A stretch of 31,539 bases of DNA from a virus, in the IMG/VR virus record IMGVR_UViG_3300042465_005323, positions 1-31,539 of that record. One strand, 5' to 3'. Positions 1-31,539 of this stretch are shown one piece after another. Position numbers and translations under genes: made by a program. The notes below the pieces were generated by a model that was not told where the DNA came from, did no database searches, and saw nothing but the letters and a program-made list of their open reading frames with translations. The first letter of the stretch is position 1; each line of letters starts with the position of its first letter.

Positions 1-68
1 TGGCAACGCACATCTCTGCGAAATTATGAAACTCAGTTTTATTTTGTTTTTTATTTGAAAAGGAAAAA
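1..68 (+). other. Leader upstream of terminase; truncated left edge
   Basis: This short edge segment holds no complete gene. All three forward frames close within it or at the terminase start, so it could carry the last residues of a preceding gene, but nothing recognisable is left. It is T-rich before a purine-rich AAAAGGAAAAA stretch, which is the ribosome binding site of the small terminase gene. No convincing promoter can be assigned. Confidence 0.4.
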
Positions 69-521
69 ATGACAGCGGGCAGACCACCGAAACCAAACGA
101 AATTAAAAGAGCAACTGGCAACCCAGGCCAGCGGCCTTTGCCTGCGTTGGCCAGCGTGACGCCGCTTGCGATGGCACGCGAAATCCCACCAACACCTGCG
201 TACCTTCAAGCAGAAGGCGCAAGATTATGGGAACGCGCTTGGGCGCACGCAATCACTTGGCTCTCGCCTGATTCAGATATACAAGCAGTTGAAGCAGCGT
301 GCAGATTGGCTGATGCAAACGTCGCTGCTCAAAATAAATTTATGGCAACACTTGAAGCAGCAGATGCACGCGCATTCACAGCAGTCAATAAAGCCTTTCG
401 TGAATCATTAGCGGCTTTAGGCTTTGACCCGACATCACGTTCACGCCTTGGTGTTGCTGAAGTTCAAAAGGCATCAGCCTTAGATGAATTGTTAGCGCGA
501 AGAAATAAACGGGATAAGTAA
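69..521 (+). CDS. terS: Terminase small subunit, P27-like
   Basis: This 150-residue protein is the likely DNA-recognition subunit of the packaging motor. The N-terminus, with the basic GRPPKP segment followed by a TGNPGQRPLP motif, is characteristic of P27-family small terminases of HK97-like phages. The rest is helical and charged, ending in a basic tail (ARRNKRDK). The start is supported by AAAAGGA eight bases upstream. The stop overlaps the next ATG as TAATG, coupling it to the large subunit, the usual arrangement. Assignment rests on the N-terminal motif, length and position. Confidence 0.88.
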   Translation: MTAGRPPKPNEIKRATGNPGQRPLPALASVTPLAMAREIPPTPAYLQAEGARLWERAWAHAITWLSPDSDIQAVEAACRLADANVAAQNKFMATLEAADARAFTAVNKAFRESLAALGFDPTSRSRLGVAEVQKASALDELLARRNKRDK

Positions 522-2041
522 TGACAGCCATTGGGGGATGGCCACCGAAATACATCTCGGCAGTGTCACCTGACGAATATCAAGGCTCTCGTGGTGATGA
601 TGTCATTGACTTCGCCGAAGCACTTTGCAAGATAACTAAAGATTCAGTTGCAGGTAATTCTGGCGAGCCATTGATATTCCGCGATTGGCAAAAGGAATTA
701 ACTCGCAATCTATTTGCTGTTAAAGACAATGGCAAGTTAAAACATAAGATTGCCTTGATTGGCCTTCCCCGCAAGCAAGGTAAATCAGCCTGGCTATCAT
801 CTGTCGCATTAGAGCATCTAGTTCTTGGACCACAAGGTGGCGAGATTTATTCTTGTGCTGCTGACCGTGACCAAGCCAAGATTGTATTTGGCACTGTCAA
901 AGAGATGATTCGATTAGAACCTGAATTGCAATTCTTGCAGGTCTATCGCGATGCCATTTACAATCCAAAAAATGGCACAAGTTATCGAGCGTTATCGGCA
1001 GAGGCATTTACCAAAGAAGGTCTATCGCCAACCTTTGTAGCCTTTGACGAATTACACGCACAACCAAATCGTGAACTCTTTGATGTAATGTCACTGGCGA
1101 TGGGCGCAAGACAAGACCCAATGTTGGTTGCAATTACTACTGCTGGTGTAAAAGTAGATTCAAGCGGTAAAGATTCACTTTGCTATGACCTTTACAATTA
1201 CGGAAAACGAATTGTAAGCGGTGAAGTAAATGACCCATCATTTTTCTTTGCTTGGTATGAAGGAAATGATTTAATTGATTACAGAACTGAAGAAGCCTGG
1301 CTGATTGCAAACCCAGGTTATGGCGACATATGTGCCGCCGATGACTTTGCCAGTGCAGTGTTGAGGACGCCAGAAGCAGAATTCAAAACCAAAAGGTTGA
1401 ACATCTGGACATCTACTCAGACTGCCTGGCTTCCTTCTGGAACCTGGGAAGCATTGATTGATAAAGAACGTGAGCCAGAGCCAGGCGAAGAAGTTATCTT
1501 GGCATTTGATGGCGCGTTCTCTAACGACTCAACTGCTTTAGTTGCTTGGTTACTTGGCGGCGACAAACCGCATCTGATGGTTGTTGGATTATGGGAAAGG
1601 CCAAACGATGCAGACAACACTTGGCACGTTCCAGTTGCAGAAGTCGAACAAACCATTATCAACACTGCACGCGATAGCCGTTTCAATGTGCGAGAAATTG
1701 TTTTCGACCCTGCCCGTTGGCAGCGAACATTTATGGTCCTCGATGAAGAAGGACTGCCAGTAGTCTCATATCCAAACAGCGCCGAACGTATGGTGCCTGC
1801 AACACAGAAGTTTTATGAAGGCGTTGTCAATGCTTCATTTACGCACGATGGAGATGAACGCTTGGCACGTCATATGAATAACTGCGTGACAAAGCAATCT
1901 TCACGCGGTGTAATGGTTAGCAAATCAAATAGCAAACGCAAGATTGACGCAGCCGTTGCCAGCATCTTTGGCTATGACCGCGCCACTAGCGCCCCTGAAG
2001 CAAAGGCGCCAGTTCCAAAATTCTTTTCACTAAACCTGTAA
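521..2041 (+). CDS. terL: Terminase large subunit
   Basis: This 506-residue ATPase/nuclease pumps DNA into proheads and cuts the concatemer. The ATPase domain carries a Walker A-like loop GLPRKQGKSA (about residues 81-90) and a Walker B FVAFDE ending at the acidic pair 176-177. The C-terminal RNase H-like nuclease shows Asp330 in ILAFDGAF, Asp396 in IVFDPARW and Asp476 in KIDAAVA, a plausible metal-binding set. Length is normal for the family. It begins in the TAATG overlap with the small subunit. The gene after it is not the portal but a receptor-binding cluster, which is unusual. Confidence 0.96.
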   Translation: MTAIGGWPPKYISAVSPDEYQGSRGDDVIDFAEALCKITKDSVAGNSGEPLIFRDWQKELTRNLFAVKDNGKLKHKIALIGLPRKQGKSAWLSSVALEHLVLGPQGGEIYSCAADRDQAKIVFGTVKEMIRLEPELQFLQVYRDAIYNPKNGTSYRALSAEAFTKEGLSPTFVAFDELHAQPNRELFDVMSLAMGARQDPMLVAITTAGVKVDSSGKDSLCYDLYNYGKRIVSGEVNDPSFFFAWYEGNDLIDYRTEEAWLIANPGYGDICAADDFASAVLRTPEAEFKTKRLNIWTSTQTAWLPSGTWEALIDKEREPEPGEEVILAFDGAFSNDSTALVAWLLGGDKPHLMVVGLWERPNDADNTWHVPVAEVEQTIINTARDSRFNVREIVFDPARWQRTFMVLDEEGLPVVSYPNSAERMVPATQKFYEGVVNASFTHDGDERLARHMNNCVTKQSSRGVMVSKSNSKRKIDAAVASIFGYDRATSAPEAKAPVPKFFSLNL

Positions 2042-2050
2042 GGAGTAACA

Positions 2051-2185
2051 ATGAAAAAAATAGATTGGGCAATCGCCGCTGAAGTTCTTGGCGTTGCGCT
2101 CTTTACTGTCGGGGTTGCAATGATTTCACTTCCGCTGGCGTTAATGGCAATTGGCGGATTCCTAGTGTGGGCAACGGAGAAGTAA
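2051..2185 (+). CDS. Small single-span membrane protein (44 aa)
   Basis: A 44-residue ORF begins at an ATG preceded by a strong AAGGAG site five bases upstream. It has a short charged N-terminus (MKKIDW) followed by a hydrophobic stretch from about residue 7 to 41 with GVALFTVGVAM and LALMAIGGFLVW, so one long or two short membrane spans. Its stop overlaps the next start as TAATG, which supports real translation. No family is recognised. It may be a membrane accessory of the lysis or adsorption genes, or a coupling ORF for the tail protein behind it. Confidence 0.72.
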   Translation: MKKIDWAIAAEVLGVALFTVGVAMISLPLALMAIGGFLVWATEK

Positions 2186-2535
2186 TGACTGCTGGTATTT
2201 ACAATTTTACAATAGACCAAGGTTCTAATTGGGATTTGAATGTTATCTATAAAGATTCTACTGGAACTGTCATAAATCTAACTGGCTATACAGCAGCAAT
2301 GCAATTACGTCAGAACTATAATTCTGACACTGCTGCTTTAACATTAAACACATCAAATGGTGGCATTGTTATCACTGGCGCACAAGGTAAATTAGTTTTG
2401 TCAGCAACAGCAGTGCAGACTGCCGCTCTTGATGCAGGCTTTTATGTTTATGATTTAGAAATTTCATCAGGCGGGGTTGTCACAAGACTTATTCAAGGCC
2501 AAATCACAGTTGCAGGCGAGGTAACCCGTGTCTAA
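2185..2535 (+). CDS. Baseplate/tail Ig-like protein, BppU-N-like
   Basis: This 116-residue beta-rich protein starts with [16 protein letters not shown] and contains the pattern of a polar 'D-G[15 protein letters not shown]' strand pair followed by alternating beta strands ending in [14 protein letters not shown]. This resembles the N-terminal domain of phage upper baseplate proteins (BppU), which attaches receptor-binding fibres to the tail tip. An in-frame GTG at 2167 is possible, but the ATG at 2185 in the TAATG overlap is preferred. Its last eight bases overlap the GTG start of the collagen-like fibre, so the two are probably made and assembled together. Confidence 0.68.
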
Positions 2536-5257
2536 TACAGTTGTCATTAACGAAGATACAAACACCGTTGTTGTAAGCGATGTTGGTGTTGCTGGCCCCG
2601 TCGGTCCAACAGGTGCAACAGGTCCTGCTGGTGCAACTGGTCCAATTGGTGTTACAGGTCCAGTTGGCGCTACTGGCGCAACAGGTATTCAAGGTTTAAC
2701 AGGACCGACAGGTGTCACAGGACCTATTGGTGTTACAGGTCCAGTTGGTGCAACAGGTGCAACAGGTCCAATTGGTATTACTGGACCAACAGGCGCGACA
2801 GGTCCTGTCGGTGTAACAGGTCCAACAGGTTCAACTGGCGCTCAAGGTATTCAAGGCATTCAAGGTATTCAAGGAGTTGTCGGCGCTACAGGTGCTACAG
2901 GTTCACAAGGAAATGTTGGCGCAACTGGTCCTCAAGGCGATACTGGAGCAACAGGTCCAGTAGGACCAACAGGTGCAACAGGACCGATAGGTGCTACAGG
3001 TTCACAAGGAAATGTTGGCGCAAGCGGTGCCACAGGTTCAACTGGTTCAACAGGACCAACAGGTGCAACTGGACCAACAGGTGTTACAGGCCCGCAAGGT
3101 GAAGGTATCCAAATCCTTGGTTCGTTTGCAACTCTTGCTGCTCTTGAAGCGGCTCATCCAACTGGCAATCAAGGCGATGCTTATATCGTTGGCGCTGGTG
3201 ATTTATATGTTTGGAGCGTTGCCGAAAGTGAGTGGCAGGATGTAGGAAATATCCAAGGCCCAACTGGTGTCACAGGCCCAACAGGTCCTATTGGTGTCAC
3301 AGGTCCGACAGGTCCAACTGGAGCAACAGGTGCTACTGGCGCTGCTGGTGCAAATGGCGGTTCTACAAGTTTATTTGATTACAGCGCAGATACATCATCA
3401 ACTTCAGGTGACCCTGGCGCTGGCGATATTCGTTGGAACAATGCTACGCAAATTAACGCTACTGTATTAAACATTGACCACTTAGACGTTGATGGCAATG
3501 ATATTGATGTCTTTGTTGCGTTATTAAAAGCAGATGATTTCATCATCATTCAAGATAGAGATGTTCACACTAATTTTCAAAAGTTCAAAGTTACTGCAGC
3601 AGCAACCGTTCTTGGCGGTTATAGCACGGTTCCAGTAATCATAGATTCTTCAGGTGGCACTGGCACAACTAACTTTAGCAACTTCCAATCTCTTGCATTA
3701 TTGCTTATCAATGTTGGCTTAACAGGCGCAACAGGTCCTACTGGACCAGTTGGTGCCACAGGCGCTGTCGGTGCAACAGGCGCAACAGGTACGACTGGAC
3801 CTATTGGAGCCACAGGCCCGCAAGGTGTGCAAGGCGATGTCGGTGCTAGCGGCGCTACAGGTTCCACAGGCCCTATCGGTGCGACAGGACCACAAGGTGT
3901 AACAGGACCGACAGGTTCAACTGGAGCATCGGGCGCAGCAGGCGCAGTTGGAGCAACTGGCTCAACTGGCGCAACAGGGCCAACAGGAATTGAAGGCCCA
4001 ACAGGGCCGACAGGAGCGCAAGGAAATGTTGGCGCAACTGGCGCTACTGGACCGCAAGGAACTCAAGGAATCCAAGGCGATACAGGTGCCACAGGACCAA
4101 TCGGTGCAACAGGACCTAGCGGAGCAGTTGGTGCCACAGGGCCTAGCGGTGCTGCTGGCGCTGTAGGTGCTACAGGACCTGAAGGTGCAACTGGACCTGC
4201 TGGCGATGTTGGCGCAACAGGTGCAACAGGACCTAGCGGTGCTGCTGGTGCTGTAGGCGCAACTGGACCTAGCGGTGTTGCTGGCGCTGTAGGCGCAACT
4301 GGAGCAACAGGACCACAAGGAGTTGAAGGACCGACAGGCGCAACAGGACCTGCTGGTGCAACTGGACCGACTGGAGTTACAGGCGCGACAGGAGCGACGG
4401 GTACTACTGGTGCTACAGGACCATCTGGCGCACTTGGTGAAGCCACATTAAATCGTTATCGTTACGTTGCAACTGGCGGCGAAACATCATTATCAGGCGC
4501 CGATGCTGATTCAAATGTTTTGGCTTACACCGTCGGACTTGAAGAAGTATTCTTAAATGGCGCTTCTTTGGTGCGAACACAAGATTACGCCGCTACTACT
4601 GGCACATCAATTACAAGTTTAGCAGCGTTATCTGCAAGCGATGTTGTTGAGATTTTGGCTTGGGGAACTTTCAATGTTACTAACGCTTTATTAGTTACAG
4701 CAGTTGACGCAAAGGGAGATTTACTTGCGGGAACTGCGGCAGATACGGTGGGCAGACTTGCGGTTGGAACTAATGGTTACATCTTAAGTGCTAACTCAGC
4801 AACTGCAACAGGTCTTGAGTGGATTGCTAATGACCAAGGTGATTTAACTGCAGTAAGCGCAGGCACGGGTATTACCGTAACTAGCGGAACTGGTCCAATA
4901 CCTACGGTTGCCTTTGATTATCGTGCGGGTTCAGCAGTAACTCTTAATGCTCAGACTGCTAGTTATACGCTAGTACTTTCTGATGCTGACCAGAAGTTAG
5001 TAACCTTATCTGTGGCTAGCGCTAATACAGTTTCAATCCCAACTAATGCTAGCGTTGCCTACCCTACTGGTTCAGTTATTAATGTAATCCAGATAGGCGC
5101 AGGACAGACTACTATCCAGGCTTCATCTTCTGGCACTACTACAATACAATCTACTGGTGCTGCAACCGCGGCGCCAAAGTTAAGAGCACAGTATTCGGCT
5201 GCATCCTGTATCAAAGTTGCTACCGATACTTGGTATGTAGTAGGAGATATAGCGTAA
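2528..5257 (+). CDS. Collagen-like Gly-X-Thr tail fibre protein
   Basis: This 909-residue protein is the largest complete product in the window and almost certainly a trimeric tail fibre. Three Gly-X-Y blocks (about residues 20-195, 242-276 and 398-636) are dominated by GPTGATG-type units with Thr at the Y position. They are interrupted by a small globular insert with [15 protein letters not shown] (about 195-240) and a 120-residue globular domain (about 276-398). After residue 637 come a strand-rich domain with [15 protein letters not shown], typical of phage fibre tips, a [11 protein letters not shown] module and a C-terminal beta domain. It starts at GTG inside the previous gene. Role in host binding is inferred. 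Confidence 0.88.
2587..4437 (+). repeat. Collagen-like triplet repeats (three blocks)
   Basis: Nine-base units encoding Gly-X-Thr or Gly-X-Ala recur over three blocks, roughly 2587-3111, 3250-3354 and 3715-4437, with GGTCCAACAGGTGCAACAGG-type sequence copied many times with synonymous changes. Such DNA is prone to recombination and slippage, so repeat number may vary between relatives. Short [10 protein letters not shown] runs sit inside the first block. Confidence 0.95.
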
Positions 5258-6141
5258 TGAGTTTATTGGGCATTATTGCTAGTCAAAATTACCCGCGAGG
5301 TATGACAAGTGAGATTCTAGTTATTGCAGGCGGCGCTGGTGGGGGCTCATATGTCGGCGGTGGCGGTGGTGCTGGTGGATTATTAAAACACGATACTCTA
5401 TTAAGTTTTGGAACAAATTATTCTGTAACTGTCGGAAGTGGTGGGAGTGGCGGAGCCTCTGGTGGTCAAAATAGTGGAGCACAAGGGAACAACTCTGTAT
5501 TTGGTTCTTTAACTGCATCAGTTGGCGGAGGTTCTGGTAACGGTGGAGCAGGTGTTGGTGGTAATGGTGGTTCAGGTGGTGGCGGTGGCTACTACAACAA
5601 TTTAGGCGGTACTGCTACATCTGGTCAAGGATTTGATGGTGGTCGTTCATTTACCAATACTACTAATTATCCAGCAGCAGGTGGTGGTGGTGCTGGTGGT
5701 GCTGGTGGTAACACCAATGGTTCTGGAGGAGCAGGTGGTGTTGGCTCATCTACTTATTCATCGTGGGGTAGCGCAACAACAACTGGTCAAAATTCTGGAG
5801 GAACTTACTATTACGCAGGTGGTGGCGGTGGAGGTGCTTTCTCTGGCTACACATCAGCAACAGGTGGTGCGGGTGGTTTAGGTGGTGGTGGTGCTGGTGC
5901 AACCACTAGCGGTGACGCTAATGGTGGTAACGCAACTACCAATACAGGTGGTGGCGGAGGCGGAGGCTCCGATAATGGTTCAACTATTAACGCCGCTGGT
6001 GGGAATGGCGGCAGCGGTATTGTTATTTTTCGTACTGCTGGAACTTATACTGCTGTATCAACAACTGGTTCACCAACAAGAACAGTGTCTGGTGGATATA
6101 CTTATTATGTTTGGACTGGCGATGGGAGTATTACAATCTAA
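5257..6141 (+). CDS. Glycine-rich tail adhesin-like protein
   Basis: This 294-residue protein opens with SEILVIAGGAGGG and then runs for over 200 residues of GGGG-rich segments (GGGGGAGG, GGGGGGAFSG, GGGGGGSD), ending in a beta-rich IVIFRTAGTYTAVS segment. This is the glycine-rich domain seen in phage and environmental tail-tip proteins; by analogy with T-even gp38-type adhesins it may form polyglycine sandwiches that recognise receptors. The ATG at 5257 in the TAATG overlap is chosen over an in-frame upstream ATG at 5230 that would lie within the fibre gene. It follows the fibre gene directly and precedes small tail proteins. Confidence 0.78.
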   Translation: MSLLGIIASQNYPRGMTSEILVIAGGAGGGSYVGGGGGAGGLLKHDTLLSFGTNYSVTVGSGGSGGASGGQNSGAQGNNSVFGSLTASVGGGSGNGGAGVGGNGGSGGGGGYYNNLGGTATSGQGFDGGRSFTNTTNYPAAGGGGAGGAGGNTNGSGGAGGVGSSTYSSWGSATTTGQNSGGTYYYAGGGGGGAFSGYTSATGGAGGLGGGGAGATTSGDANGGNATTNTGGGGGGGSDNGSTINAAGGNGGSGIVIFRTAGTYTAVSTTGSPTRTVSGGYTYYVWTGDGSITI

Positions 6142-6494
6142 TGGCACATTTTGCAAAATTAGATGAAAATAATTTAGTAATTGCAGTTCATTGCGTTGCT
6201 AACGATGCGCTTGATTTAGGAAATGAAGAAATATCTGGAATTCAATTTCTTACTTTATTACATAATTATTCATTTTGGAAGCAAACTTCATACAATGGCA
6301 ATATCCGCAAGCAATACGCTGGCATAGGTTATACCTATGACTCAGTAGCAGATGTGTTTATAGCGCCGCAGCCTTATCCATCTTGGTCACTAGATGAGAA
6401 TTTTGATTGGCAACCGCCAATACCTATGCCTTTAGAAGGTATGTGGTATTGGAACGAAGAAGAACTAACTTGGAAAGAGGTAGTCAATGACTAA
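6141..6494 (+). CDS. Conserved tail-associated protein (MAHFAKLDENN type)
   Basis: This 117-residue protein begins MAHFAKLDENNLVIAV and contains WKQTSYNGNIRKQYAGIGYTYD and PYPSWSLDENFDW. I recognise this pattern from many aquatic phage genomes, where it lies beside tail fibre genes, but its biochemical role is unknown. The start overlaps the previous stop as TAATG, which overrides the longer in-frame start at 6111. Its end overlaps the next gene by eight bases. It is probably a structural or assembly component of the receptor-binding apparatus. Confidence 0.75.
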   Translation: MAHFAKLDENNLVIAVHCVANDALDLGNEEISGIQFLTLLHNYSFWKQTSYNGNIRKQYAGIGYTYDSVADVFIAPQPYPSWSLDENFDWQPPIPMPLEGMWYWNEEELTWKEVVND

Positions 6495-7176
6495 AGCAAG
6501 AGATTTGGCGGATAACGCCCAGAACACTAAACCAAAAGTTATTGACGCCAAGGGCGATTTAATAGTTGGCACTGGTGCCGATGCTGCTGCCCGCCTAGCC
6601 GTCGGCACCAACGGCCACACACTTGTAGCGGATAGTGTTGAAACGACAGGCTTGAAGTGGGCTGCTCCTGCTGCTGGTGGTATGACTTCAATTGCTGCGG
6701 CCAATTTACCTGCTGCAAACACAGTGACTTTAAGCAGTATTTCTGGTAGTTATGTGGATTTGGTTTTATATGTTAGAGATTTTTATTTTGCAGCAGATGA
6801 TTATTTGTGTATAAGAGTAAATGAAGATACAGGCAGTAGTTATGGCTGGATTGGAATCTTCCAATCGGCTGAAAATACTGCCGCAGTTAGTTGTGATGGT
6901 ATTAGAGACCGCTTATTTGCCGCAGGTGATGACGGCAAAGAAGATGCGGATAGAAATACATTTTGCGGAATAACTTTTGCGGACTACGCAAATACAAGTC
7001 ATAAAAAAACAATAGATATTAGAACAATTGTCAGAGACCAGACCAATACTTATGACACACAATTTATGGTGAATGGGAATTTTAATGGTTCTGCGGCAAT
7101 AACTAGCATTACTTTATTTACACAAAATGGCAGCAATTTCTCTGGCGGCTCTTATGTTCTATATGGAGTTAAATAA
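6487..7176 (+). CDS. Tail tip/short fibre protein
   Basis: A 229-residue protein starting MTKARDLADNAQN, a typical anchor motif of phage tail-tip proteins. Residues 19-60 carry the module KGDLIVGTGAD, then [11 protein letters not shown] and TGLKW, which is also found near the C-terminus of the collagen-like fibre at 2528-5257. The remaining 160 residues are beta-rich (SISGSYVDLVLYVRDFYF and ITLFTQNGSNFSGG), like a receptor-binding head domain. It overlaps neighbours on both sides, so it belongs to the same operon. Receptor binding is inferred from module architecture and position. Confidence 0.72.
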   Translation: MTKARDLADNAQNTKPKVIDAKGDLIVGTGADAAARLAVGTNGHTLVADSVETTGLKWAAPAAGGMTSIAAANLPAANTVTLSSISGSYVDLVLYVRDFYFAADDYLCIRVNEDTGSSYGWIGIFQSAENTAAVSCDGIRDRLFAAGDDGKEDADRNTFCGITFADYANTSHKKTIDIRTIVRDQTNTYDTQFMVNGNFNGSAAITSITLFTQNGSNFSGGSYVLYGVK

Positions 7177-7379
7177 TGACAACAATAGTTATTCACAACA
7201 CTGAAACTGGCGAAATAATTGAAAGAGATATGACGCCAGCAGAATTGGCACAACACCAAAAAGATTTGGCAAATGCCAAAGCCGAGCAAATTAAGAAGCA
7301 AGAAAAGGCAGCAGCAAAAGAGGCTCTTTTGGAAAAACTAGGCATAAGTGCCGATGAAGCGAAACTGCTTCTAGCATAA
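7176..7379 (+). CDS. Small helical tail-cluster protein (67 aa)
   Basis: A 67-residue protein with a short beta start (TTIVIHNTETGEIIERDMT) and a long charged helix rich in Ala, Lys and Glu (DLANAKAEQIKKQEKAAAKEALLEKL), ending ISADEAKLLLA. Small proteins of this shape commonly close tail-fibre gene clusters and may act as fibre chaperones or tail-tip accessories; no function is established here. It starts in a TAATG overlap with the preceding gene. The next 58 bases carry no gene, and the transcription unit may break here. Confidence 0.65.
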   Translation: MTTIVIHNTETGEIIERDMTPAELAQHQKDLANAKAEQIKKQEKAAAKEALLEKLGISADEAKLLLA

Positions 7380-7437
7380 TCTTGAGGGATAGTGCCTATT
7401 CTTAACTAATTCAAACAATCTAAACATCGGGGGATGA

Positions 7438-8520
7438 ATGAGATTTCACGTTGTGGCATTGCCACATACGCAGGTTACAAAAGAGTTTGCAGGATGCGCC
7501 TTCACCGAAAAGGTCAGGCGCTTTTGTATGATGATGACCAACCTTGGTCACGAAGTTTATTTATACGCTGGAGAGCAAGTAGATGCGCCAGTTACCAAAC
7601 TCATCACTTGCATCTCAGAAGAACGCCGTGCCGAGGCGGTAGGCAACAGCCACTACACACAGGCAAGTTTCGACACCAACGCTGCGCACTGGCAAATCTT
7701 TAACGCCAATGTGATTAGGCTGATGCAGAGCCACTTGCAAGCGCAAGATTTCATCTGCCTAATTGGTGGGAGCGCACATAAGCCAATTGCCGATGCTTAC
7801 CCCAACCATATATCTGTGGAGTTTGGCGTTGGCTATGGCGGGGTCTTTAGCAAATATCGAGTCTTTGAATCCTACGCTTGGATGCACTCCATCTATGCAG
7901 GATGGAAGAATCCGACCACAGTTGATGGTCAATTCTTTGATGCAGTTATTCCTGGTTATTTAGAACCAGAGATGTTCCCACTTGGCAAAGGCGACGGCGA
8001 TTATTACTTATTCATTGGCCGCCTGATTGAGCGCAAAGGATTCAAGATTGCGCAAGAAGTTTGCGAGCGCTTAGGCAAAAGACTTATCTTGGCAGGACCT
8101 GGCGAACAAAAAGGATATGGCGAATTTGTTGGCTCAGTAGGGCCAGAGCAGCGGGCAGAACTTATGGGCGGGGCAATCGCAACTTTTGCCCCAACTCTCT
8201 ACATTGAACCATTTGGAAATGTAGTTATTGAAGCCCAAGCCTGTGGCACGCCTACTATCACAACCGACTGGGGCGCATTTACAGAGAACAACATAAACGG
8301 TCTGACAGGCTACCGTTGCAGAACGCTGCAAGAGTTTATGGATGCAGCCGAAAACGTTAAAACGCTAGACCGAAAGAAAATTAGAGAACATTCTATTGGC
8401 CGATATGCGCTAGATGTTATCGCCAAAGAGTACGAAGATTACTTCCGCAAACTGCTAACCCTTTGGGATGGCGGTTGGTATCAATTAAGAACAGAAAAGG
8501 CAGGCAATGAGTCTATCTAA
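7438..8520 (+). CDS. Glycosyltransferase, GT4 (group 1) family
   Basis: This 360-residue protein has the two-domain GT-B plan. The C-terminal half holds the nucleotide-sugar signature: LFIGRLIERKGF (Arg195, Lys200), the glycine-rich LILAGPGEQ, and the E-x7-E motif in YIEPFGNVVIEAQACGTP (Glu257 and Glu265). It would transfer a sugar from an activated donor; donor and acceptor cannot be read from sequence. The start at 7438 follows CGGGGGATGA; an ATG four bases earlier is in another frame. It lies alone between the fibre cluster and the portal gene, overlapping the portal start by 14 bases. Virion or host-surface glycosylation is inference. Confidence 0.88.
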   Translation: MRFHVVALPHTQVTKEFAGCAFTEKVRRFCMMMTNLGHEVYLYAGEQVDAPVTKLITCISEERRAEAVGNSHYTQASFDTNAAHWQIFNANVIRLMQSHLQAQDFICLIGGSAHKPIADAYPNHISVEFGVGYGGVFSKYRVFESYAWMHSIYAGWKNPTTVDGQFFDAVIPGYLEPEMFPLGKGDGDYYLFIGRLIERKGFKIAQEVCERLGKRLILAGPGEQKGYGEFVGSVGPEQRAELMGGAIATFAPTLYIEPFGNVVIEAQACGTPTITTDWGAFTENNINGLTGYRCRTLQEFMDAAENVKTLDRKKIREHSIGRYALDVIAKEYEDYFRKLLTLWDGGWYQLRTEKAGNESI

Positions 8521-9895
8521 AAGACTTCGCGCAGCAGGTGAAAAGCGAGCGCAGAATCAATTTGTAGAACCACTGATTCCAGGCAGACCAGCATACGCAT
8601 CGCCAGCAGGCGTTGATGTTAATTCTGAAACTGCAATTCGTATGTCAACCGTATATGCCTGCGTTCGTTTGCTTGGCGATACAATCTCATCATTGCCACT
8701 AGGCGCTTATGTTCGCCGTGGTCGCAACCGTATTTCATATGTAAATGTTTATGGCGAAACTCCAACTTGGGTAAATAGTCCAAATCCAGAGACAACACGC
8801 CTTGAATTTTATGAACAAATCATTGCTTCACTTAACCTAGAAGGCAACGCCTTTATTCTTAAAGTTATGGATGAATTAGGCGATGTTGTTGAACTGTATT
8901 GCTTGAATCCACGCGATGTTTTAGTCGAGCGCCCAATACCAGGCGAGCCTGTTCGTTATCGTGTTCGTGATGCTGTCGGCAACTTCTCATTTAATCTTGA
9001 TGCAAACCAAATTGTTCACATCCCACTCTTTAGACTTCCTGGACAACTTCTAGGTCTTGGCCCAATTGGTGCAGCCCGTGTAACTCTTGGTTCTGCAATG
9101 GCCGCTGAAGTTTATGCTGCTTCATATTTCGGCAATGCTGCCAATCCTGGTGGCGTTATTGAAGCGCCAGGTGATATGACAGAAGAGCAGGTTTCAGACC
9201 TTGCTCGCGATTGGAATATCACGCACACTGGCCCATATAGAGCGGGCAAAATCGGCGTGTTAACTGGTGGAGCGTCTTTCAAGCCGCTCACACTAAACGC
9301 CGCCGATGCCCAGTTGCTTGAAGTCAGACGCTTCGGGGTTGAGGAAATAGCCCGCCTATTCCGCGTTCCTGTCTCGCTACTGGGCCACCCTGTTGCTGGC
9401 GCGATGTCATTTGCATCGGTTGAAGCGCAGAATTTATCATTCGTGCAACATTCATTACGCCCACTCTTAGAGCGAATTGAACAAGCACTTTCACCATTAC
9501 TTCCAGAGCCAGATGGATTCATCAAGTTTAATCTTGATGCCTTGCTTCGTGGCACAACAATTGAACGCTACGATGCTTACACCAAAGGACTTCGCGAAGG
9601 ATTCCTTTCACTAAATGATGTTCGCGCAGTTGAAGATTTATCACCACTAGGCGAAGCAGGCGACCAACATCGTGTGCCATTACAGAACATTGATGCTGCT
9701 GATGCTCCTGAAGTTGGAATGAAACTTCGCGCTGAAATCATTGCTCAACTTGTTCAAGTTGGTTTTGACCCACAGGCAGTTCTAAAGGCACTTGATATGC
9801 CATCAATCAAACACACTGGTGTTCCATCAACTCAATTGCAAGCAGTTTCAACAATTGACCCTGCATCTCCTGAAGCAGTTTATGAGGTTGAGTAA
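8507..9895 (+). CDS. Portal protein, HK97 family
   Basis: A 462-residue portal subunit, forming the dodecameric ring through which DNA enters and leaves the head. Hallmarks are the N-terminal ETAIRMSTVYACVRLLGDTISSLPLG, then PNPETTRLEFYEQIIASLNLEGNAF, the LRVP-like segment EIARLFRVPVSLLGH (about 283-297) and the SFVQHSLRPLLERIEQAL helix. Length is normal. It begins inside the end of the glycosyltransferase gene and ends with TAATG shared with the protease gene, so head genes are coupled from here. Confidence 0.94.
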   Translation: MSLSKRLRAAGEKRAQNQFVEPLIPGRPAYASPAGVDVNSETAIRMSTVYACVRLLGDTISSLPLGAYVRRGRNRISYVNVYGETPTWVNSPNPETTRLEFYEQIIASLNLEGNAFILKVMDELGDVVELYCLNPRDVLVERPIPGEPVRYRVRDAVGNFSFNLDANQIVHIPLFRLPGQLLGLGPIGAARVTLGSAMAAEVYAASYFGNAANPGGVIEAPGDMTEEQVSDLARDWNITHTGPYRAGKIGVLTGGASFKPLTLNAADAQLLEVRRFGVEEIARLFRVPVSLLGHPVAGAMSFASVEAQNLSFVQHSLRPLLERIEQALSPLLPEPDGFIKFNLDALLRGTTIERYDAYTKGLREGFLSLNDVRAVEDLSPLGEAGDQHRVPLQNIDAADAPEVGMKLRAEIIAQLVQVGFDPQAVLKALDMPSIKHTGVPSTQLQAVSTIDPASPEAVYEVE

Positions 9896-11589
9896 TGCCT
9901 TATTACATTTCAGAGAATCAAAGTGATTGTAATGGATGGGCGGCAGTAAAAGAAGAAGCAGATGGTTCATATACAACTATTGGTTGTCATAGCACAAAGC
10001 AAGATGCAATTGACCAGATGATTGCAATTTCAATTTCAGAAGATATGGAACCAGGTGGAGAAGTAGCAAAACGGGCTTTGCCTGATAATTACCGACCAGC
10101 ACTTGCTGACGATGTGCCTGAAGGTCGCGCTTGTGGAAATTGCTTCTTCTATAATGAAGCAAAACAAAACGAAGAAGGAACAAAGGCTTGGTGTGAGCGT
10201 TGGAATGATTATGTTGATGGCGCTTACTATTGCAACGTATGGCAAGCAGAAGAAGGCTCAAGACAAGTTGATTTGACTGCACCTTCTTTCATTCGTGCTA
10301 ACGCAGAGCGCGGTTTGAAATATCTAAGAGAAGGCTTTGGGGGAGATGGTTTGACTGATGGCACAAAGCGTGAAGCACGCGAGATGGCATCAGGAAGAAT
10401 TACAGAAAACAAGGTTCGCAAAATGGCACCTTGGTTTGCCCGTCATCAAGTTGATGGGCAAGCACCAAAGAACAGTGACCCTTCGCACGCTGAATATCCA
10501 GGAGCAGGATTAGTTGCCTGGCTTTTATGGGGCGGCGATTCCAACTTCAGTGATAGAACGCAAAATTGGGCGCAACGCAAAATTGATGCACTAGATGCTG
10601 AAGCCGATTCAAGGAGCAAAATGAAAAAGATAGAACGCCGCACATATGTGGTGCAGGATGTCGAAGCACGCCAAACAGAAGATGGCGTGATGCGTTTGTC
10701 GGGGTATGCAGCAGTTTTCAATGACGCTAGCGTGCCACTACCATTCAAAGAGAGAATCGCACCTGGTGCATTTCGCAAGACTTTAACTGAAATGCCAGAT
10801 GTCAGACTTCTTATCAACCACGAAGGTTTGCCTTTGGCTCGCACCAAGAATGGAACATTGAATTTAGTCGAAGATGACCGTGGCCTTCGCTTTGATGCAG
10901 AACTTGCAGATACCCAAGAAGCCCGTGACATTTATACTCTTGTTGAACGCGGCGATGTTGACCAGATGAGTTTTGCTTTCCGTGTTATCCGTCAAAATTG
11001 GAACAAAGATAAGAGCGAGCGCACATTGACCGAAGTATCACTTGCCGATGGCGATGTCTCAGTTGTCACCTACCCTGCCTATCCAACTACTACAGTTGAA
11101 GCCAGACAGAAGATTGCTCACGCTTTGGATGCCATCAAAGAAGGTCGCAAGTTAGATGAGGATTCCATCAAAGCCTTGCGTGACTATTTATCTGAATTAT
11201 TAGATATGCAAGATGAAGATGACGACGATGCCTCATACGATGATGAAGAAATTGAAGATGATTCTCTTCGCGCCGTTGATGTTGTTGGCGATTTCGTTTC
11301 GTGGGATTCATCAGGTGGCACCGCCCGTGGCCGCATCGTGCGCGTTGTGCGCGAAGGCACATTGCAGGTTCCAGAAACAGATTTTTCAATCAATGCTGAA
11401 GAAGATGACCCAGCCGTTTTGATTCGCTTATATCGCGAACTACGCGATGGCTATGTTGCAACAGATACTCTTGTTGGCCACAAGGCATCAACGCTAACTT
11501 CGATTGACCCATTACCAGAACCAAGCGAAGAAGCAGCACGCAAGATTTCTTTGCGCCTAGCAAAAGCATTGGTAGAAAACACAAAATAG
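9895..11589 (+). CDS. Multidomain prohead protease (Cys cluster + U35-like + Tudor-like)
   Basis: This 564-residue protein is much longer than a stand-alone prohead protease. Residues 1-55 are a small domain (GWAAVKEEADGSY, GCHSTKQDAIDQMIAI). Residues 73-116 hold four cysteines (80, 83, 100, 113) in a CGNCFFYN...YYCNVW pattern like high-potential iron-sulfur proteins. Residues 130-235 are a helical domain (MASGRITENKVRKMAPWF, GLVAWLLWGGD). Residues 244-405 are the HK97-type serine protease, with His309 in LLINHEG and Ser359 in DQMSFAF as likely catalytic residues. After an acidic linker, residues 460-540 form a small beta domain (GDFVSWDSSGGTARGRIVR) resembling HVA1/Tudor-like folds. It should mature the capsid; the extra domains are unexplained. 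Confidence 0.88.
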   Translation: MPYYISENQSDCNGWAAVKEEADGSYTTIGCHSTKQDAIDQMIAISISEDMEPGGEVAKRALPDNYRPALADDVPEGRACGNCFFYNEAKQNEEGTKAWCERWNDYVDGAYYCNVWQAEEGSRQVDLTAPSFIRANAERGLKYLREGFGGDGLTDGTKREAREMASGRITENKVRKMAPWFARHQVDGQAPKNSDPSHAEYPGAGLVAWLLWGGDSNFSDRTQNWAQRKIDALDAEADSRSKMKKIERRTYVVQDVEARQTEDGVMRLSGYAAVFNDASVPLPFKERIAPGAFRKTLTEMPDVRLLINHEGLPLARTKNGTLNLVEDDRGLRFDAELADTQEARDIYTLVERGDVDQMSFAFRVIRQNWNKDKSERTLTEVSLADGDVSVVTYPAYPTTTVEARQKIAHALDAIKEGRKLDEDSIKALRDYLSELLDMQDEDDDDASYDDEEIEDDSLRAVDVVGDFVSWDSSGGTARGRIVRVVREGTLQVPETDFSINAEEDDPAVLIRLYRELRDGYVATDTLVGHKASTLTSIDPLPEPSEEAARKISLRLAKALVENTK

Positions 11590-11592
11590 ATT

Positions 11593-11610
11593 TCTGCTCA
11601 TTCGAGCAGA
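11593..11610 (+). other. Short hairpin between protease and capsid genes
   Basis: A perfect 7-bp stem TCTGCTC/GAGCAGA with loop ATTC lies four bases after the protease stop. No T-run follows, so a classical intrinsic terminator is unlikely; RNA processing or mRNA stabilisation of the capsid transcript is possible. The rest of the 118-base gap holds the capsid ribosome binding site and an unused GTG-initiated extension. Confidence 0.5.
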
Positions 11611-11707
11611 TTACGAAGTCGGAGCGAGACTCACACCCGCAAGCGCCGTGAATTATCATCGCCACCACCTCGGAACCTTACAAACACTCACAAGGAGAAC
11701 TCAAACA

Positions 11708-13048
11708 ATGTCATATGTTGACAAAGTGATTGAGCGCCGTGATGCAGTGAAGGCTGAAATGGATGCAGTTCTTGAGGCAGTAGCCGCCGAGAACCGCACC
11801 GACCTCACAGCAGAGGAAACCGAAAAGGTTGATGCCCTCGTTGAAGAATCACGCTCGCTCGATGCAAAAATTGAGAAGTTAACTGCTCAGGCAGTTGCAG
11901 ATGCAAAGGCAGCAGAAGCACGTTCTGTTGTTGCAGAAGCACTACCAAAGGTTTCAACTTCAATCGTACGCGAAGAGCGTACATACCGCCCAGACAACGG
12001 AACTTCATTCGTCCGTGATGCATTCAATGCACAAGTTCGTGGCGATTACAGCGCACAAGAGCGCCTAGCACGTCATATGAAGGAAGAATCAGTTGAGCGT
12101 CGCGATGTTGATACATCAAACTTCGCTGGACTTGTTGTTCCACAATATCTAGTTGACCTAGCAGCACCTCTTGCTCGCGCAGGTCGCCCAACTGCTGACT
12201 TCGCAACAAACAAGATGGCACTTCCTGCCGCTGGTATGTCGCTAGAAATCAGCCGTATGACCACAGGTACATCAACAGCAATTCAGGAGACACAGAACAC
12301 TGCTGTTTCCGAAACAGACGCTGACGATACACTGCTCAGTGTTCCTGTAAGAACGATTGCTGGACAGCAAGACCTAAGTCGCCAGGCGATTGAAAGAGGA
12401 ACAGGCATTGACACATTTGTTGTTGCTGACCTAATCCGTTCTTGGCACACAACTCTTGATGCTCAGGTCCTAAATGGTTCTGGCAGCAATGGTCAGTTCA
12501 CAGGTATCCGCAACGCTGGTGGAACTGCAGTTACTTTCACTTCAACTGCTCCTACAGTTGCGCTACTTTATCCAAAGTTGGCCGACGCACTGCAATCTAT
12601 ACAAAGCAATGTGTTCACAACACCAACTCACTGGATTTTACACCCAAGACGCCTAGCATTTTTGTTAGCCGCAACTGATTCTTCAGGTCGTCCATTGGTA
12701 GTTCCTGCCGCTGGCGCACCACAGAATGCAGTATCAACTGGCGCAGGCGTTGCTCAGTACGCAAACTCAGGTTATCAACTACTTGGTCTGCCAATCATCA
12801 CAGATGCAAACGTGGGAACAACCTACGGCGCAGCAACCAACCAAGATGAAATTTATCTTGTTGATGCTCGCGAAATGCACCTATGGGAGCAACCAGGTTC
12901 ACCATTCTCACTCCGTTTTGATGCAACTGCCCCAGGCAGCCTAACCATCAAGACAGTTGTTTATGGGTTCTCTGCCTTCACTGCTCAGAGATATGCAAAA
13001 GCCGCTTCAATCATCAGCGGAACTGGCTTGACAGCACCAACCTTCTAG
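11708..13048 (+). CDS. Major capsid protein, HK97 fold
   Basis: A 446-residue capsid protein. Residues 1-110 are helical and charged (DKVIERRDAVKAEMDAV, AEETEKVDALVEESRSLDAKIEKL), matching the delta/scaffold domain removed by the prohead protease. The mature part starts around the SFVRDAF to VERRDVDT region and contains NFAGLVVPQYLVDLAAPLA, typical of the N-arm/E-loop region, and GNGxFTGI-like GSNGQFTGIRNAGG. The ATG at 11708 follows AAGGAGA with ten bases spacing; an in-frame GTG at 11648 has no comparable site. It is followed by a long inverted repeat. Confidence 0.95.
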   Translation: MSYVDKVIERRDAVKAEMDAVLEAVAAENRTDLTAEETEKVDALVEESRSLDAKIEKLTAQAVADAKAAEARSVVAEALPKVSTSIVREERTYRPDNGTSFVRDAFNAQVRGDYSAQERLARHMKEESVERRDVDTSNFAGLVVPQYLVDLAAPLARAGRPTADFATNKMALPAAGMSLEISRMTTGTSTAIQETQNTAVSETDADDTLLSVPVRTIAGQQDLSRQAIERGTGIDTFVVADLIRSWHTTLDAQVLNGSGSNGQFTGIRNAGGTAVTFTSTAPTVALLYPKLADALQSIQSNVFTTPTHWILHPRRLAFLLAATDSSGRPLVVPAAGAPQNAVSTGAGVAQYANSGYQLLGLPIITDANVGTTYGAATNQDEIYLVDAREMHLWEQPGSPFSLRFDATAPGSLTIKTVVYGFSAFTAQRYAKAASIISGTGLTAPTF

Positions 13049-13073
13049 TCTGAAGGAATAAATAAATAGTTGT

Positions 13074-13113
13074 GTAGGAGCAGGTGGGAATCCCCCGACT
13101 TGCCTGCTCCTAC
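13074..13113 (+). terminator. Long hairpin after the capsid gene
   Basis: An 11-bp perfect stem, GTAGGAGCAGG (13074-13084) with CCTGCTCCTAC (13103-13113), encloses an 18-base loop that itself contains GGG and CCC runs. It lies 25 bases past the capsid stop. No T-tract follows, so it may attenuate transcription only partly, or protect the 3' end of the highly expressed capsid mRNA and reduce expression of the glycosyltransferase downstream. Confidence 0.6.
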
Positions 13114-13123
13114 GCTTCATAAT

Positions 13124-13137
13124 GAATCGGGGGATTC
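13124..13137 (+). promoter_or_regulatory. Hairpin with ribosome binding site in the loop
   Basis: GAATC (13124-13128) and GATTC (13133-13137) pair around a GGGG loop that is the only ribosome-binding-like sequence for the ATG at 13139. A small five-pair stem directly before the start codon could modulate translation. The stem is weak, so this is tentative. Confidence 0.35.
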
Positions 13138-13138
13138 A

Positions 13139-13822
13139 ATGAAAACAGGACACAAAGTTTCAATCGGCGCCTGCGACCCAGGCACCGTCAATGCGGCGTG
13201 GGCATATCGAATGTTTCAACTTTGCCAAGACCGCCGTGACAGACTAGGGCCATTCGTCAGAATCAAAGGCTCTGGATTACTTTCCAAAATGCGCAATCGC
13301 GTAGTGAAAGCATTCTTAGAGAACACCGATTCTGATTGGTTGTTGATGATTGATGTGGATGAACAACTTTCCACAGAAGCATTTGATTTACTTATTCAAA
13401 CCGCTCACGATAAAGAGCGACCAGTTGTTTCCGCGCTAGTCTTTGCAGCATTTGATGCACACAAACATTTATACCCAAAGCCAGTGCCAGCAATTTTTCA
13501 AGATGCACCAGAAGGCTTTTTGCCTTTATTCAAATATGACCCGAATTCAGTATTTCAAATTGATGCTTGCGGGACTGGATGTCTCTTGATTCACCGAAAT
13601 GTGCTTGAAAAAATGCGTGAAGAAGCCGACCCAAATCAAGGCAAAGATTGGTGTTGGTTTTGGGATGGTCCAATTGATGGCAACTGGATTAGCGAAGATT
13701 TGCTGTTTTCACGCCGTGTAAGACAATTAGGCTTCCCGATACACGTTCACACAGGAGCCATTTTGCCACATCAAAAATCTTATTGGCTAGATGAAAGACA
13801 CCACCTATCGTGGAAAGAATAA
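13139..13822 (+). CDS. Glycosyltransferase, GT-A fold (GT2-like)
   Basis: This 227-residue protein has a GT-A type donor site: DSDWLLMIDVDEQL with the DVD metal-binding motif at residues 72-74. Downstream are the conserved-looking FQIDACGTGCLLIHR (about 139-153), WISEDLLFSRRVRQLGF (about 183-199) and His-rich HVHTGAILPH, matching catalytic and metal positions of small phage glycosyltransferases. The start is the ATG after GGGGGATTCA; a longer in-frame reading from 13070 runs through a hairpin and is rejected. It sits alone between capsid and connector genes, an unusual place for an enzyme and suggestive of a role acting on the virion, though that is inference. Confidence 0.8.
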   Translation: MKTGHKVSIGACDPGTVNAAWAYRMFQLCQDRRDRLGPFVRIKGSGLLSKMRNRVVKAFLENTDSDWLLMIDVDEQLSTEAFDLLIQTAHDKERPVVSALVFAAFDAHKHLYPKPVPAIFQDAPEGFLPLFKYDPNSVFQIDACGTGCLLIHRNVLEKMREEADPNQGKDWCWFWDGPIDGNWISEDLLFSRRVRQLGFPIHVHTGAILPHQKSYWLDERHHLSWKE

Positions 13823-13962
13823 AGTTTTGGCGGAAAGAAACCGCAACCGCAACGCCCGATTTAGAACGGGCAATTGCACCAAAGGCAGAGAAGAGGAAAA
13901 AGCGTGGCACTAACAAACGCCTACTGCACATTGTCAGACCTGAAAACATCTCTGGGGATTGA
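13810..13962 (+). CDS. Possible small basic protein (50 aa)
   Basis: A GTG-initiated 50-codon frame overlaps the end of the glycosyltransferase gene by 13 bases and the connector gene by 59. It encodes VERIKFWRKETATATPDLERAI, then a very basic APKAEKRKKRGTNKR segment. It is the only forward frame that covers the whole otherwise empty 13823-13903 gap without stops and has plausible codon use, but it lacks a strong ribosome binding site and its last third is buried in the connector gene. It could be a real basic morphogenesis protein or chance. Confidence 0.33.
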   Translation: MERIKFWRKETATATPDLERAIAPKAEKRKKRGTNKRLLHIVRPENISGD

Positions 13963-14512
13963 TGACATCCAAGATGATACTTCACTGGAAGCAGCAATTA
14001 TGGCTGCAAGCAGGATGGTTGATGACTACACAGGCAGATTCTTTTACAAAGATGGAACTACTGCTGCTCCAGTAACACGTTATTACACTGCCCAAGATTG
14101 GTGGACAACCAACATTGATGACACCTATTACATCAGTGAAATTGCCACAGATGATAATTTCAATCAGTTATACACAACCGTGTGGGCAACTTCTGATTAT
14201 ATGGTTGAGCCTGTGAATAACCCTCGCCGTGGATGGCCTTGGACTAGATTGCTTGCCATTGGTGCATACATCTTTCCTTACAACTTGCCACAATCAGTAA
14301 GAGTCAAAGCAGTTTGGGGTTGGTCTGCAATTCCAAATGAAGTTCAAATGGCAACCAAGATTCAAGCATCAAGACTCTTTGTGCGCCGTCAATCACCTTT
14401 CGGGATTGCTGGCAGTCCAGAGATTGGAACTGTTCGTCTAGGTTCTCGATTAGACCCAGATGTTGAAGTTCTACTTCGTCCATTCCGTAAAGTTTCCTGG
14501 ATGGCAAAATGA
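13904..14512 (+). CDS. Head-tail connector (gp6-like adaptor)
   Basis: This 202-residue protein begins with ALTNAYCTLSDLKTSLGIDD and has the helix TSLEAAIMAASRMVDDYTGRFFY, the classic start of HK97 gp6/SPP1 gp15-like adaptors that dock under the portal. It continues with a beta insert and the terminal helix IPNEVQMATKIQASRLFVRR. The start is a GTG at 13904 with AAGAGGA nine bases upstream; a TTG at 13874 would add ten unconvincing residues. The stop overlaps the next ATG by four bases (ATGA). Confidence 0.85.
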   Translation: MALTNAYCTLSDLKTSLGIDDIQDDTSLEAAIMAASRMVDDYTGRFFYKDGTTAAPVTRYYTAQDWWTTNIDDTYYISEIATDDNFNQLYTTVWATSDYMVEPVNNPRRGWPWTRLLAIGAYIFPYNLPQSVRVKAVWGWSAIPNEVQMATKIQASRLFVRRQSPFGIAGSPEIGTVRLGSRLDPDVEVLLRPFRKVSWMAK

Positions 14513-14916
14513 AACCCAGTTCCGTCCGTGATGGTCTTAAAAAGAATCTTCAAACCATCAAAGGTCTGCGTTGTTATGATTTAATTCCAGACCTGCCACA
14601 ACCGCCAGCAGCAGTTGTTGGTCAATTAGATTTCACTTTTGACTTAAACAACTCCCGTGGTTTAGACCAAGCCAATGTTGATGTTTATGTCATTGTTCAA
14701 CGCCACTCAGAGCGTTCGGCGCAGGATAACTTAGATAAGTACCTGCAAGGTTCTGGAGACTATTCCATTAAGGCAGCCATTGAGTCAGATTTGACTCTTG
14801 GTGGCGCCTGCAACACCTTGCGTGTTACTTCAGCCGAATCTGGAACTTTTATGGCTGGAGATGTGGAATTCATATCTTATCGCTATCGAATCACCGTATG
14901 GGGCCAAGGAGAATAA
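14509..14916 (+). CDS. Tail terminator-like protein
   Basis: A 135-residue alpha/beta protein directly after the connector and before the tail tube genes, where the tail terminator normally lies. It has a helical start (VRDGLKKNLQTIKGLRCYDLIPD), a central strand NVDVYVIVQRHSERSAQDNLDKYL and ends in paired strands ISYRYRITVWGQGE, like lambda gpU/HK97 gp10-region proteins that cap the tail and join it to the head. The family match is by architecture and synteny only. It overlaps the connector by four bases. Confidence 0.68.
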   Translation: MKPSSVRDGLKKNLQTIKGLRCYDLIPDLPQPPAAVVGQLDFTFDLNNSRGLDQANVDVYVIVQRHSERSAQDNLDKYLQGSGDYSIKAAIESDLTLGGACNTLRVTSAESGTFMAGDVEFISYRYRITVWGQGE

Positions 14917-15090
14917 ATGGGATACACAGTAAATTCTGACAGTTTTGCCTTGAAGAAAAAAGGCGAAGCAATAACAGAAAAAGAACTGCTTGAAGCAGGA
15001 TGCAATGTTGCGGCGTTAGTCGCAGGTGGTCATCTTGTGTCAGCACAAACCGCAAAAGCAGTACCGACACAAGAAGGAGAAACCAAATAA
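14917..15090 (+). CDS. Small hypothetical protein (57 aa)
   Basis: This 57-residue ORF starts immediately after the preceding stop (TAAATG), with CAAGGAGAATAA providing a good ribosome binding site, and ends in TAATG overlap with the next gene. The sequence begins MGYTVNSDSFALKKKGEAIT and includes KELLEAGCNVAALVAGGHLV, a compact two-helix-like protein. Similar short proteins occur between terminator and tail tube genes in actinophages; function is unknown. Confidence 0.75.
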   Translation: MGYTVNSDSFALKKKGEAITEKELLEAGCNVAALVAGGHLVSAQTAKAVPTQEGETK

Positions 15091-15503
15091 TGGCACGCAT
15101 AGTCTTAACAGATGTGTCAGTCGTGATAAATTCAGTAAATTTATCTGACCATATTGCAAGCGTCACGATTTCGACGTCCGAGGATGTAGTTGATACCAGT
15201 GCATTTAGTTCAACAATTGCTGCTGGCCGTACCCGCGTTGCGGGCCTTGCCGATAATTCGGTGACACTAGAGTTCCACCAGGATTTTGCAACATCCTCGG
15301 TTGAGCAAACAATTTACCCACTACTTGGCACACTAACCACTGTGGTTGTGAAGCCAACAAGTGATGCAGTATCTGCAAGCAATCCCTCTCTAAGTTTTTC
15401 AGCGCTTGTCTCAGAATGGCAAGAGTTGTCAGGCAGTGTGGGAGAATTGGCCACGGCATCCGTGACCTGGCCAATTTCAGGCGCAATTACAAAAGGAGTA
15501 TAA
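15090..15503 (+). CDS. Major tail tube-like protein, copy 1
   Basis: A 137-residue beta-rich protein starting MARIVLTDVSVVINSVNLSD. Strand pattern, TRVAGLADNSVTLEFHQDF, the SALVSEWQELSGSVGELATA segment and the C-terminal WPISGAITK fit a small phage tail tube subunit. The start is the ATG in the TAATG overlap, preceded by AAGGAGAAACC. The next gene is a close paralogue of the same length with about half the residues identical, so one may be tube and the other a variant tube or tail-tip subunit. Confidence 0.75.
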   Translation: MARIVLTDVSVVINSVNLSDHIASVTISTSEDVVDTSAFSSTIAAGRTRVAGLADNSVTLEFHQDFATSSVEQTIYPLLGTLTTVVVKPTSDAVSASNPSLSFSALVSEWQELSGSVGELATASVTWPISGAITKGV

Positions 15504-15506
15504 CTA

Positions 15507-15929
15507 ATGGCCCGCCTTGTTTTAACTGATGCATATGTCGTGCTTGCAAGCACCGACATCTCACAATACGTCACTTCGGTGACATTATCTTCGACACTAG
15601 ATGTCGTGGAAACCACTTCAATGGGTTCAACTTCCAGAACGCGTGTGGCTGGGCTCCGTGATAATCAAGTAGTTTTGGAATTTAACCAGGACTTCGCTTC
15701 TGGCGCTCTTGAAACATTGATTTATCCAAGCGATTCAACTACCAAAATTGGTACAGCAGTTGCGATGGAGATTCGTCCAACCAGCGCAGCAGTATCTACA
15801 ACCAATCCAAAATACACATTCTCAGCGTTGATTACAGAATGGCAATCAGTATCAGGCAGCATTGGCGAATTAGCCAGTGTCTCTGCATCCTGGCCTATCT
15901 CTGGAGCAATTACAAAAGCAACATCCTAA
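15507..15929 (+). CDS. Major tail tube-like protein, copy 2
   Basis: This 140-residue protein is the tandem paralogue of the preceding one. It shares MAR(I/L)VLTD, SVT(I/L)S, RTRVAGL, V(T/V)LEF(H/N)QDFA, TIYP/LIYP, FSAL(V/I)(S/T)EWQ, SGS(V/I)GELA and the terminal WPISGAITK, while loops differ (GRTRV versus MGSTSRTRV; an insertion near residue 75). It begins after AAAGGAGTATAACTA. Tape measure and chaperone genes follow, so it sits in the usual place of the major tail protein. Which copy forms the bulk of the tail cannot be told from sequence. Confidence 0.78.
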   Translation: MARLVLTDAYVVLASTDISQYVTSVTLSSTLDVVETTSMGSTSRTRVAGLRDNQVVLEFNQDFASGALETLIYPSDSTTKIGTAVAMEIRPTSAAVSTTNPKYTFSALITEWQSVSGSIGELASVSASWPISGAITKATS

Positions 15930-15949
15930 CAATATAAGGGGGAAATAAG

Positions 15950-16228
15950 ATGGATGGATTAGCAATAAAAGTAAAAACCGTTGATGGCAATGAGTCAGCA
16001 TATAAACTGACTCCACGCATCATCGTGGCTTTTGAACAGAACTTTGGTAAAGGACTACCCAAATTAATTGGGGAAGAACAAAAAATTGAACACATCTACT
16101 GGCTTGCTTGGAAAGCACAACAAGTCAATGGAGTGGTGGTCAAACCATTTGGTCCTGAATATCTGGATACAATTTTGAGCGCTGAATTGGATGCAGACCC
16201 AAATTTCGAATCCACCGCGAAAGCCTAA
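15950..16228 (+). CDS. Tail assembly chaperone, unshifted product (gpG-like)
   Basis: This 92-residue protein is the zero-frame product of the tail assembly chaperone gene, which coats the tape measure protein during tail assembly. It contains a short beta region (LAIKVKTVDGNESAYKLTPR) followed by helices (IEHIYWLAWKAQQVNG). It precedes the completion and tape measure genes. Its ribosome binding site is an AAGGGGG run. The end overlaps a second frame that continues a typical gpT-like domain (see the frameshift entries). Length is short compared with lambda gpG, but usual for small siphoviruses. Confidence 0.85.
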   Translation: MDGLAIKVKTVDGNESAYKLTPRIIVAFEQNFGKGLPKLIGEEQKIEHIYWLAWKAQQVNGVVVKPFGPEYLDTILSAELDADPNFESTAKA

Positions 16229-16356
16229 CTTACACGATAGCGGCAATTGCGGTGGAGACAGGCATTTCACCAATTGATTTGCTTGATGCCCCTGAAGGTA
16301 TCATTGAAGCAATTGGAATTTATTTGAAAGAGCGGGCAAAGAAAAATGGCGGATGA
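15950..16356 (+). CDS. Tail assembly chaperone, -1 frameshift fusion (gpGT-like)
   Basis: A -1 shift at CCCAAATTTC (16198-16207) bypasses the stop at 16226-16228 and continues in frame to 16356, giving a 135-residue fusion. The extension reads RESLTYTIAAIAVETGIS, then PIDLLDAPEGIIEAIGIY and a basic ERAKKNGG end. This is the well-known T-domain sequence of siphovirus tail chaperones, which would be untranslated otherwise because it has no start codon of its own. The fusion stop overlaps the next gene start (16346) by 11 bases. Confidence 0.85.
16198..16207 (+). promoter_or_regulatory. Double slippery site for -1 frameshifting
   Basis: CCCAAATTTC contains two overlapping X-XXY-YYZ heptamers in the right phase: C-CCA-AAT (16198-16204) and A-AAT-TTC (16201-16207). 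A shift on either gives the same junction, DPNF followed by RIHRESLTYT. The zero-frame stop lies 19 bases beyond. No strong downstream hairpin is obvious by eye. Confidence 0.82.
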
Positions 16357-16924
16357 AGTAGTTGTTCTAACAGGTATCAAGGAAACTCTTGATGCCTTAA
16401 AACAATTTGATAAATCCGCTGTTCGCAAATTCAATAAAGTTATTAACACCGAACTCGCCAATGCCGAACGCGATGCTCACGGCATTGCGCGTGGCATTAG
16501 TAATGGCAAAACAGATACTCCAATGAGCGGTTGGCGGACTTATGACGCCGCCAACCCGCAAAGGAGTTCGCGTGGTGGCGCTGGCTGGCCTGCCTGGAAT
16601 ACTGGAACAGTTATTGCAGGGATTCGTAAAAGTAAGGCACAAGGCAAAGTCAGACGCGATTACACAACCAGTGCTGGTGCGTTGATAAATAAATCAGCCG
16701 CTGGTGCTATCTTTGAAATTGCTGGCAGAAAATCAGGCGGCTCGTCTGGTAGAAGCCAAGGCGCACAGTTTATGCGCACATTGTCAGCCAGATTCAAACC
16801 TGCTTCGCGTTTGATATGGCGGGTTGTTGATAAAGACCGCGCTAAAATTGAAGCAAATGTAAAACAAGCATTAGACGAAGCAAAAGCAGAATTGCAAAAA
16901 CATTTGAACAGAGAGCAGGCATAA
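16346..16924 (+). CDS. HK97 gp10-like tail completion/minor tail protein
   Basis: A 192-residue protein with an N-terminal helix-turn pattern common in HK97-gp10-like proteins (LTGIKETLDALKQFDKSAVRKFNKVINTEL), a central Gly/Ser-rich loop region (GWPAWNTGTVIAGIRKSK, AGRKSGGSSGRSQGAQF) and a C-terminal charged helix (VDKDRAKIEANVKQALDEAKAEL). Such proteins help join or complete the tail. Its place between tail chaperone and tape measure is atypical, since gp10-like genes usually precede the tube gene, so the assignment is moderate. It starts within the chaperone's shifted frame. Confidence 0.6.
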   Translation: MADEVVVLTGIKETLDALKQFDKSAVRKFNKVINTELANAERDAHGIARGISNGKTDTPMSGWRTYDAANPQRSSRGGAGWPAWNTGTVIAGIRKSKAQGKVRRDYTTSAGALINKSAAGAIFEIAGRKSGGSSGRSQGAQFMRTLSARFKPASRLIWRVVDKDRAKIEANVKQALDEAKAELQKHLNREQA

Positions 16925-16925
16925 G

Positions 16926-18554
16926 ATGGCGATTGGTGCAGTAGTAGCCCGAATCCTCACTCAATACTCTGACAAAGGTTCCAAGGCTGCCAATAAAGAC
17001 ATCAACAAACTTGGCAAACAATTTGATGCTTTTGCAAAGAAAAGCGCAAAGGCGTTTGGGATTGCAGCAGGCGCTGCCGCCGCTTTTGCTCTAAAAATTG
17101 GCAAGGATGCAGTGCAGGCTGCAATGGCAGACCAAAAAAGCCAAGCCCTTCTTGCTAACAGCCTAAAAAACACTACAGGCGCAACCAATGCTGCAATTGC
17201 ATCGGTTGAAAGTTACATTTCTAATCTGCAACTTCAAGTCGGTGTCACCGATGATGAATTAAGGCCAAGTTTGGCAAAATTAGCGGCAGTAACTGGCTCA
17301 GTCAGTGCTGCTCAAGGCTTACTTGGAACTGCCTTAGATGTATCAGCATTTGCGCAAGTTGATTTAAGCACGGCAACAAATGCAATTACAAAAGCCTTAC
17401 AAGGCAATTTCCGTGGTTTGCAAAATTTAGTTAAAGGCATTGACCTAACTACTCTAAAATCAAAAGATTTAGTTAAAATCTTCGAAGAAGTTGAAGCAAT
17501 AACAAAAGGCTCAGCCGCAACGCGAGCCAACACATTAGAGTTTCGTTTATCAATCTTGCGCATTCGCTTTGGAGAGATTCTTGAAGAAGTTGGCTATAAA
17601 CTATTGCCCGTTCTTGAAAAATTTGCTCAAACAATTCAAACAAAAGTTTTGCCACAATTAGAGGCATTTATTGCAACTAATGGCACAAGGTTAGTAGAAG
17701 CATTCACATCTGCTAGTGATGCTGCCGTCAAACTCATAGGATTATTCGTCACATTCGTAACATTTGTTTCAAACAATATGGGATTGATTGAAGCAATGGC
17801 TAAATTGATTGCAGGAATGTTTGTAGTTGGTCGCATCGCGGCTTTTGCAACTGTAATAGGCAAACTCACAGCCGCGTTTGTGGCACTGCGAACTGCCGCT
17901 GGTGGCGCCGCTATTGCAACGGCCTTTGCCACGGGCGGCGCTTCATTAGCCTCAACAGCAGCAGCCTTAGTTGCTGTCGGCGGCGTTGCCTTGGTTACTG
18001 GATTGAAAGTTGCGGGCAATAATGCAAGAAGCAAAAAAGCACAAACTGAAGCAGGACTTGCTGGCTACCAAGGGGCTCCTGGCGCTTCTGATATTGCTGG
18101 TCTAAAAGGCTTCAAGTCAGAGAATATAAAGACGCCAACAATTGATGCAAATATGCAATCAGTGATGGACGCTTTATTGAAATCTCAAAACAAACTTAAC
18201 AACGCAAAGACAAAAGAACTTACTATTGAGCAAAAGATTATTAACAAAATGCTTCAAAAGTATGGCTTAACTTTGATGACTGGCGAAATTGAAGCAGAAG
18301 CAACTGCTAAGGCAATTAAGAAAAACTTGAACCGTCAAGAACGTATTGCCAACTCACCAACTGTATCTCTAGCAGCGCAAGGCGATGGCTCTGCTAGTGG
18401 CAACTCAATCATCAATTCAGGCACGCCAAATATCTCAGTGAGTATAACCACGCCACACGGAACTGCCGATGATTATGTTGTGGACATTACCAATAAGCAA
18501 AATCAACTTGCTAAACGCGCAGGCGCAATAAACATTTTACATAGGACAAGATAG
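16926..18554 (+). CDS. Tape measure protein
   Basis: A 542-residue tape measure. The N-terminus (MAIGAVVARILTQYSDKGSKAANKDINKLGKQFDAFAKKSAKA) and the following LQVGVTDDELRPSLAKLAAVTGSVSAAQGLLGTALD segment are typical. A hydrophobic central region (about 270-365) with several membrane-like stretches, for example LIGLFVTFVTFVSNN and FATVIGKLTAAFVAL, would help DNA passage into the host. At roughly 0.15 nm per residue the tail would be near 80 nm, an estimate only. It begins two bases after the previous stop. Confidence 0.9.
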   Translation: MAIGAVVARILTQYSDKGSKAANKDINKLGKQFDAFAKKSAKAFGIAAGAAAAFALKIGKDAVQAAMADQKSQALLANSLKNTTGATNAAIASVESYISNLQLQVGVTDDELRPSLAKLAAVTGSVSAAQGLLGTALDVSAFAQVDLSTATNAITKALQGNFRGLQNLVKGIDLTTLKSKDLVKIFEEVEAITKGSAATRANTLEFRLSILRIRFGEILEEVGYKLLPVLEKFAQTIQTKVLPQLEAFIATNGTRLVEAFTSASDAAVKLIGLFVTFVTFVSNNMGLIEAMAKLIAGMFVVGRIAAFATVIGKLTAAFVALRTAAGGAAIATAFATGGASLASTAAALVAVGGVALVTGLKVAGNNARSKKAQTEAGLAGYQGAPGASDIAGLKGFKSENIKTPTIDANMQSVMDALLKSQNKLNNAKTKELTIEQKIINKMLQKYGLTLMTGEIEAEATAKAIKKNLNRQERIANSPTVSLAAQGDGSASGNSIINSGTPNISVSITTPHGTADDYVVDITNKQNQLAKRAGAINILHRTR

Positions 18555-19669
18555 TGGCAAAATACGATGGGGTGACTGCACCTTCAATTGCAGTTCAATT
18601 TTATATCAGTTCCACTTGGACATCAGTTACTGCAACAGATGTTCTTGAAACTAACATTCGCCGTGGATTGAAACAATACGATGTTCTAAATCAATCAGGC
18701 ATTGCAAGCATTGTGTTCAATAATTATTCAGGCAATTATGACCCAGACAACACATCAGGTACCTACTCGCCAAACCTAAAGGCTGGCTTGCAGATGCGCA
18801 TACAGGCAACTTGGTCTGCTACTGCCTACACTCTTTATCAAGGCTATTTAGAATCTAGCATTGTCAACCAAGGTCATTATCCAACTGTAACGATGACCTT
18901 TCACGATGGTCTTGCCTTCATTGCCGAAGTTGAAGCCCCTGTCTTGGCTGCGTTAGATTTCGAAGAGACAGCCGCAACCCGCGTAGGGCGAATGCTTGAT
19001 TATGCTGGTTGGCCAAGTGGCGGTTCTCGCTCACTGACAGGCACTGTCACGATGCAAAAGACTATTCAAAGTAAATCTTGTCTCACTATGATTAACCAGG
19101 CTGTGAATGCCATTGCGGGTCGTTTTTATATCTCTCGCAGCGGCGTCGCCACGCTGGTGCCATTATCTGACAAATTCTCCCGTCCTACTCAATTACTTTT
19201 CTCAGACCAAGGCGATGCCAACTCAGTTCTTTATCAAGGATTGGTTGTTGACCCAGGCGCTTATTATGTTGTAAATCAAGCAATTGTGGACCGTGGTGCT
19301 AGTGCAAAAGTCACATCAACTTACAATCCAAGCAAAACTTCTTTTGGCTTGGTTTCCAAAGTATTTGATGCACCTATCTTGAGCGAAACTAGCGGCACTA
19401 ATTTAGCCCTGTATCAATCACGCCAGCAAGCAACGCCTACAACATATGCCAAGCAAGTTGATTTTAGCGCTTTGAATCTTGACACTTTGTATCCTGATTT
19501 TCTAGCCTGCGAGATTGGCGACCAGGTAAGTGTTAAGCGCCTAACTGTTGATGCACGAAGCCTCTCATATAACCTTGTTATTGAAGGAATGAATCACAAA
19601 ATTACCAATGATGACTGGAAGGTTTCATTTCATACATCGCCCATCAATCCTTACTCAATAACAATTTAG
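18554..19669 (+). CDS. Distal tail / minor tail protein
   Basis: This 371-residue beta-rich protein follows the tape measure, where distal tail and baseplate hub proteins lie. It includes TNIRRGLKQYDVLNQSGIASIVFNN (about 30-54), a DNTSGTYSPNLKAGLQMRIQA segment describing a reference frame-like domain, and a galectin-like C-terminal part (QVSVKRLTVDARSLSYNLVIEG, KVSFHTSP). The start is a GTG in a TAGTG overlap with the tape measure stop. It resembles actinophage minor tail proteins that build the tail tip. Exact identity, Dit or hub, is uncertain. Confidence 0.72.
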   Translation: MAKYDGVTAPSIAVQFYISSTWTSVTATDVLETNIRRGLKQYDVLNQSGIASIVFNNYSGNYDPDNTSGTYSPNLKAGLQMRIQATWSATAYTLYQGYLESSIVNQGHYPTVTMTFHDGLAFIAEVEAPVLAALDFEETAATRVGRMLDYAGWPSGGSRSLTGTVTMQKTIQSKSCLTMINQAVNAIAGRFYISRSGVATLVPLSDKFSRPTQLLFSDQGDANSVLYQGLVVDPGAYYVVNQAIVDRGASAKVTSTYNPSKTSFGLVSKVFDAPILSETSGTNLALYQSRQQATPTTYAKQVDFSALNLDTLYPDFLACEIGDQVSVKRLTVDARSLSYNLVIEGMNHKITNDDWKVSFHTSPINPYSITI

Positions 19670-19678
19670 GGGTAGGCA

Positions 19679-21115
19679 ATGCCATTATGTCCACAGATTA
19701 CTAACACGCCAGTTACTGTCACACAGACTGGCGATTTTGTTGTGACATCTGTTGTGCCTCTAGTTCCAGATACTCCCGATGGTCTTGCCAATACTATTGA
19801 TGAGATTGTTTTGAATTCTGGCGCTATTGTTTATTATCAGAATGATGCACCAACTGACCCACCAAATGACCTAAAAGAAGGCGACATTTGGTTTGATACT
19901 AATGATGGTAATAAACAGTATTACTACAGTGGTACCGCTTGGGTCAGCGTGCAAGACACCGCCATCGCCGCTGCAGCATCAGCAGCAACGGCAGCACAAA
20001 CTACTGCTGATGGCAAGAACAAAGTTTATAGACAAACCACTATGCCAACCGCTGGACCCTTTGCTGAAGGCGACCTTTGGTTTGACACAGATGATGACAA
20101 CAAGTTCTATCGCTACACAGGCGGCGCTTTTTCTTCTTTTACTTTAGGAGACAATGCACTTGCTTCTTTGTCGGCCAATAAAATTACTGCTGGAACAATT
20201 GACGCTTCAGTTATCACAGTTTCCAATCTAAATGCTGGCAACATTTCTACTGGCACACTTAATGCTGACCGAATTGCGGCAGCATCAATTACTGGAAGCA
20301 AAATTGTTGCTGGCACAATTACCGCAAGCAACATTGCAACTAATACAATTACTGCCACCCAAATCGCGGCTGGAACGATTACTGCCACTCAAATTGCCGC
20401 TAACACAATTACTGCTTCTCAAATAGCCGCTAACACAATTACTGCAAGCCAAATCGCGGCTGGAACGATTACTGCAAGCCAAATTGCTGCCACTACTATT
20501 ACTGCTACACAAATTAACTCGCTTAACACTTTGGTCATTGGTGGTTGGACTATTTCATCAACCAAACTTGAAATTGCCTCAATTGGAAACTATATTGATT
20601 CTAATGGCAAAGCCGTATTTTCTACGCTTGAAACAAATACTGGAAACACTACCAAATTTAGTGGACCTTTGTCTGTTATAGATAGCATCACTGCAAGCAA
20701 CGATGTAACCGCAAACCGCGACTTATTTACGCCAAATCACACAACCGTCAGCGACGCCGCCAATGGCCGTGTAACTGTCACCCTTGGCCGTGTTACCCGA
20801 AGCACCGCTTCAAGCCAGCGATATAAAGAGAACATTACTGCTTTGCGCGATATTGATGAGTTAGACCCAAAGAGATTATTAGACCTGCCAGTTCGAGCCT
20901 TTACTTACCGAGAAGATTATCTTTCAGAATCAGATTCTCGCTTTGGCACCCTTATCCCTGGCTTTATTGCAGAAGAGGTAGATGCTGTTTATCCTATTGC
21001 TGCTGATTATGAAGATGGCGATGTTGAATCGTGGAACGATAGAATGATAGTGCCAGCGATGTTGGCATTGATTCAAGACCTTTACAAACAAGTTCAAACA
21101 CTCAAGGGGGAATAA
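19679..21115 (+). CDS. Tail fibre with S74 intramolecular chaperone
   Basis: This 478-residue protein ends in a peptidase S74/intramolecular chaperone domain (about 378-478): SQRYKENITALRD, FGTLIPGFIAEEVDAVYP and the terminal helix VPAMLALIQDLYKQVQTL. Such domains trimerise fibres and then cut themselves off. Upstream are two copies of a GD(I/L)WFDT(N/D)D-NK-(Y/F) module (about 68-90 and 131-153), probably carbohydrate-binding-like, and eight decapeptide repeats (203-282) that likely form a beta-helical or coiled stalk. The start follows TAGGGGTAGGCA. Together with the 2528-5257 fibre it gives the phage two fibre systems far apart in the genome. Confidence 0.87.
   Translation: MPLCPQITNTPVTVTQTGDFVVTSVVPLVPDTPDGLANTIDEIVLNSGAIVYYQNDAPTDPPNDLKEGDIWFDTNDGNKQYYYSGTAWVSVQDTAIAAAASAATAAQTTADGKNKVYRQTTMPTAGPFAEGDLWFDTDDDNKFYRYTGGAFSSFTLGDNALASLSANKITAGTIDASVITVSNLNAGNISTGTLNADRIAAASITGSKIVAGTITASNIATNTITATQIAAGTITATQIAANTITASQIAANTITASQIAAGTITASQIAATTITATQINSLNTLVIGGWTISSTKLEIASIGNYIDSNGKAVFSTLETNTGNTTKFSGPLSVIDSITASNDVTANRDLFTPNHTTVSDAANGRVTVTLGRVTRSTASSQRYKENITALRDIDELDPKRLLDLPVRAFTYREDYLSESDSRFGTLIPGFIAEEVDAVYPIAADYEDGDVESWNDRMIVPAMLALIQDLYKQVQTLKGE
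20285..20524 (+). repeat. Eight tandem 30-base repeats (TITASQIAA(G/N))
   Basis: The segment encodes eight decapeptides of the form T-I-T-A-(S/T)-(Q/N/K)-I-A-A-(G/N), with the DNA unit about 30 bases long. Sequences such as AATCGCGGCTGGAACGATTA recur exactly. They form the stalk of the S74 fibre and may change in number by recombination. Confidence 0.9.
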
Positions 21116-21268
21116 ATGGATGAACAACTAGATGTCAATGAGATATTGGCAGCGATGCGTCAGCAAATAGGGGTAATGGCTCAAGAAAATGCAATCTTGG
21201 CAGCCAAGATAAAGAAGTTGGAAAATGAACTCAGCAAACCTAATCTTTCCGATATACCGAACAATTGA
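21116..21268 (+). CDS. Small coiled-coil protein (50 aa)
   Basis: This 50-residue ORF starts one base after the fibre stop, with AAGGGGGAATAA as ribosome binding site. It encodes a mostly helical protein: MDEQLDVNEILAAMRQQ followed by heptad-like MAQENAILAAKIKKLENELS. Short coiled-coil proteins at this place, between tail fibre and holin, are common in actinophages; function is unknown, possibly fibre assembly or lysis control. Good start context and packing support it as a real gene. Confidence 0.72.
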   Translation: MDEQLDVNEILAAMRQQIGVMAQENAILAAKIKKLENELSKPNLSDIPNN

Positions 21269-21277
21269 CGACCATAT

Positions 21278-21300
21278 AGACCTGTTTGAAATGCAGGTCT
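21278..21300 (+). other. Hairpin before the lysis cassette
   Basis: AGACCTG (21278-21284) and CAGGTCT (21294-21300) form a perfect 7-bp stem with a nine-base loop, ending a few bases before the AAGGAG site of the membrane protein gene at 21322. No T-run follows. It could delay or tune expression of lysis genes. Confidence 0.4.
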
Positions 21301-21321
21301 TGCTGAAGGAGAAAAGCACCG

Positions 21322-21534
21322 ATGACACCAGCAGACATCGCAACCATCGCAGTTGCCGTTAGCACCCTTGTTGGCTCATTTGCCATTGGTGTTAAATGGT
21401 TAGTTCAACATTACCTAGCAGAACTAAAACCAAACTCTGGCACCAGCCTAAAAGACCAAGTTAATCGCCTAGAAGAGCGCGTTGATGAGATTTATGTTTT
21501 ATTGTTAACAAAACAAAAGCGCAGCCGCAAGTGA
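21322..21534 (+). CDS. Small membrane protein with coiled-coil tail, holin candidate
   Basis: A 70-residue protein with a single N-terminal membrane span (about 6-30: IATIAVAVSTLVGSFAIGVKWLV) and a charged helical tail (SLKDQVNRLEERVDEIYVLLLTKQKRSRK) that would face the cytoplasm. Its place directly upstream of the endolysin, overlapping it by four bases (GTGA), makes it a holin or antiholin candidate; a second candidate lies at 22046. Ribosome binding site GAAGGAGAA. Holin families are too diverse to assign by sequence alone. Confidence 0.68.
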   Translation: MTPADIATIAVAVSTLVGSFAIGVKWLVQHYLAELKPNSGTSLKDQVNRLEERVDEIYVLLLTKQKRSRK

Positions 21535-22043
21535 ATCAACGCGACAGATTTATTCAAGTAGCCTGGGCCGAAGTTGGTTATATTGAAGGACCCAAAGACA
21601 ATGAGACAAAATTTGGCAAAGCAATGGGCGCTAACTATCTGCCTTGGTGTGGCAGTTTCATTATGTGGTGCGCCAAGAAGGTCGGCCTAGTTATCCCCAA
21701 TGTCATCTTGACATCGGCAGGGGCGCAGTCATTCCAATCGCGCAAGCAATGGCAGGACGCCGCCACCGCCACGCCAGAGCCAGGCGACCTTGCCTTCTTT
21801 GACTTCCCAGGTGATGGCGTTGAGCGTATCTCCCACATCGGCATCGTCATCGGCGTAGAGGCTCGCAAGGGCATCGTCCATACAATTGAAGGCAATACTT
21901 CAGGAGATTTGAAAGGCGACCAGCGAAATGGCGGTATGGTTGTCTTTAAGACCCGCACCTATAAAAAAACCCGTCGTTTCAAAGTGAAGCGTCAGGAGCC
22001 AGTCTCAATCGTGGGATTTGGCAGACCTAAGTTCAAGGAGTAA
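21531..22043 (+). CDS. CHAP-domain endolysin
   Basis: A 170-residue cell-wall hydrolase consisting of a CHAP amidase/endopeptidase domain and a short basic tail. The catalytic Cys40 is in YLPWCGSFIMWCAKK, the His102 in ERISHIGIVIG, and HTIEGNTSGD supplies the third polar residue region. GDLAFFDFPGDG is a typical CHAP strand. The last 35 residues are very basic (KTRTYKKTRRFKVKR), perhaps wall- or membrane-binding in place of a separate binding domain. It starts at a GTG within the overlap with the membrane protein. No signal peptide is seen, so a holin is needed. Confidence 0.88.
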   Translation: MNQRDRFIQVAWAEVGYIEGPKDNETKFGKAMGANYLPWCGSFIMWCAKKVGLVIPNVILTSAGAQSFQSRKQWQDAATATPEPGDLAFFDFPGDGVERISHIGIVIGVEARKGIVHTIEGNTSGDLKGDQRNGGMVVFKTRTYKKTRRFKVKRQEPVSIVGFGRPKFKE

Positions 22044-22045
22044 GA

Positions 22046-22270
22046 ATGGAAAAGTTGAAAACATTTATTCATAACAATCCTGCTCGCATTGCAGCCTTTA
22101 TCTCATCGGCAGTTGCTCTGCTAGTTTCAGCCATCTCACCAGAGATGCCAACCGAGGCAGCAGTTGCATTTGTTTTATCTGCTCTTGGTCTTGGTGAGTA
22201 TGCTCAACGTGTTGAGGATAAGAAAACTGAAGAAGCGCTTTACACCGAACTTGAGGACCTAGAGGACTAA
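22046..22270 (+). CDS. Small membrane protein, holin candidate
   Basis: A 74-residue protein with a charged N-terminus (MEKLKTFIHNNPARI), one or two hydrophobic segments (AAFISSAVALLVSAI, and AAVAFVLSALGLGEYAQ) and an acidic tail (EDKKTEEALYTELEDLED). This two-span layout following the endolysin is a common actinophage holin arrangement. Ribosome binding site AAGGAGTAAGA. It overlaps the following glycosyltransferase gene as TAATG, so expression of that enzyme is tied to the lysis genes. Confidence 0.7.
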   Translation: MEKLKTFIHNNPARIAAFISSAVALLVSAISPEMPTEAAVAFVLSALGLGEYAQRVEDKKTEEALYTELEDLED

Positions 22271-22863
22271 TGCACATCAATAACTACTTTGACCGCATCG
22301 TAGTTATTAACTTAGACCGTCGAATAGACCGTTTAAGACAATTTGAAAGTCAAGTAAATGACCTGGGTATTGATTTCGTTAGATATAGCGCAATTGATGC
22401 CCAGGTTTTAGGCATTGACGGGGCGAAAGCGTGTTCGCGTAGCCATCACAATGCCTTGGTCGATGCCAAGGCTGACGGCGTTAAGCGTTTATTTATTTTT
22501 GAAGATGATGCTGAATTCAAACCTAATTTTAATCAAGCCTTTGAACGCATAACCCAAGTCTTGCCTGATGACTGGCAGATGCTTTATCTAGGCTCTTGGC
22601 CTTACTCCATCATTGATGTTGGCATTGAAGAGTTGCGACTGACTCACGGAAACATTACAACTCACGCTTACGGCGCTAAGGCTGAAATCTTTGATGACTT
22701 GATTGCTTGCAGTCTTAATGAAGAACATCCAATTGATGTGATGTATGGCCTAATGCACCCAAATATCAAGACCTATATGGCTTATCCATCAATTGTGACT
22801 CAAACTATTGGTATCTCAGACATCCGCAAAACTTTGATGAATTACCAAGATTTTATTATTTGA
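22270..22863 (+). CDS. Glycosyltransferase family 25-like
   Basis: This 197-residue protein fits the GT25 family (LPS/collagen-type galactosyltransferases). The signatures are FDRIVVINLDRRIDRL at the N-terminus, ACSRSHHNALVDAKADG (about 54-70) and the acidic metal motif IFEDDAEF with EDD at 78-80, followed by WQMLYLGSWPYS and a THAYGAKAEIFDDL segment. It would transfer a hexose from a nucleotide sugar; the acceptor is unknown. It starts in the TAATG overlap with the holin candidate, and converges with a minus-strand glycosyltransferase whose stop overlaps its own by eight bases. Confidence 0.85.
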   Translation: MHINNYFDRIVVINLDRRIDRLRQFESQVNDLGIDFVRYSAIDAQVLGIDGAKACSRSHHNALVDAKADGVKRLFIFEDDAEFKPNFNQAFERITQVLPDDWQMLYLGSWPYSIIDVGIEELRLTHGNITTHAYGAKAEIFDDLIACSLNEEHPIDVMYGLMHPNIKTYMAYPSIVTQTIGISDIRKTLMNYQDFII

Positions 22864-23545
22864 ACATTTGATTCCAGTAGGCAATTGCGCTACCGACGGG
22901 GAAGTTTTCGCGGTCAAAGCCGTAAAACTTTAATAGATAATTAGATAAAGAAATAGCGTGGGAGTCTTTGCACTTGCTTAAAACTTCTTCGGTCATTCCT
23001 GCATCATAAGGCGCAGAGTACTCAGTCCAATGCAAAGGATTGAAAGTTTTTTGCGGTAGAACGTATGCTCCAAGACCTAACTCTGCAATCATCCTAGTGA
23101 GCAAAACTGGCCCAAGATTGTCATACGCTTTGTTCTCTTCATAGATTGCTTCTTGCTTTAGAAATTGAGCAAGGCTTGAATTGGCTGGATAGGCTAGAAC
23201 ATTATTTGTGACCTTATATGGCTCTTGAAAACTCAAGATATAATCGCCAAAGTTCCAGTCAGGCTTGAGACATATCGTATCGGCATCTGCCCAAATAAAA
23301 TCTTCTTTGGCAAGTAAGCGATAACGAAAGATGTCGCTGAAAGCGGCATAACTATCGTGACTTAAAAAAAGTTTATCTTCGGCAATGAATTCCCCTGCAT
23401 CCCTAAAGGTGACACCATCAGGTGCCTCAATCGTGCCATAGGTGAAAATTGTCACGCTGTGGCCGTGGTTGAGAAATGAGCGTATAGACAGGCGCTGGAT
23501 GCCAGTCATAGGATTGCCGAACCAGAGCATTGCAATGTTTGCCAT
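22856..23545 (-). CDS. Glycosyltransferase with DAD motif (GT32/capsular type)
   Basis: A 229-residue enzyme read on the minus strand. FAMILY features: N-terminal IAMLWFGNPMTGIQRLSIRSF, HGHSVTIFTYG, SDIFRYRLL, and the donor/metal site FIWADADTICLKP with DAD at 87-89, then LGPVLLTRMI. This matches GT32/Gb3-synthase-like and capsule synthesis sugar transferases. It has a weak ribosome binding site; a TAATCT element (23554-23559) only nine bases upstream could be a -10 giving an almost leaderless mRNA, common in actinobacteria. It is the only minus-strand gene in the left 24 kb, suggesting separate acquisition and its own promoter. Confidence 0.8.
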   Translation of the reverse strand: MANIAMLWFGNPMTGIQRLSIRSFLNHGHSVTIFTYGTIEAPDGVTFRDAGEFIAEDKLFLSHDSYAAFSDIFRYRLLAKEDFIWADADTICLKPDWNFGDYILSFQEPYKVTNNVLAYPANSSLAQFLKQEAIYEENKAYDNLGPVLLTRMIAELGLGAYVLPQKTFNPLHWTEYSAPYDAGMTEEVLSKCKDSHAISLSNYLLKFYGFDRENFPVGSAIAYWNQMFK

Positions 23546-23601
23546 AGGCTTCAGATTAGTCTAAAGGTGTGCTAACTTTCGCAACCTATCAAGGGGGGAA
23601 T

Positions 23602-23892
23602 ATGAAGCGCAAAGAAATCTTAGCAGCAGCCGAAGGGCTGATGTATGGTGACCGTCAAGAAGATTATGGCGCACCTTATGAGAACCATAGAAGAATTGCA
23701 GTCTTGTGGTCTGCATACCTTGGGACAGAAGTATCGCCAATGCAGGTTGCAATATGTATGGCGCTGGTGAAGATTGCCAGACTGCAACAAAACTTTGAAT
23801 ACTCAAAAGATGACACTTTCGTGGATTTGGCAGCATATGCAAGTATTGCCGCCGAACTTGCCGAGATAAAACGCAATCAAGATAAACAATAG
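23602..23892 (+). CDS. DUF6378-like protein
   Basis: A 96-residue helical protein resembling the phage DUF6378 family: ILAAAEGLMYGDRQEDYGAPYENHRRIAVLWSAYLG, then SPMQVAICMALVKIARL and DDTFVDLAAYASIAAEL. The acidic/His-rich helices recall all-alpha NTP pyrophosphohydrolases, but no function is established. The start at 23602 is preferred over an in-frame TTG/ATG-less extension because GGGGGG stands directly before it. It is divergent from the minus-strand glycosyltransferase, shares the 56-base promoter gap, and is followed by a strong terminator. Confidence 0.72.
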   Translation: MKRKEILAAAEGLMYGDRQEDYGAPYENHRRIAVLWSAYLGTEVSPMQVAICMALVKIARLQQNFEYSKDDTFVDLAAYASIAAELAEIKRNQDKQ

Positions 23893-23912
23893 TTTTTACC
23901 CCTAGCGATAGG

Positions 23913-23955
23913 AAAAACCCCTACACAGACACCTTTCCTGTGTAGGGGATTTTTC
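23913..23955. terminator. Strong bidirectional intrinsic terminator
   Basis: CCCCTACACAG (23918-23928) and CTGTGTAGGGG (23938-23948) form a perfect 11-bp GC-rich stem with a nine-base loop. An A-run precedes (AAAAA, 23913-23917) and ATTTTTC follows, so it works on both strands. It ends the plus-strand transcript of the DUF6378-like gene and the minus-strand small-protein operon, which converge here. Confidence 0.93.
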
Positions 23956-23963
23956 TTTTATTG

Positions 23964-24092
23964 CTAAGGTTTTACATAGTCTCGCAGCGCGTTAGTAATT
24001 ACTTCACTGACAGTTTTATCTTCTCCCTTGGCTTTGGCTTTTACCTTCTGCCAGAGCGAATCGCTGACGCGGACGGAACGAATCTTCTTCAT
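23964..24092 (-). CDS. Ribbon-helix-helix DNA-binding protein (42 aa)
   Basis: This 42-residue protein is a minimal ribbon-helix-helix repressor-type protein: an N-terminal basic strand KKIRSVRVSDSLW, helix QKVKAKAKGEDK and a second helix TVSEVITNALRDYVK. RHH dimers bind DNA through the paired N-terminal strands. It is the last gene of the minus-strand operon; its ATG overlaps the preceding stop (ATGA) and AAGGAAAAGAA precedes it. It could act on the operon's own control region at 25620-25745, but that is inference. The terminator begins 16 bases beyond its stop. Confidence 0.8.
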   Translation of the reverse strand: MKKIRSVRVSDSLWQKVKAKAKGEDKTVSEVITNALRDYVKP

Positions 24093-24181
24093 TTCTTTTC
24101 CTTTCGGTTACAGTTGCACGGGATGTGAAAACCTTGCTGCCAGTCAATCTGATGGCATTTAGGGCATCTTCTAATTTCCAT
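24089..24181 (-). CDS. Zinc-ribbon microprotein (30 aa)
   Basis: A 30-residue ORF that begins MEIRRCPKCHQIDW and ends IPCNCNRKEKK. The CPKC and CNC pairs form a four-cysteine knuckle typical of a tiny zinc ribbon. It overlaps the 3' end of the upstream gene by 11 bases and the downstream RHH gene by four (ATGA), so it is well embedded in the coupled operon. Zinc binding is inferred from cysteine spacing. A longer in-frame start at 24274 lies within the upstream gene and is not needed. Confidence 0.65.
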   Translation of the reverse strand: MEIRRCPKCHQIDWQQGFHIPCNCNRKEKK

Positions 24182-24362
24182 TGCTGGACCCTTGGCGAAC
24201 CTGGGCAAAAGCATCGGCGCAGATTTGCAAGAATTCAATTGATACATTGCAAGTCGCTTCCATAATGTCGGCATCGCCTGACTCGGTTGCTTCTGTAAGT
24301 TTTTTAGCAGTGTGTTCCATCGCTGTTGTCAGTTCGATAAATAGATTCTTCATTGCGCTCAT
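24171..24362 (-). CDS. Small helical protein (63 aa)
   Basis: A 63-residue acidic helical protein: MSAMKNLFIELTTAMEHTAKKLTEATESGDADIMEATCNVSI, with EFLQICADAFAQVRQG to finish. No family is recognised. Start ATG at 24362 overlaps the upstream stop (ATGA); an internal ATG at 24353 is the alternative. Its first 12 bases, ATGAGCGCAATG, are identical to the start of the gene upstream in the operon, a repeated junction sequence. Confidence 0.68.
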   Translation of the reverse strand: MSAMKNLFIELTTAMEHTAKKLTEATESGDADIMEATCNVSIEFLQICADAFAQVRQGSSNGN

Positions 24363-24556
24363 AGATGCGCCTTACTCATAATGCGCTTGATGGTTTCAAT
24401 GCTGACATCATTGCGGTGCATCTCAGCAAGGGCCACAACAAAGTGATAACTATCTTCTGAAACATCCCAAAGTGATTCTTTATCAATGCCTTGCTCGGCA
24501 AGATAATCAATTGCATCGGTTTGCAGAGTTAAGTAGTAATTGCCCATTGCGCTCAT
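24359..24556 (-). CDS. Small acidic protein (65 aa)
   Basis: A 65-residue protein starting MSAMGNYYLTLQTDAIDYL and containing EQGIDKESLWDVSEDSYHFVV and a closing helix SIETIKRIMSKAHL. No domain is recognised. The start lies after AAAGGAATATGCG and overlaps the stop of the upstream membrane protein (ATGA). A much longer reading on the same strand from 24817 passes through two other genes and is rejected. Confidence 0.68.
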   Translation of the reverse strand: MSAMGNYYLTLQTDAIDYLAEQGIDKESLWDVSEDSYHFVVALAEMHRNDVSIETIKRIMSKAHL

Positions 24557-24672
24557 CGCATATTCCTTTTCATCCAACGTAGAACGATAATCAAAGCAAG
24601 ACCTGTCCAGAACCAAAACTGGACATACGCTTTCCAGCCGCCAAGGTGCATTCCAAAGAGTAGGTCTAGCAT
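24553..24672 (-). CDS. Membrane microprotein (39 aa)
   Basis: A 39-residue ORF, too short for usual gene calling, is read on the minus strand as MLDLLFGMHLGGWKAYVQF, then WFWTGLALIIVLRWMKRNMR. It has one clear membrane span (about 17-33), rich in aromatic residues, and a basic C-terminus. Start and stop are both fused to neighbours (TAATG and ATGA), which strongly supports translation. It may associate with host membrane proteins; no homologue is recognised. Confidence 0.68.
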   Translation of the reverse strand: MLDLLFGMHLGGWKAYVQFWFWTGLALIIVLRWMKRNMR

Positions 24673-24887
24673 TATGCACACACCTTCTCAATAGGGCAGA
24701 TTTCAACAAGTTCAAGGTGGGAACGTTTTGCCAAGGCTTTACCGTTTTTATCTGCCAATTCTTTTGAGGCGTGAAAAGTCGCGCCAACTTCTTGGGTAAT
24801 GAGATTTCTATACACAACGGCGTGCGTGTAATTGCGAGCCGATTTTCTAGTTATACGATAACCAGTAACCTTGAAAAAGTTATTCAT
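24672..24887 (-). CDS. Small basic protein (71 aa)
   Basis: A 71-residue protein beginning MNNFFKVTGYRITRKSARNYTHAVVYRNL, a strand-rich basic segment, followed by ELADKNGKALAKRSHLELVEICPIEKVCA. Possibly a small alpha-beta fold; no family recognised. The ATG at 24887 is preferred to an in-frame one at 24920 because it is preceded by AAGAGGCAAAATA and overlaps the upstream stop. Its stop overlaps the next start. Confidence 0.68.
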   Translation of the reverse strand: MNNFFKVTGYRITRKSARNYTHAVVYRNLITQEVGATFHASKELADKNGKALAKRSHLELVEICPIEKVCA

Positions 24888-25126
24888 TATTTTGCCTCTT
24901 CCATTGTAATTACTGGCCAATGTGCGTTCTTACCTCGCATCAAATCACAAGTTCCGCCGTGCTTGAATTGAATTGTTATCACCATTCGACGTGGCTGGTG
25001 CGCTGGTTGTAAATCTATGATTGTGTAACTATCAAAGCCATCAAACATATTGCCAGTCAGAATCACATCGCCTGTTGATAGTTGTAATGTGGTTTTTGTA
25101 ATTGTTTTTGGAGTTTCTATTAGCAT
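24887..25126 (-). CDS. Small beta-rich protein (79 aa)
   Basis: A 79-residue protein with alternating strands: TTLQLSTGDVILTGNMFD, DSYTIIDLQPAHQPRRMVITIQFKHGG, ending NAHWPVITMEEAK. The pattern suggests a small beta barrel (SH3- or OB-like), such as an inhibitor or nucleic-acid-binding protein, but no family is recognised. Start follows a GGGGGCAAAATA junction and overlaps the upstream stop (TAATG). Confidence 0.7.
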   Translation of the reverse strand: MLIETPKTITKTTLQLSTGDVILTGNMFDGFDSYTIIDLQPAHQPRRMVITIQFKHGGTCDLMRGKNAHWPVITMEEAK

Positions 25127-25314
25127 TATTTTGCCCCCATTGTGTGTTTTTGAACTTTTAATTGATGTGCTTTTTTGCTATTAGAATTTGTAACAATTAC
25201 TAAGCCACAAGAACAAGGTGTTCTCCAGCCGATAGTTTTTGTGTTTTGCATAGTTTTGTAATTAGTTGCAAAAACTCGATGCATTGAATTATAAACTGGT
25301 GCTTCGTGTAACAT
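25126..25314 (-). CDS. Small protein with CxC motif (62 aa)
   Basis: A 62-residue protein, MLHEAPVYNSMHRVFATNY onward, including GWRTPCSCGLVIVTNSNSKKAHQL. The CSC pair with His residues (positions 3, 12, 50, 57) could bind a metal, but a full ligand set is not clear. ATG at 25314 is chosen; the upstream in-frame start at 25350 would overlap the previous gene deeply. TAATG overlaps at both ends. Confidence 0.65.
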   Translation of the reverse strand: MLHEAPVYNSMHRVFATNYKTMQNTKTIGWRTPCSCGLVIVTNSNSKKAHQLKVQKHTMGAK

Positions 25315-25583
25315 TATGCACCTACCTTTGCAAGAGAATTGAGTTCGCACTGAAGTTCATAAACTGCCATTTCAAAATTATCAATGTCGCGAATATGAAT
25401 ATCTGTTGCAACTGCTTCTAAACGATTGCTGAATGTGAAATCTGTATTGTCGTCATTCCAAATCAATTCGCGGCTTACAAGATAAAGACGAAACAATCCG
25501 CCATTTTTGTAAGCACGAATGTGACCATCTGAAGTTTTTGCATAGCACTTGCCAAGTTCTGTTGCGTATGTTGCTTTTCTCAT
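25314..25583 (-). CDS. First gene of the minus-strand small-protein operon (89 aa)
   Basis: An 89-residue protein of unknown family: MRKATYATELGKCYAKTSDGH, then FRLYLVSRELIWNDDNTDFTF, and an acidic helix IRDIDNFEMAVYELQCELNSLAK. Ribosome binding site GGAAGAAG lies six bases before the ATG at 25583. A candidate promoter lies about 40-68 bases upstream. As the promoter-proximal gene it may be among the earliest expressed phage proteins, an inference from position. Confidence 0.7.
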   Translation of the reverse strand: MRKATYATELGKCYAKTSDGHIRAYKNGGLFRLYLVSRELIWNDDNTDFTFSNRLEAVATDIHIRDIDNFEMAVYELQCELNSLAKVGA

Positions 25584-25622
25584 TTTCTTCTTCCGTTTCC
25601 TGGGGCCTTTCCCCATAGGTCA

Positions 25623-25651
25623 ATTACAGCAGATGTCCATACGATTGTCCA
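25623..25651 (-). promoter_or_regulatory. Promoter of the small-protein operon
   Basis: On the minus strand TGGACA (25651-25646) and TGTAAT (25628-25623) are separated by 17 bases and each differs from the sigma70-type consensus at one position. Transcription would start near 25616, giving a leader of about 33 bases before the ATG at 25583. Confidence 0.65.
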
Positions 25652-25653
25652 TA
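25634..25653. repeat. Direct repeat TGTCCATA x2, candidate operator
   Basis: TGTCCATA occurs at 25634-25641 and 25646-25653, a 12-base period that puts both copies near the same face of the helix. They overlap the spacer and -35 element of the minus-strand promoter, so a bound protein would block it. The same half-site recurs as a palindrome at 25732-25745. Confidence 0.55.
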
Positions 25654-25663
25654 CAACCCAGAA

Positions 25664-25693
25664 TTGACCTTATCGGCGTGTCGCCCATAGGCT
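25664..25693 (+). promoter_or_regulatory. Candidate promoter of the replication operon
   Basis: TTGACC (25664-25669) and TAGGCT (25688-25693) with an 18-base spacer resemble -35 and TANNNT -10 elements. A start near 25700 would give a leader of about 40 bases to the ATG at 25739. The -10 is weak. Confidence 0.45.
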
Positions 25694-25731
25694 GTCAGTG
25701 CCTGGGTGCATACTTAGGCCAAACGAAAGGG

Positions 25732-25745
25732 GGTCCATATGGACC
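25732..25745. promoter_or_regulatory. 14-bp palindrome over a start codon
   Basis: GGTCCATATGGACC is a perfect palindrome whose centre is the ATG of the first plus-strand gene (25739) and whose left part overlaps its GGGGG ribosome binding site. Each arm contains GTCCATA, the half-site seen twice near the opposite promoter. It could be an operator for the same regulator or an RNA hairpin masking the start. Confidence 0.5.
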
Positions 25746-25897
25746 AGATAGTCATTATTGGGGCTTTAGCGGGGATTCTAGGGGTTATCCTGGCCGTTCT
25801 ACGATACGACGCCAGCCCGCTAGATGAGGCCATCAAGCAGGCCCAGGAATGGGATTCTAGCCAGAAGAAGATGCAGCAGGCATTGGAGCGCAAATGA
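25739..25897 (+). CDS. Small membrane protein (52 aa), first gene of plus operon
   Basis: A 52-residue protein with an N-terminal membrane span (DQIVIIGALAGILGVILAVL, about 2-21) and a helical cytoplasmic tail (SPLDEAIKQAQEWDSSQKKMQQALERK). Its ATG lies within the 14-bp palindrome and follows AAAGGGGG. The stop overlaps the next start as ATGA. No family recognised; being first in the operon and membrane-bound, it could be an early membrane-targeted factor. Confidence 0.72.
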   Translation: MDQIVIIGALAGILGVILAVLRYDASPLDEAIKQAQEWDSSQKKMQQALERK

Positions 25898-26241
25898 GAC
25901 ATAGAGAGCCACTCTTTAGCGTCCACGCCACAGGGGATGGGGAATTTGCCATCTACCTTGAAGAGCGCGATGCCAACCTAGACCTGTTAGAAGATGTCAC
26001 TGACCAGGTGAATCTAATTGACCTTGCAGGACTTAAAGAATTTGCCAGTGTTGATGCTCTCAAGCATTTAGATGCTGCAAGTCGCCTTGATAAAGTCCGT
26101 GCTGGAATGCCCGATGTCATTTGCAAGATTGCAAAATTGACAGAGGCAGAGGCGCTGACCCTGGCGGAGCAACTGATTATGATTGTGAAAGAATATCGGG
26201 CGATGAACAAGAAGCCCGCAAAACTAGAGTTGGTAAAGTAA
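25894..26241 (+). CDS. Hypothetical protein (115 aa)
   Basis: A 115-residue acidic helical protein: FSVHATGDGEFAIYLEERDANLDLLEDVT, a middle helix KEFASVDALKHLDAASRLDKVRAGM and a C-terminal EAEALTLAEQLIMIVKEYRAMNKK. No family recognised. It overlaps its neighbours by ATGA at the start and TAATG at the end. It sits before the resolvase gene, so a role in replication or recombination is possible but not shown. Confidence 0.68.
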   Translation: MRHREPLFSVHATGDGEFAIYLEERDANLDLLEDVTDQVNLIDLAGLKEFASVDALKHLDAASRLDKVRAGMPDVICKIAKLTEAEALTLAEQLIMIVKEYRAMNKKPAKLELVK

Positions 26242-26591
26242 TGGCCAACCCGAATGGTCGTAAAGGTGCTGCTTTCGAACTGGGAGTTCTCAAGTGGTTG
26301 CGTTCTCACGGTATCAATGCAGAACGTTTGCGACTTTCGGGTCAGAAGGATGAAGGCGACATTGTTGCCATCATCGCGGGCAAGACTCATATCCTTGAGT
26401 TGAAGAACCGCAAATCCATTTCTTTACCTGCCTTCTGGGAAGAAGCGGTTGTTGAATCTAAGAACTACGCCAAAGCGCGTAATTTAGATGAGACGCCACC
26501 TGCGTTTGTAATCATCAAGCGCAGGAATTCTTCCATCGAGAAGGCTTTCGTGGTTCAGGATTTGGATTCCTGGCTGAAGGAGAGGTTGTGA
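26241..26591 (+). CDS. PD-(D/E)XK nuclease, Holliday junction resolvase-like
   Basis: This 116-residue protein has the minimal PD-(D/E)XK core found in archaeal-type Hjc and phage resolvases: helix with Glu13 (GAAFELGVLKWLRSHG), Asp40 in DEGDIVAI, then ILELKNRK with Glu53 and Lys55, and a downstream helix AFWEEAVVESKNYAKAR. Short length and absence of other domains suit a junction- or branched-DNA-resolving enzyme that frees concatemers for packaging. The ATG at 26241 shares the TAATG overlap; an in-frame start at 26121 would lie within the upstream gene. Confidence 0.78.
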   Translation: MANPNGRKGAAFELGVLKWLRSHGINAERLRLSGQKDEGDIVAIIAGKTHILELKNRKSISLPAFWEEAVVESKNYAKARNLDETPPAFVIIKRRNSSIEKAFVVQDLDSWLKERL

Positions 26592-27061
26592 ATTTTTTTG
26601 AATTCATTCCCATCATCCCCAACTTGCCAAGAGCCAAATGCAAAGAGATTGAAGATTCAAATATCTTCTTTCCAGAATCACGCGCACAAGAGCGAACGTC
26701 GCTCCCTGCCATCCGCAAGATGTGTGATGGCTGTATCGAACGAAAGGAGTGCTTGGACTATGCACTCGACAACGAAATCCCCTATGGAATATGGGCGGGT
26801 TTCACGCCAGAGCAACGCAAGCGAATGCTTAACGCACGTTATGCGAATGCTCCACGCGCCAACTATGCGGAAAAGGTCCGTGTGATGTTCGGGTCGGGTT
26901 GCACACCAAAAGAAATCGCAGCAGCACTTCATCTTGAGCATTCGTATGTAACGACTGTTCTCAAGCGTGCTGGTGTGAAATTGGAAGGAGAAATCCAATC
27001 ACAACTAACAGACGAAAAACGTGGCGGGGAATCGCCATTATCATCGGGGTTTCAGCAATGA
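26588..27061 (+). CDS. WhiB-family regulator with C-terminal HTH
   Basis: A 157-residue protein. Residues 15-75 form a WhiB domain: Cys18, then Cys46, Cys49 and Cys55 in MCDGCIERKECLDYAL, followed by the diagnostic GIWAG (67-71). These ligands hold a 4Fe-4S cluster and the domain normally binds the principal sigma factor. Unlike typical WhiB proteins it continues with a helix-turn-helix-like segment (about 92-130: GCTPKEIAAALHLEHSYVTTVLKRAGV). It starts at GTG in a GTGA overlap with the resolvase. WhiB is restricted to actinobacteria and their phages, which marks the host group. Confidence 0.9.
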   Translation: MNFFEFIPIIPNLPRAKCKEIEDSNIFFPESRAQERTSLPAIRKMCDGCIERKECLDYALDNEIPYGIWAGFTPEQRKRMLNARYANAPRANYAEKVRVMFGSGCTPKEIAAALHLEHSYVTTVLKRAGVKLEGEIQSQLTDEKRGGESPLSSGFQQ

Positions 27062-27429
27062 CATCACTATTGGTCAACGCTGCCTTTGCACCACAGCCAG
27101 CAATACCCGCCACCGTCATCTACAAGGAGAGGCCAGCACTAATGCAGGTCAATGCCAAGGAGATAGCGCGGGAATTGCTAACAAAAAAACAGTTCGCCTG
27201 TTTTACAAAATTGGTCGGTAAGGAATCCGCTTGGAATCCCAAGGCCAAGAATCCTAAGAGCAGCGCCCGTGGAATTGGGCAGTTGCTTCGCGGAACATAT
27301 AAGGGTCTTGGGATGAAACATTCCGAGGCTGGTGTCGCTCAAACTGTAGCAACCTTGGCGTATATCCATCGTCGGCATTTAACGCCGTGCAATGCCTGGA
27401 TTCACTTCCAGCGCCATAATTGGTACTAA
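27058..27429 (+). CDS. Secreted lytic transglycosylase-like protein
   Basis: The conventional reading is 123 residues from an ATG at 27058 (ATGA overlap). It has an SLT-type catalytic core: FTKLVGKESAWNPKAKNP with the probable catalytic Glu56, then SARGIGQLL and the helical AQTVATLAYIHRRHLTP. The same frame is open upstream to 26938 and encodes an excellent signal peptide (NRRKTWRGIAIIIGVSA, then MTSLLVNAAFA), yet the only start candidates upstream are AUU/AUC. An AUC at 26998 sits seven bases after AAGGAG. Either start gives some signal character; the longer gives a complete one. Likely acts on peptidoglycan after export. Confidence 0.72.
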   Translation: MTSLLVNAAFAPQPAIPATVIYKERPALMQVNAKEIARELLTKKQFACFTKLVGKESAWNPKAKNPKSSARGIGQLLRGTYKGLGMKHSEAGVAQTVATLAYIHRRHLTPCNAWIHFQRHNWY

Positions 27430-27449
27430 AAAATGACTAGGGGGTAACT

Positions 27450-27761
27450 ATGTCAATGCAAATAGAAAAAGGTGTTGTTGTCTTAGATGACAACACTGCT
27501 CAATGGCTAAAGCAATACCGAGAAGCCTTGGCCAAGATTAAAGAATGGCAAGAAGTTGCCGATATTGCTCGCTCTCGCCTGGAGACTGCTCTGGGCGATT
27601 GCGAGGAAGCGGTTCACAATGGGCAAACCGTCATCCGATGGACCCAGATTGAATCTAAGCGCTTTGATACCAAACGCGCTAGAGAAATCTTGCCACCACA
27701 AGTTATCGAGATGCTTGAAGTAATTCAACAAACTCGCAGATTCTCTTTGATTGATAATTAA
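27450..27761 (+). CDS. Coiled-coil protein, possible exonuclease partner (103 aa)
   Basis: This 103-residue protein has an N-terminal coiled coil (AQWLKQYREALAKIKEWQEVADIARSRLETAL) and a small strand-helix C-terminal part (GQTVIRWTQIESKRFDTKRAREILPPQVIEML). The latter pattern resembles the C-terminal tail found fused to YqaJ-type phage exonucleases. A Cas4-like nuclease lies two genes downstream, so it may be a detached accessory of it. AGGGGGTAACT provides the ribosome binding site. Similarity is by pattern only. Confidence 0.62.
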   Translation: MSMQIEKGVVVLDDNTAQWLKQYREALAKIKEWQEVADIARSRLETALGDCEEAVHNGQTVIRWTQIESKRFDTKRAREILPPQVIEMLEVIQQTRRFSLIDN

Positions 27762-27844
27762 TGAGCATCAACAATCCTTGGATAAGTCCAATCACACCGT
27801 CAATTCCAGATGAAGAAATCTGGGAAGATGAGGATGACGAATGA
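27761..27844 (+). CDS. Acidic microprotein (27 aa)
   Basis: A 27-codon ORF, MSINNPWISPITPSIPDEE onward, ending in a strongly acidic IWEDEDDE. It starts in a TAATG overlap with the preceding gene and ends in an ATGA overlap with the Cas4-like nuclease, so it fills the only gap between them. Precise coupling at both ends supports translation. An acidic tail following aromatic/proline residues looks like an SSB-type C-terminal tip, but function is unknown. Confidence 0.5.
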   Translation: MSINNPWISPITPSIPDEEIWEDEDDE

Positions 27845-28578
27845 CATTTGCATCAATATCTTCACCAGGTCAACAAGTTGCGCAACAATTGAAAGAATTG
27901 ATTGTGCAGGCTGGAACCTGGTCGCCGAGAAGCAAGCAAATTGCCATCGGTCCTTCAGAGATTGGACACGAATGTTCACGCAGGTTGGCTTACAAACTGC
28001 TTGATTGGGAGAAGCCAAATGAAAGCGGCTCTTCCTCTTGGGCAGCCCAAGTCGGCATTGCAATCCACGCATACTTGGCTGAAGTCTTTGGCAAAATCGA
28101 AGGCTACGAAGTTGAGCAGCGGGTTGTGATTCGTTCCAACTTATCGGGAACTGTTGACTTATTTGACAGCATCCGTGGCATTGTCCTGGATTGGAAAACT
28201 GTCGGATTTAATCAGTTGAAAGAACGTCGCAGTGAAGGTGCGACGATTCAGCAGCAGGTGCAGATTCAACTTTATGGTTACGGCAAAGCCCAATCAGGTG
28301 CTACCGTCAACAAGGTCGGTCTGGTCTATCTGCCAACATCAGGGGCTTTAGAAGATATGCACTGCGAACTCTTTGACTACGATGAGAGCGTTGCATTGAA
28401 AGCCTTGTCACGCATTGATGACCTTTACACGCTACTTTCAACGGTAGATGTAGAAGCCAATCCAACAATGCTCAATGTGATACCAGCAGCGCCATCGAGG
28501 AACTGTAATTGGTGTCCATACTTCATACCATTTAGCAAAGATTTAGCGAAAGGATGCAACGGTGACACCCAAGCCTAA
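27841..28578 (+). CDS. Cas4/RecB-like exonuclease with Fe-S cysteines
   Basis: A 245-residue PD-(D/E)XK exonuclease. Motifs: GIAIH (72-76), the metal ligand Asp106 in LSGTVDLFD, the Asp117-x-Lys119 in GIVLDWKTVG, and QIQLYGY for the Q-x-x-x-Y helix. Cys45 near the N-terminus and Cys222, Cys225 and Cys239 at the C-terminus (NCNWCPYF...KGCNG) match the 4Fe-4S arrangement of Cas4/AddB nucleases. With the SSB-like protein at 28815 it probably forms the phage's end-resection recombination system. No cas genes or CRISPR array are nearby. Confidence 0.85.
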   Translation: MTFASISSPGQQVAQQLKELIVQAGTWSPRSKQIAIGPSEIGHECSRRLAYKLLDWEKPNESGSSSWAAQVGIAIHAYLAEVFGKIEGYEVEQRVVIRSNLSGTVDLFDSIRGIVLDWKTVGFNQLKERRSEGATIQQQVQIQLYGYGKAQSGATVNKVGLVYLPTSGALEDMHCELFDYDESVALKALSRIDDLYTLLSTVDVEANPTMLNVIPAAPSRNCNWCPYFIPFSKDLAKGCNGDTQA

Positions 28579-28795
28579 ATTGATAATCTCTTCAATGAAT
28601 AGATTTCAAGCCTTAGTTTTGCGCTTAGTTGCAAGATGCCTTGGCATCCGTGGTGATGCCTACATCTGTCTGCTAGTAACAGAAGATGAGTTGCCAGAAG
28701 ATTACATCGCAGTATTTGATAATGAATATACAATCAACGACATTGTAAAAAACAATGAAGAAGATGCAATGAATAGAGTTAGAGAAAACAACTAA
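28562..28795 (+). CDS. Hypothetical protein (77 aa)
   Basis: A 77-residue ORF with GTG start at 28562 after AAAGGATGCAACG, overlapping the nuclease end by 17 bases; an ATG at 28595 is the alternative. It has a hydrophobic, basic first half (NRFQALVLRLVARCLGIRGDAYICLLV) and an acidic tail (ELPEDYIAVFDNEYTIND, EEDAMNRVRENN). No family recognised. Placement between nuclease and SSB-like gene suggests a recombination accessory role, unproven. Confidence 0.6.
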   Translation: MTPKPKLIISSMNRFQALVLRLVARCLGIRGDAYICLLVTEDELPEDYIAVFDNEYTINDIVKNNEEDAMNRVRENN

Positions 28796-28814
28796 CAGAA
28801 ATGGAGTCGGGGGA

Positions 28815-29276
28815 ATGGCCTTCGTCGCACCAAGTAACAACACAAGTGACATCGTAAAAGTCGCTGACCTAGCGAATCACTTGCTTATCATCTCACCTAT
28901 GGAATACAAGACAGGTATTCCAACAGTTCACGGAGAAGCAGAAGCAATCGAAGTGAACATCATTGACCTTGATACCAACAAGGAGCATTCATCTCTTCTT
29001 TGGTTCAATGTCGCATTACGCAATGCTCTCAAGAGTAAAACAGGTCAGAAGGTTCTTGCCCGTATTGGACAAGGAACTGCCAAGCCTGGCAAGTCGGCAC
29101 CGTGGATTCTCATTGACGCCACAGGTGATGCAACAGCATTAGCAAAGGCAAATGCCTATCTTGGCAGTGCGGGAGCAAAGCCAGACGCAACGCCTGCGCC
29201 TGCGCCTGTTGACCCAAACAATCTATCGCCTGAAGTTCTAGCGCTACTTGGGCAACTAGGAGCAAAACCAGTATAA
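28815..29276 (+). CDS. SSB-like protein
   Basis: This 153-residue protein has a strand-rich first two-thirds (DLANHLLIISPMEYKTGI, GEAEAIEVNIIDLDTN, SLLWFNVALRNALKSKTGQKVLARIGQG, SAPWILIDAT) compatible with an OB fold, then a linker rich in Ala and Pro and a short hydrophobic end. Proteins of this type accompany Cas4-like exonucleases in actinophages and are probable single-strand DNA-binding proteins. It lacks the acidic tip typical of bacterial SSB. The start follows GTCGGGGGA. The call relies on pattern and context. Confidence 0.6.
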   Translation: MAFVAPSNNTSDIVKVADLANHLLIISPMEYKTGIPTVHGEAEAIEVNIIDLDTNKEHSSLLWFNVALRNALKSKTGQKVLARIGQGTAKPGKSAPWILIDATGDATALAKANAYLGSAGAKPDATPAPAPVDPNNLSPEVLALLGQLGAKPV

Positions 29277-29282
29277 ATAGAA

Positions 29283-29321
29283 TCTTGGTTGGTTTCCCTT
29301 CCGTTTCCAACCAAGACGGAA
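29283..29321 (+). other. Hairpin with competing alternative stem
   Basis: TCTTGGTTGG (29283-29292) pairs with CCAACCAAGA (29307-29316). TTCCGT in its loop (29300-29305) can instead pair with ACGGAA (29316-29321), and the two foldings exclude each other. No T-run follows, so simple termination is unlikely. Confidence 0.5.
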
Positions 29322-29356
29322 CGCCTGGGGGACACGTCATCGGGGTCAAAGATGTG

Positions 29357-29383
29357 TGGTGGTTCGATTCCACCAGTTCCACG
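29357..29383 (+). other. tRNA T-arm/acceptor-like element
   Basis: TGGTGG-TTCGATT-CCACCA forms a six-pair stem around a canonical tRNA T-loop, followed by GTTCCACG, which looks like a 3' acceptor strand and discriminator. Upstream, GGAAC (29318-29322) can pair with GTTCC, and CATC...GATG flanks a loop containing GTC, but the 65-base whole lacks a D-arm and has no U33. It is either a degenerate tRNA, a fragment of a tRNA/tmRNA 3' end as in phage att sites, or mimicry. Confidence 0.4.
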
Positions 29384-29414
29384 CAAGCCATCACTATAAA
29401 GAAAGGAACAGGTA

Positions 29415-30098
29415 ATGAGCCAAGAACTTTTTACTAATTATTACAAAACTAACTTTTGGCAAGGTAGCGAATCTCTTTCAGGTCCAGGTAGTGATAGGTC
29501 ACAAACTCGTTTTTTGATTAAAGAACTTGAAGCGTTGCTTAAGTTTTATCAGATAAAAAGTATTCTTGATGTGCCTTGTGGTGATTGGAATTGGATGCGC
29601 GATGTGAATTTGTCGGGTATCACTTACATTGGTGGAGATATAGTTGAACCTTTAATTGCCCAAAATCAAGATAAATTTGCAAGTAAAACCGTTCAATTTA
29701 GAGTTATTGATATTTGCAAGGATAAATTGCCACAGGTTGATTTAATTATTGTGCGCGATTGTTTTATTCATTTGCCTTTGCTTGAAATAAATAAGGCGCT
29801 TGATAACATCAAAGCAAGTGGTTCTAAATTTGCCTTGATTAGCATTCATCCTTGGCTTGACTTAGAGGCAAATCAAGAAATTGAAGTCGGACAATGGCGC
29901 AGGGTTGATTTAACTAGAAAGCCTTTTTATTGGGCACCACCCAACAGAATTATTGTTGAAGCCAACACTTTTGGCGAAGATTATGACAAATCAATGGGCC
30001 TTTGGCCGATATGGAGTAACAATGACCCGTCAAGAGTTGAAGGAAGAGAAGCCTTGTCGCCATATCTTCGAAACCATTGGAGTTGCAATATGCCCTGA
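29415..30098 (+). CDS. Class I SAM-dependent methyltransferase
   Basis: A 227-residue methyltransferase. Motif I is ILDVPCGDWNWM (about 50-61), followed by ITYIGGDIVEPLIAQNQ (the acidic residue after strand 2), and VDLIIVRDCFIHLPLLEINKAL for motif IV. It has the shape of methyltransferases found in surface polysaccharide gene sets. Base composition appears more AT-rich than neighbours. The last 25 or so residues lie in the overlap with the zinc-ribbon gene (77 bases) and look like an out-of-frame tail, so the ancestral end was probably near MGLWPIW. It seems to be an inserted accessory gene. Confidence 0.8.
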   Translation: MSQELFTNYYKTNFWQGSESLSGPGSDRSQTRFLIKELEALLKFYQIKSILDVPCGDWNWMRDVNLSGITYIGGDIVEPLIAQNQDKFASKTVQFRVIDICKDKLPQVDLIIVRDCFIHLPLLEINKALDNIKASGSKFALISIHPWLDLEANQEIEVGQWRRVDLTRKPFYWAPPNRIIVEANTFGEDYDKSMGLWPIWSNNDPSRVEGREALSPYLRNHWSCNMP

Positions 30099-30231
30099 CT
30101 GTGGCCGTGACACCCACGAAACGGATTTTGAGTTTCAAATAGAACTTCATAAGCAATGGATTAGAGACGGAAAGGCAGATTGGAATATCTGCCCACTAGG
30201 GGGAACGATTCGGGGATGGTGGTCAATATGA
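30022..30231 (+). CDS. Zinc-ribbon protein (69 aa)
   Basis: A 69-residue protein with a CRHIF...CPDCGR pattern, a further downstream Cys (NICPLGG) and several His residues, suggesting a zinc-binding domain. The start at 30022 follows GGAGTAACA and is chosen over in-frame 29953, which would run further into the methyltransferase. It ends in an ATGA overlap with the primase gene, so it belongs to the replication operon and is probably the original neighbour of the SSB-like gene. Function unknown. Confidence 0.68.
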   Translation: MTRQELKEEKPCRHIFETIGVAICPDCGRDTHETDFEFQIELHKQWIRDGKADWNICPLGGTIRGWWSI

Positions 30232-31539
30232 AATCTGACATCTTGCTTAGAGCGCTGCAACTTGCCAACACTGGCATTTCAGTAGTGCCAGTTGCAACGG
30301 ATGGAAGCAAGAGGCCAGGACTTGATACTTGGAAGCAATATCAAGAGCGCAGACCAACAACCGATGAGTTGATGCGTTGGTTTTCAGATGCGCAAGGTGT
30401 CGGTGTCATTTGCGGGAAAGTCTCTGGCAACTTAGAGATGTTAGAACTTGAAGGCAGAGCAGTAGCAGCCAAGATGCATTTAGATATTGCAGAGATTGCA
30501 AAGAACTCTGGCCTTGAATACTTATGGAACAAACTCAATGCAGGATATGTGGAGACAACGCCTTCTGGCGGTATTCACTGGCTTTATCGCATTGATGGCG
30601 AAGTTCCAGGCAATACTAAACTTGCCAGGCGCCCTGGAGAAAATGGCAACATTGATGTCTTAGCCGAAACAAGAGGCGAAGGCGGCTTTGTGATTGTGGC
30701 TCCGACGAATGGCTCCTGCCATCCGTCAGGCGGAGCGTGGACAATGCTTATCGGCGGGCCTGCGTCCATCCCCACCATCACTAGGGAAGAACGCGACGCT
30801 CTTCATCACTTGTTTGCAATGTTTGATGAGATTCCAAAAGCCGAATACATCGCCGAGGAAATTAAAACAAAACCAGAAGGACCACTGACACCAGGTGATG
30901 ACTACAATCGCAAAGTCTCCTGGCCACAGATTCTGGAACCGTTAGGTTGGACCAAGGTCTATACAACCCGCGATGGTGTCACCGCCTGGCGCAGACCTGG
31001 TAAGAGCGAAGGGGTCAGTGCCACCACCAATCACGCTGGCACCGACAAGTTCTATTGTTTTACAACATCATCAGTATTTGAATCAGAGACTTCATATTCA
31101 AAGTTTGCTGCCTACGCCCTGATTGAACATCAAGGTGATTTCAAAGCATCAGCCAAAGCCCTGCGTCAATTAGGTTATGGTGAATCTAAAGAATTGCAAG
31201 CCTTGAACGTCCCTGATTACAACCCATCAGGGGTGCAGATGCACGATGAAGAAGGCAATGTCATTGCTGATTCATCTTGGATACCAAAGGAAATTGGTGA
31301 TTATGAACTTGAAGCCGATGTCCAGCCAACGATGCTTAAAAGAGAAGATGGAAACTTTATTTTATATCCAGGCAAAATCAATGCCATCTTTGGGGAATCA
31401 GAATCAGGAAAGACGTGGGTTGCGCTAGAGGCAGTAAGACAAGAGTTAGTCGCTGGCAACACAGTCTTTTATATTGACTTTGAAGATAGCGCTCGCGGCA
31501 TCCTTAACCGATTAAAGACCCTGAAAACGCCTACAGAAC
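30228..31539 (+). CDS. Primase-polymerase/RepA-like helicase (truncated by window edge)
   Basis: An open frame of 437 codons runs off the right edge. The N-terminal 200 residues match the bifunctional primase/polymerase domain: ISVVPVATDGSKRPGLDTW, WFSDAQGVGVICGKVSGNLEMLELEG (acidic catalytic pair as LELE) and PSGGIHWLYRI with the conserved His. From about residue 375 a RecA/RepA-type ATPase begins: GKINAIFGESESGKTW is the Walker A (389-396) and NTVFYIDFED the Walker B. It should prime and unwind phage DNA. Starts in the ATGA overlap with the zinc-ribbon gene. Confidence 0.88.
   Translation, partial: MKSDILLRALQLANTGISVVPVATDGSKRPGLDTWKQYQERRPTTDELMRWFSDAQGVGVICGKVSGNLEMLELEGRAVAAKMHLDIAEIAKNSGLEYLWNKLNAGYVETTPSGGIHWLYRIDGEVPGNTKLARRPGENGNIDVLAETRGEGGFVIVAPTNGSCHPSGGAWTMLIGGPASIPTITREERDALHHLFAMFDEIPKAEYIAEEIKTKPEGPLTPGDDYNRKVSWPQILEPLGWTKVYTTRDGVTAWRRPGKSEGVSATTNHAGTDKFYCFTTSSVFESETSYSKFAAYALIEHQGDFKASAKALRQLGYGESKELQALNVPDYNPSGVQMHDEEGNVIADSSWIPKEIGDYELEADVQPTMLKREDGNFILYPGKINAIFGESESGKTWVALEAVRQELVAGNTVFYIDFEDSARGILNRLKTLKTPTE

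Follow-up and report, generated by a model that had tools for sequence, protein, structure and literature searches.

Tandem repeats at a divergent promoter region of a phage family point to probable autorepression by an RHH protein, with predicted 5' hairpins on both transcripts

In this study, we examined the gap between two divergent operons in the window, by which we mean the whole 31.5-kb virus record (31,539 nt), and found that two direct copies of TGTCCATA are kept, together with the minus-strand promoter that they overlap, in about 50 distinct relatives belonging to at least four phage clades. We consider it likely that a ribbon-helix-helix (RHH) protein encoded by the last gene of the minus operon represses its own operon through these repeats, that the plus promoter lies outside this circuit, and that both transcripts carry 5' hairpins. 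According to this model, the two promoters in the gap would be built independently of each other. That on the minus strand would drive a series of small, exchangeable genes with the RHH gene last, and RHH dimers would occupy two GTAT(T/G)GACA sites that lie a helical turn from each other on the same DNA face. With one site over the -35 and the other in the spacer, RNA polymerase would be blocked once RHH accumulates, imposing delayed negative feedback on a probably early operon. The plus promoter, which would serve the replication operon, is not predicted to be part of the RHH circuit. Both transcripts would begin with a short stem-loop within approximately 1-2 nt of +1, and this would most likely protect the 5' terminus and slow the decay of the mRNA.

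The WhiB-HTH protein (26588-27061) and distant matches to phages of Mycobacterium, Arthrobacter and Gordonia point to actinobacteria as the probable host, and a DNA search of named phages returned no match to the window. Phages of 'Ca. Planktophila' with WhiB have been described, and their G+C resembles that of the window (PMC10202952). Relatives were gathered via the WhiB-HTH protein, a 115-residue protein and a PD-(D/E)XK protein in three viral scans. Reading the region upstream of the 115-residue gene yielded 51 distinct versions, assigned to clade A, which is close to the window, and to clades B and C, which are about 50% identical, with L023 and L024 as outliers; clade D (L123, L126, L128 and L134) came to light through the PD-(D/E)XK protein. 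The relatives are metagenomic contigs that are not independent of one another, and the shuffle statistics given below ignore phylogeny. In clade D, L123 has a gene for a Prim-Pol/AAA protein (7366-9495).

The minus promoter comprises a -35 TGGACA (25651-25646), a 17-nt spacer and a -10 TGTAAT (25628-25623), an arrangement supported by the alignment of relatives. The proposed operator copy 2, TGTATGGACA (25646-25655, minus strand), includes the -35, and the proposed copy 1, GTATGGACA (25634-25642, minus strand), lies 12 bp further downstream, in the spacer of the promoter. That repeats overlap this promoter had been proposed in the initial annotation; the coordinates agree, and relatives sharing the gene order keep the repeats, which favours that proposal. 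The annotation had further argued that the evidence lies in the clustering of GTCCATA and not in its number, and we concur. The motif occurs in the gap at 25635, 25647, 25733 and, on the minus strand, 25738, with isolated copies in coding DNA at 21876 and 28514, and this total of six is not significantly above that of shuffles (2.47 +/- 1.68; 6 of 100 shuffles reach six). A generic promoter scan gave no excess over shuffles and listed neither gap promoter, TGTAAT being passed over because the scan requires an A at position 2. Since the motif count is not significant and the generic scan is at chance, the case is built on clustering, conservation and comparison.

Comparison of the relatives revealed that TGTAT(T/G)GAC makes up the -35 region of nearly all family promoters (clades A-C versions), and that it occurs at a single place in the window, as in most family genomes tested. 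The hexamer within copy 2 is TGGACA in the window and TTGACA in many relatives. The -10 reads TTTAAT or TTCAAT in near relatives; the clade A versions (TGTAAT, TTCAAT) are poor compared with clades B and C, in which, as in clade D, TANNNT predominates. Spacing from -35 to -10 is 16-17 bp throughout, and remains 17 where copy 1 has moved from 12 to 11 bp; because the spacing is held when copy 1 moves, the promoter and copy 1 are under separate constraints. In 15 non-redundant promoters, copy 1 matches GTATnGACA at 6.53 of 8 positions at a distance of 11-12 bp, or one helical turn, from copy 2, compared with 2.88 +/- 0.27 for shuffled spacers (0 of 2000). Several phages of clade C have a degenerate copy 1. 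Inverted arms flanking the repeats in the window (GGTCAATT/AATTGACC) were also considered and set aside, being unconserved in relatives.

The 42-aa RHH protein, of the Arc/CopG type, is encoded at 23964-24092 on the minus strand and is followed by a 12-bp intrinsic terminator-like hairpin (23918-23948, minus strand). It had been named as a candidate regulator, a choice strengthened by the finding that its gene, at the far end of the minus operon, is the only one of that operon conserved in every clade. Profile search, structure prediction and fold comparison agree that this is an RHH protein: it matches PHROG 6506, named Arc-like repressor (E 7.6e-11; 18 of 18 members), while its score against Pfam RHH_1, 19.9 bits, is slightly below the cut-off of 20.5. 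The AlphaFold model (mean pLDDT 91) has an extended N-terminus and helices at residues 11-23 and 28-40, and covers a single chain; the beta strand itself forms only in the dimer. The best fold match in the PDB is CopG, with a TM of 0.77-0.79, though at a Foldseek E of at least 0.028.

Among the relatives, the repeats track the RHH operon. In L023 and L024 an extra gene parts the two operons, and the motif remains with the RHH operon; in L024 a proteasome-subunit-like gene (3498-4094) sits between them. In clade D the tandem sites are found at RHH-operon promoters, of which L126, L128 and L134 have two each, and the repeats are exact in three contigs and present as CGTATTGACA variants in L134. 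We also scanned IMG/VR blindly with the tandem motif GTATKGACAN{2,3}GTATNGACA, using the reversed pattern as control. In 25 of the 29 family matches RHH was encoded no more than 3 kb downstream, the other four lying less than 1 kb from a contig end. Among unrelated matches, the same RHH subfamily was encoded within 3 kb downstream in 9 of 49, against 0 of 29 for the reversed pattern (Fisher p = 0.011), the nine representing only about six lineages; the other 40 had no RHH nearby, and some were clearly chance. In L174 the RHH gene is upstream of the site, not downstream. The cultured Gordonia phage GMA1 carries GTATTGACG-CGC-GTATCGACA-N5-TAGTGT upstream of its RHH operon. A scan of GTDB with the motif plus a -10 gave 24 matches, mostly outside Actinomycetota and judged to be chance; the only one titled as an actinobacterium has the sites upstream of a strong RHH match, and one cyanobacterial match has a weaker RHH on the opposite strand. 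In MrSmee and prophi104-2, which gave RHH-like tblastn matches, the tandem site was absent from the stretch read. Mycobacterium phage Majeke (L296) has, near 3760, an RHH gene 41% identical to that of the window; two GGTATATACC palindromes about 13 bp apart precede it, over its promoter, the same layout with a different site. That the sites track the RHH operon, together with the profile, model and fold evidence, favours RHH autorepression, and suggests a specific operator for the phage Arc-like repressors of PHROG 6506, a pairing that GMA1 shares.

Like the window protein, CopG of plasmid pLS1 and Arc of P22 are beta-alpha-alpha proteins of 40-50 residues. CopG and Arc have a site over a -35, and CopG autoregulates. 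As for a CopG-like autorepressor, a repeated site overlaps the promoter of the protein's own operon here, at the level of sequence. The window differs from both systems in having two direct GTAT(T/G)GACA copies at 11-12 bp, and in that the gene is the last of a phage accessory operon. The second-best sequence-profile match in the PDB was the Omega repressor/ParB of pSM19035. Omega is an RHH protein of partition that binds tandem repeats, contiguous 7-bp heptads in longer arrays (PMC9499535); in contrast, the window has two 9-bp units with a gap between them and a period of 11-12 bp.

Could the repeats be explained without RHH? The overlap of copy 2 with the -35, and its variation between TGGACA and TTGACA, towards consensus, would be expected if no repressor were involved and the repeats were simply a -35 hexamer plus the second -35 of an overlapping promoter. 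We regard this as improbable, given that in most relatives copy 1 has, by eye, no fitting -10 at 16-18 bp, that it reads TGGATG in clade B, that the GTAT upstream of the hexamer is conserved too, and that unrelated phages with tandem sites encode the same RHH subfamily. With no consistent -10, copy 1 was rejected as a second -35. The WhiB-HTH protein, which the initial annotation had listed beside RHH, would bind the repeats and control both promoters. WhiB-like proteins work with sigma at -35 regions, which counts in its favour, as does the retention of its gene in the plus operon across clades A-C and in L023 and L024. We nevertheless hold its involvement to be very improbable, since no WhiB match was obtained in four clade D contigs (15-35 kb, and perhaps incomplete) that have both RHH and the repeats, and since the half-site at the start codon, through which it would reach the other side, is unconserved. 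RHH autorepression thus remains the reading that we prefer.

The plus promoter has a weakly conserved -35 TTGACC (25664-25669, plus strand), an 18-nt spacer and a -10 TAGGCT (25688-25693, plus strand), and this layout is kept in clades A and C, with a TANNNT -10 and a spacer of 18. Within the spacer lies the element GGCGTGTCG (25675-25683, plus strand), which occurs once in the window and is retained within the gap or close to it in clades A, C and D, its position relative to the -10 differing in clade D. In clade D the element is additionally found beside minus promoters and upstream of the gene that follows a lyase-family gene (Pfam Lyase_1). In clades B (e.g. L098, 3882) and C (e.g. L113, 3588), the plus leader holds perfect DnaA-box-like sequences, TTATCCACA / TGTGGATAA, in opposite orientations in the two clades and absent from the clade A gap, including that of the window.

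The start codon of the first plus-strand gene (ATG 25739) is covered by the palindrome GGTCCATATGGACC (25732-25745, plus strand). About two perfect 14-bp palindromes of any sequence are expected by chance in 31.5 kb (31539/4^7), and the palindrome is therefore unremarkable by itself. Its centre is GGTCCGAATGGACC or GGTCCAAATGGACC in relatives, one arm is broken in L039, and it is absent from L021, L022 and clades B and C. With a centre that varies and other clades without it, we rejected the palindrome as an operator; it is probably chance plus the Shine-Dalgarno sequence and Met-Asp codons. The view of the gap as a divergent, regulated promoter region is upheld by these comparisons, but its extension to a shared regulator acting through the palindrome is not, since the palindrome is unconserved in relatives. 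We found nothing to suggest that the two sides of the gap share one regulator.

Both leaders contain a predicted hairpin that had escaped the initial annotation. In the minus leader, TGGGG-AAAGG-CCCCA (25601-25615, minus strand) lies 7 nt after the -10, conserved in position and stem, and changes in the stem are compensated (e.g. TGGGG/CCCCA, TTGAGG/CCTCAA, TTGTAGG/CCTACAA). In the plus leader, GCCTGGG-TGCATA-CTTAGGC (25700-25719, plus strand) starts at the 7th nt after the -10 and covaries in clade A. Among minus leaders whose loop is of the 11-nt GAARNNNAGTA-like class, paired cells make up 89.6% and covariation is 0.454, against 0.247 when shuffled (0 of 500); for clade A plus leaders, from which the window was left out on account of its 6-nt loop though kept in another clade A comparison, the values are 98.7% and 0.519, against 0.294 (0 of 500). 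These sets were trimmed around the hairpins, alignment A1 being restricted to one chosen loop class, and slid controls gave at most 0.18. On the transcribed strand, G-U cells outnumber A-C cells by 10 to 2 (minus) and 21 to 0 (plus), an excess in keeping with pairing in RNA, not in DNA hairpins. Mean folding z-scores were -1.74 for 33 minus leaders and -2.33 for 13 plus leaders. Among the family loci searched, the GAARNNNAGTA hairpin occurs solely at the RHH promoter, and an Rfam search of the gap found nothing near threshold. As the hairpins of clade A start about 7 nt after the -10, those of both divergent transcripts should begin at about the predicted +1. On this evidence, phage transcripts leaving one gap in opposite directions may both bear 5' hairpins kept by selection.

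A 5'-terminal protective role would suit stems that vary and loops that differ between clades better than would a sequence-specific ligand. There is a likeness to the stabilising stem-loops at the transcript 5' ends of ompA and papA (Emory 1992 and Bricker 1999, as cited in PMC3997798); the window differs in that its stem-loops belong to two divergent phage transcripts and are deduced from promoter position and covariation. Translational control, with the hairpins occluding or presenting the ribosome-binding site, seems unlikely to us. In clade A, the palindrome at the start codon could fold into a small hairpin in the RNA, and in clade C plus leaders (L076, L116, L120) a 5' UUCCCC can pair with the GGGGGAA Shine-Dalgarno sequence; however, both clade A leader hairpins finish before the Shine-Dalgarno sequence, and the palindrome pairing is not retained in all relatives. 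The clade C pairing is in itself a possible translational lock. Rather less likely still is that the hairpins serve in antitermination, modifying RNA polymerase during synthesis of both early transcripts, in the manner of HK022. There, putL lies immediately after PL and putR comes after PR, and each works as an RNA with no protein needed (PMC9378689). The window resembles HK022 in having RNA structure in its two divergent leaders. Each put site, however, measures about 70 nt, has two stem-loops and resembles the other copy in sequence, whereas each leader here has a single stem-loop, about 15-25 nt long, whose loop differs from clade to clade, the leaders have no common sequence, and no strong terminator lies within the minus operon.

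The conserved minus leader precedes genes that are not conserved. Its Shine-Dalgarno region, within GGAAACGGAAGAAG (25588-25599, minus strand), forms a constant border before swapped first genes, which fall into 21 families without detectable similarity among 40 distinct proteins (blastp E 1e-3), all with this one leader in common. In 20 of the 21, the gene ends in a variant of the junction AAAGGTNGGTGCATAATG, its stop usually overlapping the next start. In the window, the first gene (89 aa, 25314-25583, minus strand) appears to be such an exchangeable accessory cassette, ending in KVGA, and its junction, AAAGGTAGGTGCATAATG (25312-25329, minus strand), which combines a Shine-Dalgarno sequence with an overlapping stop and start, has a second copy near 24679. 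These junctions, like the hairpins, are newly described here. Conserved regulatory borders reportedly flank exchangeable genes in the mobile regulatory cassettes of T4-type phages (Arbiol 2010, as cited in PMC4177764); in the window, by contrast, the border is a ribosome-binding site with overlapping stop and start inside one operon. It is conceivable, at somewhat less than even chances, that the minus operon is a plug-in array in which accessory, possibly anti-host, cassettes with standard borders are swapped between phages. A promoter and 5'-terminal hairpin leader would provide the border on one side and the junction AAAGGTNGGTGCATAATG that on the other, and RHH, the constant last gene, would cap the output whichever cassettes are loaded. 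The operon looks like a standardised small-gene slot, and hence a place to seek host-takeover and counter-defence proteins. Several of the cassettes hold the first position in certain phages and an internal one in others (e.g. L094, L134, L024). In the loci searched, the junction AAAGGTNGGTGCATAATG is almost confined to the minus operon, and it gives unrelated small proteins a common C-terminus, often KVGA.
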